Below, piece by piece: positions 1 through 64,000 of a stretch of 64,000 bases of DNA. Location: NCBI GenBank assembly GCA_013112545.1, contig JABFGJ010000014.1:1-64000 (forward strand), written 5' to 3'. Origin of the DNA: Bacteroidota bacterium. GTDB lineage: Bacteria > Bacteroidota > Bacteroidia > Flavobacteriales_E > Vicingaceae. A model generated the notes under the pieces. The model worked only from the letters and a program-made list of their open reading frames with translations. It did not search any database and was not told the DNA's origin. Position numbers and translations under genes: made by a program. The first letter of the stretch is position 1; each line of letters opens with the position of its first letter.

Positions 1-80
1 CTTAACAAGCTTGCGTCTTACTAATACTTCCCCAACGTTACTCGGGGCGTATAAGGGACTTACACCCTTTGGATTAAATT
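1..80 (-). other. Possible group II intron fragment at window edge
   Basis: No gene is visible at the left edge. Read on the minus strand, this stretch contains GGGTGTAAGTCCCTTATACG followed by a GC-richer hairpin-forming part (CCCCGAG..CGTTGGGG). It resembles the structured part of group II introns that lies before the reverse transcriptase gene, and it has the same orientation as the domain V found at 593-626. The window edge cuts it off, so it could equally be another structured repeat. This is inference from resemblance only. Confidence 0.22.
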
Positions 81-181
81 CAATATTTAAAAGAACTTAT
101 TTATATTTACCATTCAAGGCACACACATAATGTAAAATTCATTGGGGTTTAGGCAGTTAGGTTAGCTTTGGTGCTATTTGA

Positions 182-215
182 CGTCCCACAAAATCCGTCT
201 CGGATTTACGGGACG
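182..215. repeat. Perfect-armed hairpin repeat
   Basis: CGTCCC (182-187) pairs with GGGACG (210-215), and inside it AAATCCG (191-197) pairs with CGGATTT (201-207). It lies in a gene-free stretch (1-308) and has no T-run on the plus side. It looks like a dispersed palindromic (REP-like) element rather than a terminator. Confidence 0.5.
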
Positions 216-308
216 ACAAAAAAATCTTGCAAATCCCAGCCGGTTTTTGCTACTTGGTAAACTGAAAATATTACTTTTACTTAGCTCCCAACAAATCTTA
301 CATGGGCG

Positions 309-548
309 TTAGCCACCATTTTTAAGAAAGTCAGGTAGCTTCTCGAAACATTGGTCAGGTGTAAGTGGTCTATCTTTGTAGTGGCTTCGTAATTTCAATG
401 GCATATTTCGTTGGTATTCCACCTGTTTTACAAAGTCTTCGTATTCAGATTCGGTTAATTCTTTTTGTCCTTCTTTTCTAACATACTTGTTGTAGAAATA
501 AACAGGTGAGTCCTTGCATTTTTGTAGTTCATCCTTGTCAGCCTGAGA
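309..548 (-). pseudogene. C-terminal fragment of an unrecognised protein next to the intron 3' end
   Basis: Read on the minus strand from the 3' junction of the group II intron, one frame stays open for about 79 codons down to a TAA at 309-311. It gives a hydrophilic sequence beginning SQADKDELQKCKDSPVYFY and ending DQCFEKLPDFLKNGG. There is no start codon in this frame on the exon side: the frame runs up into the intron sequence, as expected for a 3' exon whose 5' part was lost or lies across the intron. The composition is protein-like (balanced charges, aromatic residues). I do not recognise the family; the DSPVYFYNKY stretch loosely recalls the N-termini of phage terminase or primase proteins, but that is weak. 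No matching 5' exon reading frame was found upstream of 1371. Confidence 0.35.
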
Positions 549-592
549 TAGTCGAGTAGGTAAAGGGGAATCTCACCCCTAAACCTCTCACA

Positions 593-626
593 GAACCGTA
601 CGTGAACCTCTCGATTCATACGGCTC
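593..626 (-). ncRNA. Group II intron domain V (catalytic hairpin)
   Basis: The 34-nt hairpin on the minus strand folds exactly as domain V. The lower stem GAGCCGTA pairs with TACGGTTC, including the catalytic AGC triad near the 5' end. A two-nucleotide CG bulge sits on the 3' side. The upper stem TGAATC pairs with GGTTCA and is capped by a GAGA (GNRA) tetraloop. This architecture is diagnostic and is the strongest evidence for the surrounding intron. Confidence 0.88.
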
Positions 627-1087
627 TTCATAGTCCAAAGTATTTCTACTCCTGACCTAATACCCAAAATCATCGCTAACCTAAGTCAACTTGTAATACA
701 ATAATAGGTCACACTATGTGAAGCCCTTCACTTGTAGGGTCATTACTCCTACTCTCTTGGGTAATATCGCTACTACGGCTTCATCCGCCCCAAAGTCAAG
801 CATCGCTACTCTTTGCCTTTTCCTTACAGGACTTTCGGCATTCTCGCTTAATATCTTGACTTTGGTTCTCCTGTTCCTTTACAGAGCCCGTATATGGTTC
901 TTGCCCTCTTAATACCGCCTGTCACATAGCCAATAAGTAGTTTTTCGCTATGTTTCTAACAATTAATGTTAGCTTGTCTCTCAGGGCCGCTCTACCCCTT
1001 GATTTTGACAGAATAAAAGTTATTTTCGACACGTCTTCGATGGGTTCGCTTGCGCTCAACTCCCATATACTCACCATACACTTAATC

Positions 1088-1112
1088 GCCATCCCGATAG
1101 CTATCGGGTGGC
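1088..1112. repeat. CCCGATAGCTATCGGG palindrome (REP-like)
   Basis: There is a perfect 16-bp palindrome at 1093-1108, extended by GCCA..TGGC arms with a one-base bulge. The core TAGCTATCG recurs at 2672-2680 and in both mosaic units near 36886 and 37249, so it is a dispersed element in this genome. Confidence 0.6.
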
Positions 1113-1498
1113 TTTAAATGTTTTGACCTTAACGCTCAATACCATCGCATGAAACAACAGCACCTTAAGGCGGTTTGAAAAAGTAAACTACACTACTTAT
1201 TCGATAGTCCAATTCTTTGCAATTACTCCTTCTGTGAGACCTCCAAGTTTACCGTTTAATTGGGCTTGGCTCGTTGCCGTTTCTTCACAAAGCCTATCAT
1301 CTCTGTAAAAGTTTTGTTACCATTTCAAAGAACTATTATTATCTTGTACCCTTGGTAACGCAGGACACACAAAAGAGGCTAACACCAGCTAAAAACCATC
1401 ACCGCCCCTTCGGGACAGCAACGTTTTTTTTAGCTGTAGTCGTTAGCGGCAAGGAATAAACACAAGCCCTCTGCGACAAATAGCAACACTTTTCTCCT

Positions 1499-1506
1499 TA
1501 TATTTG
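1499..1506 (+). promoter_or_regulatory. Candidate -7 element TATATTTG for the Fic gene
   Basis: TATATTTG matches the Bacteroidota -7 consensus TAnnTTTG and lies 28 bp before the ATG at 1535. I did not find a convincing TTG-type -33 element about 20 bp upstream, so this is a motif call only. Confidence 0.35.
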
Positions 1507-1534
1507 CGGTAAATAAATCTTCTTTTCATCGCAT

Positions 1535-2629
1535 ATGCCTAAATCTATTTACCAATATCCTGACTGGCCCAACTTCAAATGGGATGATTCAGCAATAAAT
1601 TCAATATTTGGAGAAGTAAGACATTTACAAGGAAAAATATCGGGACAAATGGATTCCTTAGGTTTTTCAATTAAAGAAGAAGCAAGATTAACAACTTTGA
1701 CATTAGATGTTGTAAAATCTTCAGAAATAGAAGGAGAAAACCTGAATTACGACCAAGTTCGTTCTTCGATAGCTAGGAGATTAGGAATTAATGCAGCTGG
1801 ACTTATTCCAAGTGATAGACATATAGAAGGAGTTGTTGAAATGATGCTTGATGCTACCCAAAACTATCAAAATACATTAACACACGAACGGCTATTTGGA
1901 TGGCACTCAGCCCTGTTTCCTAATGGGTATAGTGGTATGTACAAAATAGAAGTAGCTCAGTATCGGACAGGTGAGATGCAAATTGTATCTGGTGCTATGG
2001 GCAAAGAGCGAGTTCACTATGAAGCAATTGAGGCCTCAAAAATGAATACCGAAATGACCACTTTTTTAGATTGGTTCAACTCTAACTATAAAATAGACCC
2101 TGTTTTAAAAGCTGCCATTGCTCATTTTTGGTTTATCATTATTCACCCGTTTGATGATGGAAATGGAAGAATTGCTAGAGCAATTACTGACTTACAATTA
2201 ACCCGATCAGAAAACAGAACTGAAAGGTTTTACAGTATGTCTAGTCAGATTCTTACTGACAAAAAACGTTATTACCAGGTATTACAAATAGTACAGTACA
2301 GCGATGGTGATATAACAGAATGGCTTGATTGGTTTTTGAATTGCTTAAAAAATGCACTATTAGAAACCGAAAAGAGTCTAGAAAAAGTTCTTGATAAGGC
2401 TAACTTTTGGAAAAAACACGAAAATACCCCTATAAACGAACGTCAAAGACTATTAATCAACAAACTATTCGATGGATTTGAAGGAAAATTAAAATCTTCT
2501 AAGTGGGCAAAAATCACAAAATGCTCAACCGATACTGCATTAAGAGATATAAAAGACTTAATAAATAAAGGTATTTTAGAACAGGAACAATCAGGAGGTA
2601 GAAGTACAAATTACATATTAGTAGAATAA
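1535..2629 (+). CDS. Fic family protein with DUF4172 N-terminus
   Basis: A 364-aa protein of the Fic/DOC class, which usually transfers AMP from ATP to hydroxyl side chains of target proteins. The catalytic motif HPFDDGNGRIAR is complete at about residues 204-215, including the His, the acidic residue, the anion-binding GNGR and the final Arg, so it should be active. An inhibitory-helix motif SSEIEGE at 62-68 carries the Glu that in this class blocks productive ATP binding. The first ~90 residues (IYQYPDWPNFKW..) match the DUF4172 type of Fic proteins. The last ~90 residues look like a winged helix (NKLFDGFEG..LKSSKWAKI..DTALRDIKDLINKGIL), suggesting autoregulation or DNA/partner binding. No separate antitoxin gene lies next to it, consistent with intramolecular inhibition. 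It stands alone downstream of the intron region. The family assignment is firm; the target is unknown. Confidence 0.92.
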   Translation: MPKSIYQYPDWPNFKWDDSAINSIFGEVRHLQGKISGQMDSLGFSIKEEARLTTLTLDVVKSSEIEGENLNYDQVRSSIARRLGINAAGLIPSDRHIEGVVEMMLDATQNYQNTLTHERLFGWHSALFPNGYSGMYKIEVAQYRTGEMQIVSGAMGKERVHYEAIEASKMNTEMTTFLDWFNSNYKIDPVLKAAIAHFWFIIIHPFDDGNGRIARAITDLQLTRSENRTERFYSMSSQILTDKKRYYQVLQIVQYSDGDITEWLDWFLNCLKNALLETEKSLEKVLDKANFWKKHENTPINERQRLLINKLFDGFEGKLKSSKWAKITKCSTDTALRDIKDLINKGILEQEQSGGRSTNYILVE

Positions 2630-2655
2630 ATCCCAGCAGCCAATCGAGTAATCAG

Positions 2656-2691
2656 CTCCGATTAATCCCAATAGCTATCGGAAAGTCGGAG
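2656..2691. repeat. REP-like hairpin in the 2630-2879 intergenic region
   Basis: CTCCGA (2656-2661) pairs with TCGGAG (2686-2691) around an inner imperfect palindrome containing ATAGCTATCGG, the same core as at 1093-1108. The rest of 2630-2879 is AT-rich and shows no gene. It separates the Fic gene from the protease gene and could act as a weak bidirectional terminator. Confidence 0.45.
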
Positions 2692-2879
2692 TTCATACTC
2701 TTACAGAGCAAATCTATGTCTTTCAAATACTAGCTACTAGGCACGATTTCAACGCAAAAGTACATTGCACTATTTTACTAATTCTTAGCTAAAAAGAATC
2801 CCAGAATTTATACATAACATAATTTAACCATCTTTGCAATTAAAAGTAGTATCACCTAACAACTTATAAATGTATATTC

Positions 2880-3605
2880 ATGAAGATAGAATGGAGATAT
2901 ATAATTTTATATATACTACTTGCTTTTGCATTATCATTTCCTGTTCAACAAGGTTATCTGAATGGGTTTGTTCAATCACATTTTCAAAAAACTATTTTCT
3001 CTGATTCAGGTTATTTATTTGCAGGAATTAGCACTCTTTTAGCAGCAATTATTGCACTAACAGTTCACAAAAAATTATCAAATAGAATTACTATTTTAGG
3101 AGATGATAAACTCAAAAATCTGCTCATTCTCTGTTTGCCAATCATTGCGTTTACAATAAGCGGGCTGGACAATAATTTAGGAGTAAATAAATATGTATAT
3201 GGGTTTTCCTTCGCGTTAATTAATACAATTTATGTTTTTGCTGAAGAATTTGGTTGGAGAAGGTATTTGCAAAATGCCCTTGAAGGAATAAACAAATTCT
3301 TAAAGTATCTATTTATTGGTGTAGTATGGTGGATATGGCATTTTAGATTTAATACCCAATTCGATTTATTTGTTTTTCCCTTTATTTGTATAGGAGGCGG
3401 GTTTCTTTTAGGGAAACTAGCTGACGATCTCAAATCAATATTACCTGTTGTTGCTATGCATACGTTAATAATCTTAACAAGCAATTCAGGAGATTTTGAT
3501 AATCAAAAAATTATAGGAGTTTTATTAGTCATAATTGGGTGGGTAATGATTGAACAAATTTGGAAAAGGAAAAAGTTAAATTTACAAGCAAAAGACCACG
3601 ACTAA
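2880..3605 (+). CDS. CPBP family intramembrane glutamic protease
   Basis: A 241-aa integral membrane protein with about seven hydrophobic segments. It carries the CPBP (CAAX protease and bacteriocin-processing) signature: AEEFGWRRYL places the catalytic EE at 122-123 and the Arg at 127, followed by WWIWHF with His154 and VAMHTLI with His194. The family includes the Rce1 prenyl-protein protease and bacterial members linked to bacteriocin self-immunity or processing. No substrate can be inferred here and no bacteriocin gene is adjacent. The ATG at 2880 gives a membrane segment directly after a short charged N-terminus, which fits. It is the only gene between the Fic and DinB-like genes and appears to be transcribed alone. 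Confidence 0.85.
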   Translation: MKIEWRYIILYILLAFALSFPVQQGYLNGFVQSHFQKTIFSDSGYLFAGISTLLAAIIALTVHKKLSNRITILGDDKLKNLLILCLPIIAFTISGLDNNLGVNKYVYGFSFALINTIYVFAEEFGWRRYLQNALEGINKFLKYLFIGVVWWIWHFRFNTQFDLFVFPFICIGGGFLLGKLADDLKSILPVVAMHTLIILTSNSGDFDNQKIIGVLLVIIGWVMIEQIWKRKKLNLQAKDHD

Positions 3606-3718
3606 TAAATCCCTTGCTCCATCAAATTTGGATTTAAACGATATTCCCCTAAAAACTCAATCCAAGGAAATCCCCTTTCAATGCTTTTAATTAATTTGGG
3701 CTGAGAAAACAATAAAAA

Positions 3719-4162
3719 ATGAATTCCTTTTTTAAAGAACTTTTTGAATACAGTCACCATTATAACCAACAACTGTGGTATATTTTTAATGAAAAGGCTG
3801 AACAAACTTCAGAAAAATCAATTAAGCTATTTAATCATCTACTAAATGCCCATCAAATTTGGAATAATAGAGTGAATCCAACTCAAACGACTTTTGGAGT
3901 TTGGGACATTCACCCTATCGAAGATTGTAGAAGTATTGACAAAGTGAATTTTGAGCGCTCATTGTTTATACTTAAGAATTTAGATCTAAACAAGATAATC
4001 AGTTACACCAACACAAAAGGACAAGACTTTAGCAATAGCATTCGTGATATATTATTTCATATCATTAATCATTCAACATATCATCGAGGACAAATTGCTA
4101 CGGAATTGAAACAAAGTGGATTTGAGCCCTTGATAACAGACTTTATTTTCTATAAAAGGTAA
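3719..4162 (+). CDS. DinB-like four-helix metal-binding protein
   Basis: A 147-aa cytosolic protein with the DinB/YfiT fold pattern. The three metal ligands are in the expected places: His45 (HLLNAHQIW), His118 and His122 (HIINHSTYHRGQI). The HxxxHRGQ ending of the third helix is typical of this superfamily, which includes damage-inducible DinB and thiol-dependent transferases of small thiols such as bacillithiol. The length fits a complete single domain. The actual reaction is unknown. It stands alone, with the neighbouring broken gene convergent and 26 bp away. Confidence 0.85.
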   Translation: MNSFFKELFEYSHHYNQQLWYIFNEKAEQTSEKSIKLFNHLLNAHQIWNNRVNPTQTTFGVWDIHPIEDCRSIDKVNFERSLFILKNLDLNKIISYTNTKGQDFSNSIRDILFHIINHSTYHRGQIATELKQSGFEPLITDFIFYKR

Positions 4163-4188
4163 TCAACCACTTCAAGTCTGATACAGCG

Positions 4189-4947
4189 CTATTCTTTAAT
4201 CAGTAATTTTAAACTATCATCTTGAATATTGTTTATAGCAGAATAAACATCAACTACATTTCCTATAGCTTTAGCTTCTACAACACTCTTGTCAGCTAAA
4301 AAGTAACTAGAAACTTTAATTGATCTAGAATCTAACTGGGTCAACTCAAAATGATAAATTCCAAACTTGTTTTTCACTTTAGTTAAAACCTCTTTATTAG
4401 AGACAGCGACATCTTTATTAAATTTTAATAGATATACATAGGTATCTGACCCTGTGAAATCCGTGTAATAATCTAAGCTCCTATTTATAGAATCCAAGTC
4501 TTCATGTATTATATGTTTGAAAAAGCCCTCTTTATTAATTTCAGCAGTATCATCCTTTTTCTAATCAAATCAGCAGCTTCATATTTTCCGGTAACCCATT
4601 TCCAATTCTGAAAATAAATCACAGTAATTTCTTGCTTCAGGAAAATGTCTAATGTATGATGAGTCAAACGTTTCAGGTAATGAAACGGTTTTTAATCTTT
4701 GTAGGCCTTGTTCGCTTGTGATTTTATAGGTAATACTTTTGCTTATTCTAATTTCTGAAGAATGGGCAGCCGTACCTACAATTTCAATTTTGTTTTTTTC
4801 AAGTAAAATAACTAAGCCTTTGTCCTTATTTGTGCTAGAAAAATTAGCTTCACTAGTTTTGTTGATGCTTAAGTTATTTTGGGTAAAAAGCATGCATGGA
4901 CAAAAAACAACAAATGCTGCAAAAGCTATTCTCTTGAAAAGAAACAT
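4189..4947 (-). pseudogene. Secreted protein gene broken by two homopolymer frameshifts
   Basis: Two open frames on the minus strand (about 4947-4579 and 4497-4189) are pieces of one gene of about 250 codons. The first begins MFLFKRIAFAAFVVFCPCMLF, a signal peptide, and runs to YCDLFSELEMGYRKI then stop. Removing one T from the TTTT run near 4611 switches to a frame reading QNWKWVTGKYEAADLIRK. Adding one A to the AAAAA run near 4557 then restores a frame reading KKDDTAEINKEGFFKHIIHEDLDSINRSLDYY, which joins the second piece. All three frames read as plausible protein, so the intact ancestor is easily reconstructed. I do not recognise the family. The indels are either real decay or sequencing errors. 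Confidence 0.75.
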
Positions 4948-4952
4948 ATCCC

Positions 4953-5960
<1,008 letters not shown>

Positions 5961-5964
5961 CTAA

Positions 5965-5972
5965 CAAAGGTA
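5965..5972 (-). promoter_or_regulatory. Candidate -7 element TACCTTTG for gapA
   Basis: On the minus strand TACCTTTG matches TAnnTTTG, 22 bp before the gapA ATG. This leaves a very short leader. No clear TTG box is visible at the usual distance. Confidence 0.42.
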
Positions 5973-6004
5973 GCTTAATACCGAATAGAATAATAAAATT
6001 AAGG

Positions 6005-6037
6005 CATAAAAAAAGGGAGCAATAAATTGCTCCCTTT
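6005..6037 (-). terminator. Rho-independent terminator of rpmH
   Basis: An 11-bp stem, AAAGGGAGCAA (6012-6022) with TTGCTCCCTTT (6027-6037), and a four-base loop, followed on the minus strand by a run of T. It lies 22 bp downstream of the rpmH stop codon and insulates gapA. Confidence 0.85.
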
Positions 6038-6058
6038 ATTAAATCTTATAATGGGTTC

Positions 6059-6211
6059 TTAGAATCTAGACTCTGAACTTACAGTCAATTTCTTTCTTCC
6101 TTTAGCTCTTCTACTTGCTAAAACTTTTCTTCCATTTGCAGTTGCCATTCTACTTCTGAAACCATGCTTGTTTCTTCTTTTTCTATTCGACGGCTGATAA
6201 GTTCTTTTCAT
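6059..6211 (-). CDS. rpmH: 50S ribosomal protein L34
   Basis: A short gene of 50 codons on the minus strand, starting [18 protein letters not shown] and continuing with [19 protein letters not shown] and KKLTVSSES, which is unmistakably L34. The protein is a small, very basic component of the large ribosomal subunit. The sequence from KRTYQPS onward follows the bacterial consensus. It has its own promoter candidate (6246-6278) and its own terminator (6005-6037), so it is expressed as a single gene. dnaA and rnpA are not next to it here, which is common in Bacteroidota, so its presence does not mark an origin. Confidence 0.97.
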
Positions 6212-6245
6212 TTCTTTCTGTTTTTGTTCCTATAAAAACGGTTGG

Positions 6246-6278
6246 CAAAAGTAGATATATTTTTATAATAGTTGCAAA
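6246..6278 (-). promoter_or_regulatory. Bacteroidota promoter of rpmH
   Basis: On the minus strand TTTG (6278-6275) is followed after 21 bases by TACTTTTG (6253-6246), matching the TTTG / TAnnTTTG -33/-7 pair of the primary Bacteroidota sigma factor. It lies 34 bp before the rpmH start codon. It is the best promoter match in the window. Confidence 0.6.
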
Positions 6279-6333
6279 TTTATTTAAGATTATTATTTAA
6301 AGATTTTTAAGTCGCTAAACTTTGCTGAATAAC

Positions 6334-6341
6334 TAAATTTG
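6334..6341 (+). promoter_or_regulatory. Candidate -7 element TAAATTTG for the ABC exporter
   Basis: TAAATTTG matches TAnnTTTG and lies 13 bp before the ATG at 6355, which would make an almost leaderless transcript. There is no clear -33 box, so the match could be chance in AT-rich DNA. Confidence 0.3.
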
Positions 6342-6354
6342 CAAAAAATTTGGA

Positions 6355-8139
6355 ATGGCAAAATTCGGAAGAAAAAAAGACAAAGAAGACAACTCCCCTA
6401 GAAAGAAAATTACCAAAGCATCTTTAAAAAAATCCATCCGTTTATTCAGATATGTTAAACCTTATCGAGTAACTTTTGCTATTGGGCTGATATTCCTATT
6501 TTTATCTAGCATCGCATCTATGGTTTTTCCCTATTTAACCGGGCAATTAATTGATGCAGCAAACAATACCTTTATTGACAAAATCAATGAAATTGCGCTC
6601 ATCTTATTGGGAATCTTCTTCTTAAATGGCATTTTTTCTTATTTCAGGATTTATTTATTTGCCATCGTCACCCAAAAAACCTTAGCTAGTTTAAGACAAG
6701 AAACCTACAACCACTTAATTCATTTAAAAATGACCTTCTTTTCAGAACGAAGAGTTGGAGAGCTAAATAGCAGAATTTCTGCCGATATAGCCTTATTGCA
6801 AGAAACCCTTACGACCACCATTGCCGAGTTTATTCGGCAGCTCATTATCATCATTATTGGCGTTTTCTTATTGTCCTATATATCGGTAAAACTGACTTTA
6901 TTAATGTTGTCCATTGTTCCTGTCATTGTGATTGTAGCAGTTATTTTTGGCAAAAAAATCAAAGGCCTTTCTAAAGATGCCCAAGAAAAAGTTGCAGAAT
7001 CAAATGTGATTGTGGAAGAAACTTTGCAGGGCATTGCAACCGTAAAAGCCTTTGTGAATGAGGCTTTTGAAAATTTACGCTACAAACGAAAAACAGACGA
7101 AGTAATTGAGGTTTCTATCCATGGAGCAAAGTGGCGAGGCGCATTTGCCGCATTTCTTATCTTTTGCTTGTTCGGATCTATCATTATCGTTATTTGGTAT
7201 GGTGTTATTTTAGTTCAAGAAGGTAGCTTAAGCATGGGAAGTCTATTCACCTTTATCCTTTATTCTGTTTTTGTAGGTGCTTCTTTAGGCGGAATCGCTG
7301 ATTTATATTCTCAATTGCAAAAAGCCATTGGAGCAACAGAAAATTTATTGGAAATTTTAGATGAAGAAATTGAAGAAACCGATGAAAACAAAGCGAACAT
7401 ACCTGTAGAAAAAGGTATTATCGAATTTAAGAATGTTTCTTTCGCTTATCCCAATAGGGCTGACATCCCAGTTTTAAATCAGGTTTCTTTTGAAGCACGC
7501 GAAGGAAGTCAAGTGGCAGTAATAGGCCCATCTGGTGCAGGAAAGACAACCATCACGGCCTTATTGCTAAAATTTTATGATGCTCAATCTGGACAAATAT
7601 TAATTGATGGTAGAGCCATTTCAGAATATCCAATCAACAAATTAAGGAATTCAATGGCCATAGTGCCTCAAGATGTGCTCTTGTTTGGTGGTTCTATTTA
7701 TGAAAACATCGCTTACGGAAAACCAGAAGCTAGCAAAGAAGAAATCTACGCTGCAGCTGAAAAAGCTAACGCAACGGAATTTATTATGGGTTTTCCCGAA
7801 AAATACGAAACCATTGTTGGGGAAAGAGGTGTTCAGCTATCTGGTGGGCAAAGACAGCGTATAGCAATTGCTCGGGCAATTTTAAAGAATCCAAAAATTC
7901 TAATTCTAGACGAAGCAACGAGTTCTCTAGATTCTAAATCGGAGCAATTGGTGCAAGATGCCTTAGATAAGTTAATGGCAGGTCGTACTTCAATTGTTAT
8001 AGCTCATCGTCTGTCCACCATCCAAAAAGCAGATCAAATTTTAGTTTTAAAAGACGGACAAGTTGTAGAAACAGGAACACATGAAGAATTAAATCAAACT
8101 GGTGGTTTGTATCAGGAGTTGAAAGCTTTGCAGAGCTAA
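6355..8139 (+). CDS. MsbA-type ABC exporter (fused permease and ATPase)
   Basis: A 594-aa half-transporter that should act as a homodimer in the inner membrane. Six membrane segments occupy about residues 38-325. The ATPase domain follows from about 350, with Walker A GPSGAGKTT near 391, the Q-loop region VPQDVLL, signature LSGGQRQRIAIARA near 495, Walker B ILILDEATSSLD near 515 and the switch histidine in VIAHRLS near 548. The arrangement matches MsbA/BmrA exporters of lipids or drugs. In Bacteroidota, proteins of this type are often called MsbA-like, but the substrate cannot be read from sequence. The N-terminus is very basic (MAKFGRKKDKEDN). It stands between rpmH and the convergent prmC, ending 1 bp before it. 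Confidence 0.93.
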   Translation: MAKFGRKKDKEDNSPRKKITKASLKKSIRLFRYVKPYRVTFAIGLIFLFLSSIASMVFPYLTGQLIDAANNTFIDKINEIALILLGIFFLNGIFSYFRIYLFAIVTQKTLASLRQETYNHLIHLKMTFFSERRVGELNSRISADIALLQETLTTTIAEFIRQLIIIIIGVFLLSYISVKLTLLMLSIVPVIVIVAVIFGKKIKGLSKDAQEKVAESNVIVEETLQGIATVKAFVNEAFENLRYKRKTDEVIEVSIHGAKWRGAFAAFLIFCLFGSIIIVIWYGVILVQEGSLSMGSLFTFILYSVFVGASLGGIADLYSQLQKAIGATENLLEILDEEIEETDENKANIPVEKGIIEFKNVSFAYPNRADIPVLNQVSFEAREGSQVAVIGPSGAGKTTITALLLKFYDAQSGQILIDGRAISEYPINKLRNSMAIVPQDVLLFGGSIYENIAYGKPEASKEEIYAAAEKANATEFIMGFPEKYETIVGERGVQLSGGQRQRIAIARAILKNPKILILDEATSSLDSKSEQLVQDALDKLMAGRTSIVIAHRLSTIQKADQILVLKDGQVVETGTHEELNQTGGLYQELKALQS

Positions 8140-8140
8140 G

Positions 8141-8989
8141 CTATGGTTTTGGATTATAAACAGCCTTCACAAAACGATCTCTTTCATACAAATCTTGAAT
8201 CAATTCGATTTCTATAAAATCATCTTTTTCGAGTAATTCAACCACTTCCTTTCCTAAATCTTCGTGAATTTCCCAATAAAATCGTCCCCCAGGTTTTAAC
8301 ATCTGAGGAGCAATGGCAATCATTCTTCGATAAAAAGTCAAGGGTTCCCCTTCCGGAGCCAAAGCGATTACTGGCTCATATTCGATCACATTTTTGTCTA
8401 AGTTTTGAAGCTCCTCCATTTTTACATAAGGCGGATTGCTAATAACAACATCGTATTTTTCTTTTGGAATTTCAGTCAAAATGTCCATTAAGAATAAATC
8501 AACATCCGCTTCTAAAACTTTCGCATTTCTTTTAGCAACTGCTAATGCAGTTTCAGAAACTTCACAAGCTGCAATGCTTTTATATCTTCGTTCCAGTGCT
8601 ATGGTAATCGGAATACAAGCACTACCAGTTCCAATTTCAAACATCGAAATTTCCGTATCTTTCTCAGATTCTAAAACCAATAAAACCAATTCTTCCGTTT
8701 CCGAACGAGGTATCAATACCGATTCGTCCACATAAAATGCACGTCCATAAAAAATATTCTCATGGGTTATATAATCGATAGGCTTGTGTAATTTAAGTTC
8801 TTCTACGGCTTGCAGCACTTTAGCTAGCTGCTCTGCTCCAACTTCTACTTGTTGATTTATAACGATTTGCGAACGAGAATAGCCCAAATAAAAATCCATT
8901 AGTATAGCTAGGTGATTTTCTAATTCACGCTCGCTAAAAAGCGATTTTAATTCCGATTTAACCTTGTTGACAAGTTCTTTAACTAACAT
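8141..8989 (-). CDS. prmC: Release factor glutamine methyltransferase PrmC
   Basis: Methylates the glutamine of the GGQ motif in release factors RF1 and RF2, using S-adenosylmethionine. From the ATG at 8989 it is 282 aa. The N-terminal helical recognition domain spans about 1-75, IPRSETEEL is at 93-101, the SAM-binding motif FEIGTGSACIPI starts at 118, and the catalytic NPPY is at 185-188. An upstream in-frame ATG at 9025 would add 12 residues (MLNSKLDKWIRK). I prefer 8989 because MLVKELVNKVKSEL aligns with the usual start of the family and leaves a more reasonable 56-bp gap to the divergent ribD. It is convergent with the ABC exporter. Confidence 0.92.
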   Translation of the reverse strand: MLVKELVNKVKSELKSLFSERELENHLAILMDFYLGYSRSQIVINQQVEVGAEQLAKVLQAVEELKLHKPIDYITHENIFYGRAFYVDESVLIPRSETEELVLLVLESEKDTEISMFEIGTGSACIPITIALERRYKSIAACEVSETALAVAKRNAKVLEADVDLFLMDILTEIPKEKYDVVISNPPYVKMEELQNLDKNVIEYEPVIALAPEGEPLTFYRRMIAIAPQMLKPGGRFYWEIHEDLGKEVVELLEKDDFIEIELIQDLYERDRFVKAVYNPKP

Positions 8990-9045
8990 TTTTCTAATCC
9001 ATTTATCAAGCTTCGAATTTAGCATTTTATTCTACTTTTGAACTT

Positions 9046-10095
9046 GTGAATTCAGTTGAAGAAAAATACATGTTGCGCTGTTTTGAATTGGCCCAAAAAG
9101 GTAAATTCACTGTCAGTCCTAACCCGAGGGTAGGCAGTGTGATTGTTCACGAAAACAGAATAATTGGAGAAGGCTATCATCAAAACTATGGAGAGGCTCA
9201 TGCTGAAGTTAATGCGATTAACTCAGTTAAAGATAAATCACTTTTAAAGGATTCCACCCTATATGTAAACCTAGAACCATGCTCCCATTTTGGCAAAACT
9301 CCTCCATGCTCCGACTTAATCATCCAGCATAAAATCCCCCATGTTGTTGTTTCAAACAAAGACCCATTTAAAGAAGTAAATGGAGGTGGAATCTCTAGGT
9401 TGACAGCTCATGGAATTAAAGTAACAACTGGAGTATTAACAGAAGCTGGAGAAGAATTGAACAAGCGTTTTTTTACATTTCACCAAAAGAAAAGACCTTA
9501 TATCATACTAAAATGGGCAGAAACTTGCGATGGGTTTATCAGTAGAAATCAGGAAGAGATTAAAACCCATGACAACTGGATAACTACTGCACAATCAAAA
9601 CAATTGGTTCATGCTTGGCGAGCTGAAGAAACAGGAATTTTAGTTGGAAAAAACACAGTGCTTGCCGACAATCCATCCTTGACTTGTAGGGAAGTAGCAG
9701 GAAAGTCGCCCATTAGAATTATAATTGATCCACATTTAGAATTGAGTTTAGATTTTACAATTTTCAATCAGGAAGTAAAAACGTTGATTATTAATACCTC
9801 TAAAAATGAAATTCAAGAAAATCTTGAGTTTCACCAAATTGACTTTGAAAAAAATACTATACAGAACCTGTTGGATAAATTGTATCAATTAAACATACAA
9901 TCACTTCTAGTTGAAGGTGGTGCATATACTTTACAGCAATTTTTAAACTCTCAACTGTGGGATGAGGCAAGAGTATTTAAAGGAATTAAGAAGTTTGAAA
10001 AAGGGATTTCTGCCCCTCAGATTGTTTTAAAACCTATATCTTCACAAACTATCAATACTGACACTTTAACTCTTTATAATCGCCTAGATTCATGA
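9046..10095 (+). CDS. ribD: Bifunctional riboflavin biosynthesis deaminase/reductase RibD
   Basis: Performs the second and third steps of riboflavin synthesis: deamination of the pyrimidine and reduction of the ribose. The N-terminal zinc deaminase domain has HAEVNAI (His52, Glu54) and PCSHFGKTPPC (Cys79, Cys88). The reductase domain runs from about 150 to the end (RPYIILKWAETCDGFI.., LLVEGGA near 286). The start is GTG at 9046, and the next ATG (9070, MLRCFEL) would cut into the first helix. At 349 aa it is of normal length. It overlaps the next gene by 4 bp (ATGA), so it is co-transcribed with the DMT transporter and YigZ-like genes. Confidence 0.94.
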   Translation: MNSVEEKYMLRCFELAQKGKFTVSPNPRVGSVIVHENRIIGEGYHQNYGEAHAEVNAINSVKDKSLLKDSTLYVNLEPCSHFGKTPPCSDLIIQHKIPHVVVSNKDPFKEVNGGGISRLTAHGIKVTTGVLTEAGEELNKRFFTFHQKKRPYIILKWAETCDGFISRNQEEIKTHDNWITTAQSKQLVHAWRAEETGILVGKNTVLADNPSLTCREVAGKSPIRIIIDPHLELSLDFTIFNQEVKTLIINTSKNEIQENLEFHQIDFEKNTIQNLLDKLYQLNIQSLLVEGGAYTLQQFLNSQLWDEARVFKGIKKFEKGISAPQIVLKPISSQTINTDTLTLYNRLDS

Positions 10096-10958
10096 TTTAT
10101 CTTTTCTTGAGCATCGTTTGCTCCACTTTAATTTTCATCATATTCAGATCTTTTGAAATATTTAAAGTCAATCGATTTACGGCCATTGTAATCAACTATT
10201 TTGTAGCTGGCGCAACAGGCATAATCGTCAATGGGAATTCTATCAATATCGAAAAAATGCTGTTTTCAGAATGGTCAGTTAATGGATTGATTTTGGGAGT
10301 CGTTTTTATTACCCTTTTTAACATCATGGCTTATACCGCTCAAAAGCTAGGTGCTTCTGTTGCTTCCATTGCTAATAAAATGGCCTTAATTATTCCAGTT
10401 GCATTTGCCATTTTAGTTTATGGTGACACCCTAACGCTTTTAAAAGGAATCGGCATTTTACTGGCATTAGTAGGTGTCTTTTTTGCTACAATGAAGCAAA
10501 AGGACACGAAAAAAACCTTCAATTTAAAGTTATTTGCAATACCTATTATCTTATTTTTTGGCTCAGGTTTTATTGATACATTTTTAAAATACACCCAAGA
10601 ATACTTGTTGAAATCTGACGAGGATTCCAAACTTTTTGCTTCCCTTATTTTTCTAACAGCCTTTAGCATTGGCTCACTTATCATGCTTATTGATAAATCG
10701 AAAAGAAGCTTTAAAGCGCCCAGTATCCTTGGTGGTTTGGTGTTGGGAATTGTCAATTTCGGCTCTATTTCCTTTTTAATTCAGGCTTTGGAGAAATCCA
10801 ATTTAGAAAGCTCAGTTGTGTTTCCCATCAATAATATGGGTGTTGTGATTTGTACAACTATCCTCTCCTTTCTTATTTTTAAAGAACAATTTTCAACTAA
10901 AAATAAAATTGGCATTGCTTTGTCGGTTTTGGCAATTGCAATCATTACATTGGCTTAA
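10092..10958 (+). CDS. DMT/EamA-family transporter
   Basis: A 288-aa integral membrane protein with about ten hydrophobic helices arranged as two EamA-like halves. Signs of the family are the end-of-half pattern GDTLTLLKGIGILLALVGVFFA and the second-half equivalent KEQFSTKNKIGIALSVLAIAII. Such proteins export or import small metabolites in the inner membrane; the substrate is not predictable. Its start overlaps ribD by 4 bp and its stop overlaps the next start by 1 bp, so translational coupling is likely. Riboflavin export could be guessed from the neighbourhood, but that is speculation. Confidence 0.85.
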   Translation: MIYLFLSIVCSTLIFIIFRSFEIFKVNRFTAIVINYFVAGATGIIVNGNSINIEKMLFSEWSVNGLILGVVFITLFNIMAYTAQKLGASVASIANKMALIIPVAFAILVYGDTLTLLKGIGILLALVGVFFATMKQKDTKKTFNLKLFAIPIILFFGSGFIDTFLKYTQEYLLKSDEDSKLFASLIFLTAFSIGSLIMLIDKSKRSFKAPSILGGLVLGIVNFGSISFLIQALEKSNLESSVVFPINNMGVVICTTILSFLIFKEQFSTKNKIGIALSVLAIAIITLA

Positions 10959-11548
10959 TGGCAAAATACAAAACCATAAAAAAGAAAAGTCAAGGGCTTT
11001 ATAAAGAAAAAGGAAGCAAGTTTTTTGCTTATGCTTTTCAATTGCAAGAAAAAGAAGATGTCAAACAATATTTAGAGCAAATCAAGGAAGAGCATCCTAA
11101 GGCAAGGCATATATGCTATGCTTTCTTAATCAAAGAAGGTAATGAAGAATACTATATTGCCAACGATGATGGAGAGCCAAATAATTCTGCAGGTATGCCC
11201 ATTTTAGGACAAATAAGATCGAATGGTTTATCTCATGTTTTAGTTGCAGTAGTTCGGTATTTTGGAGGTACTAAACTTGGTATTGGAGGCCTAATTACTG
11301 CCTATAAAGAATCAGCAGCACTATGCTTAACTGAGGACAATTTTATTGAAGTAGAACCACAAACAAACATCACTTTCACTTCCAATTATGAAACGATGGG
11401 TTTGGTGTTAGCAGTCATTGACAAAAATAACTTAGACGCAAAAATTGAACATTTAGAGAATAGAGCTTCCTTTCAAATCACCACTGAGCTTGAGCATAAA
11501 GAAAGCATTTTAGCCCTTTTTGAGCGATTAGAAATTACTTTCACCTAA
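10958..11548 (+). CDS. YigZ/IMPACT family protein
   Basis: A 196-aa cytosolic protein. The N-terminal UPF0029/Impact domain (residues 1-120) has the family motifs GSKFFAYAF, ARHICYAF, NDDGEPNNSAGMPIL and VVRYFGGTKLGIGGL. The C-terminal ~70 residues form the small ferredoxin-like domain found in YigZ. E. coli YigZ has been linked to proteolysis-related phenotypes, and the eukaryotic relative IMPACT binds Gcn1, but the bacterial biochemical role is unsettled. It is the third gene of the ribD run, starting in the TAATG stop/start overlap. Its end overlaps the convergent ABC-F gene by 4 bp. Confidence 0.9.
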   Translation: MAKYKTIKKKSQGLYKEKGSKFFAYAFQLQEKEDVKQYLEQIKEEHPKARHICYAFLIKEGNEEYYIANDDGEPNNSAGMPILGQIRSNGLSHVLVAVVRYFGGTKLGIGGLITAYKESAALCLTEDNFIEVEPQTNITFTSNYETMGLVLAVIDKNNLDAKIEHLENRASFQITTELEHKESILALFERLEITFT

Positions 11549-13416
11549 GCACGTTCAGCCAACAGTAACCAACGCTCTGTTTTTGTATCTATCTGTTTTT
11601 CAGTATCTGCAAATTGTTGCGAAAGTTTGGTTAGCTCCTCTGCTTCTAGTCCTCCAGCATATAATTTAGCGTTTATTTCCTCTTTCTGAGCTTCTAATTT
11701 CTCGATTTCCTTTTCTAACTTATTGTATTCTTTTCTTTCTTCAAAAGTCAATTTAGCTTGCTCAACTTGCTGTTTCACTTCGGCAGGCTTTTCTGTTTTC
11801 TTCTGAATAGCCTTTTTAGCCGCCAACTCTTCTTGCTTTTCTTCTTCAATTAATTGGCTAAAAGTGTCGTTAAAATCTTTAATTACCCCATCGCCTTTAA
11901 AGTGAAAAATATGGTCAGCTAGGTGATCCATAAATGCACGATCATGAGTAACAATAAGCAAACAGCCTGTAAATTCTGATAAAAAATCTTCTAAAACAGC
12001 AATGGTTTTTATATCCAAATCATTGGTTGGCTCATCTAATATTAAAAAATTAGGATTCCCCATTAAAATAGTTAGCAAATACAAACGTTTGCGCTCTCCA
12101 CCACTCAATTTAGAAACATAACTGTATTGTTGTTTCGGTGGAAACATAAAGCGCTCTAATAGTTGTGATGCAGTAATTTTTCTTCCTTTTGCTAAAGGAA
12201 TTATTTCAGCAATATCTTTTACAACATCTATAATTCGCTTATCTTCTGAAAGTTGAATTCCAGTTTGCGAATAATATCCAAACTGAACTGTTTCTCCAGT
12301 TATTATTTTACCAGCATCAGGTTGCTCTAAACCCATAATCAGGTTTAAAAAAGTAGTCTTCCCCACTCCATTTTTACCTGCAATTCCAACTTTTTCTCCT
12401 TTCTTAAAAACGTATGAAAAATCATTGATGATTTTTAAATCTCCATAGCTCTTTTTGATGTGATGTAGTTCTAAAATCTTTCCGCCTAATCGTTCCGATT
12501 TTATTTCTAATGAAAGCTCATCTGTTTTTATTCGTTGCTTAGCCTTTTTTTCTATGCCAGTAAAATCACTTATTCTAGCTTTCGATTTTGTACCCCTTGC
12601 TTTTGGCATACGACGAATCCATTCTACCTCTTTTCGATACAGGTTTTTAGCTTTGTCAATTTCACTTGCCAATACCTCTTCTCGTTCTGCTTTTTTCTCT
12701 AAAAAGTATTCGTAATCACCATTGTATTTGTAGGCTGCTCCTTGGTCAATTTCTATAATTTGATTACAAACTCGATTTAGAAAATAACGGTCGTGAGTAA
12801 CCATAAACAAGCTTACCGTTTCTTCTGAAAAATAATCTTCCAACCACTCAATCATAGAAATATCGAGATGGTTGGTTGGTTCATCCAAAATAAACACATC
12901 TGGCTCTTCCAAAATCATTTTTATGATAGACATCCGTTTCTTTTGGCCACCCGACAAATTCTCTATCTCATGTGATTTCTCTAGGTGAGCTAATTTAAAA
13001 ACATCTAATAATTGCTCCACTTTTGCATCATAATCCCATGCATCATTCTGCTGCATGGCTTCCATAGCGGTCTCTATGCCATCTTTGTCATGTGGGTTTT
13101 CCATGGCTGCCTCGTAAAGCTTTATGGCTTTTACATATTTATTGTTGGCATTATGAAAGAGCTTATGTATGGTTTTATAAGCAGAAAAATCTTCATTTTG
13201 CTGTAGATAAGCTACACGAGTATCATTTCGCCAAACCACCGAACCAGTATCTGAATTGGCTTTACCTGAAACGATATCTAAAAGCGTTGTTTTACCTTCC
13301 CCATTTTTAGCAACCAATGCCACTTTATTGCCTTGGTCGATACCAAAAGTTACATCAGTAAATAATACGCGTTCACCATATCGCTTAGATATGTTCTCAA
13401 CAGAGAGTAAATTCAT
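11545..13416 (-). CDS. ABC-F family ATPase (Uup/EttA-like)
   Basis: A 623-aa soluble protein with two ABC ATPase domains and no membrane segments. The first Walker A, AKNGEGKTT, is near residue 36 and the second, GKNGVGKTT, near 350. Signatures LSGGQKKR and LSGGERKR and Walker B segments FILDEPTNHLD and LILDEPTNDLD are complete. The linker contains the charged PtIM-type region (EWIRRMPKARGTKSKAR). The last ~100 residues are a coiled coil rich in Lys/Glu (EERKEYNKLEKEIEKLEAQ), typical of Uup. ABC-F proteins act on ribosomes, and Uup also binds branched DNA. It is followed 3 bp upstream on the same strand by a TPR lipoprotein gene, so the two are probably one transcript. Confidence 0.92.
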   Translation of the reverse strand: MNLLSVENISKRYGERVLFTDVTFGIDQGNKVALVAKNGEGKTTLLDIVSGKANSDTGSVVWRNDTRVAYLQQNEDFSAYKTIHKLFHNANNKYVKAIKLYEAAMENPHDKDGIETAMEAMQQNDAWDYDAKVEQLLDVFKLAHLEKSHEIENLSGGQKKRMSIIKMILEEPDVFILDEPTNHLDISMIEWLEDYFSEETVSLFMVTHDRYFLNRVCNQIIEIDQGAAYKYNGDYEYFLEKKAEREEVLASEIDKAKNLYRKEVEWIRRMPKARGTKSKARISDFTGIEKKAKQRIKTDELSLEIKSERLGGKILELHHIKKSYGDLKIINDFSYVFKKGEKVGIAGKNGVGKTTFLNLIMGLEQPDAGKIITGETVQFGYYSQTGIQLSEDKRIIDVVKDIAEIIPLAKGRKITASQLLERFMFPPKQQYSYVSKLSGGERKRLYLLTILMGNPNFLILDEPTNDLDIKTIAVLEDFLSEFTGCLLIVTHDRAFMDHLADHIFHFKGDGVIKDFNDTFSQLIEEEKQEELAAKKAIQKKTEKPAEVKQQVEQAKLTFEERKEYNKLEKEIEKLEAQKEEINAKLYAGGLEAEELTKLSQQFADTEKQIDTKTERWLLLAERA

Positions 13417-13419
13417 TTT

Positions 13420-14445
13420 TTAAAGGTTAGATGTAACTCGCTCCAATCCTAGAGCAGCATTTGTATAGGTTGGGTCAATTTTTAAGGCATAACGATAGTC
13501 TTTTTCAGCATTTGCTATGTCTCCCATTAACTCAAAACAATACCCCCGATTATAATAAGCCTGAATGTATTTAGGGTCAACCTCTATCGCATCTGTAAAA
13601 TATTTAGTGCCTTCTCGGTAAAGTTTCAAGTAGTATAAATGAATATAACCTAAGTTGAAGTGAGCTTCTTTCCGGTTGGGAAATTTTTCTTTTGCTAGAT
13701 AATAAGTCTGTATGGCCTCATTATACATTTCGTGCTCTTGTTCGTACATTCCCCTTGAGTATAACACACTAAAGTCATCTGGTTTAATACTCAAGGCATT
13801 GTTATAATACTGTATAGCCAAGGGGTCATTTTTGGCAGCGTAAATCAAACCTAACTCAACATATGCTTCAAAAAAGTCAGGATCTTGTTCAACAGCGGTT
13901 TGATAGCTACTAATTGCCCTAGTTGTATCCCCTTTGAGCATAAAATTATATCCTTTTAAATAATAAGCTTTTGCATTGTAGATATCATACTTTACCGCTA
14001 AGTCAGCGTATCTTAATGATTTTTCAACATCTTGTCCATAAAGATATAACTCACTGTATTTTTCATACACCCTTGATGATTTTGGATATCGTTGCTCTGT
14101 TTTTTCTAAAACACTTAAACTATAGCCCAGTTTTCCTTGCTTCATCCAATATTCGGCAAAAGCAAGCAAAGGATTTAGTGCTGTTGTGTCTATGTGATAT
14201 GCACGATCTAAATCAAACTTTGCAGATTCAAAATCATTCATATCGATATACATATTTGCTCTTTCTATATACAAATCAGCATTTTGTATATCATTCCGAA
14301 TTTTATTATTGATGGCTTTAAAAGTTGTGTCCTCAACCTGACTAATGATTTCTTTGTTTTGTTCAGGCTCCTTTTGCTGCTCTTCTTTTTCATTTCCACA
14401 TGAAAAAAGGAGAAAAAGTATAAGAATGTAAACTGTATTTTTCAT
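13420..14445 (-). CDS. TPR-repeat lipoprotein
   Basis: A 341-aa protein with a lipoprotein signal peptide (MKNTVYILILFLLFSC, lipobox LFSC with Cys16), so it should be anchored in the outer or inner membrane facing the periplasm. The mature part is made of about eight tetratricopeptide repeats. These are recognisable by repeated patterns such as ADLYIERANMYIDMNDFESAK, AYYLKGYNFMLKGDTTRAI, FEAYVELGLIYAAKNDPLA, and AYYNRGYCFELMGDIANAE. It is a scaffold for protein-protein contacts; a specific partner cannot be named. It is transcribed just before the ABC-F gene (3-bp gap) and after the recA terminator at 14449-14484. Confidence 0.85.
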   Translation of the reverse strand: MKNTVYILILFLLFSCGNEKEEQQKEPEQNKEIISQVEDTTFKAINNKIRNDIQNADLYIERANMYIDMNDFESAKFDLDRAYHIDTTALNPLLAFAEYWMKQGKLGYSLSVLEKTEQRYPKSSRVYEKYSELYLYGQDVEKSLRYADLAVKYDIYNAKAYYLKGYNFMLKGDTTRAISSYQTAVEQDPDFFEAYVELGLIYAAKNDPLAIQYYNNALSIKPDDFSVLYSRGMYEQEHEMYNEAIQTYYLAKEKFPNRKEAHFNLGYIHLYYLKLYREGTKYFTDAIEVDPKYIQAYYNRGYCFELMGDIANAEKDYRYALKIDPTYTNAALGLERVTSNL

Positions 14446-14448
14446 AGT

Positions 14449-14484
14449 AAAAAAAATCCCGATTTAAGTTTTTTAAATCGGGAT
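14449..14484 (-). terminator. Rho-independent terminator of recA
   Basis: A 12-bp stem, ATCCCGATTTAA (14456-14467) with TTAAATCGGGAT (14473-14484), and a five-base loop. On the minus strand it is followed by an eight-T run. It lies 23 bp after the recA stop codon. Confidence 0.87.
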
Positions 14485-14507
14485 AAAATTAAGTAAATAA
14501 GTAAGGA

Positions 14508-15515
14508 TTATGCAGTCATGGCAGCTTTGATTTTACCTTCCAACTCTTCCATTAATTCAGGGTTATCTTCGATTAATGATTTTACCGCATCTCTTCCTTG
14601 CCCAAGTTTTGTATCTCCATAACTAAACCAACTACCGCTCTTTTTCACTATTTCCATTTCGACACCTATGTCTATTATTTCTCCTGCTCTTGAAATTCCC
14701 TGACCATACATAATGTCAAATTCTGCTTTGCGAAATGGAGGTGCTACTTTGTTCTTCACAACCTTTACTTTCACTCGATTGCCAATAACTTCGTCTCCAT
14801 TTTTAATTTGAGAACTTTTGCGAATATCTATTCTAACTGAAGAATAAAACTTTAAAGCATTTCCTCCAGTTGTTGTTTCGGGATTGCCAAACATGACTCC
14901 AATTTTTTCCCTCAACTGGTTGATGAAAATACATGTACATCCAGTTCTACTAATTGTACCAGTTAATTTTCTCAATGCTTGTGACATTAAGCGTGCCTGA
15001 AGTCCCATTCTTGAATCTCCCATTTCTCCTTCTATCTCAGCTTTTGGAGTAAGTGCAGCAACTGAATCAATAATTATCAAATCTATAGCACCTGAACGAA
15101 TTAAATTATCAGCTATTTCCAATGCTTGCTCTCCATTGTCTGGTTGAGAAATAAATAAATTATCAACATCAACTCCCAAGTTTTTTGCATAAGTCTGGTC
15201 AAAAGCATGCTCTGCATCAATAAATGCAGCTATACCTCCTTGTTTTTGAACTTCTGCAATGGCATGTATAGCCAACGTCGTTTTACCCGAAGATTCCGGC
15301 CCATAGATTTCAACAACTCTCCCTCTAGGAAAACCGCCAACCCCTAAAGCTACATCCAATGCCACTGAGCCTGTTGGTATTGATTCTATATTTTCTACTG
15401 CTCTATCACCCAATTTCATAATTGAGCCTTTGCCATAGGTTTTTTCTAATTTATCAATCGTGAGTTGAAGTGCTTTTAATTTTTCTTTATTCACTTCTTT
15501 AGTTTGTTCTGCCAT
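14508..15515 (-). CDS. recA: Recombinase RecA
   Basis: A 335-aa DNA-dependent ATPase that forms filaments on single-stranded DNA, pairs homologous strands and activates the SOS repressor where one exists. Walker [10 protein letters not shown] is at 72-80, Walker [13 protein letters not shown] near 140, and the invariant [21 protein letters not shown] runs through about 197-217. The C-terminal acidic tail is short ([13 protein letters not shown]). It lies 4 bp downstream of bcp on the same strand and should be co-transcribed with it; no LexA-type operator was recognised. Its own terminator follows. Confidence 0.98.
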
Positions 15516-15519
15516 GTTT

Positions 15520-15975
15520 TTAATTTTTTAAAATTTGATTCGTGTGATCTTTTGTTTTTACTTTTTCTATTATTTCTTCGATTTTACCAGTTTCATCAAT
15601 AATAAATGTGGTTCTGTTTATTCCTTCGTATTCTTTACCCATAAATTTTTTAGGACCCCAAACACCATAAGCATTAATTATTTTCTTCTCCTCATCTACC
15701 AACAAATCAAATGGAAGCTCATATTTTTCAATAAACTTCTGATGCTTTAAGGCAGAATCAGCACTAACGCCGTAAACCACATAACCCCGCTTAATCAACT
15801 CTTTGTAGTTGTCTTTCAGATTACAAGCTTGTGCTGTGCATCCTGGAGTATTGTCTTTTGGATAAAAATACAAGACTAACTTTTTCCCGCTAACTTGAGC
15901 CAACGAAAAGTTTTCTCCATCTTGCGTTTTTGCATTTATATCGGGCGCTTTATCACCCACTTTTAGTTTAATCAT
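15520..15975 (-). CDS. bcp: Thioredoxin-dependent thiol peroxidase (Bcp/PrxQ)
   Basis: A 151-aa peroxiredoxin that reduces hydrogen and organic peroxides at the expense of thioredoxin. The peroxidatic Cys46 lies in the motif [10 protein letters not shown] and the resolving Cys51 five residues later, the PrxQ/Bcp arrangement. The thioredoxin-like fold pattern ([10 protein letters not shown].., [19 protein letters not shown]) is complete. It precedes recA by 4 bp, an arrangement that would couple peroxide defence with recombination repair. The divergent gene across about 310 bp of AT-rich DNA is nth. Confidence 0.96.
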
Positions 15976-16286
15976 AGTTTTGACGATATTTTTGTCATTT
16001 TGTTGCCAATCAAAATAACATAAGTTTTTTAATTATCCAAGCTTTTAATTAAAAAACAAAATTATTGCTATTGATTTTTTTATTTCCAACTTTAGTTAAT
16101 TTAATTCCCCACATAAGAATTCTTAATATGAATCGAATTAACTAAAAACAATTTCTATTTCACTATTTAATTGACTCTAATTCTTTTTATAGAATCAAAT
16201 TCTAAATGGTAAATTTAACTTTTATAGAACCCTAATTCATTTGAATTGTTTAAAAATTGAACCTAGAAATTGGCTCAACTAACTAT
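15976..16286. other. AT-rich intergenic region between bcp and nth
   Basis: There is no gene or RNA here. It should hold the promoters for the divergent bcp-recA and nth transcripts. One TAATTTTG (minus strand, 16064-16057) fits the -7 consensus but is 82 bp from bcp. The codons before 16287 that continue the nth frame start with TTG and are not needed. Confidence 0.5.
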
Positions 16287-16922
16287 ATGAAAAAATCAGA
16301 TAGAGTAAGTTTTGTAATTGATACATTAGAAAACTTATATCCAGAAGTACCAATCCCCTTAGACCATAAAGACCCTTATACGCTTTTAGTTGCAGTTCTA
16401 CTATCGGCGCAGTGTACCGACATTAGAGTAAATCAGATTACCCCAACTCTATTTGCTATGGCCGACAATCCATTCGATATGGTTAAAAAAGAAGTTGAAG
16501 AAATAAAGGCTATTATTAAACCTTGTGGACTTTCTCCACAAAAATCAAAAGCGATACATCGCTTATCAGAAATATTAGTTGAAGATTATAATGGCCAAGT
16601 CCCTCAAAATTTTAAAGACTTAGAATTACTTCCTGGTGTAGGCCACAAAACTGCTTCAGTGGTTATGTCACAAGCATTTGGGATTCCCGCCTTTCCAGTT
16701 GATACTCACATTCATCGTTTAATTTATAGATGGGGACTAAGTAGTGGGAAAAATGTTACGGTAACTGAAAAAGACTGTAAGCGACTGTTTCCAAAGGAAT
16801 TGTGGAACAAATTGCATTTACAAATTATCTTTTTTGGACGAGAGTACTGCAAAGCTCGTCCTCACGAAGCAAAAAAATGTCCGATTTGTTCCCAAATCGG
16901 ACGTGCTAGTTTATTCAACTAG
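16287..16922 (+). CDS. nth: Endonuclease III (DNA glycosylase/AP lyase)
   Basis: A 211-aa base-excision repair enzyme that removes oxidised pyrimidines and cleaves the resulting abasic site. The helix-hairpin-helix LPGVGHKTA contains catalytic Lys121, and VDTHIHR supplies Asp139. The start ATG at 16287 (MKKSDRVSFVIDTL) matches the family better than the TTG at 16257. The C-terminal iron-sulfur loop is atypical: only three Cys (188, 198, 201) are seen, spaced C-x9-C-x2-C, with no fourth Cys before the end (SQIGRASLFN). The cluster is therefore probably absent or unusual. It ends overlapping the convergent small gene by 4 bp. Confidence 0.95.
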   Translation: MKKSDRVSFVIDTLENLYPEVPIPLDHKDPYTLLVAVLLSAQCTDIRVNQITPTLFAMADNPFDMVKKEVEEIKAIIKPCGLSPQKSKAIHRLSEILVEDYNGQVPQNFKDLELLPGVGHKTASVVMSQAFGIPAFPVDTHIHRLIYRWGLSSGKNVTVTEKDCKRLFPKELWNKLHLQIIFFGREYCKARPHEAKKCPICSQIGRASLFN

Positions 16923-17113
16923 TTTAAAACATTTTCAATAAATCCTACCTGTTTTGACTTCCGAATAGAAAGTGCTTTAGAATAGTTTAGAATATTATTG
17001 ATTGAATTAGCATTTGGACTCACTTGATTTTTATTTTCTTGATGATTATATCGATCAATTTCGTCGTTAATGTGTTGAATGTAGCTTGAGTTTAAATGAG
17101 TAGAGTTTTCCAT
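16919..17113 (-). CDS. Small conserved-type hypothetical protein downstream of the sigma factor
   Basis: A 64-aa hydrophilic protein, MENSTHLNSSYIQHINDEI.., predicted mainly helical, with no signal peptide and no cysteine. It sits 63 bp downstream of the ECF-like sigma gene on the same strand. From memory, small genes of this kind, with an N-terminal NxxYIxxIN pattern and a middle INNILNYSKAL pattern, follow this sigma gene in other Bacteroidota. It is too short and lacks membrane segments for a classical anti-sigma factor. The function is unknown; the position suggests a link to the sigma factor. Confidence 0.62.
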   Translation of the reverse strand: MENSTHLNSSYIQHINDEIDRYNHQENKNQVSPNANSINNILNYSKALSIRKSKQVGFIENVLN

Positions 17114-17176
17114 ATATTGATTTTTAATTATATAGCTAAAACGTACTCCTTATTTAAATATTGTATCCAATCGAAT

Positions 17177-17767
17177 TTAATTCACAATAGTCGATTTTTT
17201 GGAGTCTATCATTTTTCTCAGGTTAATAAGCGCATATCGCATCCTTCCTAAAGCTGTATTGATACTGACATTTGTCCGCTCTGCAATTTCTTTAAAACTC
17301 ATGTCAAAATACATGCGCATCATCAATACTTCTTTTTGATCTTGAGGTAGTTTGTACACCAGTTTTTTTACATCAGATAACAATTGATCTTTTATAGTAT
17401 CTTCTTCAACATTTGCAGATTTATCTTCTATAATGTCGAAAATGTCAAAATTATCCCCTCCACTGGTTGTAGGCATTTTTTGATTCTTCCGAAAATGGTC
17501 TATGATTAAATTGTGAGCGATTCGATTAACCCAAGGCAAAAATTTACCTTCGTCATTATACTTCCCCTTTTTTAGAGTTCGAATGACTTTCATAAAGGTT
17601 TCCTGAAATACGTCATTAGCTAGTTCTTTATCCCTAACTGTAAACATAATATAAGAAAACACTCGGTTTTTATATCTTTTTAAAAGGATTTCAAAAGAGG
17701 CTTCATTCCCATCTACATATTGCCTTATTAAGGCACTATCGCTAATTAAATTAGTTTCCATAAACAT
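17177..17767 (-). CDS. RNA polymerase sigma factor, sigma-70 family (ECF-like)
   Basis: A 196-aa alternative sigma factor with region 2 at about residues 25-90 (FSYIMFTVRDKELANDVFQETFMKVI, then FLPWVNRIAHNLIIDHFR) and region 4 at about 130-185 (LPQDQKEVLMMRMYFDMSFKEIAERTNVSINTALGRMRYAL). No regions 1 or 3 are present, which places it in the ECF group. An internal ATG at 17761 (METNLISD) is an equally good start. The gene order bcp/recA, nth, sigma, uvrA is, as far as I recall, common in Flavobacteriia, where this sigma factor is a core gene rather than a SusCD-linked one. No anti-sigma gene is adjacent. It is divergent from uvrA over about 200 bp. Confidence 0.92.
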   Translation of the reverse strand: MFMETNLISDSALIRQYVDGNEASFEILLKRYKNRVFSYIMFTVRDKELANDVFQETFMKVIRTLKKGKYNDEGKFLPWVNRIAHNLIIDHFRKNQKMPTTSGGDNFDIFDIIEDKSANVEEDTIKDQLLSDVKKLVYKLPQDQKEVLMMRMYFDMSFKEIAERTNVSINTALGRMRYALINLRKMIDSKKSTIVN

Positions 17768-17928
17768 ACATTTTTATCGCTCTTGAGTTAAGCTTTAATT
17801 AAAAAAAGTAATGTTTATGCTATAGGCTATTATTATTTTGTTGTGAAAGTATTTGTATATAACGTTGCGAAATATTGTTTATTGTGTGACTCGTTATATA
17901 TTTTACTAAATTACCGAAAAAACTAAAT

Positions 17929-17936
17929 TAATTTTG
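17929..17936 (+). promoter_or_regulatory. Candidate -7 element TAATTTTG for uvrA
   Basis: TAATTTTG matches TAnnTTTG and lies 28 bp before the ATG at 17965. The upstream spacing shows no good TTG box. The 17768-17964 gap must also serve the divergent sigma gene. Confidence 0.35.
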
Positions 17937-17964
17937 TTTTGTTCCTTATTTGAATTTCAATTTT

Positions 17965-20763
17965 ATGCAAAAAATCTCATTTGACCAATTAAACCCCAAA
18001 GATTTTATTCTAATTAAAGGAGCTAGAGTACACAATTTAAAAAATATAGATGTTGCCATCCCAAGAAATAAATTAGTGGTAATCACTGGATTATCGGGCT
18101 CTGGAAAATCTTCTTTGGCTTTTAACACGCTCTATGCAGAAGGACAAAGAAGATATGTCGAAAGTTTGTCGTCTTACGCTCGACAGTTTTTAGGTAAAGT
18201 AGAAAAACCCGATGTAGATTATATTAAGGGAGTTGCTCCTGCCATTGCTATTGAACAAAAAGTTAATAGCACAAATTCCAGATCAACTGTAGGAACAACA
18301 ACTGAGATTTATGATTATTTAAAATTACTATATGCTCGTATAGGCAAAACAATTTCTCCAATTACAGGCAAAGAAATCCAACGAGATTCCGTTCAAGATG
18401 TCACCAAGTTTGTTCTTCAACAAAAAATTGGAACCACTGTTTATATACTTGCTAACAAAAAATTAAACTCCAGTAAGCCCTTACGGTCAGAACTAGAACT
18501 ACTCTCTCAGCAAGGTTACAGTAGAGTTTTACATAACAATGAAGTAGTTTGGATTGAAGATTTATTCGATACAGCTGAAAAAATAGAGGAGATAAAAATT
18601 ATTGTTGACCGATTTATTGTAGCTAGTGATTTTGAAGATGAAGAAAACAGAATCGCAGATTCTATAGAAACAGCTTACTTTGAGGGCAAAAGTTCTTGTT
18701 TTATACACATTGAAAATGAGGAAAATAAAACACTCAAAGAATTTAATAACTTATTTGAAGAAGATGGCCATGCTTTTATTGAACCCAGCGTTAATCTTTT
18801 CACTTTTAATAACCCAATAGGAGCTTGTCCAACATGCGAAGGTTTTGGGATGGTCATAGGAATAGACGAAGATGTTGTGATACCCAATAAATCATTAACT
18901 GTATATCAAGATGCAATCGCTTGCTGGAAAGGCGAAAAAATGCAAGAGTGGAAAAACCAGTTAATTCAAAATACTGCAAAATTTGACTTCCCAATTCATA
19001 AACCCATATTTGAATTAACAAACAATCAATACGAGCTATTGTGGAATGGAAATAAATATTTCGATGGGCTTAACCAATTCTTTGATTTTTTAAGCTCCCA
19101 AAGCTATAAAATTCATTATCGAGTCATGTTAGCCAGATATAGAGGAAGAACTACATGCCCTGATTGCAAAGGAACAAGACTAAGAAAAGATGCGTCTTAT
19201 GTTAAGGTTAACCAAAAAAGTATCCACGATTTGGTATTTATGTCCATAGAAGAATTAGCAGACTTTTTTACACATATTAAACTTGACAAAAACGATAAAA
19301 CTGTTTCTAAACGAATCCTTCAAGAAATCAACAATCGATTGACTTACTTAATCAATGTTGGAGTTTCTTACTTAAACCTAAACCGTGGCGCTGCTACTTT
19401 ATCTGGTGGTGAATCTCAACGAATTAACTTAGCAACATCTTTAGGAAGTAGCTTAGTAGGCTCTATGTATATATTAGACGAGCCAAGTATTGGCTTACAT
19501 TCTAAAGACACTGAAAAACTTATAGTGATTCTAAAATCATTGAGAGATTTGGGAAATACAGTGATCATAGTTGAGCATGACGAAGAAATTATAAAAGCTG
19601 CCGACGAGGTTATAGACTTAGGCCCTTTAGCCGGAAGAGAAGGTGGTGAGTTAGTTTTTCAGGGAAGTCAGCAAGATTTGTTGAAAGCCGATACATTAAC
19701 TGCTAAGTATATACGTAAAGAATTAAAGGTTATAGCTGATAAAAAAGCAAGAAAGTGGAATAATTCTATAAAAGTTATTGGCGCAAGAGAAAATAATTTG
19801 AAAGGTATAAACGTCGAAATTCCATTAAATGCCATGACAGTTGTTTCAGGCGTAAGTGGCTCAGGTAAAACATCTTTAATTAAAAAAATAGTTTATCCAG
19901 CTATACAAAAGCGCTTAGGAGGTTATGGAGACAAAACAGGTTATTTTGAAAAACTTGAGGGTGAAATTGATTTAATTCAAGAAGTACAATATATTGATCA
20001 AAATCCAATTGGAAAATCCTCGCGATCAAACCCTGTTACTTACATAAAAGCCTATGATGAAATAAGAAATTTATTTGCAAGCATTGGTTTAGCAAAAAGT
20101 AGAGGGTACAAGCCTTCTCACTTTTCGTTTAACGTAGAAGGTGGTAGATGTGAAGTGTGCCAAGGAGAGGGAGAAGTAACCGAAGAAATGCAATTTATGG
20201 CCGACATTCATTTGGTTTGTGAAGAATGTGAAGGCAAACGCTTTAAAGATGAAATCCTTGAGGTTAGATTTCAACAAAAGAATATTGCTGATGTGTTGGA
20301 TTTAACAATCGCCGATGCTGTTGATTTTTTCAATTCCTTTCAAGATAAAAAAACCTCTTTAAAAGTGGCTGAAAAACTTTCTCCTTTGTTAGAGGTTGGT
20401 CTCGGCTATGTTAAACTAGGTCAGTCCTCTGGTACTTTAAGTGGTGGTGAAGCACAACGTATAAAATTAGCGTCCTATTTAGGAAAAGGAACTTCAAGCA
20501 AACCTATTTTATTCATTTTTGATGAGCCAACAACTGGATTACATTTTCATGATATCTCTAAATTATTACATTCATTTGATGCCTTAATCGGCAAAGGTCA
20601 TAGCTTATTAGTAGTTGAACACAACACTGAGGTAATTAAACATGCCGACTGGGTTATTGATTTGGGGCCTGAAGGTGGCAAGAAAGGTGGCCAACTTATG
20701 TTTCAAGGTACCGTTGAAGATTTAAAAAAATCAAAAACTTCGATTACAGCTAGGTATTTATAA
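17965..20763 (+). CDS. uvrA: Excinuclease ABC subunit A
   Basis: A 932-aa damage-recognition ATPase of nucleotide excision repair that loads UvrB onto lesions. It has two ABC modules: Walker A GLSGSGKSS at 42-50 and GVSGSGKTS near 630, with LSGGESQR and LSGGEAQR signatures and two DEP(S/T) Walker B segments. Zinc-binding CxxC pairs are visible in CPTCEGFG and CPDCKGTR, and in the second half in CEVCQGEGEV and CEECEGKRF. The start chosen is the ATG at 17965 (MQKISFDQLNP); the longer frame begins with TTG at 17950. A strong bidirectional terminator follows. Confidence 0.97.
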   Translation: MQKISFDQLNPKDFILIKGARVHNLKNIDVAIPRNKLVVITGLSGSGKSSLAFNTLYAEGQRRYVESLSSYARQFLGKVEKPDVDYIKGVAPAIAIEQKVNSTNSRSTVGTTTEIYDYLKLLYARIGKTISPITGKEIQRDSVQDVTKFVLQQKIGTTVYILANKKLNSSKPLRSELELLSQQGYSRVLHNNEVVWIEDLFDTAEKIEEIKIIVDRFIVASDFEDEENRIADSIETAYFEGKSSCFIHIENEENKTLKEFNNLFEEDGHAFIEPSVNLFTFNNPIGACPTCEGFGMVIGIDEDVVIPNKSLTVYQDAIACWKGEKMQEWKNQLIQNTAKFDFPIHKPIFELTNNQYELLWNGNKYFDGLNQFFDFLSSQSYKIHYRVMLARYRGRTTCPDCKGTRLRKDASYVKVNQKSIHDLVFMSIEELADFFTHIKLDKNDKTVSKRILQEINNRLTYLINVGVSYLNLNRGAATLSGGESQRINLATSLGSSLVGSMYILDEPSIGLHSKDTEKLIVILKSLRDLGNTVIIVEHDEEIIKAADEVIDLGPLAGREGGELVFQGSQQDLLKADTLTAKYIRKELKVIADKKARKWNNSIKVIGARENNLKGINVEIPLNAMTVVSGVSGSGKTSLIKKIVYPAIQKRLGGYGDKTGYFEKLEGEIDLIQEVQYIDQNPIGKSSRSNPVTYIKAYDEIRNLFASIGLAKSRGYKPSHFSFNVEGGRCEVCQGEGEVTEEMQFMADIHLVCEECEGKRFKDEILEVRFQQKNIADVLDLTIADAVDFFNSFQDKKTSLKVAEKLSPLLEVGLGYVKLGQSSGTLSGGEAQRIKLASYLGKGTSSKPILFIFDEPTTGLHFHDISKLLHSFDALIGKGHSLLVVEHNTEVIKHADWVIDLGPEGGKKGGQLMFQGTVEDLKKSKTSITARYL

Positions 20764-20814
20764 AACCAATTAAGTTTTTAAATTTGGTATAAAACCACGA
20801 ACTAAATTATAACA

Positions 20815-20844
20815 AAAAACCCACGCCAAATGGCGTGGGTTTTT
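20815..20844. terminator. Bidirectional rho-independent terminator between uvrA and the giant T9SS gene
   Basis: A 13-bp perfect stem, AAAAACCCACGCC (20815-20827) with GGCGTGGGTTTTT (20832-20844), and a four-base loop. It has A-run/T-run flanks on both sides. It sits in the 100-bp gap between two convergent genes and can serve both. Confidence 0.88.
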
Positions 20845-20863
20845 CAATTAATTAATAACTTGA

Positions 20864-23800
20864 TTACTTAATAATCAATTTCTCAATTCTAGAATTATTT
20901 CCAGATTGTATCTGCAAGAAATAAACTCCTTTTGCAAAATTGCTAAAGTCTAATTCTTTAGTAAAGTTTCCGTTTACATGTAACATGTCTTTGTAAACAA
21001 CCTTACCAGCCACATCTCTCACATTCATGTTTAATTTTTCATTTTGCATTGTTGCAAAACTCAGTTTAAACAAACCAGTTGATGGGTTAGGGCTAACATT
21101 GAAGGAAGAAATAGTTTCTACCTTGTCAATTCCTACAACACAATTTACTTCTGCTATAGCCATTGAGCGGGCACTTTCACATCCTCCACCGAAATACAAT
21201 CGACCATTAAATGCTCTTCCAGGATTACTACCAGTAAATAAACCGCAAAGACCATCTCCTGAATATAAATCTAAGTCTGGTGAAGAGTATAGAGTTCCGG
21301 CTGTTATGTTCGTATAACTAGCAGAGAAATTCACAAACACACCAGTTAGTGTATTGGCAGCTAGAGTTATTGTGTTGCTTAAAACAATCTCAGTTGGAGA
21401 CCCTTGCCCCATGCTTGTTCCAGTTCCAGTAGCAACTAGTGTCCAAGCAGATGAATTAAGTTGTTTTCCACTGTATGTTCCATTTGTTATATATACATTT
21501 ACTGGTACTGCTGTCCCAGCTGATAATGTTGTATTTACAGCCATTCCTATTATATCCATATTTTTCTTAGCCATAAGATCAAACATGTTTCCGCCACCGC
21601 AACTATTTCCACCTAAAAATGGAACTGCGGTTAAAGTGTCTAGCTTAGCGCCTGTAGAAGCCGATACATAAAAAGTATCTACGCTTGGTGAATTAACACC
21701 TCCAGGAGTTCCAGTAAACATTAAGGTATCTCCTGAATGAATTAAGTTTCCTCCAACATTTGCATCATACCAGCTATATGATGCCCCTGGCGATCCTGAA
21801 GCAATTAATGTATCTGTTCCAGCACTACCACATTGCACTATTGCATTGCTGCTATTCACAGTTGGCGTATTAACAATTAATGGCACTACAGTAATAGTAT
21901 CTGATAATCCTGTTCCACATGCCATCACTCGATAACTTGTATTGGTAGCAGGGAAAACATCAATTCTAGCAGAAGTTTGACCTGCGATATCAGTCCATGT
22001 AGATCCATTTAATACTTGCCATTGTAAAGTACCTTGGTAAGCAGATGCTTTTAAAGTAGCCGTATCACCTACACATATTGTGTCAGTACCACTCAATATA
22101 CCGCCAGTAACTGGCAATAATACTTGTGTATTATTTAAGGTATCATTTTGTGGGAAGGTATCTGTAGTCATGGTAATTATACCCTTGAAGTTATAAAAAC
22201 CAGGACTTGTCATATTGATTGTACCCATATTGATTTCAACTACTGTTCCTATTGCTAATGGAGAACCTCCATTGGCATTATTGTTATTTAAATTTACCGT
22301 CAAGGTTTGAGTAATGGCTCCTGTAACATTCATAGTTATTGTTGCATTGTCAATTGAGAAATCTAAAGGTAGTCCTCCTGCATTAATCAACTTAACGATT
22401 ACATTTTCTGTTACTCCATAACAACTATCAACACTGACTATTGGCGCTGTTAAACTTGCAAAACCAAGATTGTTAGAAAGCGGTGGGTTAAACTCAATCG
22501 CACCTAAATCAGGAATAGCTGCACGGGTAACACCATAATAATCTGTGGTAACCATAGCATTTGGTAATCCTACAGAATTGATTAATCCAGAACTTGGCGT
22601 TAAATTAAATGCAGGTAAATTATTATACTTTGGATCAACATCATAGCTATTTGCACCAAACGAAGTATTAGCTTGCCAGTTAGCTAAAGTAGCTTGATCG
22701 CTACCTGAAAAACCGTAAGATGTAGCTCCTGTTCCAGCTGAATTTAAATAAACATTATTGTAGTCAATGTTCATTGAAGTCGTTGCTAAACCTAAGTAAA
22801 TTCCATGCTTCACACCTGATCCACCTCTAGAAATACTGATGATGTTATTTACAAAACTAGAGTTAGTTGAAGCAGATGACTGATAAAATCCTCTTGTTAG
22901 TCCACCCGTAGATGCTACATGGTCTAAAGAGATAGTGTTGTTGATATACTGTGCTCCATCTGCTCCTAAGTCATATATTGCATATACTGTCCCATCACTG
23001 TTTATATCATAAATGATGTTGTTGGTGATGTAATTCTCATTTCCAACTGTTGCATCTGCAGCAACATAAAAGGCATATACTGCCCCTGTTTTAGAGCTAG
23101 CAGCTCCATGAGTGTTATGAACTGTATTGGCATTAAAAATTGCATTTTGAGTTCCTGTACTTATAAAGTATCCATACATTGTTGTTACCGATGTCTTTGT
23201 AGGCCTAGAAACATCATTCCCTTCAATTAATGCTGTATCGGTATATAACATATACACCCCTGCGTAATAAACATCTTCAATAGTATTATTAGTAATCACA
23301 AAATTGTGTTGATCACTGTTTGCAGTGTTTCCATAAGAGGTAATACCATAATAGCCCCCTATAATTCTACAATTATCAATAGTAATGTGATGCATGTTTC
23401 CACCAGAAGTAGTAGCACTTGACTTTGAACCTGAGTTAACAATTCCAGCAAAAAATGAACTCGTGTTTTGAGCTCCTACATCCACAGTACAGTTTTGTAT
23501 CGTAATGTGATGCGCTCCACCAAAATTTTGAATTCCATGTCCATAAGTTCCTGCTGATGCATTAATATTTAAACTGTCTAATATAATGTAACTAGCTTTA
23601 TTAAACGTAAGCACCGATCTTTCATTGGAATTGGTAGAAGCGTAATTCAAGTTTGCTCCATGTCCGTTAATTGTCATTGTGTTTATTGCACTTGCACCAG
23701 TTATTTCCTTGAATTCAACTTGCTCATTGTAGGTTCCAGGGGCAACATCAACAGTTACAGGTCCACATAAACCATAATTGCTGATATCAGCAGCAAAGGC

Positions 23801-26800
23801 ATTAAAAGTTTGCCAGTTTGTTGCACTTGCCACTATGTTTGGATCTATTGTAAATGCTCCCGTTAAACCTGTTCTCAAGCCATGAAACGATAAAGTATCA
23901 TCTCCAGGAACAGCGTCTGCCATATTGTTTGGCATATCCGTATAAAACATTAAGTCATATAATACGCCATTAGATACTGTCGTAGGACTTAAGGTAACAG
24001 ATGCAGTATCGCCAGGTAAAATTTGACCTACATAAGAAGTAGTATCATGTACACCATTAGCAACAAAAATTACATCTACACTGTTGATGGTATCCGTTCC
24101 AAAGTTTTTAACCCCAACTACAGGTGTAATTGTACCTGGACAGATGGGCAATTGTGGACTTTGTACCTCTAGTACTCCTGCATTTAAAGGGGCTACAACA
24201 CTTAATCGAACATCGTCTATCGACATATCACTTTCATAGTTCGAACCTCTAGTTCCTCTAAAGATTAATTGCACAGACTTACCTTGGTATCCAACCAAAT
24301 TAAGTGGCACAGTAACCCAAGGGTCTGAACCTGCAGTTTGTTGTTGTCCTGTTAGTGACCATAAGGAAGTTTGAACTCCATTGGTGTCAACTAAGACTTC
24401 TAAAGTTCCCATGGCTACACCATACATGTGATAAGCAAATTCAAACAATACATTGGTATAGCTAGGATCAATATATACAGGTGGGCTAATTAAATCGCTT
24501 GTTCCTGCACTTGATGAAGTTTCTAAATAAACATACATACCGCCTACAGTTCCAAAATTGGTATTATCATAAAATGGGCCTGTACCTACTGAATTTTCAT
24601 TTGCACCCGAAGCATCTTCAGTTTGCCAAGAAGGACTTGCATTAACAGTTGTCCATCCTTCATCTAAATTAGGCCCTGAATTTGAGTTTGCAAAATTTTC
24701 GAAATCTTGGAAATAAGGTACTCCGATTGCTGTTCCAAATTTAATTGGTCCAACCCAAAAAGAAGTATCTCCTCTACCGCAAATTTCTCTTACCCAATAT
24801 TCATATTGTGTGCTTGCCGTTAATCCGCCAATTCTAACACTATCAGAATTTACTAAATGAAAACTTCCACTTCCTTGCGCATTTCCAGCTAATAATAACT
24901 CATATTGATAACTTGTTCCAACTCCATCCCAGAAAATAGTAACTGAGTCTAAACTTGGATTAACAAATGAAGCATTTGTTACTGGCAGACATTGTGGAGG
25001 CGTAAATTCATCAGCCCCTATATCAACTGTAGTTGAACCAAGTGCAGGTCTTGTTTCGCCGTCAATATCAGTAGTAATGCCCACTGAATTATCACCAGCA
25101 TCGTTTGCTAAAGCTCCAACTACGTGAAAATCAGTTGTTGATAAGAATCCAGGATCTCCTTCAAGTGATGCCGCATTCATGATAGGATTCGCAGTTTGAT
25201 AGGCTAGTAAATCAGCATAGGTTGTTGTACCCACTTTTACTAATACAGAACCACCAGTATAAAAGATGTTATTATCAAACTTATCAGCTATCGTATCGGT
25301 GCTATTTAAAAACTCAATAGCCTCAGAAGTTAATGAATACATGATGTTATTACGAATGTCGTAATTATCAATTGGATCATATGAAGATGAAGTTGAAGTG
25401 TTAATATAAACTGCTGGACTTGTTCCTTCAGCAACCACTGTATTGTGAAGAAAATCAACAGAATCAACCCCATATAAATAAAAACCAAAATCTCCAGTAG
25501 AATGAACCATATTATTGATAAAGCGAGTTTTCTTAGTTTTTGAAGGGCCTGTTGTTGTTAATTGCGTAAGATATAAACCGTAATCAGGTGCGGAAATAGT
25601 ATTTCCAATGAAATCCGCATTAAAGGTGTATAAGGAATAAATTCCATCAGCTTGAATGTTACTAGCTGCCGTTACATCAATAGTATTACCTGATATAACC
25701 GTAGAATCTTGGTAATAGGTATAAAGTCCATAGTAATAAATATTGCTCATTACATTGTTTAACACCTGATTGTACCTTCCATAGTCGCTAGAATTTCCAT
25801 ACATTCTAAGACCATAATAACCTCCATCTAATCTATTATTTGCTAAGGTGTTATAGTGATTTGCACCAGCTGAAGTAGTAGAGTTAGTAGCACCTGAATA
25901 AGTAACAGGCATTACAGTACTCGTTGTAGTTGTAACTACGCTAATATCACAATTACTTACAGTCACATGCTCCGCATTTACAAACATGACCCCTACAGCA
26001 TTTGATGCGCCTGTTGACACAATTCCAAAATTCTTGAAAGTAATGTAAGAAGCACCATCAAAAATTACAGTACCATATTGCGTTCCTGCGTTGTGTGTGA
26101 TAACCGTAGCACTAGAATCACCACCATCAAAAGTAATGGTATTTGTAGCACTTGCACCATTAATAGATTCTATAGTAACTGGTGTTGTGTATGTTCCTGG
26201 AGCTACATTAAAAGTAATTGGGCCACATAAGCCATAAGTACCAATTGCCGCTGTTGCAGTAGCAAAACTTATAAAATTAGAACCAGAAGCAGCCATACCA
26301 GGATCTATAGTATAAGTACCAGATAAACCAGTTCTTAAACCAATTAATGATAAAGTATCATTAGAAGGATCGGAATCTGTTGTTCCATTCGGTCTTTTAG
26401 TATAAAATACTAAATCATAAGCTGTTGTTCCATTAAAAGTTATGGAAGAAGTAGAAACAGTATCTGAATTTGAAGGTGCAATTGTAGCCGTATGTGTTAA
26501 TGAATCTAAAACTCCATTAAAGCTCCAAAATAATTTAACAGAAGTTAGATTATTCGCACCTAAATTAGTTATTACAACTTCAGGTGTATATGTACCTGGG
26601 CAAATTGGTAAACTAGGAGTAACCATAGCAGTTACACCAGCATTATCTGCAGGAGGTGTAAATTCATAAGCTCCTATATCAGGATTTGCACTTCTTACAG
26701 CACCTGTTATATCTGTAGTTACAAAAGGCGAAGACATCGCTACATCATTTAATATTCCATTTCCTGCTTGATAATTCGCAGCGGCTGGATTTGTAAACAT

Positions 26801-28987
26801 AGGATCAGCTTCAAAACTATTTGCCCCAAAACTGGTATTGGTTTGCCATGTAGCTAAATTAGCTTGATTAGAAGTAAAATATCCATAATCTTCGCTACCA
26901 GAACCACTACCACCTAAAAATACATTGTTGTAATTCACACTCATCGAAGTACTTGTATTGTTTAAGTAGATTCCATGCTTGGCTCCACTACCTGTTCTAT
27001 TAATCGATATAATATTATTAATGAATGAAGAATTAGAAGAAGCAGAAGATTGATAAAAACCTCTTATTGTACCTCCGGTAGAATTATTATCGTCCAATAC
27101 TATGGTGTTATTTAAATAGTTTGCACCATCTGCACCTAAATCATATACTGCGTAAACGGTACCATTGCTGTTAATGTCATAAACTAAGTTATTGGTAAAG
27201 TAATTTTCATTACCAGCTGTTGCATCAGAACTAACATATATCGCGTAAACGGCACCTGTTAATGAAGTAGCAGCTCCATGAGAATTGTGAATTCTATTCG
27301 CATTAACTCTCAAGTTTTTATTTCCAGTAGTAGCATATAGAGCATACATTGTAGAAACCGTCGTTTTAGTAGGTCTTGAAATGTCATTCCCATCAACAAC
27401 TAAACTATCTTGATAAGCAAAATAAATAGAATAATAATATACATCTTCAATAATGTTGTTTACAATTCTATTGCCTTTGGGTTCACTACCACTTGTTCCA
27501 TAAGCGGTAACCCCATAATAACCACCAACAATGGTATTGTTTTCAATACTAATATGATTCACCTGAGATGAAGTTGTTGGAGACGAAGTTGAACCAGTAA
27601 GAGCTACTCCAGTAAAAAACGAAGAAGTTGCTTGTGCACCAACATCAATTCTTGAGTTTTTATATGTAATGTATTCTGAAGTTCCAGTAATCACTACACC
27701 ATAACCATAAGTACCAGAACCACCATTTACATTTAAACTATCAATGGTCATATATGTCATGCCGTCAATAGTAACTGCTCCTCTCTCAGATGAATTTGTG
27801 GATCCATATTGTATGGTATTTCCACCTCCATTGATGGTAAGGGTGTTTGTTGAACTTGTACCACTAATTCCTCTAAATATAACTTGCTCGTTATAAGGAC
27901 CAGAATTCGGTGCTACATTAACAGTTATAGGTCCACATATTCCATCTGATACTAAATCATTAATAAAAGATTGAAAAGAAGTGTAAGTAGTAGCAGAAGC
28001 AGTACCGTTAGCATCTATCGTATAAACACCAGATTTAGCAGGACTTAACGATAAACTTAAAGTATCATTAGTAAGATCCCCATCAACACCTCCGTTTGGT
28101 GCTGTAGTGTACATCATTACTGAATTAGAACCAGCAGCAATCAACTGAGAACCAAAGGTTATAGTCGTTGATGCTCCAGGATATATAGAACCTGCATAAG
28201 TTACAGAATCAACTAAACTTCCATTATAGGCAAAATAACTTTTAAAGCTTGTCACCGTGTCAGTTCCCATATTTGTAACATCCAAAGCAAAAGGATAAGA
28301 ACCTGCACAGGCAGGAATTGAAGGAGAAGACAAAGCTGTTGCTTCTAAATCTAAGCCTGAAATCGCTGAAATTGAAAAATCATCCAATGCCATATCACTT
28401 CCAAACCCAGTTCCAGAGATACCTCTAACCCTAATTTGCACAGAATCCTTTCCTACATAATTAGGATCAAATACTGAAATGGATTGCAATTGCCATACAT
28501 CAAGATTATCTGTCCAAGAAGGAATAAAATCCATTTGCCAAGCACCATTACCCTGACGTATATCAAAGTGCATAGTTCCCATGTCGGCACCATACATATG
28601 ATACCAAAAGTCAACTTTAACACCTGCCAAAGTTGACCAATTCATGTACGTACTTTCTAAATTCGTCGTTTTAGAATAGCAACCACTTGTTTCTATGTAA
28701 AGGTAATAACCAGCAGAAGTCCCTGGATTATGATCCGCTCCGCTATTAGCAGTAGGACCAGTGTTACTTGAACCGGTTCCACCTTTATCTGGGGACCAAT
28801 CTGAATCGTCGCCTGTACCGTTTGAAAACACGGTGCTTGCTAAATTAATTGTTGTACTCTGTGCGCAGGATGTCGAACCTTGCGACTCTGACTCAAAATC
28901 TTCTGTCAATGGAAGTGTCGCTGTTTGCGAGAATCCTATTGTTGAAGTAAGAACGAGTGCAGCTAGAAGCTTGTATCTCTTTTTCAT
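20864..28987 (-). CDS. Giant secreted T9SS protein with three parallel beta-helix modules
   Basis: A 2707-aa protein with signal peptide MKKRYKLLAALVLTSTIGFSQ and a C-terminal type A T9SS sorting domain (about 2626-2707: FNVSPNPSTGLFKLSF.. ending GNNSRIEKLIIK). It should therefore cross the outer membrane and be attached to the surface or released. The order is: a jelly-roll/MAM-like domain (about 20-205), a CARDB-like domain, beta-helix 1 (about 319-776), a CARDB-like domain, beta-helix 2 (about 896-1330), a fibronectin III-like domain (about 1333-1420), a second jelly roll, beta-helix 3 (about 1712-2166), and Ig-like domains (CVGDTATLKA..). Each beta-helix begins with a xTIDxxxxAS..F segment and CGPxTxxVAP. 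Helices 1 and 3 are far more alike than either is to 2. It is likely an adhesin or polysaccharide-binding surface protein; no catalytic motif was recognised. Confidence 0.88.
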   Translation of the reverse strand: MKKRYKLLAALVLTSTIGFSQTATLPLTEDFESESQGSTSCAQSTTINLASTVFSNGTGDDSDWSPDKGGTGSSNTGPTANSGADHNPGTSAGYYLYIETSGCYSKTTNLESTYMNWSTLAGVKVDFWYHMYGADMGTMHFDIRQGNGAWQMDFIPSWTDNLDVWQLQSISVFDPNYVGKDSVQIRVRGISGTGFGSDMALDDFSISAISGLDLEATALSSPSIPACAGSYPFALDVTNMGTDTVTSFKSYFAYNGSLVDSVTYAGSIYPGASTTITFGSQLIAAGSNSVMMYTTAPNGGVDGDLTNDTLSLSLSPAKSGVYTIDANGTASATTYTSFQSFINDLVSDGICGPITVNVAPNSGPYNEQVIFRGISGTSSTNTLTINGGGNTIQYGSTNSSERGAVTIDGMTYMTIDSLNVNGGSGTYGYGVVITGTSEYITYKNSRIDVGAQATSSFFTGVALTGSTSSPTTSSQVNHISIENNTIVGGYYGVTAYGTSGSEPKGNRIVNNIIEDVYYYSIYFAYQDSLVVDGNDISRPTKTTVSTMYALYATTGNKNLRVNANRIHNSHGAATSLTGAVYAIYVSSDATAGNENYFTNNLVYDINSNGTVYAVYDLGADGANYLNNTIVLDDNNSTGGTIRGFYQSSASSNSSFINNIISINRTGSGAKHGIYLNNTSTSMSVNYNNVFLGGSGSGSEDYGYFTSNQANLATWQTNTSFGANSFEADPMFTNPAAANYQAGNGILNDVAMSSPFVTTDITGAVRSANPDIGAYEFTPPADNAGVTAMVTPSLPICPGTYTPEVVITNLGANNLTSVKLFWSFNGVLDSLTHTATIAPSNSDTVSTSSITFNGTTAYDLVFYTKRPNGTTDSDPSNDTLSLIGLRTGLSGTYTIDPGMAASGSNFISFATATAAIGTYGLCGPITFNVAPGTYTTPVTIESINGASATNTITFDGGDSSATVITHNAGTQYGTVIFDGASYITFKNFGIVSTGASNAVGVMFVNAEHVTVSNCDISVVTTTTSTVMPVTYSGATNSTTSAGANHYNTLANNRLDGGYYGLRMYGNSSDYGRYNQVLNNVMSNIYYYGLYTYYQDSTVISGNTIDVTAASNIQADGIYSLYTFNADFIGNTISAPDYGLYLTQLTTTGPSKTKKTRFINNMVHSTGDFGFYLYGVDSVDFLHNTVVAEGTSPAVYINTSTSSSYDPIDNYDIRNNIMYSLTSEAIEFLNSTDTIADKFDNNIFYTGGSVLVKVGTTTYADLLAYQTANPIMNAASLEGDPGFLSTTDFHVVGALANDAGDNSVGITTDIDGETRPALGSTTVDIGADEFTPPQCLPVTNASFVNPSLDSVTIFWDGVGTSYQYELLLAGNAQGSGSFHLVNSDSVRIGGLTASTQYEYWVREICGRGDTSFWVGPIKFGTAIGVPYFQDFENFANSNSGPNLDEGWTTVNASPSWQTEDASGANENSVGTGPFYDNTNFGTVGGMYVYLETSSSAGTSDLISPPVYIDPSYTNVLFEFAYHMYGVAMGTLEVLVDTNGVQTSLWSLTGQQQTAGSDPWVTVPLNLVGYQGKSVQLIFRGTRGSNYESDMSIDDVRLSVVAPLNAGVLEVQSPQLPICPGTITPVVGVKNFGTDTINSVDVIFVANGVHDTTSYVGQILPGDTASVTLSPTTVSNGVLYDLMFYTDMPNNMADAVPGDDTLSFHGLRTGLTGAFTIDPNIVASATNWQTFNAFAADISNYGLCGPVTVDVAPGTYNEQVEFKEITGASAINTMTINGHGANLNYASTNSNERSVLTFNKASYIILDSLNINASAGTYGHGIQNFGGAHHITIQNCTVDVGAQNTSSFFAGIVNSGSKSSATTSGGNMHHITIDNCRIIGGYYGITSYGNTANSDQHNFVITNNTIEDVYYAGVYMLYTDTALIEGNDVSRPTKTSVTTMYGYFISTGTQNAIFNANTVHNTHGAASSKTGAVYAFYVAADATVGNENYITNNIIYDINSDGTVYAIYDLGADGAQYINNTISLDHVASTGGLTRGFYQSSASTNSSFVNNIISISRGGSGVKHGIYLGLATTSMNIDYNNVYLNSAGTGATSYGFSGSDQATLANWQANTSFGANSYDVDPKYNNLPAFNLTPSSGLINSVGLPNAMVTTDYYGVTRAAIPDLGAIEFNPPLSNNLGFASLTAPIVSVDSCYGVTENVIVKLINAGGLPLDFSIDNATITMNVTGAITQTLTVNLNNNNANGGSPLAIGTVVEINMGTINMTSPGFYNFKGIITMTTDTFPQNDTLNNTQVLLPVTGGILSGTDTICVGDTATLKASAYQGTLQWQVLNGSTWTDIAGQTSARIDVFPATNTSYRVMACGTGLSDTITVVPLIVNTPTVNSSNAIVQCGSAGTDTLIASGSPGASYSWYDANVGGNLIHSGDTLMFTGTPGGVNSPSVDTFYVSASTGAKLDTLTAVPFLGGNSCGGGNMFDLMAKKNMDIIGMAVNTTLSAGTAVPVNVYITNGTYSGKQLNSSAWTLVATGTGTSMGQGSPTEIVLSNTITLAANTLTGVFVNFSASYTNITAGTLYSSPDLDLYSGDGLCGLFTGSNPGRAFNGRLYFGGGCESARSMAIAEVNCVVGIDKVETISSFNVSPNPSTGLFKLSFATMQNEKLNMNVRDVAGKVVYKDMLHVNGNFTKELDFSNFAKGVYFLQIQSGNNSRIEKLIIK

Positions 28988-29076
28988 AAAGAATTATAAT
29001 TGGTTAGTAAATAAATTTATTAATTGAGGCCTAAAATTAGACCTTTTATGTTAAGAAAACTAAAAAAAAGGCACAA

Positions 29077-29108
29077 AAAAAAAGTGAAACGAAAGTTTCA
29101 CTTTTTTT
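29077..29108 (-). terminator. Rho-independent terminator of the 2158-aa T9SS gene
   Basis: A 14-bp stem, AAAAAAAGTGAAAC (29077-29090) with GTTTCACTTTTTTT (29095-29108), and a GAAA loop. It continues into T-rich sequence on the minus strand, 16 bp after the stop codon of the upstream gene. Confidence 0.85.
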
Positions 29109-29124
29109 AAAATTAATTAAGTAC

Positions 29125-32100
29125 TTAATTTTTAATTAGTTTCTTGACTATAATTTCATCTTCTGTTCGAATTTTAACAAGATAAATACCTTCAGAAAGC
29201 CCTGTCAAATCAATTTCATAATTCGAATTAGAAATGGCTAAGTTTCTTTTTGACCAAACTCGTTTTCCTTCCATCGATTGTATTTGAATATCTGCGTTTA
29301 TGACAGAATTTCCAGAAAACTTAATATTCACTCGTTCATTAGTTGGATTAGGATACAATTCAAATTGTTTTGCCAATATGGGTTCTTCTATTCCAACAAA
29401 ACAACTATCAGAAATTGTAACATTAATTTCAGGTGAAATGGTTACGCATCCAAAATTACTCGTTACAGTTACCTTATACTTATATGTACTGTCTTTTTCA
29501 AGTTTTAATGGATTTATACCAATTGTTTGTAATTTGCTAGAATCTTTATATCCATTAGGGCCCCACATTCTCCATAAATAATCATAACCAAAACCAGCTC
29601 CTGCGTTTAAGACTCTATTGGTGTCTTGGCAAAGGGTATCTTTAATCGCTCCTAATTCAACTATTGGGTAAGGATTCACCACTGCATAAACAGCACTACG
29701 TCCTAAGCTAGTACAACTATCAATTACGCCTTCTAGCCAGAAAGTATCTGTAACACTGAAATTATCAGTATGCGTAAAAGGTGCATTAGTTGTAACTTTA
29801 AAAGGAGTGTCATCTGTTTCATTGTGATACCAATTTACTGCTTTCAAGTTATATACTGGCGCAGCATAAGCCTCAACAGTCATAGGGCCTCCTCCACATA
29901 TAGTATCATGTATTGGGTCTGGGATTTTAACAACCGTCACATTTACTAAAACAGAATCGGAAACAACATCGGATCCACATATTCTAACTCTATACATTGC
30001 TGTAGTATCTGGTTGAACTGTGTAATTGGCAGCATCAGAACCAAAGCCAAATTCAGGTAACCAATATGAAGTTCCCCCAGGGCCATAATACTTTCTTTCC
30101 CATTTAGGCGCTCCAAAGAAATTTGATGCGGTTAATTTCACAATAGTACCGTTACAAATAGAATTATTGTCAACTACAACGTTTCCACCTGCAATTTGAG
30201 TTGTTATGTTTTTACTTAGGTCATCATTATTGCTAACAGAATCTCTAGGAGAGGACGTGTGAACATTAAAAGTATAAGTTGCCCCAACATCACTCATATC
30301 AAAAGTTGAACTTCCGCTTGCAGAATTATTTACCCAAACAACTAAAGAAGAATCACTTGGAAATGGTGTTTTTGTACCCCCTACAAGATTGAAAAATATA
30401 TTTGTATTAATGTTTCTAAACATTGTAGCGTGTTGTACACCATTTTTTAAGATATCTACAGTAACCAATACACTATCAAATGTAAAATCTAAAGCATTTG
30501 CTCCATAATTTAACAATTTAACATGAACACTTTGAGTGTCTGAATAACAACTGAAATTATTATCTCCTGGAAGAACTAATTCAGTAGGCCCAACATCGTA
30601 TTTCGATAAATCATATAAAAATAAATCATCAATGGCCATGTTGCTTGCCGTTCCGTCTCCACGAACACTTCTAAATCGAAATTTAGCATATTGACCAGCA
30701 AAAGCCTGTAAATCTATAGATGCTTTTTTCCAAGGACTTGCATTGTTAATTTGTTGTTCTCCGAAAATAGTATCAACTGGCACCCATCCTTTATCTGCAT
30801 TTATGTCAACATAAAGTTCGCCCATATCTGCACCAAACATATGATACCAATAGCGAAGAGATGGCTTGTTCAATTGCGACATGTCGAAACAAGGCGTTTC
30901 AAGAATAGCAACTTCTCCAGCTTTTCCAACTGCCGAATTTGTAACAAAATACCTTCCCTGATTATTTCCTCTAGTGTGGTCTTTAGCTGGCCCAGTAGAA
31001 CCTGCTCTATCCATTCCGCACTTAATTCTCCATTGATAGGTTTTATTTTCTCGTTTAAACCCATTGTTATAAATAGGACCTGCCGCATTACAAGGAATAG
31101 TTTCAAATCCATCTATATGTGGAAATTGAATTGGAGCCCTATGTATTACTTTATAATCTGTTATTTTATTATCAACAAGATCTAAATCTCCATTCAATAT
31201 CAGTTCAGCTGTAATGTTATACTCTTTGTAATATGACATATTCACAGGAATAGGAACATTATATGTGTATAATTTTCCAGGAGCCCATGCTGGTGGAGTT
31301 GCTCCAGGATAAGCCCAAACTGTAGAATCTATTAATAAACCACTGTTTGCACCTCCAATGTTTGAAGTATCAATTTTTATTCGAACTTGTAATGAATCAA
31401 TATTATTACTTCCGAGATTCTTCATTCGAACACGAATTGTTTCGGCAGTAGAATAAAAACATTGCTCTTGAATTGGGCGTAGAATACGCTCCATCTGTGC
31501 TTGATTAGGCGGAGGTGGAACCATACAGATATCATCAAGTGAATATGTAGCACCTGTTCTATAAGCTCTAAATCTCACATTTACAAAGTTTCCTGTATAA
31601 TTCGCCAAGCTAATTCTTTTTAACTTCCAAGGTGAACTTGAATTTTGCTGTGGCTGACCTTTAATCGAATCAATTCTGTTTTGCCACAAATTACCATCAA
31701 AAAGATCAATATACATCGTGTTATTTTGAGCCGACCCACCATATACATGATACCAGAATTCAAGGTTGGCAACTGCTACTGTAGTTAAATCAAAACAAGG
31801 AGAAGTATATATTGCGATATTCCCTGGGTCTCCATTTGTTGGATTTACAGTCATATACCTTGTTGGACCTGTTGGGGTGTGGTCGTTAGTTGGACCAGGT
31901 GAGACATTGGAAGTATATTCCCAAGAAAATGCACCTTGATTTGTAAACCAATTGTTAGAAAATTTTCCACCCAACAAGTCTTCACCGGCATCTCCAATGT
32001 TATTTGTTAGGTTACTATAGTCTTCACAGCTTGGAAATAAAATTGTTTCATTTATTACAGTTTGAAATAAAGTATCGTTGTTTTTATTAGAATCTCCAGG

Positions 32101-35100
32101 TAAATCAGCCCAAATCTTAAAATTATAGCGACCTGGCGCAGACATATTTACACGATTAAGATTCATACAATAAGTAAAAGGAGCACCTGGTAGAATTGAA
32201 ATAGCAGATTTAGATTCAAAAACAGGAGCACTGCCATTAACACTATAGCCAACTGTAAGGCTTGTAATGCTCTGAGTTCCAAAATTCTCTACAACAACAC
32301 AAATCAATTCATTTGGTGTTAAATCACATCCAGATTCAGGAGAGATTAATGAGTCCATTTTAGCATCTTGTGGTAATGGCTCGTAAATCAATATATCATC
32401 AATAGCCATGTCACCTTCAAAACCATTTCCTCTTATTGCTCTAAACCTAATTGATATTTCCTGACCTACAAATTGACCTAAAGAAACTGTTCTTTCTTTC
32501 CAAGGGTCAGTAGGGCTAGTATGGGTTTCACCAGGTATAAAATTAATGTTGTTAATCCAGTTTCCAGAGCCATTTTGAACATCTACAAAAAGATTTCCCA
32601 TTTGCGAACCATATTTATGGTACCAGAAATTTAAAATTGCCCCATTAACATTGGTTAAATTAATACAAGGTAAAATTAACTCAGCCGGCCCTCCTGAATT
32701 CGATGCTTCGGTGTAAACATACATACCGTTTCCAGTTGTGTGATCTCCTGCAGGACCTGTATTTAATGAACTTGTAGAGCTTCCAGATCCTCCAGAACAG
32801 GTCCCTGATTGGACTTGCCAACCATAACCAGTGCTAGAAGTAACATACCAGCCTCCTGTATATACATCCCCAGTTGCAGTACCGCTACAACTTCCGTCGG
32901 TAAACGAATCAAAATTATCTGAAAAACTTAATGTTTTTGTTTGGTTGGTAACAAACTCAATTAAGGTATCGTTCCCGTAATTGGAATCACCTGCTAAACT
33001 TGTCCAAGTTTTAACTTTATAAGTTCTATTTGGAATTGATAAATCCGCTGTACCAACAAAATTATGATTAGCATTACCACCCAATGGTAAGGCAACGGCT
33101 AATGTTTCTGATACAACAGGTCTATTATCTATTTGAAAGTTAACTTGAACTGAATTTGCAGAAATTGGTGAGGTTCCAAAATTTCCTACCTTTATACTAA
33201 CTGGAGTTGTAGTTGATAAACCACATGCATTTCCAGGGGCGTTTAAGTTTAGCAATTCAGCATCTTGAGGTAGCGGTTCATAAACAATAACATCATCAAT
33301 TGCCATATCTCCTGCACAGCAACCTTGACTTATAGCTCTAAATCTTACTTTAATACGTTTCCCTGCGTATGCAGATAAACTTATATTTACTTGCGTATAT
33401 GGGCTTGTCCCCCCTGTTTGAGGCTTAGCTGAAATGGTTGAAACAGCGTTCGTCCATGAGACACCATCATATATATCTACAAATAAACTTCCCATTTGAG
33501 TTCCATAACGATGATACCAAAAGATTAAATTTGCTCCCTGAACTGCACCTAAATCCAAACATGGAGACTCTAGTGTTGCAACGTCTCCCGTTGAACCCGA
33601 AGATGCTTCTGTGTACATAAAATACCCAGTCCCTGAGGTATGATCAGCATCAGGTCCAGTTGATGAAGATCTATTTTGTGTTCCTTCCCCAACTCTCCAT
33701 GTATATGAGTTTGAATTATTTGAATTTCTAGTCCACCCACCACTAATCGCATCGTTTGTGTTAGAAAATGTAGTACCAACAGTAAATCCATCAAAGTCTT
33801 CATTAAAAGGTGTTAACTTGATAGTGCTTAATGTATTCACCACCGTTTGACTAAGAATACTATCATTAACATTAAATACATCATTTGCAGCTGTACCCCA
33901 TACATCTACATTATAATTTTTAATTGCACTAAAATTATAAGGAGTGGTAAACGTAAAAAGTTTAGTTGTATTAGGGGCAATAGTAGTTGTAAAGGTTTCG
34001 GTAACAGCAGCACCATTATCAACACGGAATCCTATTACTGGGTTTACAATAGGATTTGCTCCTTTGTTTTCTACTTCAACTATTATATTTTCGATTCCAA
34101 ACCCGCAAAGTGGTTGCCCTGCAGCAGAAGGAAAAACTAAGTTCCGCAAACTTAAATCATTTGCTTGTGGTTCTCTTAAAGAAATATTATCGATACCTAC
34201 ACCTTCTAAATTGGTTGAACCATCTGAACTAAAAACAAAACGCAATTTCACTTGAGATTGGCCAGCTAGTCCAGTAAGTATATTTTCTACAGCAACCCAA
34301 GTATTTTTAACCCCTTGCCAAGTTTTTGTAGCTGTACTATTATACCAGTTTGTAGGATTTCCTGCTGCTAAAACCTTAGTCCAAGTAAGTCCATTATCTA
34401 TAGAAGATTCCATCCAAAAGCGATCATAAGGAGCCTCTGTTTGGTGTATGAATGCAAAGTTTAAAATTGGGTCTCCAATTAATGTAGAGAAATTATAACA
34501 AGGAGAAGTTAAATAAGAAAGCTCTGAATTGTTGTAAGGCCCAGTTAAGTTAGTCACAAAAGCTTTCTGTCCACTATAAGCGCTATTAATGATACCGTTG
34601 TTTGGTGTGCCGTGTTGCCAAGAAGCATTTGTACCAGAAACAGTCCATCCACCATTGCTTGCTTCAAAATCTTGAAAATAAGGCGTAGTATATAATTGCT
34701 CGTTTTCTACTATTCTTAACGCTGTATCATTTGAATGATTTCCGTCTGCAGCATAAATAGTATAAGCTCTTATATTATAAACACCTACTGTAGAAAGGTT
34801 AGCATTAGTTGTAAAGGTATAAACCAAAGAATCACCTCCTGCAATTGTTGCAGAAATGTTTTCAGAAACTGGTGTACCGTTATTTAAGGTATAGGCCACA
34901 TTAAAATTAGTAGCTGGTAAGGAACCGATGTTTTTAATAACAGCGGTTATCGTCTCAGAATTTGTAAGACCACAACCTGAAAAAGGACTTGTTAATCTTG
35001 AAACTTGAAGATCGTTTGCTAAAGGGGAAGAGATTTTAATATTATCTAAAGCAGCATACCAACCCCAATCGTTACCGTCGAAATATCTAAATCTAACTTT

Positions 35101-35601
35101 GCACGCTGCATTGGCATAAGCCCCAATATTAATAGAAGCGTGTGGAAAACCAGAAACACATGCCCCAAGATAGTTTCCGCAATTATCAACTACTACAGAA
35201 TAAACTAAATGCCAAGAAGTGCCATCAAATACTTCTACAATTAAGCTATCATTTGCTGGCCCATATTGTCTAAAGTTAAAATCAAATTCTAAATTGGTAA
35301 CGAGTGCGCCTGCATTGTTGAAAGCAGGAGTAACTAATTCCGCAAAGTCATTTGTTGAACTTCCCAAGTGTTTACTATCGTCAAAATAGGCCATTGCCGT
35401 GCCATCAATATTGTTATTTCCAGCATGATCAACCGAGCCATCTAGACCAAATTCCCAAACATGTGTACCAGTTACGGCATTGTTTGACCAACCGACTGGC
35501 AGGGCTGCACCATTAAAATTCTCATTCACATACACCGTTTGGGCGTAGGTAGAAAGGGCAAAAGACGTAATAAGGGATATAAACAGTAGTACTTTTTTCA
35601 T
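29125..35601 (-). CDS. Large secreted T9SS protein with six jelly-roll domains
   Basis: About 2158 aa from the ATG at 35601 (MKKVLLFISLITSFALSTYAQ, a clean signal peptide). A start 8 codons earlier adds MNFFMQST and is less likely. Six jelly-roll/MAM-like domains can be counted, each opening with a FxxxF or DFExxxGGW-type strand and closing with xxIDDxxxYxP. They are separated by CARDB-like domains with the recurring pattern CGLT..V.N.G. Ig-like segments follow, and a type A T9SS sorting domain starts near residue 2080 (FELYPNPTNERVNIKF) and ends IIVKKLIKN. No enzyme motif is visible, so an adhesive or binding role on the cell surface is inferred. The first five jelly rolls match, in order, the five of the protein at 42835-47196. 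Confidence 0.88.
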   Translation of the reverse strand: MKKVLLFISLITSFALSTYAQTVYVNENFNGAALPVGWSNNAVTGTHVWEFGLDGSVDHAGNNNIDGTAMAYFDDSKHLGSSTNDFAELVTPAFNNAGALVTNLEFDFNFRQYGPANDSLIVEVFDGTSWHLVYSVVVDNCGNYLGACVSGFPHASINIGAYANAACKVRFRYFDGNDWGWYAALDNIKISSPLANDLQVSRLTSPFSGCGLTNSETITAVIKNIGSLPATNFNVAYTLNNGTPVSENISATIAGGDSLVYTFTTNANLSTVGVYNIRAYTIYAADGNHSNDTALRIVENEQLYTTPYFQDFEASNGGWTVSGTNASWQHGTPNNGIINSAYSGQKAFVTNLTGPYNNSELSYLTSPCYNFSTLIGDPILNFAFIHQTEAPYDRFWMESSIDNGLTWTKVLAAGNPTNWYNSTATKTWQGVKNTWVAVENILTGLAGQSQVKLRFVFSSDGSTNLEGVGIDNISLREPQANDLSLRNLVFPSAAGQPLCGFGIENIIVEVENKGANPIVNPVIGFRVDNGAAVTETFTTTIAPNTTKLFTFTTPYNFSAIKNYNVDVWGTAANDVFNVNDSILSQTVVNTLSTIKLTPFNEDFDGFTVGTTFSNTNDAISGGWTRNSNNSNSYTWRVGEGTQNRSSSTGPDADHTSGTGYFMYTEASSGSTGDVATLESPCLDLGAVQGANLIFWYHRYGTQMGSLFVDIYDGVSWTNAVSTISAKPQTGGTSPYTQVNISLSAYAGKRIKVRFRAISQGCCAGDMAIDDVIVYEPLPQDAELLNLNAPGNACGLSTTTPVSIKVGNFGTSPISANSVQVNFQIDNRPVVSETLAVALPLGGNANHNFVGTADLSIPNRTYKVKTWTSLAGDSNYGNDTLIEFVTNQTKTLSFSDNFDSFTDGSCSGTATGDVYTGGWYVTSSTGYGWQVQSGTCSGGSGSSTSSLNTGPAGDHTTGNGMYVYTEASNSGGPAELILPCINLTNVNGAILNFWYHKYGSQMGNLFVDVQNGSGNWINNINFIPGETHTSPTDPWKERTVSLGQFVGQEISIRFRAIRGNGFEGDMAIDDILIYEPLPQDAKMDSLISPESGCDLTPNELICVVVENFGTQSITSLTVGYSVNGSAPVFESKSAISILPGAPFTYCMNLNRVNMSAPGRYNFKIWADLPGDSNKNNDTLFQTVINETILFPSCEDYSNLTNNIGDAGEDLLGGKFSNNWFTNQGAFSWEYTSNVSPGPTNDHTPTGPTRYMTVNPTNGDPGNIAIYTSPCFDLTTVAVANLEFWYHVYGGSAQNNTMYIDLFDGNLWQNRIDSIKGQPQQNSSSPWKLKRISLANYTGNFVNVRFRAYRTGATYSLDDICMVPPPPNQAQMERILRPIQEQCFYSTAETIRVRMKNLGSNNIDSLQVRIKIDTSNIGGANSGLLIDSTVWAYPGATPPAWAPGKLYTYNVPIPVNMSYYKEYNITAELILNGDLDLVDNKITDYKVIHRAPIQFPHIDGFETIPCNAAGPIYNNGFKRENKTYQWRIKCGMDRAGSTGPAKDHTRGNNQGRYFVTNSAVGKAGEVAILETPCFDMSQLNKPSLRYWYHMFGADMGELYVDINADKGWVPVDTIFGEQQINNASPWKKASIDLQAFAGQYAKFRFRSVRGDGTASNMAIDDLFLYDLSKYDVGPTELVLPGDNNFSCYSDTQSVHVKLLNYGANALDFTFDSVLVTVDILKNGVQHATMFRNINTNIFFNLVGGTKTPFPSDSSLVVWVNNSASGSSTFDMSDVGATYTFNVHTSSPRDSVSNNDDLSKNITTQIAGGNVVVDNNSICNGTIVKLTASNFFGAPKWERKYYGPGGTSYWLPEFGFGSDAANYTVQPDTTAMYRVRICGSDVVSDSVLVNVTVVKIPDPIHDTICGGGPMTVEAYAAPVYNLKAVNWYHNETDDTPFKVTTNAPFTHTDNFSVTDTFWLEGVIDSCTSLGRSAVYAVVNPYPIVELGAIKDTLCQDTNRVLNAGAGFGYDYLWRMWGPNGYKDSSKLQTIGINPLKLEKDSTYKYKVTVTSNFGCVTISPEINVTISDSCFVGIEEPILAKQFELYPNPTNERVNIKFSGNSVINADIQIQSMEGKRVWSKRNLAISNSNYEIDLTGLSEGIYLVKIRTEDEIIVKKLIKN

Positions 35602-35701
35602 AGTAGATTGCATAAAAAAATTCAAGTTCGAAAGTTAATAAATTTTAACTTTATAATTCGCTCTTTTCTTGACGTAATAAAAAGAGAAAAAGTTGCAAAT
35701 A

Positions 35702-35730
35702 AAAAATGCACCTATAAAAAGTGCATTTTT
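35702..35730 (-). terminator. Rho-independent terminator of trxB
   Basis: A 10-bp stem, AAAAATGCAC (35702-35711) with GTGCATTTTT (35721-35730), a nine-base loop, and T-rich sequence following on the minus strand. It lies 16 bp after the trxB stop. Confidence 0.8.
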
Positions 35731-35746
35731 AAAAAAGATATGCTCG

Positions 35747-36703
35747 TTAATGAGCTCCTATTTCTGTTAAATAACGTTCAGCATCTAGAGCAGCCATACA
35801 ACCAGTCCCTGCAGCTGTAACAGCCTGACGATAAACCTTGTCTGCGGCATCGCCACTAGCAAAAACGCCTGGAATATTAGTTTTAGAGGTTCCAGGAATT
35901 ACCTTTAAATAACCCACTTCATCCATTTCTAACCAACCTTTAAATATATCAGTATTTGGTTTATGGCCAATGGCTACAAAAAATCCTGTAACATCTAATT
36001 TTATTTCTTCATTGGTTTTGTTGTTGTATGCTAAAACTCCTTCAACAGCATCTTTACCAAGAATTTCTTTTGTTTCATGATTATAAAGCACTTCAATGTT
36101 AGGAGAATTTAATACACGATCGGTCATAATTTTGGACGCTCTAAATTCATCTCTTCTGACCAGCATGTAAACTTTGTTGCAAAGTTTTGATAAATATGTT
36201 GCTTCTTCTGCTGCCGTATCCCCTGCTCCAACTATTGCCACATCTTGACCTTTATAAAAAAAGCCGTCACAAACTGCACAAGCACTAACTCCAAAACCAT
36301 TTAATCGCTCTTCAGATTCTATTCCCAACCATTTTGCAGCTGCGCCTGTAGATATAATAACTGCATCAGCTGTAATTTCTTTTTTGTCATCAACCCACAC
36401 TTTATGAACAGGGCCTGTAAAGTCCACTTTAGTTACTAAACCAAATCTCACATCGGTGCCAAATCGTTCCGCTTGTTTTTGAAAATCCTGCATCATGGCT
36501 GGACCATTAATCCCATCGGGATAGCCTGGGTAATTTTCAACATCGTTGGTAATGGTTAATTGTCCACCTGGCTGTAAACCTTGATACATTACAGGAGACA
36601 TATCAGCTCTAGCAGCATATATGGCTGCTGTATATCCAGCAGGCCCAGAGCCAATGATTAAGCATTTTACATGTTCGATCTCTTGTTTATTTTTTTCTGA
36701 CAT
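35747..36703 (-). CDS. trxB: Thioredoxin-disulfide reductase
   Basis: A 318-aa flavoenzyme that uses NADPH to reduce thioredoxin, the electron source for Bcp and DsbD, which are also encoded in this window. The FAD-binding GSGPAGYTAAIYAARA is at about 18-33, the redox pair CAVC (Cys142, Cys145) sits in SACAVCDGFF, the NADPH site is GAGDTAAEEA, and the C-terminal FAD contact is GVFASGDAADKVYRQ. The length is standard. It is a single gene with a TACCTTTG promoter candidate and a clear terminator. Confidence 0.97.
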   Translation of the reverse strand: MSEKNKQEIEHVKCLIIGSGPAGYTAAIYAARADMSPVMYQGLQPGGQLTITNDVENYPGYPDGINGPAMMQDFQKQAERFGTDVRFGLVTKVDFTGPVHKVWVDDKKEITADAVIISTGAAAKWLGIESEERLNGFGVSACAVCDGFFYKGQDVAIVGAGDTAAEEATYLSKLCNKVYMLVRRDEFRASKIMTDRVLNSPNIEVLYNHETKEILGKDAVEGVLAYNNKTNEEIKLDVTGFFVAIGHKPNTDIFKGWLEMDEVGYLKVIPGTSKTNIPGVFASGDAADKVYRQAVTAAGTGCMAALDAERYLTEIGAH

Positions 36704-36722
36704 ATTCTAAAAATTTGGATTG

Positions 36723-36730
36723 CAAAGGTA
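36723..36730 (-). promoter_or_regulatory. Candidate -7 element TACCTTTG for trxB
   Basis: The minus-strand TACCTTTG fits TAnnTTTG, 19 bp before the start codon. The same octamer occurs before gapA at nearly the same distance. Confidence 0.42.
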
Positions 36731-36858
36731 TTGATAAGCTATCTAAAAAATACCATTTTATATTCAGATTTTTAAGCCTTTTTTCGTTTAAGTATTTTGC
36801 ATTAATTGCTTGAAGGAATATATGTAGATTCACTTAATAAAACCCAAAATAGTTTATT

Positions 36859-36953
36859 CGGGATGTCACGCTGATGCGTTATAAATAGCTATCGATTTTA
36901 GTGCGCGCGTCTGAGGGGCGCAAGAGAGTCACGCCAAAGCGTGATCTTCCCGA
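36859..36953 (+). pseudogene. Mosaic tRNA-Pro-like element, copy 1 (degenerate)
   Basis: This 95-nt stretch starts with the acceptor-stem sequence CGGGATG plus T of the downstream tRNA-Pro and ends with CTTCCCGA, the acceptor 3' strand with one mismatch. The D arm is replaced by a hairpin TCACGC-TGAT-GCGTTA (one mismatch) plus TAAATAGCTATCGA. The anticodon arm is a mutated copy of the tRNA-Pro arm (CTGAGGGG instead of CTGGGGGG and two further changes). The T arm is replaced by TCACGC-CAAA-GCGTGA. It cannot be a working tRNA. It lies 11 bp before the first GIY-YIG gene. Confidence 0.6.
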
Positions 36954-36964
36954 CAATCCATACT

Positions 36965-37201
36965 ATGGAATATTGGACTTACATATTGTATAGTGAAACT
37001 CTAAATAAGTTTTATACCGGGCAAACAAACAACTTAGATGCTAGAATTGAAAGACATAATCTTGCTCTTGTTAAAAGCACAAAAAAAGGAATTCCATGGA
37101 AGCTAATTTACTCTACAAAACAAAGTTCTAGGACAGAAGCAATCAAGCTAGAAACAAAAATTAAAAAAAGAGGTGCAAAACGCTTTTTAGAAGATCTATA
37201 A
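36965..37201 (+). CDS. GIY-YIG nuclease family protein, copy 1
   Basis: A 78-aa single-domain GIY-YIG protein. MEYWTYILYSETLNKFYTG carries the two-strand GIY..YIG-type core (WTYIL, FYTGQT), followed by NLDARIERHN with the catalytic-type Arg and His, and EAIKLETKIKK with the metal-binding Glu. The start is taken at the ATG 36965; the frame extends to a GTG at 36941 inside the preceding hairpin, which is unlikely. This group (UrpA/COG2827-like) is common in multiple copies in Flavobacteriales, and its role is unknown. It is identical to copy 2 except for Lys instead of Asn in STK(K/N)GIPW. Confidence 0.85.
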   Translation: MEYWTYILYSETLNKFYTGQTNNLDARIERHNLALVKSTKKGIPWKLIYSTKQSSRTEAIKLETKIKKRGAKRFLEDL

Positions 37202-37220
37202 ACTTAATTTGCAGCCTATT

Positions 37221-37315
37221 CGGGATGTCACGCTAATGCGTGATAAATAGCTATCGATTTTAGTGTGCGCGTCTGGGGGGCGCGAGAGCGTCACGCCAAA
37301 GCGTGATCTTCCCGA
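37221..37315 (+). pseudogene. Mosaic tRNA-Pro-like element, copy 2 (well preserved)
   Basis: Collinear with the tRNA-Pro at 37584-37658. CGGGATGT is identical (8 nt), and a 26-nt block covering the whole anticodon arm and variable loop (37265-37290) is identical to 37609-37634. The end CTTCCCGA differs from CATCCCGA by one base. The D arm is replaced by a perfect 6-bp hairpin TCACGC-TAAT-GCGTGA followed by TAAATAGCTATCGATTTT. The T arm is replaced by TCACGC-CAAA-GCGTGA. A cloverleaf-like fold can still be drawn: acceptor stem with one mismatch, two identical-stem side hairpins, and the anticodon arm. Loss of the TTCGAAT loop argues against aminoacylation. Confidence 0.65.
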
Positions 37316-37326
37316 CAATCCATACT

Positions 37327-37563
37327 ATGGAATATTGGACTTACATATTGTATAGCGAAACTTTAAATAAGTTTTATACTGGGCAAACAAACAACTTAGA
37401 TGCTAGAATTGAAAGACATAATCTTGCTCTTGTTAAAAGCACAAAAAACGGAATTCCATGGAAGCTAATTTACTCTACAAAACAAAGTTCTAGGACAGAA
37501 GCAATCAAGCTAGAAACAAAAATTAAAAAAAGAGGTGCAAAACGCTTTTTAGAAGATCTATAA
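37327..37563 (+). CDS. GIY-YIG nuclease family protein, copy 2
   Basis: A 78-aa GIY-YIG domain protein, almost identical to the one at 36965-37201; the visible amino-acid change is Asn for Lys in STKNGIPWKL. Core strands WTYIL and FYTGQT, the ARIERH helix and the EAIKLETKIKK helix are intact. Both copies are open, so both may be expressed. The start is the ATG 11 bp after the mosaic tRNA-like element. The stop codon is 20 bp before the intact tRNA-Pro. It could be a domesticated nuclease or the gene of a minimal mobile unit; the sequence cannot decide. Confidence 0.85.
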   Translation: MEYWTYILYSETLNKFYTGQTNNLDARIERHNLALVKSTKNGIPWKLIYSTKQSSRTEAIKLETKIKKRGAKRFLEDL

Positions 37564-37583
37564 ACTTAATTTTGCAGCCTATT

Positions 37584-37658
37584 CGGGATGTAGCTTAGTC
37601 CGGTTAAAGTGCGCGTCTGGGGGGCGCGAGAGCGGTGGTTCGAATCCACTCATCCCGA
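37584..37658 (+). tRNA. tRNA-Pro (anticodon GGG)
   Basis: A 75-nt cloverleaf. The acceptor stem CGGGATG pairs perfectly with CATCCCG, and the discriminator base is A. The D stem is GCTT/AAGT with GG in the loop. The anticodon stem CGCGT/GCGCG holds a seven-base loop CTGGGGG with anticodon GGG at positions 34-36. The T arm is GGTGG-TTCGAAT-CCACT. CCA is not encoded. It directly abuts the end of tandem unit 2, and its 5' and anticodon segments are copied in both mosaic elements upstream. Confidence 0.95.
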
Positions 37659-37683
37659 CTTTATTAACCAAAACAACTATTAT

Positions 37684-38604
37684 TTAACGTATGCTTGCTG
37701 TAAAGACACCATTCGTTACGTTAATTGTCCCACCTGACACTAAATTAGCTCCAGTAAACGAGAATGTACCTTCTATTAATTTAGCTGAATTGTCAACTCT
37801 TGAAATAGTCAATGTTCCACTTCCCGAACCTATGTTTGAACCGTAAGTATCAGGAGTACCTGAAGTCAAATTTTCAAAATATGAGATATAATTTGTATTA
37901 TCTAATGTATAAGTCTGAACAGTAAGGGGACTTCCGAGCTGGATAGTTATCGATTTGGTTGCACCAGTATTTGTAGCAGTAATAACTGTTTGCCCTCCTG
38001 TACTTACTGCAACACAAGCATAAGACTGGAAGTTTTGCCCCCCAATAGTTGCAGTCATATTTCCAAAATTGGCATTCGAATTTTCTTGTACAAGAACGAC
38101 ATTATTAAACTTTCCATTAGTAATACGTTTCGTTTGTTGTGTTGATAGTAATTTAGCTGTTCCAGAAAAAGTACCAGATACAGTTTTTGAACTACTATTA
38201 TAATTAGTAATATCAATTGTAGCATCTACTGGACTATTAAAGGTTGAAGAGTATGTACCATTTGATTCTGATAAATAGACACCATTTTTACCATCAACTG
38301 CACCTAAATAAGTACCAGGAGTAACATTTGTAGTTGATATCCAAAGACTATCATTTGCAGAGTATGCAACAACTCCCATTACATTTCCTATTCTACGTCC
38401 TCTAAAAGAAACTACATTAAATGTATTCCCATCTACTTTAGCGCTAAAGGAAGCATTTGAATTAACGATATCAGAAACATTCTGCTTTACAGTAGGGTTA
38501 AAATACTCATTAATAGTGTATGATTCCTCTTTGGCACAAGACGTTAATGTCAATGAGATAACAAGGATACTGAATAATTCAAAAATTTTGTGTTTTAATT
38601 TCAT
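37684..38604 (-). CDS. Lipoprotein with two DUF6252-like beta domains
   Basis: A 306-aa lipoprotein (MKLKHKIFELFSILVISLTLTSC, lipobox LTSC). The mature part has two similar halves of about 115-130 residues. Each opens with a FxAxVxGxxF-like strand (FSAKVDGNTFNVV and MTATIGGQNFQSY) and closes with a pattern of the type SGTFSxxA..ITNGxF (TVSGTFSGTA..RITNGKF; LIEGTFSFTGA..VTNGVF). This resembles the DUF6252 family of Bacteroidota lipoproteins, whose function is unknown. The gene stands alone; the 38605-38778 gap is AT-rich with no feature. It should lie on the outer membrane, facing the periplasm or the surface. Confidence 0.75.
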   Translation of the reverse strand: MKLKHKIFELFSILVISLTLTSCAKEESYTINEYFNPTVKQNVSDIVNSNASFSAKVDGNTFNVVSFRGRRIGNVMGVVAYSANDSLWISTTNVTPGTYLGAVDGKNGVYLSESNGTYSSTFNSPVDATIDITNYNSSSKTVSGTFSGTAKLLSTQQTKRITNGKFNNVVLVQENSNANFGNMTATIGGQNFQSYACVAVSTGGQTVITATNTGATKSITIQLGSPLTVQTYTLDNTNYISYFENLTSGTPDTYGSNIGSGSGTLTISRVDNSAKLIEGTFSFTGANLVSGGTINVTNGVFTASIR

Positions 38605-38778
38605 AAGGGTTTAGTTTACATTAATAATGGGAACAAATTTATAAATAATAAAATAAATAATTCAATCAAGAAATATAAAAGGGCATAAATTTATTTTTTT
38701 CATCCAAAAACTGATTCTCAATTGATTCTCATATTCAACCTAAATCTATTTCAACCTAAGTGATAGAGTGAAAAAAAA

Positions 38779-40317
38779 TTACCCTGCCCAGCCTTCTCGA
38801 TCTAAACTTCTATATTGTATGGCTTCGGCTAAATGGTTTGGCATGATGTCTATACTTTCATCCAAGTCGGCGATGGTTCTCGAAACTTTTAAAATTCGAT
38901 CATAAGCTCTAGCAGATAAGCCCAATTTTTCCATGGCATTTTTTAATAAGGTCTGCCCTGCTTCATCTATTCTGCATATTGCCCGCAATTGCTTAGAACC
39001 CATCATGGCATTGCTGTGCATGCCTTCATTGTCTTTATATCTTTCCTCTTGAATTTCTCTTGCTTTAATTACTCGTTTCCGAATTTCTTCGCTTTTTTCT
39101 GAGAGTCGTTTATCCGAAAGTTTTTCAAAATTAACCGGAGTCACTTCTACGTGTAAGTCGATGCGATCTAATAATGGTCCTGAAATTTTATTTAAGTATT
39201 TGTGAACCATGCCTGGCGCGCACATGCATTCTTTGTCAGGATGATTGTAATAACCACATGGACAAGGGTTCATTGAAGCGACTAGCATAAAAGAAGCAGG
39301 ATAGTCAACTGTAAAGCGAGCCCTAGAAATAGTTACTTTCCGCTCTTCCATAGGCTGACGCATAACCTCTAAAACGGTTCTTTTAAACTCTGGTAATTCA
39401 TCTAAAAACAAAACTCCGTTATGCGCTAAAGATATTTCACCAGGTTGGGGGAAGCCCCCACCACCAACTAAGGCTACATCGCTGATTGTGTGATGCGGCG
39501 ACCTAAAAGGCCTAAGAGTTACAAGAGAAGCATCAGATTCCATTTTTCCGGCAACGGAATGAATTTTTGTGGTTTCTAAAGCCTCATGCAAATTTAAAGG
39601 TGGCAAAATAGTTGGCAATCGTTTGGCCAACATGGTTTTTCCAGCTCCTGGAGGTCCGATTAAAATCACATTGTGTCCACCAGCTGCTGCAATTTCTAAA
39701 GCTCGTTTAATGTTTTCTTGACCTTTAACATCTTCAAAATCAAACTCACTACTGCTCAAGTTTTTATAAAACTCCTCTCTCGTATTGATGGTAATTTTTT
39801 CTAAATCAGATTTTTCATCAAAAAAATCAATCACTTCTTTTATGTTTTCTACTCCATAAACATCTAAACCACTAACTATGGCTGCTTCTCTTGCATTCTG
39901 CTTTGGTAGAATAATACCTTTAAATCCTTCTTTTTTTGCTTGTATGGCGATGGGTAAAGCCCCTTTCATAGATTGTAAACTTCCATCCAGACTGAGTTCG
40001 CCCATGATAACATATTCACTAACACGAATTGGATTAATTTGCTCTGAAGCGGCTAAAATTCCAACGGCAATCGTTAAATCATAAGCTGAACCTTCTTTAC
40101 GAATATCAGCTGGTGCCATGTTAATTACCACTTTTTTCCCAGGAATTTTATAGCCGTTGTTTTTTAAGGCGGCTTCAATTCGTTGCTGACTTTCTTTTAC
40201 TGCACTATCGGGAAGGCCAACCAGGTAAAAATTAATGCCTTGTCCAATGTTAACCTCTACTGTTATAGTAATGGCATCTACTCCTTGAACTGCACTTCCA
40301 TAAGTTTTAACTAACAT
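38779..40317 (-). CDS. comM: YifB/ComM family Mg chelatase-like AAA ATPase
   Basis: About 512 aa from the ATG at 40317 (MLVKTYGSAVQGVDAITI), the universal start of this family. The longer frame from 40389 adds 24 unrelated residues. The N-terminal ChlI-type domain covers about 10-140, and the AAA core follows with Walker A GPPGAGKTM near 221, Walker B LFLDELPEF, the sensor region and a C-terminal ChlI_C domain (RAYDRILKVSRTIADL). ComM is a hexameric helicase-like ATPase that extends branch migration during natural transformation in Vibrio and Acinetobacter. A zinc-finger-like CPCGYY..C..C segment is present, as usual. It is divergent from the TonB_C protein gene. Confidence 0.93.
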   Translation of the reverse strand: MLVKTYGSAVQGVDAITITVEVNIGQGINFYLVGLPDSAVKESQQRIEAALKNNGYKIPGKKVVINMAPADIRKEGSAYDLTIAVGILAASEQINPIRVSEYVIMGELSLDGSLQSMKGALPIAIQAKKEGFKGIILPKQNAREAAIVSGLDVYGVENIKEVIDFFDEKSDLEKITINTREEFYKNLSSSEFDFEDVKGQENIKRALEIAAAGGHNVILIGPPGAGKTMLAKRLPTILPPLNLHEALETTKIHSVAGKMESDASLVTLRPFRSPHHTISDVALVGGGGFPQPGEISLAHNGVLFLDELPEFKRTVLEVMRQPMEERKVTISRARFTVDYPASFMLVASMNPCPCGYYNHPDKECMCAPGMVHKYLNKISGPLLDRIDLHVEVTPVNFEKLSDKRLSEKSEEIRKRVIKAREIQEERYKDNEGMHSNAMMGSKQLRAICRIDEAGQTLLKNAMEKLGLSARAYDRILKVSRTIADLDESIDIMPNHLAEAIQYRSLDREGWAG

Positions 40318-40369
40318 AATTCCGCTTGATTTATTTAACTTAGTGCCAAGATAACAATTCTTCTTCTTT

Positions 40370-41146
40370 ATGAAATATTTAATTGCCATTTTAATCTTTG
40401 TTTATTCAGCTGCTTGTTTCGGCCAAAACTCCCACTTGTTTCGAACTATCTATTATCCAGCTGAACCTTTTGGAGGAGAAAAAGAACTTAAAACTTTTAT
40501 AAAGCAAGAATTCGTTTATCCAGATTCTGCTTTGCAAAATGGACTAGAAGGAGAAGCCTTTATCACGTTTAAGGTCAACAGCAAAGGGCATGTAATTTAT
40601 AAAGAAGTAGCTAAGAATGTTCCTCTAATTCTTCAAAAAGAAGCCTCTCGAATTTTTGATAAGATAGTTTGGGAGCAAGACCCATCACGATCTGACCCTG
40701 ATTTGGGATTTGAGAAACTACGCATAGATTTTAAAATCAAAAAATACCAAAAATTGATTAAAAAAAGAGGTTACGAGCATTTACCAAACATCGATAATCC
40801 CTATGTCTTGGAATCCAACTATTACAACATCAATCAAGTTGATATTAAGCCAGAATTTAATGCAGCAACAAATTTTAATAAATTTCTTAAAGAAAACTTC
40901 AATTACCCTAATATTGCTTTGCAGCAAGGAATATCTGGAAGAGTAACTGTGGAATTTATTATTGAACCTTATGGCTTAGCTTCTAATATTCGCATTAAAG
41001 AAGCGGTTGGCGGTGGCTGCAATGAAGAAACAGCGAGGTTAGTTCGATTAATGAAATGGAGTCCCGCCTTGAAAAATAATAAAGCTGTGCGTTGTTTGTA
41101 TGAATATCAGCTCAATTTTGTAAACCCAGGTGGTAGTGTTCGTTAG
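40370..41146 (+). CDS. Secreted protein with two TonB C-terminal-like domains
   Basis: A 258-aa protein with a signal peptide ([19 protein letters not shown]). Two regions match the TonB_C fold: about 40-125 ([35 protein letters not shown]) and about 165-255 ([35 protein letters not shown].., ending in W-SPA-NNKAVR). There is no N-terminal membrane anchor or proline-rich spacer, so it is not a classical TonB. Such periplasmic energy-transducer-like proteins are frequent in Bacteroidota, and their role is unclear. It overlaps the convergent gmhA by 4 bp. Confidence 0.82.
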
Positions 41147-41721
41147 TTTTTGATATTCATTTCAACATAATGAATTAGAGAGTGTATAACTTTGATGTGA
41201 ATCTCTTGGGCTCTATCGGCATATTCAGAATGTGGTGCTCTAATTTCTACATCACAAAGAGCAGCCATTTGACCTCCATCTTTTCCTGTTAAGCCAATTA
41301 CTTTTATGCCTATTGATTTTGCAACTTCTATTGCTTTTATCACATTTTTAGAATTTCCAGATGTAGAAATCGCCAACAAAACATCCCCTTTAGTGCCAAG
41401 AGCACATAAATACCTCGAAAAAATTTCATCATATCCATAGTCATTTCCCACGCAAGTAATGTGTGAAGAATCTGAAATTGAAATGGCAGGAAGTGCTTTT
41501 CGATTATCTCTAAATCGGCCAGTAAGTTCTTCGGCAAAGTGCATTGCATCGCACATGGACCCTCCATTGCCACAAGAAATTACTTTGTTTCCTTTAGAGA
41601 AAGCTTCAACCAATAAATCGGCTGCTTCTTGAATTTTCTTTAGATTTTTTTTATCTGCTACAAATTCATTTAAAATGTTTTGTGCTTGAATAAAATTTTG
41701 TTCAATAGTAGAATAACTCAT
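41143..41721 (-). CDS. gmhA: Phosphoheptose isomerase (SIS domain)
   Basis: 192 aa from the ATG at 41721 ([10 protein letters not shown]), the same length as E. coli GmhA. The longer frame adds [11 protein letters not shown]. It converts sedoheptulose 7-phosphate to D-glycero-D-manno-heptose 7-phosphate, the first step to the ADP-heptose of lipopolysaccharide. The active-site residues fall at the E. coli numbers: Glu65 (HFAEEL), Gln172 and His180 ([10 protein letters not shown]). The SIS signatures [11 protein letters not shown] and [10 protein letters not shown] are present. The close relative DiaA lacks this enzyme function, so GmhA is preferred. The rest of the heptose pathway is not in this window. 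Confidence 0.88.
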
Positions 41722-41802
41722 GCGATAGAATTTCAACAAAAATAAAAGAAGCAATGAATAGATTGGTTCTTAAAGTATTTTTATTTTAGCAAAAAATATA
41801 AA

Positions 41803-42231
41803 ATGAAGAATCTACTAATTGTTCTTGCACTAATTCTAAGTGCAAATTTATCCGCTCAGTCGGATCAAACTTGTTTTCAAAAATACGCTAAAGTATTTGA
41901 AATGAGAGGTGCAGACCCAGTAAGCGATGGAACGTATAAAGATGTAATCGTAACGATACGAAAAGGCTCATTTGCCGATTGTTTTGTGGGAAAAGTAGTG
42001 GTAAAAAATGGCGCAATTGATCGAAATTCTATTGCGTTAAGTTTTGTTGACAATACTTTTGAGCCTTTAAGAAGGTCATTTAAGGATAGTGATGTGGTCA
42101 ATATTATCAATGGAATGTCTAAAACCATGTTGACTGATGACGAGGAACTCATCAACATTATGTTTGTAAGTGCAATAAAACCTAAAAAGAAAGCCTTTAA
42201 GAAAGCGCCTGAGCCTTCTTTTGATTTATAA
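41803..42231 (+). CDS. Secreted hypothetical protein
   Basis: A 142-aa protein with a clear signal peptide (MKNLLIVLALILSANLSAQ). The mature part is about 120 residues with two Cys (TCFQKYAKVF, FADCFVGKV) that could form a disulfide. It ends with a very basic tail (KPKKKAFKKAPEPSFDL). The family is not recognised. It lies between gmhA (divergent, 81 bp apart) and the DUF922 gene (convergent, stop codons adjacent). A periplasmic location is inferred. Confidence 0.7.
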   Translation: MKNLLIVLALILSANLSAQSDQTCFQKYAKVFEMRGADPVSDGTYKDVIVTIRKGSFADCFVGKVVVKNGAIDRNSIALSFVDNTFEPLRRSFKDSDVVNIINGMSKTMLTDDEELINIMFVSAIKPKKKAFKKAPEPSFDL

Positions 42232-42798
42232 TTATTTCTCAGTCGGAGAGATTATAATTTCATGGTTTGAATAAGCTGCAAGGCTTTCTAATTCTTCTTG
42301 AATTTTTGTGTCCCAGATTTCTTGCACGTCTTTTTTTATTGAATGGTTTGTAGCCTCGTCGTATTCGATTTGGAAGGCTCTCATCTCTTTATTTATATTG
42401 TTAACGATATCTGCATAGGTTTTTTTAATTTCTTCTACATCATTTGAAAAGTTTGCTTGCTGAAATCGTTTTCTCATTTTACGCGCATAAATTTCACCTA
42501 CATCAAAATGCTTTTGTTCGTGTTTCAATAAGTAAATGTTCTTCTTAGTTTTAGTCCAGGATTCTTTGGGGACAAAGTAACATTTAACCACGATGTCTAT
42601 CATTACTCGATCATAGTAAAAAGAAGTTTCTATACCAACTGCTGAATTTGCAGTTGAGTTATAATTTGCTTTTACTTTTCCTTTAAAATCGGCCCAAGAC
42701 AACATTTCACTTTCTGTCCAGAAAATCTTTTCCGCTGGCTTTTTAATTGAGGAACTCAATAAAAACAATCCGAATACTGAAAGTAATAATAGCCTCAT
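42232..42798 (-). CDS. DUF922-like secreted zinc protease-like protein
   Basis: A 188-aa protein with an N-terminal hydrophobic segment (MRLLLLSVFGLFLLSSS), so it is exported or anchored. The pattern W-ADFKGKVKANYNSTANSAVG followed by LLKHEQKHFDVGEIYARK matches DUF922 (predicted secreted Zn-dependent proteases). His93, Glu94 and His97 form the HExxH metal motif, and Glu102 could be a further ligand. The remaining C-terminal part is helical and rich in charged residues (EEIKKTYADIVNNINKEM). Substrate and role are unknown; activity is inferred from the motif only. It is tail to tail with the preceding secreted hypothetical gene. Confidence 0.8.
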   Translation of the reverse strand: MRLLLLSVFGLFLLSSSIKKPAEKIFWTESEMLSWADFKGKVKANYNSTANSAVGIETSFYYDRVMIDIVVKCYFVPKESWTKTKKNIYLLKHEQKHFDVGEIYARKMRKRFQQANFSNDVEEIKKTYADIVNNINKEMRAFQIEYDEATNHSIKKDVQEIWDTKIQEELESLAAYSNHEIIISPTEK

Positions 42799-42834
42799 TT
42801 AATGGAACTCAAGGGTTTCCGTTATATTTTAAAT

Positions 42835-45800
42835 TTACTGAACAATAATTTTTTCTTTAAAAACTCCTACTTCACTTTTAACTTGAATAAAGTAAACCCC
42901 TTTTGATTGGTTAGACAAATCCAATTGATAGTTTGTTGATTTTAATGCATTTTTATAAAACACGATCTTGCCTTGTATGTCCCTAACTTCCAATTGGGCG
43001 TTTTGCATCAAACTTGAAAAGGCAACATTAAATACTCCAGTAGATGGGTTTGGATAGATGGTAATGTTATTTCTTGAATTTGGCACTTCAATACCAACTA
43101 ATACGGAATTAACACAGACATTATCTATTGCTGCGTATTTAGCTGCACTATTAACTGCTTTTAGCCTAAACCTAAGTGTAATGTAATTTCCGACAAAACT
43201 TGATAAGTTAACCGTTTTATTCCCCCAAGCTGAGGTTAATGTAGGATTTGTATTTCCAACAATTGAATCAACTCCTAATATCCAATTTGTGCCATCATAT
43301 ACATCAATAAATAGTGTTCCTGACATATTTTGATGATATGCAAAAACCAAATTTGAAGAAGCAGCAGAAGTTAAATCTATGCAAGGACTGCTTAATAAAT
43401 GAACTGGTTCGAAAGCTAATTCATATGCAACAAAATATTTTCCAGTACCGGATGAGCTTGCATCAGCAAATGGGCCTGGAGCGGCATTTCCATCGCTAAG
43501 CATCCAAGAATACCCAACTTTGTTTGTTTTCCAATAGTTAGAAAACTTGCCATCTATTACATCTTGACCACTAGTATTTGCTATTTCAACTAAAGAGTCA
43601 AAATTTTCGCAATAAGGTGTTGCCTGAGTTTCTATTATTACTTTATAAAAAGTTGTATCGTTGACTACGCTAGTATCTCCTACTGCTTTTACCCAAAATT
43701 TAAAGTTATAAATACCGGGGTTTGATAAGTTAACTCGATTATTATTAAATGTATAATTTAGAGTAGCGCCTGGTATTATACTAATCGAATTTAGGGAATC
43801 AATTATTGCAGGATCATTATTCAGCTGATACCCTATGTATATTTTTCCTGAAACAGTTGAATATCCAACATTCTCTATGTCAATACCAACTAATTCATTC
43901 GAAGACAAGGAGCAGCCAGAATATGTTGATTTATAGGACTGTAAAGAGGATAATTTCGTCTCCAAATCAAATTGTGGGGGTAAAAAAATAGAAATATCAT
44001 CAATGGCCATATCGCCTTCAGAACCATTGCCTCTAACAGCTCTAAATCGCAATGATATCTCTTGTCCAACAAATTGCCCCAATCTTACTTGTTTATATTT
44101 CCAAGGATCGATTGGACTGCTATGGGTTTCGCCAAGAATATAATCAATATTGTTTACCCAGACGCCTGCACCATTTTGTACATCAACATATAAATCTCCC
44201 ATTTGAGCTCCATATTTATGATACCAAAACCCTAATCTAGCACTAGCGACATTCGTTAAATTAATACAAGGCAAAACTAATACAGCAGGCCCTCCAGTGC
44301 TTGAAGATTCGGTGAATAAGAAATTTCCATTTCCGTTAGTATGATCTCCTGCAGGTCCCGTATTTGAAGTAGGTGTACTACTTCCTGACCCACCTGAACA
44401 GTTAGCAGCATTTTGAATTTGCCATCCAAATCCTGTAGTTTGATTCACATACCAACCTCCTGTATATATATCACCAGTTGCACTGTTGCAATTACCGTCT
44501 GTAAATGATTCAAAATCATCAACAAAACCTGGTGTTTTCGTTTGATTGATTAAAAATTTAATTAAGGTATCATTGCCATGATTTGAATCACCAGCTAAGC
44601 TTGTCCAAATTTTTATTTTATAAGTTCTATTGGGTATCGATAAGTCGGCAGTTCCTATAAAGTTATAATTCGTAGAAACTCCTATAGCTAAAGCTACAGC
44701 TAAGGTTTCTGATACAATTGGTCTATTGTCTATTTGATAATTCACTTGAATCGCATTTGCAGCGATAGCAGCTGTTCCGGAATTACCAACCGTAATACTA
44801 AGGAGTGAAGTTGAAGTTAAACCACAAGGATTTCCTGGAGCAAGAAAAGCACTCAGCTCTGCATCTTGGCTTATTGGATTATTAATTACAATATCATCAA
44901 TAGCAATGTCCCCAGTAAAACTAGTTGTTCTACTGGCTCTAAAACGGATTTTTATTCTTTTTCCTGCAAAAGCGATTAAATTTACATTTTTTTGAAGCCA
45001 AGAAGAAGATGTGGATATCTGTTGTTGACCTGTAATTGAATCGACATTATTTACCCAAGTTATGCCATCATAAATATCCACTGAAAGTGTTCCAATTGTA
45101 GCTCCATGCATGTGGTACCAAAAGGTTAATTCAGGGTTGTTTGCACCAGCTAAACTTATACATGGGCTTTCTAATTCAGCAGGAACTGTTGACATACTTG
45201 TAGAAGTTTCTATATACAAGTATTTACCTGTTGCCGTTCCTGTTGTATGATCAAAATCGGGGCCTGTAGCTGTTGAGGATGTAGGCCCTGCATTTACCCT
45301 CCAGGTTACTATATTGTTTGGGTTTGTTTGTACCCATCCATTCACAGAAGTATTTAAAGCTGATGCACTTTTTATATCATGCTCCCAGTTTTCTTTAAGT
45401 GGTAGTAAACTCAAACTTACATTTGTGTTTTGAACTAATGAAACCATAGTATCATTGACATTATAAATATCATTAGTTGCAGTTCCCCATACTTTTAAAT
45501 TGTAGTTTTTAAGTGCTGAAAAATTATATGGTGTAGTAAAGCTGAAATTTTGAGTCGTATTTGAAGCTATGGTCGTCATAAATGTTTCTGTAATGGCCGT
45601 TGCTTGATCAACGCTATAAGCCATTATGGGATTAACAATGGGGTTGGCTCCTTTATTCTCTATTTGAATTTCTATGGTTTCTAGACCGTATCCACATAAA
45701 CCTTGATATCCTACCGCCGGCCGTATAATTGAGTTAACACTTAAATCATTTGCTTGTGGTTCCCAGATAGTTATATAGTCAAACCCAATTCCCTCTAAGT

Positions 45801-47196
45801 GGGTTGAGCCATCTGATTTAAAGGCCATTCTCAATCTCACTTTACTTTGACCTCCTAACCCTGTTAAGACATTTTCTACATTTAACCATCCATTGGAATT
45901 CCCTGACCAATTACCAACTGAAGTATTGTTGTACCAGTTTTTCGGAAATGCACCACCTGCTAGTAGTTTGGCCCAAGTAATTCCATTATCTAATGAGTAT
46001 TCCATCCATGCATAATCATATGGTGTTTCGGTTAGATAATATAAAGAAAAAGTAAGAATTGGATCTCCAACTGAAGTTGATAAATCAAGACAAGGTGATT
46101 CTAAATAAGAAATTTCTTGACCATTATAAACACCATTTAGATTGGTTATCCATGCGTTTTGACCATTTGTTGTCCCATTTATGCTATTACCATTTGGAAT
46201 ACCCCTCGCCCAAGAACTGTTTTGCCCATAAGTAAACCAGCCTCCAGTTCCTGTTTCAAAACTTTCGATATAAGGTAAGCCCATTAACAGCGTATTCTGT
46301 ATTTGCGTTTTACTTGTATCGTTTTGGTTATTTCCATCTGTGCTTAAATTGGTAAACGCTGTTAAATTATAAGTACCAATAGCAGATAAATTTGCTGTAT
46401 TTGCAAACTTATATGTCATTGAATCTCCAGCATTCAGACTCTTACTTATCGTTTCAGATATAGGTGAATTCCCATTTAAAGCATAACTTACCGAAAAGTT
46501 ATTAATGGCATTTGCCCCATAATTATTAATTACAAGCTCAATGGTATCGGTTGCTGTGAGACCGCAACTAGTAATTGGTCGAATGATTCTTGAAACTCCT
46601 GCATCATAAGGCAAGGGAGAAGTAACCTTAACATTGTCTAGCCCCACATACCAACTCCAATTATTGCCATCGAAATACTTGAATTTTACCCGACAATTGG
46701 CATTGGCATATTGCGAAATATTAATGCTTGCCTTTGGAAAATTACCATGGCAAAGACTTGATATATAACTACCGCAATCATCTGTCGTTTTAGAAAAAAC
46801 TTGCACCCATGTTGTTCCGTCAAACACTTCAACAATAAAGCTATCGTTGGCAGGTCCATATTGCCTAAAATTATAATCAAACTCTATGGTAGTATTAGCA
46901 TTAGTCACGTTGTTGAAAGCTGGGCTTATTAATTCCGCATAATCGTTTATTGAACTTCCAGTGTATTGCCCATCATCAAAATAAGCCATAGCAGTGCCAT
47001 CGATGTTATTGTTTCCTGCGTGGTCAATAGAGCCATCTATTCCAAAACTCCAAACGTGGGTTCCAGTAATGGCATTTGTAGTCCAGCCACTTGGTAAAGT
47101 TCCCCCATTAAAGCTTTCGTTTACATGGTATTGTTGTGCATTGACATTCAAGAATAGTATTCCGAGAATTGCCGTGATAGTAGTTTTGATTTTCAT
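42835..47196 (-). CDS. Secreted T9SS protein with five jelly-roll domains, paralog of the 29125-35601 protein
   Basis: A 1453-aa protein with signal peptide MKIKTTITAILGILFLNVNAQ. Five jelly-roll/MAM-like domains and interspersed CARDB-like domains lead to a type A T9SS sorting domain from about 1377 (ITIYPNPSTGVFNVAF, ending KEKIIVQ). The domain order and many stretches match the first five jelly rolls of the larger protein, for example DHAGNNNIDGTAMAYFDD near the N-terminus and YQIDNRP(V/I)VSETLAVAL with TADLSIPNRTYK later. The sixth jelly roll and the Ig-like part are missing. It starts 25 bp downstream of dsbD on the same strand, so co-transcription is possible. DsbD may supply reducing equivalents to the periplasm through which this Cys-containing protein passes. 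Confidence 0.87.
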   Translation of the reverse strand: MKIKTTITAILGILFLNVNAQQYHVNESFNGGTLPSGWTTNAITGTHVWSFGIDGSIDHAGNNNIDGTAMAYFDDGQYTGSSINDYAELISPAFNNVTNANTTIEFDYNFRQYGPANDSFIVEVFDGTTWVQVFSKTTDDCGSYISSLCHGNFPKASINISQYANANCRVKFKYFDGNNWSWYVGLDNVKVTSPLPYDAGVSRIIRPITSCGLTATDTIELVINNYGANAINNFSVSYALNGNSPISETISKSLNAGDSMTYKFANTANLSAIGTYNLTAFTNLSTDGNNQNDTSKTQIQNTLLMGLPYIESFETGTGGWFTYGQNSSWARGIPNGNSINGTTNGQNAWITNLNGVYNGQEISYLESPCLDLSTSVGDPILTFSLYYLTETPYDYAWMEYSLDNGITWAKLLAGGAFPKNWYNNTSVGNWSGNSNGWLNVENVLTGLGGQSKVRLRMAFKSDGSTHLEGIGFDYITIWEPQANDLSVNSIIRPAVGYQGLCGYGLETIEIQIENKGANPIVNPIMAYSVDQATAITETFMTTIASNTTQNFSFTTPYNFSALKNYNLKVWGTATNDIYNVNDTMVSLVQNTNVSLSLLPLKENWEHDIKSASALNTSVNGWVQTNPNNIVTWRVNAGPTSSTATGPDFDHTTGTATGKYLYIETSTSMSTVPAELESPCISLAGANNPELTFWYHMHGATIGTLSVDIYDGITWVNNVDSITGQQQISTSSSWLQKNVNLIAFAGKRIKIRFRASRTTSFTGDIAIDDIVINNPISQDAELSAFLAPGNPCGLTSTSLLSITVGNSGTAAIAANAIQVNYQIDNRPIVSETLAVALAIGVSTNYNFIGTADLSIPNRTYKIKIWTSLAGDSNHGNDTLIKFLINQTKTPGFVDDFESFTDGNCNSATGDIYTGGWYVNQTTGFGWQIQNAANCSGGSGSSTPTSNTGPAGDHTNGNGNFLFTESSSTGGPAVLVLPCINLTNVASARLGFWYHKYGAQMGDLYVDVQNGAGVWVNNIDYILGETHSSPIDPWKYKQVRLGQFVGQEISLRFRAVRGNGSEGDMAIDDISIFLPPQFDLETKLSSLQSYKSTYSGCSLSSNELVGIDIENVGYSTVSGKIYIGYQLNNDPAIIDSLNSISIIPGATLNYTFNNNRVNLSNPGIYNFKFWVKAVGDTSVVNDTTFYKVIIETQATPYCENFDSLVEIANTSGQDVIDGKFSNYWKTNKVGYSWMLSDGNAAPGPFADASSSGTGKYFVAYELAFEPVHLLSSPCIDLTSAASSNLVFAYHQNMSGTLFIDVYDGTNWILGVDSIVGNTNPTLTSAWGNKTVNLSSFVGNYITLRFRLKAVNSAAKYAAIDNVCVNSVLVGIEVPNSRNNITIYPNPSTGVFNVAFSSLMQNAQLEVRDIQGKIVFYKNALKSTNYQLDLSNQSKGVYFIQVKSEVGVFKEKIIVQ

Positions 47197-47221
47197 GGTT
47201 TTAGATTTTGATTACATTAAT

Positions 47222-49729
47222 TTATTGTTTAAAAGCTGATAAACCGCATTCTAAAAACTCGGCATATTCTTCCACACTTGGAGTGTAACCTACCGGATTA
47301 TTTAAAAGCTTACCTTTAGGACTCAAAATTGCGTAATAAGGTTGCGAGTTGTTATTAAATACTTGCGTTTGAAAGGTCGCCCATTTGTTGCCAATGGTTT
47401 TAATTTTCTTTTTCTTCATTTCGCCAGCTACCTCATATTCAAAGACGCCTTGCATTTCTTCTGGCAATAAAACTTTATCGTCCACATAAAGCGAGACCAA
47501 TACAAAATCTTCCTCTAGGCTCTTCTTAATCGACTCAACTGTCCAAACCGATTCTTCCATTTTTCGGCAGTTGACACAAGCCCATCCAGTGAAGTCAACC
47601 AAGATTGGTTTGTTCACTTTTTGTGCTTCGGCCATGGCCAAATCAAAATCATCGAATGGTGCATGAAAAGTTTCTTTTTCGTACCAAGAATAAAAAGTCG
47701 GTGGAGGAAACCCACTCAATAAATTATGATTCCATGGTGGGTTTTTCAAAATACCTGGTGCCATATAAATAGTAAAAACAAGCACTAATAATCCAAAAGA
47801 CTTTCTAAAAGGCGAAAGTTTTTTTATTGGCGAATCGTGTGGAAATTTAATTAGTCCAAACAAGTACAAGGACAGTCCACCAAAAATAATAGTCCAAACC
47901 AAAAAGAATGTTTCTCTTTTAATCAGACCCCACTGCTCGACTAAATCTGCGTTGGATAAAAATTTAAGTGCTAAAGCAAGTTCGATAAAACCCAACACCA
48001 CTTTCACTGCATTTAACCAACCACCTGATTTTGGCAATTTGTTCATCATGCTTGGAAAGGCAGCAAATACAGCAAAGGGCAAGCCCAATGCAATACCAAA
48101 ACCACTCATGGCTGCAGTAATTGGCCATGGCCCATTTTTAAGGGCGCTACCTAAAACAGTTCCTAAAATTGGCCCCGTACAAGAAAAAGAAACCAAGGCC
48201 AAAGTTAAAGCCATAAAAAATATTCCGATTGTTCCGCCAACTTGAGAGGCAGAATCCGCTTTGTTGGTAAATGAACTTGGCAAAGTGATTTCGAAGTAGC
48301 CAAAAAAGGAAATCGCAAAAACAACAAATACGATAAAGAATATAATGTTAAGTGCAACACTTGTAGCGATTTCGCTTAATACAGCAGGGTCGGCATTAAA
48401 ATGAAAAGGAACACTTAAAATGGCATAAATGAAAAAGATAAAAAATCCATAAAGTACTGCTTTACCTAGGCCTTTACCTCCTCCATCGCCTTTAGTGAAA
48501 AAACTAACTGTAAGCGGAATCATTGGGAACACACAGGGTGTCAAAAGGGCAATTAAACCGCCAATAAAACCCATTAAAAAAACCACCCAAACATCATTGG
48601 TCGCTTCCTTTTCTTCTCCACAATTAGCTTCTGGGTTTTCTAAATCAACAAAAGGCAAATGTGGAATAATGCTTTCAACATCCAAATTGGCCACTTGGTC
48701 TGACTTTTCTAAAACATTAATTCCCTTTCCAGTTTTCAAATCAAATTCGACTTCAATCAATTCTGGTGGCAAACACATGGTGGCATTGCAAACAATAAAT
48801 TCAAATTCAATGTTGTAGGTATCTCCACTAATGTTATCGAGTGTTGTTATAAATTCAACTTCATGCTCATAATAACTTAAGTCTAAATCAGCTGTTGGGT
48901 CAAAAGCGGTAATTATTTCTCCTTTTTCTTCAAAACCTCCACTTGGTTCTAAGGCTTTGTTCAAATAGAACTTCGTAGCCATTACCTGCTCTTCTTCGCT
49001 TTTTTGTTTTTGAGCATACAAGTGCCACCCTTCACCAATTTTTGCTTTAAAATGAAATTCATAACTTGAAGTACTGGCATCTTTTGAAACAACCGAGTAC
49101 TCCCATTCTGTAGCATTGAGATAATCTTCGCTTACCTCAGATTCTGATTCTACTTGATTTGTATTGCTTTCTTCGATTGCAGCTGCTGTATTAGAAGTCT
49201 CTTTCTTAGATTCTTTTGGGGCTTCAATACTGCCAGATTCCATCGGCCGTTCTTGGCTTGTTGTGCCGTTTCCAACGATTTTAAATGCTAAATCAACATA
49301 TTCGGGAGGCAGGCATTTTTCGGCATCACAAACCATGAAATAGGCTTCTGCAACGATGTTAATATCACCTGGATTTTTTGGTTTAACCTGTTGAATAAAA
49401 GTAACTGACTCCTTAAAGAAATTTAAATCCATGTCAAAATTAGGATCGTATTCTGTGAGTGCTTTAGGTTCTTTTACTTTTCCAATTAACTCGTAATTGG
49501 CGTTTTTCTTAAAGGTAAATTCTGTAGCGATAGGACCATCGTCGCTTGGTAAGTTTTGCGAATACAAATGCCAGCCTTTATCAATTTTGGCTTTCATTTC
49601 TAAATTAAACGTACCATCTTGGTTATTCACCACCTTGGTTGACCACGAAACTGGGTTAAAAATTTGGGCTGGTGCTGTAATCACTACAAGCATCAATAGC
49701 AGTGATACAATGGTTCCTTTTATTTTCAT
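47222..49729 (-). CDS. dsbD: Thiol:disulfide interchange protein DsbD (duplicated N-terminal domain)
   Basis: An 835-aa inner-membrane electron carrier that moves reducing power from cytosolic thioredoxin to periplasmic thiol proteins. There are two successive N-terminal DsbD-alpha-like domains: about 25-150, with WHLYSQN.. and VCDAEKCLPP, and about 205-340, with WHLYAQK.. and VCNATMCLPP. The central domain of about eight membrane helices starts near 380 with LLTPCVFPMIPLTVSFF. The C-terminal thioredoxin-like domain has DFTGWACVNCRKME with the Cys718-Cys721 pair. The usual E. coli protein has a single N-terminal domain, so this one is longer. It lies upstream of the 1453-aa T9SS gene. Confidence 0.93.
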   Translation of the reverse strand: MKIKGTIVSLLLMLVVITAPAQIFNPVSWSTKVVNNQDGTFNLEMKAKIDKGWHLYSQNLPSDDGPIATEFTFKKNANYELIGKVKEPKALTEYDPNFDMDLNFFKESVTFIQQVKPKNPGDINIVAEAYFMVCDAEKCLPPEYVDLAFKIVGNGTTSQERPMESGSIEAPKESKKETSNTAAAIEESNTNQVESESEVSEDYLNATEWEYSVVSKDASTSSYEFHFKAKIGEGWHLYAQKQKSEEEQVMATKFYLNKALEPSGGFEEKGEIITAFDPTADLDLSYYEHEVEFITTLDNISGDTYNIEFEFIVCNATMCLPPELIEVEFDLKTGKGINVLEKSDQVANLDVESIIPHLPFVDLENPEANCGEEKEATNDVWVVFLMGFIGGLIALLTPCVFPMIPLTVSFFTKGDGGGKGLGKAVLYGFFIFFIYAILSVPFHFNADPAVLSEIATSVALNIIFFIVFVVFAISFFGYFEITLPSSFTNKADSASQVGGTIGIFFMALTLALVSFSCTGPILGTVLGSALKNGPWPITAAMSGFGIALGLPFAVFAAFPSMMNKLPKSGGWLNAVKVVLGFIELALALKFLSNADLVEQWGLIKRETFFLVWTIIFGGLSLYLFGLIKFPHDSPIKKLSPFRKSFGLLVLVFTIYMAPGILKNPPWNHNLLSGFPPPTFYSWYEKETFHAPFDDFDLAMAEAQKVNKPILVDFTGWACVNCRKMEESVWTVESIKKSLEEDFVLVSLYVDDKVLLPEEMQGVFEYEVAGEMKKKKIKTIGNKWATFQTQVFNNNSQPYYAILSPKGKLLNNPVGYTPSVEEYAEFLECGLSAFKQ

Positions 49730-49835
49730 ATAATCTATTTATTGGGAAACTCAAAAATAAGACTATCAATCAAATAAATCAATGAAACTAGCTTAGAATG
49801 CACCAAGGGTCAAACGCAAAATTAGATTCTAAAAA

Positions 49836-50510
49836 TCAGTCTTTTATTTCTTCGTTTTCTTGCAGGTTTAGCTGTTTTCTTATAATGGCCACAAACAAAT
49901 ATAAAAAGGGAGTGTCTATGGCAGCAATAATTACTTTAAAAAGGAATCCACTAAAAAGTAAGACCCCAAATTTGTTCCACTCAATAGCACCAAAGAGGCA
50001 CAGTAAAAACAAAACTGAGGATGTATCAATCAATTGAGAAGTCATGGTGGAAGCATTATTTCTCAGCCATAATTTTTTGCCATTGGTAAAATTTTTCCAA
50101 AAATGATAAATGCGAATATCAATCAGCTGAGCCAATAAATAAGCCAGCATAGATGCTGTAACTGCAACACCCGTTAAGCCAAAAACTTGGTTAAATGTAG
50201 TGTCGCCTACTGGCGACCAAGCAGTTGCCGAAACATGATTTGCAGCCAATACAATCCCCAACACAAAAATGATTGCAAACAAACCAGCAATTACAACTTG
50301 ATTCGCTCTTCGCTTGCCGTATATCTCTGAAATTAGGTCAGTTATTAAAAATGTAAGTGGATAGGGCAAAATGCCCACTGATATTTCGAAGGTATAAATT
50401 CCAAAAAAATCCCAATAGAAAAACTTTTGAAAAATAAGGTTACCAGCAACTAAGGAGGCAATAAACAAGCCCGCTAAAATCAGATATATGCGCTCTGCTT
50501 TTTTTCCCAT
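49836..50510 (-). CDS. Queuosine precursor transporter (YhhQ/VUT family)
   Basis: A 224-aa membrane protein with about six helices. The family patterns NLIFQKFF near the start, PYPLTFLITDLISEIYGKRRA and a downstream block with TSQLIDTSSVLFLL match the vitamin-uptake-like transporters (YhhQ) that import 7-cyano- or 7-aminomethyl-7-deazaguanine for queuosine-modified tRNA. It lies 3 bp downstream of tilS, so a tRNA-modification grouping is likely: lysidine synthesis (tilS) and queuosine supply on one transcript. Substrate specificity was not checked beyond the motif. Confidence 0.88.
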   Translation of the reverse strand: MGKKAERIYLILAGLFIASLVAGNLIFQKFFYWDFFGIYTFEISVGILPYPLTFLITDLISEIYGKRRANQVVIAGLFAIIFVLGIVLAANHVSATAWSPVGDTTFNQVFGLTGVAVTASMLAYLLAQLIDIRIYHFWKNFTNGKKLWLRNNASTMTSQLIDTSSVLFLLCLFGAIEWNKFGVLLFSGFLFKVIIAAIDTPFLYLFVAIIRKQLNLQENEEIKD

Positions 50511-50513
50511 TAA

Positions 50514-51833
50514 CTAGTGTTCTAATTCTATTTTTAAAACTTGGTTAGTATGCTTATTTACTTTAAACTCTTCGCTGATTTTATAACCCACAAGCCAAAC
50601 TATTTTGCGGTTTGATAGTAAAACCCAAATGGAATCTTTTTGACTTAAAGGCACTTTTAAATCGATCAAAATGTCGCTTATTTTCTTTTGCCCTTTCATG
50701 CCTATAGGTTTCATTTTATCGCCTTTTTCCCATTTCCTCAATTGCATTGGAAAAGACAATTGGTCAAAATCAACATATTCTGTGCTACTGTTATTTACAT
50801 AAGTTAAATCTAATTTACTTATCAAATCAAATTTGAGTTTTATGGGACTTTCCAATCGATTTTGATACCTAAAAATTTCCACTTCTTGAGCTAATGACTC
50901 AAGTGACAATTCTTTGATAAAAACAAGTTCACGATCAAGATTTAGCGAATAATTCGCGCTGTTAAATGTCAATCCTATTTGTCGGTTTTCGATGCCTTGT
51001 TTTAGGTTTTGAATCTGAGTTTCAGAAAAGCCATAAGCTCCCAAAAGTTCAAATAAACTCTCTTCTTTAAATTCCAATAAATGATAATTCTTTATTGAAA
51101 AAAGCCCCTTTTTTAATTCCAATCGAATGGCTTTCAAATCATTTTGTATGGCTTTTTGATATACGTTTCCAGCAGCAGCTAAATGCTCTAAATTTTTGGC
51201 CATCGTTTTTTCAAATGCCGGATTTCTGGTCTTCCATTCCTTCAACATGGTATTTCGAAACCAATTTCTCTGGTATTTGATATCTTCATTCGATGCATCT
51301 TCTCGATAGCTGACCTCATTTGTTAAGGCATATGTTTTTAATTCATCTTTCGCAAACGAAATTAGCGGCCTTAGTACGTTTTCTTGACTGCTGATACCCA
51401 TTAACCCTTTTATACCAGTTCCGCGATCTAAATTGATAAAAAAGGTTTCTATGCTATCGTTCAAATGATGTGCTGTAGCTAAAAAATTAAGGTCGTTTTC
51501 TTGCATTAATTCTTTAAACCAATCGTAACGAATTTCTCTTGCAGCCATTTGAATAGAAATGCCTTGCTCTGTGGCAACTTGTTTGGTATCCGCTTGTTTT
51601 ACAAAACAGGGAACAGCTCTTTTCAAAGCTGTCTCTCGCACTAGATTTTCATCGCCATCACTGGCTTCTCCTCTCAATTGAAAATTGACATGCGCTACCG
51701 CATAATCCAATTTAAGTTGGTGAAACAAATGCCATAAAACCATAGAATCTAATCCTCCGCTAACGGCCAACAAAAATTTTTGCTTGCCATTCCAGGCATT
51801 TTCTTTCAAGTGATTTTTTACAGCTTCTTTCAT
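50514..51833 (-). CDS. tilS: tRNA(Ile)-lysidine synthase
   Basis: Modifies C34 of the minor tRNA-Ile(CAU) to lysidine, using ATP and lysine. An N-terminal PP-loop ATPase is visible with SGGLDSMVL (residues 30-38 from the 51848 ATG), AVAHVNFQLRGEASDGDE and an ATAHHLNDSIETFF zinc/ATP segment. A middle helical domain and a C-terminal TilS domain (RKWEKGDKMKPIGMKGQKKISDIL..) follow. I prefer the second ATG (51833), which starts 1 bp after the pabB stop codon. The first ATG at 51848 overlaps pabB by 14 bp. Length is 439 to 444 aa, normal for the family. Confidence 0.93.
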   Translation of the reverse strand: MKEAVKNHLKENAWNGKQKFLLAVSGGLDSMVLWHLFHQLKLDYAVAHVNFQLRGEASDGDENLVRETALKRAVPCFVKQADTKQVATEQGISIQMAAREIRYDWFKELMQENDLNFLATAHHLNDSIETFFINLDRGTGIKGLMGISSQENVLRPLISFAKDELKTYALTNEVSYREDASNEDIKYQRNWFRNTMLKEWKTRNPAFEKTMAKNLEHLAAAGNVYQKAIQNDLKAIRLELKKGLFSIKNYHLLEFKEESLFELLGAYGFSETQIQNLKQGIENRQIGLTFNSANYSLNLDRELVFIKELSLESLAQEVEIFRYQNRLESPIKLKFDLISKLDLTYVNNSSTEYVDFDQLSFPMQLRKWEKGDKMKPIGMKGQKKISDILIDLKVPLSQKDSIWVLLSNRKIVWLVGYKISEEFKVNKHTNQVLKIELEH

Positions 51834-51834
51834 C

Positions 51835-53097
51835 TTATTCTTTGTCAAAAATAGCTTTTGCTTTCAACAAACACTCTTCGTATTCCTTTTCTGGGTCAGA
51901 CATAATGGTTATTGCACCGCCAACACTCAAGGAAAGATATTGTTTTTGAGCATTATAAACCAAACTACGAATAACAACATTAAAGTCAAAATCGGCTTCT
52001 GGGCTAATGTAACCAAGTGCGCCAGAATACAAACCCCTCCTACTCTTCTCATGGGTTTCGCAAAGTTTCATTGCCGAAAGTTTAGGTGCGCCTGTCATCG
52101 AACCCATGGGAAAGGAGTTTTTAATTACATCGCTAAAGTGCAAGCCTTTTTTCAATTTGCTTTTCACCGTAGAAATGAGTTGATGCACTTGCGGAAAAGT
52201 ATAAACGCCAAACAGCTCTTCTACCTCAACACTGCCTTTTTCTGCAGTTCGCGAAAGGTCATTGCGAACCAAATCTACAATCATCACATTTTCTGTTTGC
52301 TCTTTTAAATCATTTTTTAATTGGGTTTTAATGGCTTCATCTTCGACCTCATTTGAGCCACGTTTTGCCGTTCCCTTTATAGGCTGAGAGATTAATTCCT
52401 CGCCTCGTTTTGCTAAATACCTTTCGGGAGAAGCGCATAATAAATAGTCTTTTTTGTTTTTGTAAAAAGCCGAAAAAGGGGTTTTCGATTTAGACCTCAA
52501 TTTTAAATATCCAGCATATGGGTTAAATTCAACTTGCTCTTTATAAAACTCTTGGCAATAATTAATTTCATAAATATTGCCATATTGAATTTCTGCTTTT
52601 AGGGTTTTAATTGCCGCCAAATACTCTTGATGACTCATTTTTGCTTGAAGCTTTGGAAATGCTTTTAAGGCCGTTTCCATTTCCTGAAATAAAGACACCA
52701 AGACAGACTCTGACACATGCTCATTTAAGTAAACACTCAAAACACCAGAATCCTTTTCTTGTATAAGTAGTACTTGAGGTTCGAAAAAACACAAATTATC
52801 TATTGAAAAATGATTGGTATGGTTGGATTCTAATTTCTCTAATTCATTTTTTAAATCATAGCTCAAATGACCAAACAACCAACTTGGTTTTTCTTCAAAT
52901 TGCCTTTTCAAATTTTCAAATGGCTGTTCCTCGATCGCTATAATTCGATGCGCTCCAAAACCTGCAAGTATTTCATATTTGCCATACTTGTCTTTATACA
53001 CATTACTCGATAATATGCTGGCATGAGAAAACTGTTTCGCAAATTCCACTAAACTTCCAATTAAGTCGGGAATTGATTCAACTTGGTATTCTCTCAT
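51835..53097 (-). CDS. pabB: Aminodeoxychorismate/anthranilate synthase component I
   Basis: Chorismate-binding enzyme of p-aminobenzoate (folate) or related synthesis. It is about 420 aa from the ATG at 53097 (MREYQVESIPDLIG); the longer frame adds MTQTLYLFKFFYFCLVKK. The chorismate-binding domain has QPIKGTAKRG, MIVDLVRNDLSRTAEKGSV, SFPMGSMTGAPKLSAMKLCE, GLYSGALGYISPEADFDFN and GGAITIMSDPEKEYEECLLKA. PIKGT with Lys, rather than PIAGT, favours aminodeoxychorismate synthase (PabB). The glutamine amidotransferase partner is not in this window. It is the first gene of the pabB-tilS-yhhQ-like run. Confidence 0.88.
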   Translation of the reverse strand: MREYQVESIPDLIGSLVEFAKQFSHASILSSNVYKDKYGKYEILAGFGAHRIIAIEEQPFENLKRQFEEKPSWLFGHLSYDLKNELEKLESNHTNHFSIDNLCFFEPQVLLIQEKDSGVLSVYLNEHVSESVLVSLFQEMETALKAFPKLQAKMSHQEYLAAIKTLKAEIQYGNIYEINYCQEFYKEQVEFNPYAGYLKLRSKSKTPFSAFYKNKKDYLLCASPERYLAKRGEELISQPIKGTAKRGSNEVEDEAIKTQLKNDLKEQTENVMIVDLVRNDLSRTAEKGSVEVEELFGVYTFPQVHQLISTVKSKLKKGLHFSDVIKNSFPMGSMTGAPKLSAMKLCETHEKSRRGLYSGALGYISPEADFDFNVVIRSLVYNAQKQYLSLSVGGAITIMSDPEKEYEECLLKAKAIFDKE

Positions 53098-53184
53098 TTT
53101 TTTCACCAAACAAAAGTAGAAGAATTTGAACAGATATAAGGTTTGTGTCAATCGCTAATATTAATATTGCTTTCACAACAAAAA

Positions 53185-53628
53185 ATGATTGACAAAACAG
53201 CATATATCGACTCCATTATTCAGAAATTGAAACTGCAATTGGCAGAACTGGAAGCGGAACTCAATTCGATTGATGAAGAAATTGGCAATGAAACCAAAAG
53301 CAGTGCTGGCGATAAATTTGAAACGAGCCGCGAAATGATGAGTCAGGTTAGAGCGAGAGTTGGAGAGCGAATTGAAGCCATTGCCATGCAATTGAGAAAC
53401 ATCAACCAAGTTGAAAAGCAGCTGAATGTCGTTCAACATGGCGCTTTAGTAAAAAGCAATCGAGGATTTTTCTTTTTTGGCCTAGCCATTGAAAAGCATC
53501 ATTTTGAAGGAAATCCAGTATTTAATCTTTCTATACATTCGCCAATCGGACAAGCATTTGCCAATAAAACCAAAGGAGATGAAATTGATTTCAGAGGCAA
53601 TATGTATCAACTAATTGACATCGCATAA
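53185..53628 (+). CDS. Gre-like protein (GreA/GreB-type coiled coil and C-terminal domain)
   Basis: 147 aa from the ATG at 53185 (MIDKTAYIDSII). The frame also opens at a GTG at 53143, but that would cover the pabB leader. The N-terminal ~80 residues form a coiled coil (KLKLQLAELEAELNSIDEEI.., then SSAGDKFETSREMMSQVRARVG), the pattern of transcript-cleavage factors of the Gre family. The rest is a compact beta domain (GALVKSNRGFFFFGLAI..FNLSIHSPIGQAFANKTKGDEIDF). In Bacteroidota such proteins are often misnamed 3-oxoacyl-ACP synthase. Whether the tip residues support transcript cleavage was not determined. Downstream on the same strand is the acyltransferase gene. Confidence 0.75.
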   Translation: MIDKTAYIDSIIQKLKLQLAELEAELNSIDEEIGNETKSSAGDKFETSREMMSQVRARVGERIEAIAMQLRNINQVEKQLNVVQHGALVKSNRGFFFFGLAIEKHHFEGNPVFNLSIHSPIGQAFANKTKGDEIDFRGNMYQLIDIA

Positions 53629-53668
53629 TTCATCTGCTTTTAATAGTTTTGCAGCTTAGAAAAAAGAC

Positions 53669-54550
53669 ATGGGAACAAAAATTTTATATTACTTCATACT
53701 GATTCCCATCTCTAAATTGCCTTTTTTCTTCATCTATTTACTTTCCGATTTTCTTTACTTGGTTATTTACAAGCTGGTTGGTTACCGAAAAGCTGTAGTT
53801 CGCCAAAACATAAAAAATTCTTTTCCTGAAAAATCAGAATCAGAAATCAAAGCCATAGAATCTAAGTTTTATCGTCATTTATGCGACTTGGTTGTCGAAA
53901 GTATCAAGGCATTTACCATCTCGAAAGAAGAAGCACAAAAACGCATGGTGGACCGAAATATAGAATTGGTGAACCAGTATAAAAAGAAAGGGAAACATGT
54001 AGTTTTAGCCGGTGGGCATTATGGCAATTGGGAATTATTTGCCATAACGATTGGAGAAGCTTTAGACTATAAATCCATCGCTTTATTTACACCACTCAAA
54101 AATAAATTTATGAACGATAAAATCACATCTAGTCGTTCTAAATACGGTTTAGAAATGCTTCCCATTAAATCCATAAAAGAAAAGCTCTATCATTTAGATG
54201 GAGAGCTTTACACCATTATTTTTGGCGCTGATCAATCGCCAAGAAAAGGACAACGTGCCTATTGGATGACTTTTTTAAATCAAGAAACTGGGGTGCAGTT
54301 TGGCACAGAAAAATTCGCTGTGGAATTTGATGCCGTTGTGGTTTTTGCCAACATTTATAAAATTAAAAGAGGTTATTATGAAGTGGCCTATGAAGTGATT
54401 TGCGAAAATGCCAAAGAAACGGAATATGGTTTTATCAGCCAGGAGCATACAAAGCGTTTAGAAAAAGTGATACAAGCCCAACCAGAATATTGGTTGTGGA
54501 GCCACAAACGCTGGAAGCATAAAAGACCCGAAGGAGAGGTTTTGAATTGA
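53669..54550 (+). CDS. Lipid A biosynthesis acyltransferase (LpxL/HtrB family)
   Basis: A 293-aa inner-membrane enzyme that adds a secondary acyl chain to the lipid A precursor. An N-terminal hydrophobic segment (SKLPFFFIYLLSDFLYLVIY) anchors it. The catalytic His117-x4-Glu122 lies in LAGGHYGNWELFA. The family continues with GADQSPRKGQRAYWMTFL and ends with the usual WLWSHKRWK segment. Together with gmhA and lnt elsewhere in the window it fits outer-membrane construction. Which acyl chain and position it serves cannot be read from the sequence. It lies 40 bp downstream of the Gre-like gene, probably in one transcript. Confidence 0.9.
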   Translation: MGTKILYYFILIPISKLPFFFIYLLSDFLYLVIYKLVGYRKAVVRQNIKNSFPEKSESEIKAIESKFYRHLCDLVVESIKAFTISKEEAQKRMVDRNIELVNQYKKKGKHVVLAGGHYGNWELFAITIGEALDYKSIALFTPLKNKFMNDKITSSRSKYGLEMLPIKSIKEKLYHLDGELYTIIFGADQSPRKGQRAYWMTFLNQETGVQFGTEKFAVEFDAVVVFANIYKIKRGYYEVAYEVICENAKETEYGFISQEHTKRLEKVIQAQPEYWLWSHKRWKHKRPEGEVLN

Positions 54551-54602
54551 TTCATTTCTATTTATTCGCAACTCCATATATCTCTTTAATTCAACTTATT
54601 AA

Positions 54603-54625
54603 CCCTTTTTTTGTAACAAAAAGGG
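54603..54625. repeat. Hairpin after the acyltransferase gene
   Basis: CCCTTTTT (54603-54610) pairs with AAAAAGGG (54618-54625) around a seven-base loop. There is no U-tract after it on the plus strand, so it is a weak terminator candidate. The rest of 54551-54775 is AT-rich with repeated GGGGGTAAATT motifs and no gene. Confidence 0.4.
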
Positions 54626-54775
54626 GGTAAATTTCAGGGTTTCTTGTAATAGAATGGGGGTAAATTGGGGATTAGATTGTATTTGAGTAAAATTTTGGGA
54701 CAGTGTCCCAAGAATGTTATTTATACTCTAAACATTTGAGTGCATCAGATTATCATCACTTCCAAAACAACTATT

Positions 54776-55195
54776 CTAAACCTTCTCAAATCCCTTTGAA
54801 TTAGAAGTAACCTTATATGCAAATGGTCCCTTTTCCTTTTTAATTATGGTTAAAAGTTCCGGCCAATGTTTAACAAAAAGCTTTACGATAGACCAATAAT
54901 CAAAACCTGTTTTTGAAGGTGGTCGAAAATAAAACATGCCTAACTTAAATTTTTCACACAGTTCTTTTTGATGACTAAATCTTTGTATATTATAATCTTG
55001 CGTCAATACAAAAGCCTTGTCTTTGCCAGCAAGTGGTACCCAATCTTCATCTTTTGCCCCTTGACCAAATTCTTTTTTTATCGACCTCAACTCTAAGCCA
55101 AAACCGTATTTTTTAGAAGGCAACAATTTCGATTGAAGCAAACTAAAAGCTTCTACTAATACAGGTGGTAAATTTTCGTCAATGTAAAGAATCAT
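54776..55195 (-). CDS. DUF5615-like PIN-fold toxin
   Basis: A 139-aa protein with the Mut7-C/DUF5615 PIN-like pattern: ILYIDENLPP with an acidic residue at the first strand, AKDEDWVPLAGKDKAFVLTQD with two more acidic residues, and a basic middle (FSHQKELCEKFKLG). Such domains are predicted RNases that act as toxins. It begins inside the last codons of the DUF433-like gene (4-bp overlap ATGA), the classical antitoxin-first order. At 139 aa it is a little longer than the usual single-domain DUF5615 proteins, with a C-terminal helical tail (VKLFVKHWPELLTIIKKEK). Its activity is inferred, not shown. Confidence 0.75.
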   Translation of the reverse strand: MILYIDENLPPVLVEAFSLLQSKLLPSKKYGFGLELRSIKKEFGQGAKDEDWVPLAGKDKAFVLTQDYNIQRFSHQKELCEKFKLGMFYFRPPSKTGFDYWSIVKLFVKHWPELLTIIKKEKGPFAYKVTSNSKGFEKV

Positions 55196-55890
55196 GCGGC
55201 TGTTTTACAATAAGCAATTGCATCCATAACTAACTTTTCGTCCACTTCATAAATGGATGCAATGTATTTGTTACTTTCTCCTGCTTTATGCAAACTGTAA
55301 AACGTTTCCGGATAAATATTGGTTTCTCCAACAACTGCACTTCCAAACTTTCTTTGAGGGTCAATTACTATAGCACTCTCTTTACCTCTTGGATAAAATC
55401 GCACAGCAATATTGTCATCAAAATCTATAGCCGGTATTAAGAAGGATTTTATAAAGTCAAAGTTCCATTGTTCTGAGCCATCTGCATTTATAAAAGACTC
55501 ATTAATTTTAGCAATTAAACTTTTACCACTAACACTTAGTAGTTTCAATACTGTTTTGTCTGCGAAAGGGTGAGGAGAATTATATTGCTTACTTAAATAA
55601 GAATGTGTTTTTACAATTTGTTGTGTACTTGCGCCTTGCTCAGAAAGACGAAACATAGTTACCAACTCTAACATGGTTTGGAAGTTAACTGCCTTGCTTC
55701 GGCTACCTTCTATTGTCCAAGAGTAATTTCGTTTAAATTCTTTCGCAAAACGGTCGTCAAAAAAGGTAGTAATCCAACGATTAATTTTTTCAGCTGGCTG
55801 TTTTAAAATATGCGCTAATTCAGGAACGGTGTAAATTCCTTCGCCTATGGTTGCTTTTGTTTCGAAGTCTGTAAATTTAGATTTTATCAA
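55192..55890 (-). CDS. DUF433-type antitoxin with N-terminal helix-turn-helix
   Basis: A 232-aa protein. The C-terminal ~60 residues match DUF433 (FGSAVVGETNIYPETFYSLHKAGESNKYIASIYEVDEKLVMDAIAYCK). The N-terminal ~90 residues (IYTVPELAHILKQPAEKINRWI, MLELVTMFRLSEQG) look like a MerR-type winged helix that could bind DNA and autoregulate the pair. This longer architecture, about 230 aa rather than the ~75 aa of minimal DUF433 antitoxins, is seen in some TA pairs with DUF5615 partners. It overlaps its toxin by 4 bp, so the two are translationally coupled. Confidence 0.8.
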   Translation of the reverse strand: MIKSKFTDFETKATIGEGIYTVPELAHILKQPAEKINRWITTFFDDRFAKEFKRNYSWTIEGSRSKAVNFQTMLELVTMFRLSEQGASTQQIVKTHSYLSKQYNSPHPFADKTVLKLLSVSGKSLIAKINESFINADGSEQWNFDFIKSFLIPAIDFDDNIAVRFYPRGKESAIVIDPQRKFGSAVVGETNIYPETFYSLHKAGESNKYIASIYEVDEKLVMDAIAYCKTAA

Positions 55891-55954
55891 AGTTATATAA
55901 TTTGGCGGAGGTTTAATACAATTTTAAACAAAATTTGGCATTTCGGTTTTGGAA

Positions 55955-56968
55955 CTAAACCCTAGCTCTCACCATATCTTCCAAGGCATCAATCCAGATT
56001 GGGTGGTCGTTTAAGCTTTCAACTAATTGCACTTTTTCGCCGCCATGTTCTTCAAAAATCTCTTGGTATTCCGAGCCTATTTCAACGGTTGTTTCTAAGC
56101 AATCAGCAATAAAAGCTGGGCTAAAAGCCAGAATTTTTTTATCGCCTTTTTTGGCTCTTTCTTCTACCACTTTATCTGAAAATGGCTCTAGCCAATTTTT
56201 ATCTAAACGAGATTGAAAAGCTACGGTGTATTTTTCTTTAGGAATGTTCAATCGCTCTGCTAATAGTCGGGTTGTTGCAAAGCAAGTGGCTTTATAGCAA
56301 TACTTGTTGTCTTCTGTTATTTCCGTCTCACAATCGTGATCATCGCATGGCTTTCCATCATCATATACCTTGTCCACTTGCCTCACTGGCAAACCGTGAT
56401 AACTAAAAAGTACATGGTCGTAATCTTCAATTTTATACTGATTGGCTCTAGCCACAAATGCATCGATAAATTTCGGATGATCCCAAAATTGACTCATCAT
56501 AGAGATTTCAGGTATAACCCACCATTTACTGATAATTCTTAAGGCTTTTTCCATGGCCGAACCTGAACTAGCAGATGCATAATGAGGGAATAAAGGAATG
56601 ATGATGATTTTATTATAATTCAATAAGCGCATTTCTCCCAAAACTTTTTCTAAGCTAGGATTTTGATAACGCATGGCTAAATGAACGCCAAACTCACCGC
56701 CCAATTGATTTTGCAATTTCTCTTTTACACTTTCACCATGATACATCAAAGGCGAGCCTTTTTCTGTCCACAATTCTTTGTATATTTTGGTTGAACCCTT
56801 GGCCCTAAAGGGAACAATAATGAGGTTAACCAAAAGTTTTCTAGCTAACCAAGAAATGTCAATTACCCGAGGGTCATTTAAAAATTCCGATAAATATCGC
56901 CTAACGGCTCCTATTTTCGCATCGTCTGGCGTGCCTAAATTGATTAATAATACTCCCGTTTTTGACAT
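55955..56968 (-). CDS. hemH: Ferrochelatase
   Basis: Inserts ferrous iron into protoporphyrin IX (or coproporphyrin III) at the end of haem synthesis. It is 337 aa. The metal-binding His191 is in LFSYHGLP and Glu292 in FSPAFIADCLETTVEIGSEY. Four Cys (208, 213, 224, 229), spaced C-x4-C-x10-C-x4-C between the two catalytic segments, could hold an iron-sulfur cluster, as described for ferrochelatases of several bacterial groups; that is inference. The gene is on the minus strand, 127 bp downstream of lpd, apparently a separate unit. Confidence 0.94.
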   Translation of the reverse strand: MSKTGVLLINLGTPDDAKIGAVRRYLSEFLNDPRVIDISWLARKLLVNLIIVPFRAKGSTKIYKELWTEKGSPLMYHGESVKEKLQNQLGGEFGVHLAMRYQNPSLEKVLGEMRLLNYNKIIIIPLFPHYASASSGSAMEKALRIISKWWVIPEISMMSQFWDHPKFIDAFVARANQYKIEDYDHVLFSYHGLPVRQVDKVYDDGKPCDDHDCETEITEDNKYCYKATCFATTRLLAERLNIPKEKYTVAFQSRLDKNWLEPFSDKVVEERAKKGDKKILAFSPAFIADCLETTVEIGSEYQEIFEEHGGEKVQLVESLNDHPIWIDALEDMVRARV

Positions 56969-57095
56969 TTCAATATTTTATATAAATACAGCATACTTCA
57001 GCAAGCTCAGTATCCTCTATACTCAAGTACAAGTTTAGCTTAGTAAACTATCTTCATTACAGAATGTTCAAGCTATTATCTAAAAAGTTTGTTTA

Positions 57096-58499
57096 TTAGA
57101 TATGAATTGCTCTTTTGCCAGTTGCGTCTAAGGTTGCTTCTCTAAATGCTTCTGTAAAAGTTGGATGCGCATGGCTCATTCTAGAAATATCTTCGGCTGT
57201 TGCTCTAAATTCCATACCTACAACTGCTTCTGCAATCATATCCGCAGCTCGTGGACCGCACATGTGAACTCCTAAAATTTCATCGGTATCTGCATTTGCT
57301 AACACTTTTATCAATCCATCGGTATCCATGCTTGCTCTTGCTCTACCACTAGCTTTAAACGGAAAAGAACCTACTTTATAATTCACCTTTGCCTCTTTCA
57401 ACTGCTCTTCTGTTTTACCAACAGCGGCAACTTCTGGCCAAGTATAAACAACCCCTGGAATTAAGTTATAATCAATGTGAGGTTTCTCTCCATTCATCAC
57501 TTCTGCTACAAATGTTCCTTCTTCTTCGGCTTTATGCGCTAACATAGCTCCTTTTATTACATCACCGATAGCATAAATATAAGGCACATTGGTCTGCAAT
57601 TGCTCATTCACCTCTACTCTACCTCTGTTATCTAATTTTACCCCTACGTTTTCTAAACCCAGTTTATCGGTGTAAGGTATTCTGCCCACAGCTACTAAAC
57701 AATAATCGGCTTCAAAAGAAACTTCCGTTCCTTTCTTGTCATCCGCTTTTACTAGAACTGTTTTGCCTTTATTGGTCACTTCTTTTACTTTATGGCTTAA
57801 GGCAAATTTCATCCCGAGCTTTTTCAAGGACTTGGTTAATTCTTTACCCATTGTACTATCCATGGTTGGAATAATTCCGTCCATATATTCAACTACCGTT
57901 ACTTCCGTTCCTAATCGAGCATAAACAGAACCTAATTCAAGGCCGATAACACCACCGCCAATAACAATTAATTTCTTAGGCAATTCGTTTAATTCCAATG
58001 CTTCTGTAGAAGTAATTACTCTTTTCTTATCTATTTTGATAAATGGCAAAGAACCCGGTTTAGAACCAGTGGCAATAACAACCCTTGCGGCTTCTACTTT
58101 TGTTTCTTTAGAATCGTCACCTGTGATTTTAATCACATTAGCACTTTCGAAAGAACCCATGCCATGTAAAACGTCAATCTTGTTTTTCTTCATCAAATAA
58201 TCGATTCCACCAACAGTTTGTTCAACCACTTCTCTTTTCCGCTGAACCATTTGCTTGAAGTTTACTTTCAAGTCTTTTAGGTCAATACCATGCGTTGTGA
58301 AGTCGGTTTTTGCTTTGTGAAAATGCTCTGAAGAGTCTAATAATGCTTTGGAAGGAATACATCCGACATTCAAACAAGTTCCGCCTAAGGCATTGTATTT
58401 TTCAATCAAGGCCGTTTTCATTCCCAATTGGGCACATCTAATCGCACACACATATCCTCCAGGTCCTGACCCAATTATTACTACATCATACTTTTCCAT
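57096..58499 (-). CDS. lpdA: Dihydrolipoyl dehydrogenase
   Basis: A 467-aa flavoenzyme, the E3 component of 2-oxoacid dehydrogenase complexes and the glycine cleavage system. The FAD motif VVIIGSGPGGYVCAI is at the N-terminus. The redox pair Cys42/Cys47 is in GGTCLNVGCIPSKALL. The NAD-binding motif VIGGGVIGLELGSVYARLG sits near 180. The catalytic His-Glu pair is in SHAHPTFTEAFREA near the C-terminus (about His445, Glu450). The pyruvate or oxoglutarate dehydrogenase E1/E2 genes are not in this window. A TAAATTTG octamer on the minus strand (58540-58533) is a possible promoter element. Confidence 0.97.
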   Translation of the reverse strand: MEKYDVVIIGSGPGGYVCAIRCAQLGMKTALIEKYNALGGTCLNVGCIPSKALLDSSEHFHKAKTDFTTHGIDLKDLKVNFKQMVQRKREVVEQTVGGIDYLMKKNKIDVLHGMGSFESANVIKITGDDSKETKVEAARVVIATGSKPGSLPFIKIDKKRVITSTEALELNELPKKLIVIGGGVIGLELGSVYARLGTEVTVVEYMDGIIPTMDSTMGKELTKSLKKLGMKFALSHKVKEVTNKGKTVLVKADDKKGTEVSFEADYCLVAVGRIPYTDKLGLENVGVKLDNRGRVEVNEQLQTNVPYIYAIGDVIKGAMLAHKAEEEGTFVAEVMNGEKPHIDYNLIPGVVYTWPEVAAVGKTEEQLKEAKVNYKVGSFPFKASGRARASMDTDGLIKVLANADTDEILGVHMCGPRAADMIAEAVVGMEFRATAEDISRMSHAHPTFTEAFREATLDATGKRAIHI

Positions 58500-58547
58500 G
58501 TTGTCTTTCTTTTGTTATGTAAAATATCGCGGCAAATTTACCCAAAC

Positions 58548-60164
58548 TTAAGCCTTGGTTTTAGTTAAATGCCCATCAGTTTTCTTCATTTTTCTCACTA
58601 AGGTTAATAGCAACAATAATGGAGCGACAAATCCCGCAGTTCGGCCAATATAATCGCCGTACTTAACATAAAAAGTTATTTTATCATTGCTCTTTATTTC
58701 GCCTTTTATTACTGCATTTGTCCACCATGCTGTTGTTTGGCTAATTTCTCCTTTTTGGTTTATAAATGCAGAAGTACCTGTATTGGCCGATCTCGCAATG
58801 CTTCTTCGGTTTTCTATGGCACGCAAACTAGCATAAGCTAAATGTTGTTTGTATCCTGGCGTGTCGCCCCACCAACCATCGTTGGTAATTATGGTAAATA
58901 AATTAGCTCCTTGAGAGGTGTATTGCGTCACATATTCTCCGTAAATGGATTCATAACAAATAATGGGAGCAATTACAGCATTGCTGTGAATCGACTTAAA
59001 AACACTAGGCTTTTCTTGCGAACCCAATTGACCAGATGAACCGCCTAGTTTTATCGATAGCTTTTTCATAAAAGGCAGAATGTCTAAAAAGGGAACTTTC
59101 TCAACACCTAAGACTAATTTCGATTTATGGTGAATTTGAATATGCTCAGAAGAATCTATGCAAATGGAAGTGTTGAAGTTTTCATAAAATCCACCTCCTG
59201 GAATGCTGTATGCGCCTTTCGGCAAATTGACATCGTTGGGGTAAAAAACTGAGCTCAACATGCCTATCTCTGCTGTTAGCTTTGGATAATCTGCTATCAA
59301 TTTTCTAATTTCTTCGGTGGCATACATAAAGTCAATGGTATGCTCCCATTCTGGTTCTGGAATAGCTGTTTCGGGGAAAATCAGATAATCCGTTTCTGCG
59401 TTTAATTCCTGTTTTGCCAAGTTTATCATCTTGTCAATTTGGTCAGAGGGGGCTAAACTCCCAAACTTCTCATGATAAGGATCGATATTGGGCTGAACAA
59501 CAACAAATTCATAAGATTCTCCATTTTCTTCATAATTGGAATAAATGTATCTCCCAATTAAAATAGGAACTAACATTAGTGTCAATGTCAAGCCAATGGA
59601 TTTTACATTTACTTTACCCATTTCTCGATAGGATTTAAAATTTAGAAAAAGCAATACATTGACGGCTAAAACCCATAAAGAACCGCCTAAAACTCCTGTA
59701 TATTCATACCATTGTATGCTTTTAATGGAAGTAGCGAATGCATTTCCAAAGGTTAACCAAGTCCAAGAAAGCTCCCAATTGAGATGCAGGTATTCAAAAG
59801 CTAACCAATAGATAATCAGCCCTATATAACCTTCCTTTTTCCCAATGTGCTTTTTGGTAAAATGGAACAACCAAAACACGGTAGCCATAAAAAAACTATT
59901 GCAAAGAATAGCCATGATGGCGCCCATCAAATCGGCATTCTTAATCCACCAAGTTGTGCTGATGTTAAACACAAAAAAGGCTAAATAAGCATATAAAAAT
60001 ACAGATAGGGCACTTTTGCCTTTTTCACTAAGTTGACTTTCAACCCATAATAAAGGAATAAAAGCGAAAAAAATCAAAAAGTTAAAATCTCCAATTGCAG
60101 GCCAAGCAAGTGTAAAAAGCACACCCGATAATATTGACCCAAATAATAAATTAACTTTTTTCAC
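58548..60164 (-). CDS. lnt: Apolipoprotein N-acyltransferase
   Basis: Adds the third acyl chain to the N-terminal Cys of lipoproteins in the inner membrane. It is 538 aa. About eight hydrophobic segments occupy residues 10-210. The periplasmic nitrilase domain contains the Glu (LIFPETAIPEPEW, near 260), the Lys (KLVLGVEKVPF, near 353) and the nucleophilic Cys (PIICYESIYGEY, near 403). A final membrane segment closes the protein. The many lipoproteins and lipobox genes in this window are its clients. It is upstream of lpdA on the same strand (48-bp gap) and divergent from the nuclease gene. Confidence 0.95.
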   Translation of the reverse strand: MKKVNLLFGSILSGVLFTLAWPAIGDFNFLIFFAFIPLLWVESQLSEKGKSALSVFLYAYLAFFVFNISTTWWIKNADLMGAIMAILCNSFFMATVFWLFHFTKKHIGKKEGYIGLIIYWLAFEYLHLNWELSWTWLTFGNAFATSIKSIQWYEYTGVLGGSLWVLAVNVLLFLNFKSYREMGKVNVKSIGLTLTLMLVPILIGRYIYSNYEENGESYEFVVVQPNIDPYHEKFGSLAPSDQIDKMINLAKQELNAETDYLIFPETAIPEPEWEHTIDFMYATEEIRKLIADYPKLTAEIGMLSSVFYPNDVNLPKGAYSIPGGGFYENFNTSICIDSSEHIQIHHKSKLVLGVEKVPFLDILPFMKKLSIKLGGSSGQLGSQEKPSVFKSIHSNAVIAPIICYESIYGEYVTQYTSQGANLFTIITNDGWWGDTPGYKQHLAYASLRAIENRRSIARSANTGTSAFINQKGEISQTTAWWTNAVIKGEIKSNDKITFYVKYGDYIGRTAGFVAPLLLLLTLVRKMKKTDGHLTKTKA

Positions 60165-60199
60165 CGCTGATTTTTAAGGACAACAAAAATATTAATAAT

Positions 60200-60207
60200 T
60201 AAGTTTG
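60200..60207 (+). promoter_or_regulatory. Candidate -7 element TAAGTTTG for the secreted nuclease
   Basis: TAAGTTTG fits TAnnTTTG, 20 bp before the ATG at 60228. No clear -33 TTG lies at the right distance. Confidence 0.38.
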
Positions 60208-60227
60208 TACCTCATTTAAGATAAAGC

Positions 60228-61859
60228 ATGAAAAATCTCCTAATTGCCCTGTTACTATTTCCCATAATTTTAACTGCACAAGCTGTAAAGCCAAGCACAA
60301 ATCAAATCAATTTTGGCAATGTGTATGAAGGGACAACAGACAGTGTGCAAATTGTTTTACACAACAAAGAACCGAGAGATTTAATCATTACTGGGTTTAA
60401 GTTTTATACCATTTATAACAAAACGCCGTTTTTTGTCAAGCAAAATAATTTCACCATCCCTTTTCAAGGTTCTCAATCGGTGTGGGTTTATTTTTCGCCT
60501 AAGCAAAACATTTTACACAACAGTGAAATGATAATTATGCACAATGGAACTAGTGCATATGAACCAATTGATTTAATTGGCCAAGGAAAATTTTCGAATA
60601 CCTATTATAATTCTACAGAAAATCTTAGCGAAGAAGCTTTGAAAACGGCTTTAAAAACACGTTTGGGCCAAGGATATAATTCTTTGGGATATAACAATGG
60701 CAGAGACCTCATCTTTATGACCATTGACAATAAGAAAACCAATGGTCAAGGAGCATCAGTCAATACTTTAGAGTGCGTTTATACAGGGACAACTATTACA
60801 GGTTATGCTAGTAGATCTGCAGCCCAAAGCGGCAACCCTCAGTTTAACACAGAGCATACTTTTCCTCAAGGTCATTTCAATTCAAATGAACCTATGAAGA
60901 GTGATATCCATCATTTGTTTCCAACAACTAATAATTCAAATTCGCAAAGAGGTAACAAACCTTTTGGGAATATTAGCGGTGGAACAGCCTCAGGTGGTGG
61001 TTCATTTTACAATAACACAACTTATGAACCTAGAGATGCACAAAAAGGGAGAACAGCTAGAGCACTGATGTATTTTGTTATTCGTTATCAAGATTATTCC
61101 AGTCATTTTGCAGGCTCTGAAACGGTTTTAAGACAGTGGCACAACGCTTTTCCAGTTGATGCGATTGATAGAAAAAGGAACAATGATATTTATGCAGCGC
61201 AAAACAATCGAAACCCTTTTATCGATTATCCGCAGTTTGAAGAGCGAATCACCAACTTTGTTAGCAATTCTGTAGCACCGCAAAGTTTTGGTTTAGATGT
61301 ATTGCAAAGCTCCATCAATTTTGGAGCTGTAATTAGAGCACAAGCTGATACTTTTGATTATGTGTTGGTCAATAGAGGAAATAAAGACATCTTGTTTTCA
61401 AACTTTAGCCTAAGCAATACTTCCGACTTTTCTTTTGCTGCCAATTCAGGAGTTAATTCTACCTTGCTTCCTGGAGAAGCATTACAAATTTCAGTAATAG
61501 TTAATGCAGCGAATACCGGAACAATTACAGGCAATTTAAACTTCAACACGAACATACCTGGGGGTCAGTCTAGTTTTGTAATTCCCATTACAGCACAGTC
61601 AATTATTGTTTCTGTTGATGAGCAAAGTCTAAGTAATCAGCTTTCTGTATATCCAAATCCCATGCAAGAAAAACTGTTTATTCGATACGAAGGAAATGAG
61701 AAATTAGACATTCGTTTGTTAGACGCTATTGGAAAACAAGTAGAATTGGATTATGTGATTAGCAATGGATTTATTTCAACCAAAGATTTGCTTCATGGTG
61801 TTTACTTTTTAGAAATCAAAAAAGGAGATAAACGAATCGTAAAGAAGTTGGTTAAGTAA
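60228..61859 (+). CDS. Secreted endonuclease I with T9SS sorting domain
   Basis: A 543-aa protein with signal peptide MKNLLIALLLFPIILTAQ. An N-terminal ~110-aa Ig-like/HYDIN-type beta domain (NQINFGNVYEGTTDSVQIVLHN) comes first. A nuclease domain of the endonuclease I family (about 125-345) follows, with its motif set: NTEHTFPQGHF near 206 (catalytic His), SDIHHLFPT near 225 and NSQRGNKPFG near 239. A second HYDIN-like domain (about 350-460, INFGAVIRAQADTFDYVLVNRG) leads to a type A T9SS sorting domain from about 470 (LSVYPNPMQEKLFIRYEG, ending IVKKLVK). It should be exported to the surface or medium, where it could degrade extracellular DNA for nutrients or biofilm turnover. Confidence 0.92.
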   Translation: MKNLLIALLLFPIILTAQAVKPSTNQINFGNVYEGTTDSVQIVLHNKEPRDLIITGFKFYTIYNKTPFFVKQNNFTIPFQGSQSVWVYFSPKQNILHNSEMIIMHNGTSAYEPIDLIGQGKFSNTYYNSTENLSEEALKTALKTRLGQGYNSLGYNNGRDLIFMTIDNKKTNGQGASVNTLECVYTGTTITGYASRSAAQSGNPQFNTEHTFPQGHFNSNEPMKSDIHHLFPTTNNSNSQRGNKPFGNISGGTASGGGSFYNNTTYEPRDAQKGRTARALMYFVIRYQDYSSHFAGSETVLRQWHNAFPVDAIDRKRNNDIYAAQNNRNPFIDYPQFEERITNFVSNSVAPQSFGLDVLQSSINFGAVIRAQADTFDYVLVNRGNKDILFSNFSLSNTSDFSFAANSGVNSTLLPGEALQISVIVNAANTGTITGNLNFNTNIPGGQSSFVIPITAQSIIVSVDEQSLSNQLSVYPNPMQEKLFIRYEGNEKLDIRLLDAIGKQVELDYVISNGFISTKDLLHGVYFLEIKKGDKRIVKKLVK

Positions 61860-61905
61860 GGGGATTTTAGGAGTTATTCGGAATTCATAAATAAATGCCC
61901 AAGTC

Positions 61906-62523
61906 TTATTTTGACCATTCTCCTTCATTTTTGTTTTTATTAAACTTCCAATAAAGAGATTCATGTGACTTTAGCTTTCCATTTTTATAATATTTAATAA
62001 TTGTTCTTTCATGGTTTGTTTCTAATATATCTATCTGCTTTATCTTCCCGTTTTTATACCAATATCTGGAATTTTCATTAACTATTTGATATTTGTAATT
62101 GCCATTTTTATAGAATTCGATTTTATCATTTTTGGGGTATCGAATTATTTTTATGCTTCCACTATGATAATAAGCAGTATCTATTGGGACTCCCTCCAAA
62201 ACAAAAGAATCATTAGGTGGAATTTTGCTTAATAGGATTTCATGTGGATATTGAATCCCTTTTAATGAAATAGTCTTTGAAATATAATTTGATTGTGCGA
62301 TATTCAGAGTAAGAGATTCATTTGAACATACCTCTATGCTAAAATTTCCATCAAAATCAGAAGTTGTCATGTATAGTGAATCTAAATATATTGTAGCAAA
62401 AGGTATTGGGCTTCTTTCGATACTGTCAAGCAAAGTTCCAATTAAGTATATCTTATCGACTTTTTCCTGGCTATAAGAATAACAACACAATAAACAAAGC
62501 ATTAAACAGAAATGGGTTCTCAT
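61906..62523 (-). CDS. Secreted protein with carboxypeptidase-regulatory-like and MORN-like repeats
   Basis: A 205-aa protein with signal peptide MRTHFCLMLCLLCCYSYSQ. Residues about 25-100 match a CarboxypepD_reg-like/SusC plug-type beta domain (IGTLLDSIERSPIPFATIYLDS.., SDFDGNFSIEV..LTLNIAQSNYISKTISL). The C-terminal half carries MORN-like variant repeats with YKNGxxK patterns (EFYKNGNYKYQI, YWYKNGKIKQIDI, KYYKNGKLKSHES). The two parts together suggest a membrane-associated or binding protein. The function is unknown. Immediately upstream on its strand is the 69-bp repeat also found upstream of the gene at 63418-63879. Confidence 0.72.
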   Translation of the reverse strand: MRTHFCLMLCLLCCYSYSQEKVDKIYLIGTLLDSIERSPIPFATIYLDSLYMTTSDFDGNFSIEVCSNESLTLNIAQSNYISKTISLKGIQYPHEILLSKIPPNDSFVLEGVPIDTAYYHSGSIKIIRYPKNDKIEFYKNGNYKYQIVNENSRYWYKNGKIKQIDILETNHERTIIKYYKNGKLKSHESLYWKFNKNKNEGEWSK

Positions 62524-62569
62524 TTTTTAGGTACTTAAAAATAAACGTTCATGCGTATTTATTATATTT

Positions 62570-62638
62570 CATATCGACCAAATTAGTTAAATCTACTTAA
62601 CAGTTTAATGAACGTGTGAAAAGTGAGCTATAAGTCTT
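62570..62638 (-). repeat. 69-bp direct repeat, copy 1
   Basis: 67 of 69 bases are identical to 63932-64000. It starts CATATCGACCAAATTAG and ends TAAGTCTT, and contains an internal GTTAAATCTACTTAAC palindrome. It begins 46 bp upstream of the ATG of the minus-strand gene ending at 61906, the same position as copy 2 relative to its gene. Confidence 0.9.
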
Positions 62639-62883
62639 CAAGCCTATGCGGTTCAGGTTGTATTATGTTCTTTTGGCTTGAACCAAAATGAACCAAAAAT
62701 TCAAGACAAAAAAATGCTCGATAAGTTTATCCCGAGTTTATCGAGGGGCTTTTATGTCTTGCCGCCCCGACCTGTTTAATAATTGGACTGCAAGATTTTT
62801 GAGTTACTGGATTCTTCAATTGACAGTTTAACGTTTGTGATTTTTGAATTGTTGAAGAATATTAGGGAGGAATAGCCGCAGGG
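62639..62883. other. Intergenic region with dispersed-repeat-like hairpins
   Basis: There is no gene here. It holds the motif TTGGCTTGAACCAAAA, a CTCGATAA..TTATCGAG stem around 62713-62735, and at the end the REP-like hairpins described separately. Sequences like these are typical of dispersed repeats in Bacteroidota intergenic DNA. Confidence 0.4.
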
Positions 62884-62917
62884 TTGCAAACCCATGCGGA
62901 GCGGGCAGACTATGCCC
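62876..62917. repeat. Two REP-like hairpins at the 5' end of the toxin ORF
   Basis: CCGCA..TGCGG (62876-62899) encloses GGTT-GC-AACC. GGGCA-GACTA-TGCCC (62903-62917) follows at once. They are GC-rich in an AT-rich setting and overlap the first codons of the ParE-like frame, including its TTG start at 62884. Confidence 0.55.
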
Positions 62918-63165
62918 TAAAGGAGTTAGCAGATACATACGAATATTTGGAATTGAATTTTAGTCAAAAAGAATTAAATAAACTATCAGTAGAAATTGAA
63001 AGAGTCCTGAGATTAATATCTAAAAACCCAAAACTCTTTCCTAAATCTGAACCCAATAATATCAGAAGGATTGTAATTAAAAGGTTTAATACAATGTATT
63101 ACCGTGAGGTTGGGTCAAGAATTGAAATTTTGTCTTTCTTCTCTAATAGACAAGAACCAAAGTAA
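62884..63165 (+). pseudogene. ParE/RelE-like toxin with eroded N-terminus
   Basis: A 93-codon frame that starts with TTG inside a REP-like hairpin. From about residue 12 it matches the ParE/RelE toxin pattern of Bacteroidota: ALKELADTYEYLELNFSQKE, LRLISKNPKLFPKS, NNIRRIVIKRFNTMYYREV and EILSFFSNRQEPK. The normal first strand (a K-V/I-x-W motif) is missing and is replaced by MQTHAERADY encoded by the hairpins. There is no antitoxin gene upstream, where one would be expected. The frame is otherwise open, so a truncated protein could still be made. Erosion by insertion of the repeat is the simplest reading. Confidence 0.6.
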
Positions 63166-63417
63166 TATTATTGAATTTTGCAATCCGTCTTCATAACCAT
63201 TAAAAACATTGAAATTCAAATCATTGTAAGCTGAAAAGTCCAACTTTTAAGAAAATTTAGCCTTGTAGGTTATCAATTTGAAATTCAGAAAATAGCTATT
63301 TTTTTTTTCTAAAAATCAATCTTTCCGAAATTGGCGTAGTCAAAAAGTAATGTAATCAATTTTAAAGCTGGGTAAGTTGTCAAGCCTTTATTTAAATGAG
63401 TTTAGAATAAAATTTAG

Positions 63418-63879
63418 TTATGATATACCATACTTACTTTTCCATTCATTTAAAGTATTGAGTAATTCAGTTTGATCTGTTCCAAAAAGATGTGGGAGAG
63501 CAGCATGACTGTTTGTTGGTTTTTTAGATATTTTTTTACTCAATTCATACTGTCGATGTTCATCAATAAAATCGAAGTAGATAGTCTTGTTTGCTCCTAA
63601 ATACCCGCAATTAAAAGATTCGACTACGTCCCAAGATGTAAAGTGACTTCGAAAAAGTGTTGTTGTTGTAAATCCATTTTTTGATAATTTTAACTCAGTA
63701 CAACCAGGAATTAATTGACAGACAAAAATCAAAAAACATAGTCCAAAAAAGATGATTGGGAAATAACCAAGTAGGTTATCATCCGCTACCATTAAAATGC
63801 TACCATAAATAAAGACACAACTAACGAGTAGATAAAATATCGACTTTGAATTTTTAGGTTTAATAATTAATTCGTTCAT
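63418..63879 (-). CDS. STM3941-like small membrane protein
   Basis: 153 aa from the ATG at 63879 (MNELIIKPKNSKSIFYLLVS). The longer frame to 63915 adds 12 Cys-rich residues and is unlikely. Two hydrophobic segments (SIFYLLVSCVFIYGSILMV and GYFPIIFFGLCFLIFVC) are followed by a cytosolic PH-like beta segment (KLSKNGFTTTTLFRSHFTSWDVVESF), the pattern of the STM3941 family. The C-terminal tail is hydrophilic. The function is unknown. The DNA between 63166 and 63417 is AT-rich and shows no gene. Copy 2 of the 69-bp repeat lies 52 bp upstream. Confidence 0.72.
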   Translation of the reverse strand: MNELIIKPKNSKSIFYLLVSCVFIYGSILMVADDNLLGYFPIIFFGLCFLIFVCQLIPGCTELKLSKNGFTTTTLFRSHFTSWDVVESFNCGYLGANKTIYFDFIDEHRQYELSKKISKKPTNSHAALPHLFGTDQTELLNTLNEWKSKYGIS

Positions 63880-63931
63880 TTCAATGGCTTCACAACAATC
63901 AAATAAACACCCCAATACGTTTATTCATTTT

Positions 63932-64000
63932 CATATTGACCAAATTAGTTAAATCTACTTAACAGTTTAATGAACGAGTGAAAAGTGAGCTATAAGTCTT
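63932..64000 (-). repeat. 69-bp direct repeat, copy 2 (runs to the window end)
   Basis: Differs from 62570-62638 at two positions (C/T in CATAT(C/T)GACC and T/A in AACG(T/A)GTG). It reaches the last base of the window, so its true length may be greater. Confidence 0.9.

Follow-up and report, generated by a model that had tools for sequence, protein, structure and literature searches.

Tandem GIY-YIG nuclease units with palindrome-bearing tRNA copies beside tRNA genes of Bacteroidota and other bacteria

The window analyzed here, a 64,000-nt stretch of a Bacteroidota genome (Vicingaceae; contig JABFGJ010000014.1), holds two short units arranged head to tail between a trxB-like gene and an intact tRNA-Pro gene. 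Each unit comprises a mosaic copy of the tRNA gene, a small GIY-YIG nuclease gene, and a short tail (Table 1). This tandem arrangement had been proposed in a first-pass annotation made from the sequence alone, and it is real: the two periods were confirmed, the tRNA is called by both ARAGORN and Rfam, and both open reading frames match the Pfam GIY-YIG model (PF01541; E value of about 2e-15). Both mosaics end in the acceptor strands of the tRNA (CGGGATGT and TTCCCGA) and differ from each other at six positions. The anticodon arm is fully conserved in the second copy, as the annotation had stated. In place of the D arm, the mosaics carry a palindrome of the form TCACGC-NNNN-GCGTGA; the hairpin that had been ascribed to both units is perfect in unit 2 only. 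The nuclease gene does follow each mosaic closely, with its ATG 10 nt beyond the mosaic rather than the 11 bp first given.

The tail of unit 2 contains a perfect -7 box (TAATTTTG) at 37567-37574, followed by a 9-nt leader and then the intact tRNA. The corresponding box in the tail of unit 1, ahead of unit 2, is damaged (TTAATTTG). TAnnTTTG is the known -7 consensus of Bacteroidota, and since the one perfect box lies in the tail of unit 2, the present promoter of tRNA-Pro appears to reside within the element. At gathering scores, Rfam assigns the mosaics to no described RNA family, and no Rfam match indicative of a group I intron occurs at the locus. The units encode no integrase (the GIY-YIG gene is the sole open reading frame), and the repeats that frame them are direct and tRNA derived, with no terminal inverted repeats. 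Elsewhere, group II intron matches are found on the minus strand of the window (551-1219; Rfam), and CACGC palindromes at 20822 (a terminator) and at C1:1077 are unrelated to tRNA copies.

Table 1. Features of the tRNA-Pro locus, with positions given for the whole window
Feature	Position	Strand	Remarks
trxB-like gene	35747..36703	-	trxB/tRNA-Pro neighborhood conserved; empty and filled sites can be compared
Unit 1 (mosaic tRNA-Pro, GIY-YIG gene, tail)	36857..37218	+	Head to tail with unit 2; period 362 bp
Mosaic tRNA-Pro, copy 1	36859..36954	+	Acceptor ends and anticodon arm retained; D and T arms replaced
D-arm palindrome, unit 1	36866..36881	+	Degraded, TCACGC-TGAT-GCGTTA
T-arm palindrome, unit 1	36929..36944	+	TCACGCCAAAGCGTGA; in tRNA context
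GIY-YIG nuclease gene 1	36965..37201	+	78 aa
Tail, unit 1	37204..37220	+	Damaged -7 box TTAATTTG plus CAGCCTATT
Unit 2 (mosaic tRNA-Pro, GIY-YIG gene, tail)	37219..37581	+	Period 363 bp
Mosaic tRNA-Pro, copy 2	37221..37316	+	
D-arm palindrome, unit 2	37228..37243	+	Perfect, TCACGCTAATGCGTGA
Anticodon arm of mosaic 2	37265..37290	+	26/26 nt identical to intact tRNA (37609-37634), E value of 1e-6
T-arm palindrome, unit 2	37291..37306	+	TCACGCCAAAGCGTGA; in tRNA context
GIY-YIG nuclease gene 2	37327..37563	+	78 aa; AlphaFold pLDDT 96.8; nearest UPF0213, SLX1
Tail, unit 2	37567..37583	+	Promoter-like -7 box TAATTTTG and leader of intact tRNA; role suggested by Bacteroidota consensus
Intact tRNA-Pro(GGG), host gene	37584..37659	+	ARAGORN; Rfam tRNA, 60.2 bits

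The two nucleases are 99% identical, and their genes are separated by three synonymous substitutions plus a single amino acid replacement. Residues Y6, Y17, R27, and E63 are invariant, while G19 and H31 are at least 90% conserved; together with the Pfam domain and the predicted fold, these catalytic residues place the protein in the GIY-YIG superfamily. The structures nearest to the AlphaFold model belong to UPF0213 (YhbQ-like) proteins, followed by SLX1, and the same two groups are closest in sequence. SLX1 works in complex with SLX4, and we know of no link between UPF0213 proteins and tRNA. The window open reading frame consists entirely of the catalytic domain, with no separate DNA-binding domain. 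Between the two window copies, dN/dS is 0.08; between genera, dS is saturated and dN ranges from 0.18 to 0.36. As judged from such substitution rates, the nuclease genes are under purifying selection.

A search for further copies, suggested in the first-pass annotation, showed that the arrangement of GIY-YIG gene and tRNA gene recurs. In the same genome, a protein search retrieved additional GIY-YIG genes, four of which adjoin tRNA genes (one tRNA-Arg, one tRNA-Asn, and two tRNA-Met), and three of these four are accompanied by broken, palindrome-bearing tRNA copies. Family members were present in 44 of 60 related genomes. Collection scans used a four-sequence profile, a profile of 18 diverse proteins being too variable. 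Loci from the related genomes, together with 63 named loci that a species-genome scan supplied, gave a nonredundant set of 176 GIY-YIG genes. More than half of these (99/176) lie within 300 bp of a tRNA that ARAGORN calls intact, and all 99 are encoded on the strand of that tRNA. Among the remainder, five are near tmRNA genes (L072, L086, L090, L094, and L097), some are beside tRNA ends that ARAGORN misses, and others are at contig ends. The family spans Bacteroidota, Ignavibacteria, Cloacimonadota, Neomarinimicrobiota, Balneolales, and Patescibacteria. A viral scan returned no relatives of the nuclease and phage records gave one weak match, so neither source points to a transfer vehicle. In one Patescibacteria genome (L158), a GIY-YIG relative has as its neighbor a 16S rRNA gene with a group I intron in it.

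Palindromes embedded in tRNA copies are likewise not unique to the window. We searched the surroundings of tRNAs at GIY-YIG loci for perfect palindromes with arms of at least 6, accepting those in which both flanks were collinear with the local tRNA and the combined match reached at least 20 nt. By this measure, 97 of the 516 palindromes examined lie inside a copy of the local tRNA, distributed over 57 of 126 loci that cover several isotypes and phyla. When the tRNA was exchanged for one of another isotype, 24 of 2,580 comparisons scored; with the reversed tRNA, 0 of 516 did. These controls, along with recurrence at dozens of loci, exclude chance and bear out the earlier statement that the mosaic is not a random fragment. 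The same annotation regarded a gene conversion event involving tRNA-Pro and a REP palindrome as the most conservative option. Such a one-off event, combined with passive duplication, could account for the window locus alone; it is refuted because the arrangement recurs at many isotypes, in several phyla and with isotype-specific nuclease lineages, and we assign it a negligible probability.

Among 84 nonredundant cases, the anticodon arm is the part most often replaced (50 cases), followed by the T arm (18) and the D arm (14). The palindromes measure 14 to 30 bp; 45 of the 84 begin with TCCCG and others with CCACG/TCACG or TCCGC, the commonest being TCCCG..CGGGA and YCACGC..GCGTGR. A clean example is a copy of tRNA-Pro(CGG) at L057 in which the D arm alone is replaced. 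A wobble-pair comparison covered a small number of cases: among stems that carry a single mismatch, no clear preference for G-T over A-C was seen. CAGG or CAAACT, neither of which is tRNA sequence, frequently comes directly after a D-arm palindrome (L109, L110, L111, L217, L208, L054, and L020); these motifs may be part of the inserted piece.

An RNA transcribed from the mosaic might instead mimic a tRNA and act as a decoy that binds the nuclease or a synthetase, another option raised in the first-pass annotation. The window mosaic is collinear with the tRNA and its RNA is predicted to be strongly folded (z of about -4), as a decoy might be. However, base pairing of one palindrome with the other gives a predicted fold that is a rod, not a cloverleaf, and many mosaics elsewhere keep only the 5' or only the 3' half of the tRNA, with the replaced arm varying. 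We therefore consider a decoy function improbable.

Mosaics also occur without a nuclease gene. In the window genome, 4 of the 23 tRNA loci that lack a GIY-YIG gene carry them, and a palindrome process may thus be separable from the nuclease. Following tRNA-Ala(GGC) in this genome are nine 38-bp tandem repeats (L220; G000 C1:525847-526260), each a 3' piece of the tRNA in which CCACGCCCAAAGCGTGG takes the place of the T arm, with no nuclease gene. At L208, L217, and L216 (G000 contigs C6, C2, and C17), arm-swapped copies free of GIY-YIG genes precede tRNA-Pro(TGG), where four stand in tandem with D and anticodon arms affected, tRNA-Gly(GCC), and tRNA-Leu(TAA), and they also surround the tRNA-Ala(TGC) gene that lies in the spacer of the rRNA operon. 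Mosaics of this kind may be nonautonomous or relict, or may signal a separate palindrome process.

These nuclease-free copies lend weight to an explanation in which the palindromes constitute a REP-like or miniature element in their own right, one that enters tRNA arms through a Y1 (RAYT) transposase or some other factor, while the GIY-YIG genes hitchhike on the resulting repeats. One palindrome class occurs at differing isotypes within the window genome, the CAGG tail is common to D-arm insertions at several loci, and the genome has one Y1 transposase. REP/RAYT systems also resemble the present units in tying short palindromes to a single small nuclease gene. The units, in contrast, contain no Y1 transposase: the single Y1_Tnp gene of the genome is on another contig (C2:31429), unlinked to the palindromes. 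Nor are the palindromes widely dispersed between genes, as REPs are; their numbers per genome are low and they are concentrated in tRNA copies. Genome-wide, there are 18 of the CACGC type and 13 of the TCCCG type, many of them at tRNA loci. The strict co-orientation of tRNA-side GIY-YIG genes and the correspondence of palindrome class with isotype across genera (see below) also argue against independence. On balance, we regard this explanation as unlikely, although it deserves serious consideration.

Two layouts of the units can be distinguished. In the upstream layout, which is that of the window, the order is promoter region, mosaic, GIY-YIG gene, and intact tRNA; it is shared by the closest relatives (Aureibaculum flavum, A. 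luteum, and a Flavobacteriaceae MAG) and recurs with tRNA-Ser in Patescibacteria. In the downstream layout, the intact tRNA and its terminator come first and are followed by repeats of GIY-YIG gene, palindrome-bearing 3' tRNA part, and terminator. Common to both is a nuclease gene flanked by direct repeats derived from the tRNA gene, an arrangement by which tandem gain or loss would be possible by itself. Tandem arrays were observed with 10 copies of 457 bp, 8 copies of about 377 bp, and 5 copies of 379 bp. The longest (L050; G009 C9:904500-912000) consists of near-identical units after tRNA-Met, each with two different 3' remnants of tRNA-Met. Within the same genus, a search of G019 gave no GIY-YIG match of that kind. 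At L052 (G019 C20), one tRNA-Pro(TGG) unit has its GIY-YIG gene broken by a transposase-like insertion.

The syntenic trxB/tRNA-Pro(GGG) site offers a direct comparison. It is empty, with a short promoter region only, in G009, G019, G025, and G036; it is filled by two units in the window genome (G000) and by other arrangements in G002, G005, and G026. Gains or losses therefore occur within a family. The G014 mosaic at this site stems from an exact duplication that took in the promoter and the 5' end of the tRNA; no nuclease gene accompanies it.

The nuclease lineages are associated with tRNA isotype. On the nuclease tree, isotype changes 31 times, compared to 65.3 ± 2.1 when labels are shuffled (minimum of 57 in 2,000 shuffles), and palindrome class likewise follows isotype across genera (89 pairs versus 56.5 ± 6.0). 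Both patterns may owe something to vertical inheritance of orthologous tRNA loci. Isotype dedication, purifying selection, and co-orientation with the tRNA would also fit a system that benefits its host, for example, in defense or the sensing of tRNA stress; here the nuclease would be coexpressed with its tRNA and respond to an attack on the tRNA gene or transcript. Yet close relatives often have pseudogenized units or none, the arrays, with as many as 10 copies, resemble selfish amplification, and layouts differ from locus to locus. A host function of this kind seems to us distinctly unlikely.

The explanation we favor, to which we assign a probability of roughly one-half, is that the window locus belongs to a widespread group of selfish recombination units tethered to tRNA and tmRNA genes and working in the manner of SegB-type intronless homing. 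It builds on observed features: the anatomy and recurrence of the units, co-orientation, isotype lineages, purifying selection, empty and filled sites, and tandem arrays. The comparative data agree with the first option listed in the annotation, a minimal nuclease element recombining with a tRNA-like target. Each unit carries a one-domain GIY-YIG nuclease and sits between direct repeats made of the promoter and tRNA 5' part (upstream type) or of the 3' part and terminator (downstream type). In the spare copy, perfect palindromes replace one or more arms, so that tRNA function is improbable for it, and one intact tRNA is kept. In the proposed mechanism, the nuclease would break DNA within the tRNA repeats or close to them, perhaps at palindromes extruded as hairpins or cruciforms. 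Such structures are good candidate substrates, given that palindromicity is kept while sequence varies and that the fold is SLX1-like. Repair between the tRNA-derived repeats would then copy, multiply, or convert the unit, as with SegB, and homology of the tRNA flanks may confer isotype specificity. Placed between tRNA and promoter or beside the terminator, and in the same orientation, a unit would be hard to lose and could ride on transcription of the tRNA. More tentatively, the SLX1-like nuclease may act on hairpins in decoy copies of the tRNA gene, with flank homology rather than protein recognition steering breaks, repair, and spread to that isotype; we hold this specific version to be possible but on the unlikely side.

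Among known systems, the units probably behave most like intronless homing. SegB is a GIY-YIG nuclease that cuts a phage tRNA region and causes a 718-bp tRNA-Tyr/segB unit to be amplified in tandem; the authors of that study ascribe the amplification to recombination of the tRNA 5' region with the segB 3' region (PMC13096335). As with SegB and other free-standing GIY-YIG homing enzymes of T-even phages, the gene is found among tRNA genes and forms tandem units of tRNA and nuclease. Presence/absence polymorphism beside a conserved target, seen at the trxB/tRNA-Pro site and between G009 and G019, is another trait of free-standing homing endonucleases. A review of T4 further notes that promoters embedded within free-standing endonuclease genes favor their retention (PMC2988022). 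The present units differ from SegB in encoding only a catalytic domain of 78 to 92 aa, in residing on bacterial chromosomes, and in their tRNA-derived direct repeats with palindrome arms, and for them homing is a proposed activity. That the window protein lacks the DNA-binding part typical of GIY-YIG homing enzymes counts against a SegB-like mode of action.

Repeats derived from tRNA genes are also known from E. coli tyrT, where tandem repeats containing the tRNA 3' end follow the gene; to our knowledge, these involve neither a GIY-YIG gene nor an arm-swapping palindrome. Genomic islands at tRNA and tmRNA genes, to the extent that the Islander description covers them (PMC4383910), share with the units an intact tRNA or tmRNA gene and a displaced fragment that marks the far end. 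Compared with islands as described there, the units have no integrase, are only about 0.3 to 0.5 kb long, carry a palindrome-swapped displaced copy, and come in upstream and downstream layouts. Since a defining feature is missing in each comparison, we place the units outside tDNA islands, REP/RAYT systems, insertion sequences, and typical GIY-YIG homing enzymes.

We found no description of such units in the open-access literature, and the kind of selfish element is apparently undescribed; subscription journals and preprints lay outside the scope of this survey, and priority is not assured. Genes for tRNA are among the most conserved and indispensable sequences of a cell. If the favored explanation is true, selfish DNA has a new way to exploit essential genes, namely, by copying tRNAs, swapping their arms, and multiplying beside them. 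It would also account for many of the small GIY-YIG genes and unusual tRNA fragments that lie close to tRNAs in bacteria, and the units would provide a tractable system for the origin of tandem arrays.

Some relatives of the nuclease show a different organization. For tRNA-linked units, the inverted repeats of which are mostly terminators, we rejected a model in which a terminal inverted repeat encloses the GIY-YIG gene as its loop, but the model holds for some other relatives. Those at L045, L066, L034, L160, and L170 are framed by terminal inverted repeats resembling CCCCGTTAGAAA and possibly represent a distinct transposon-like element with GIY-YIG as its only gene; integrase and transposase genes appear to be interrupted by L045 and L066.
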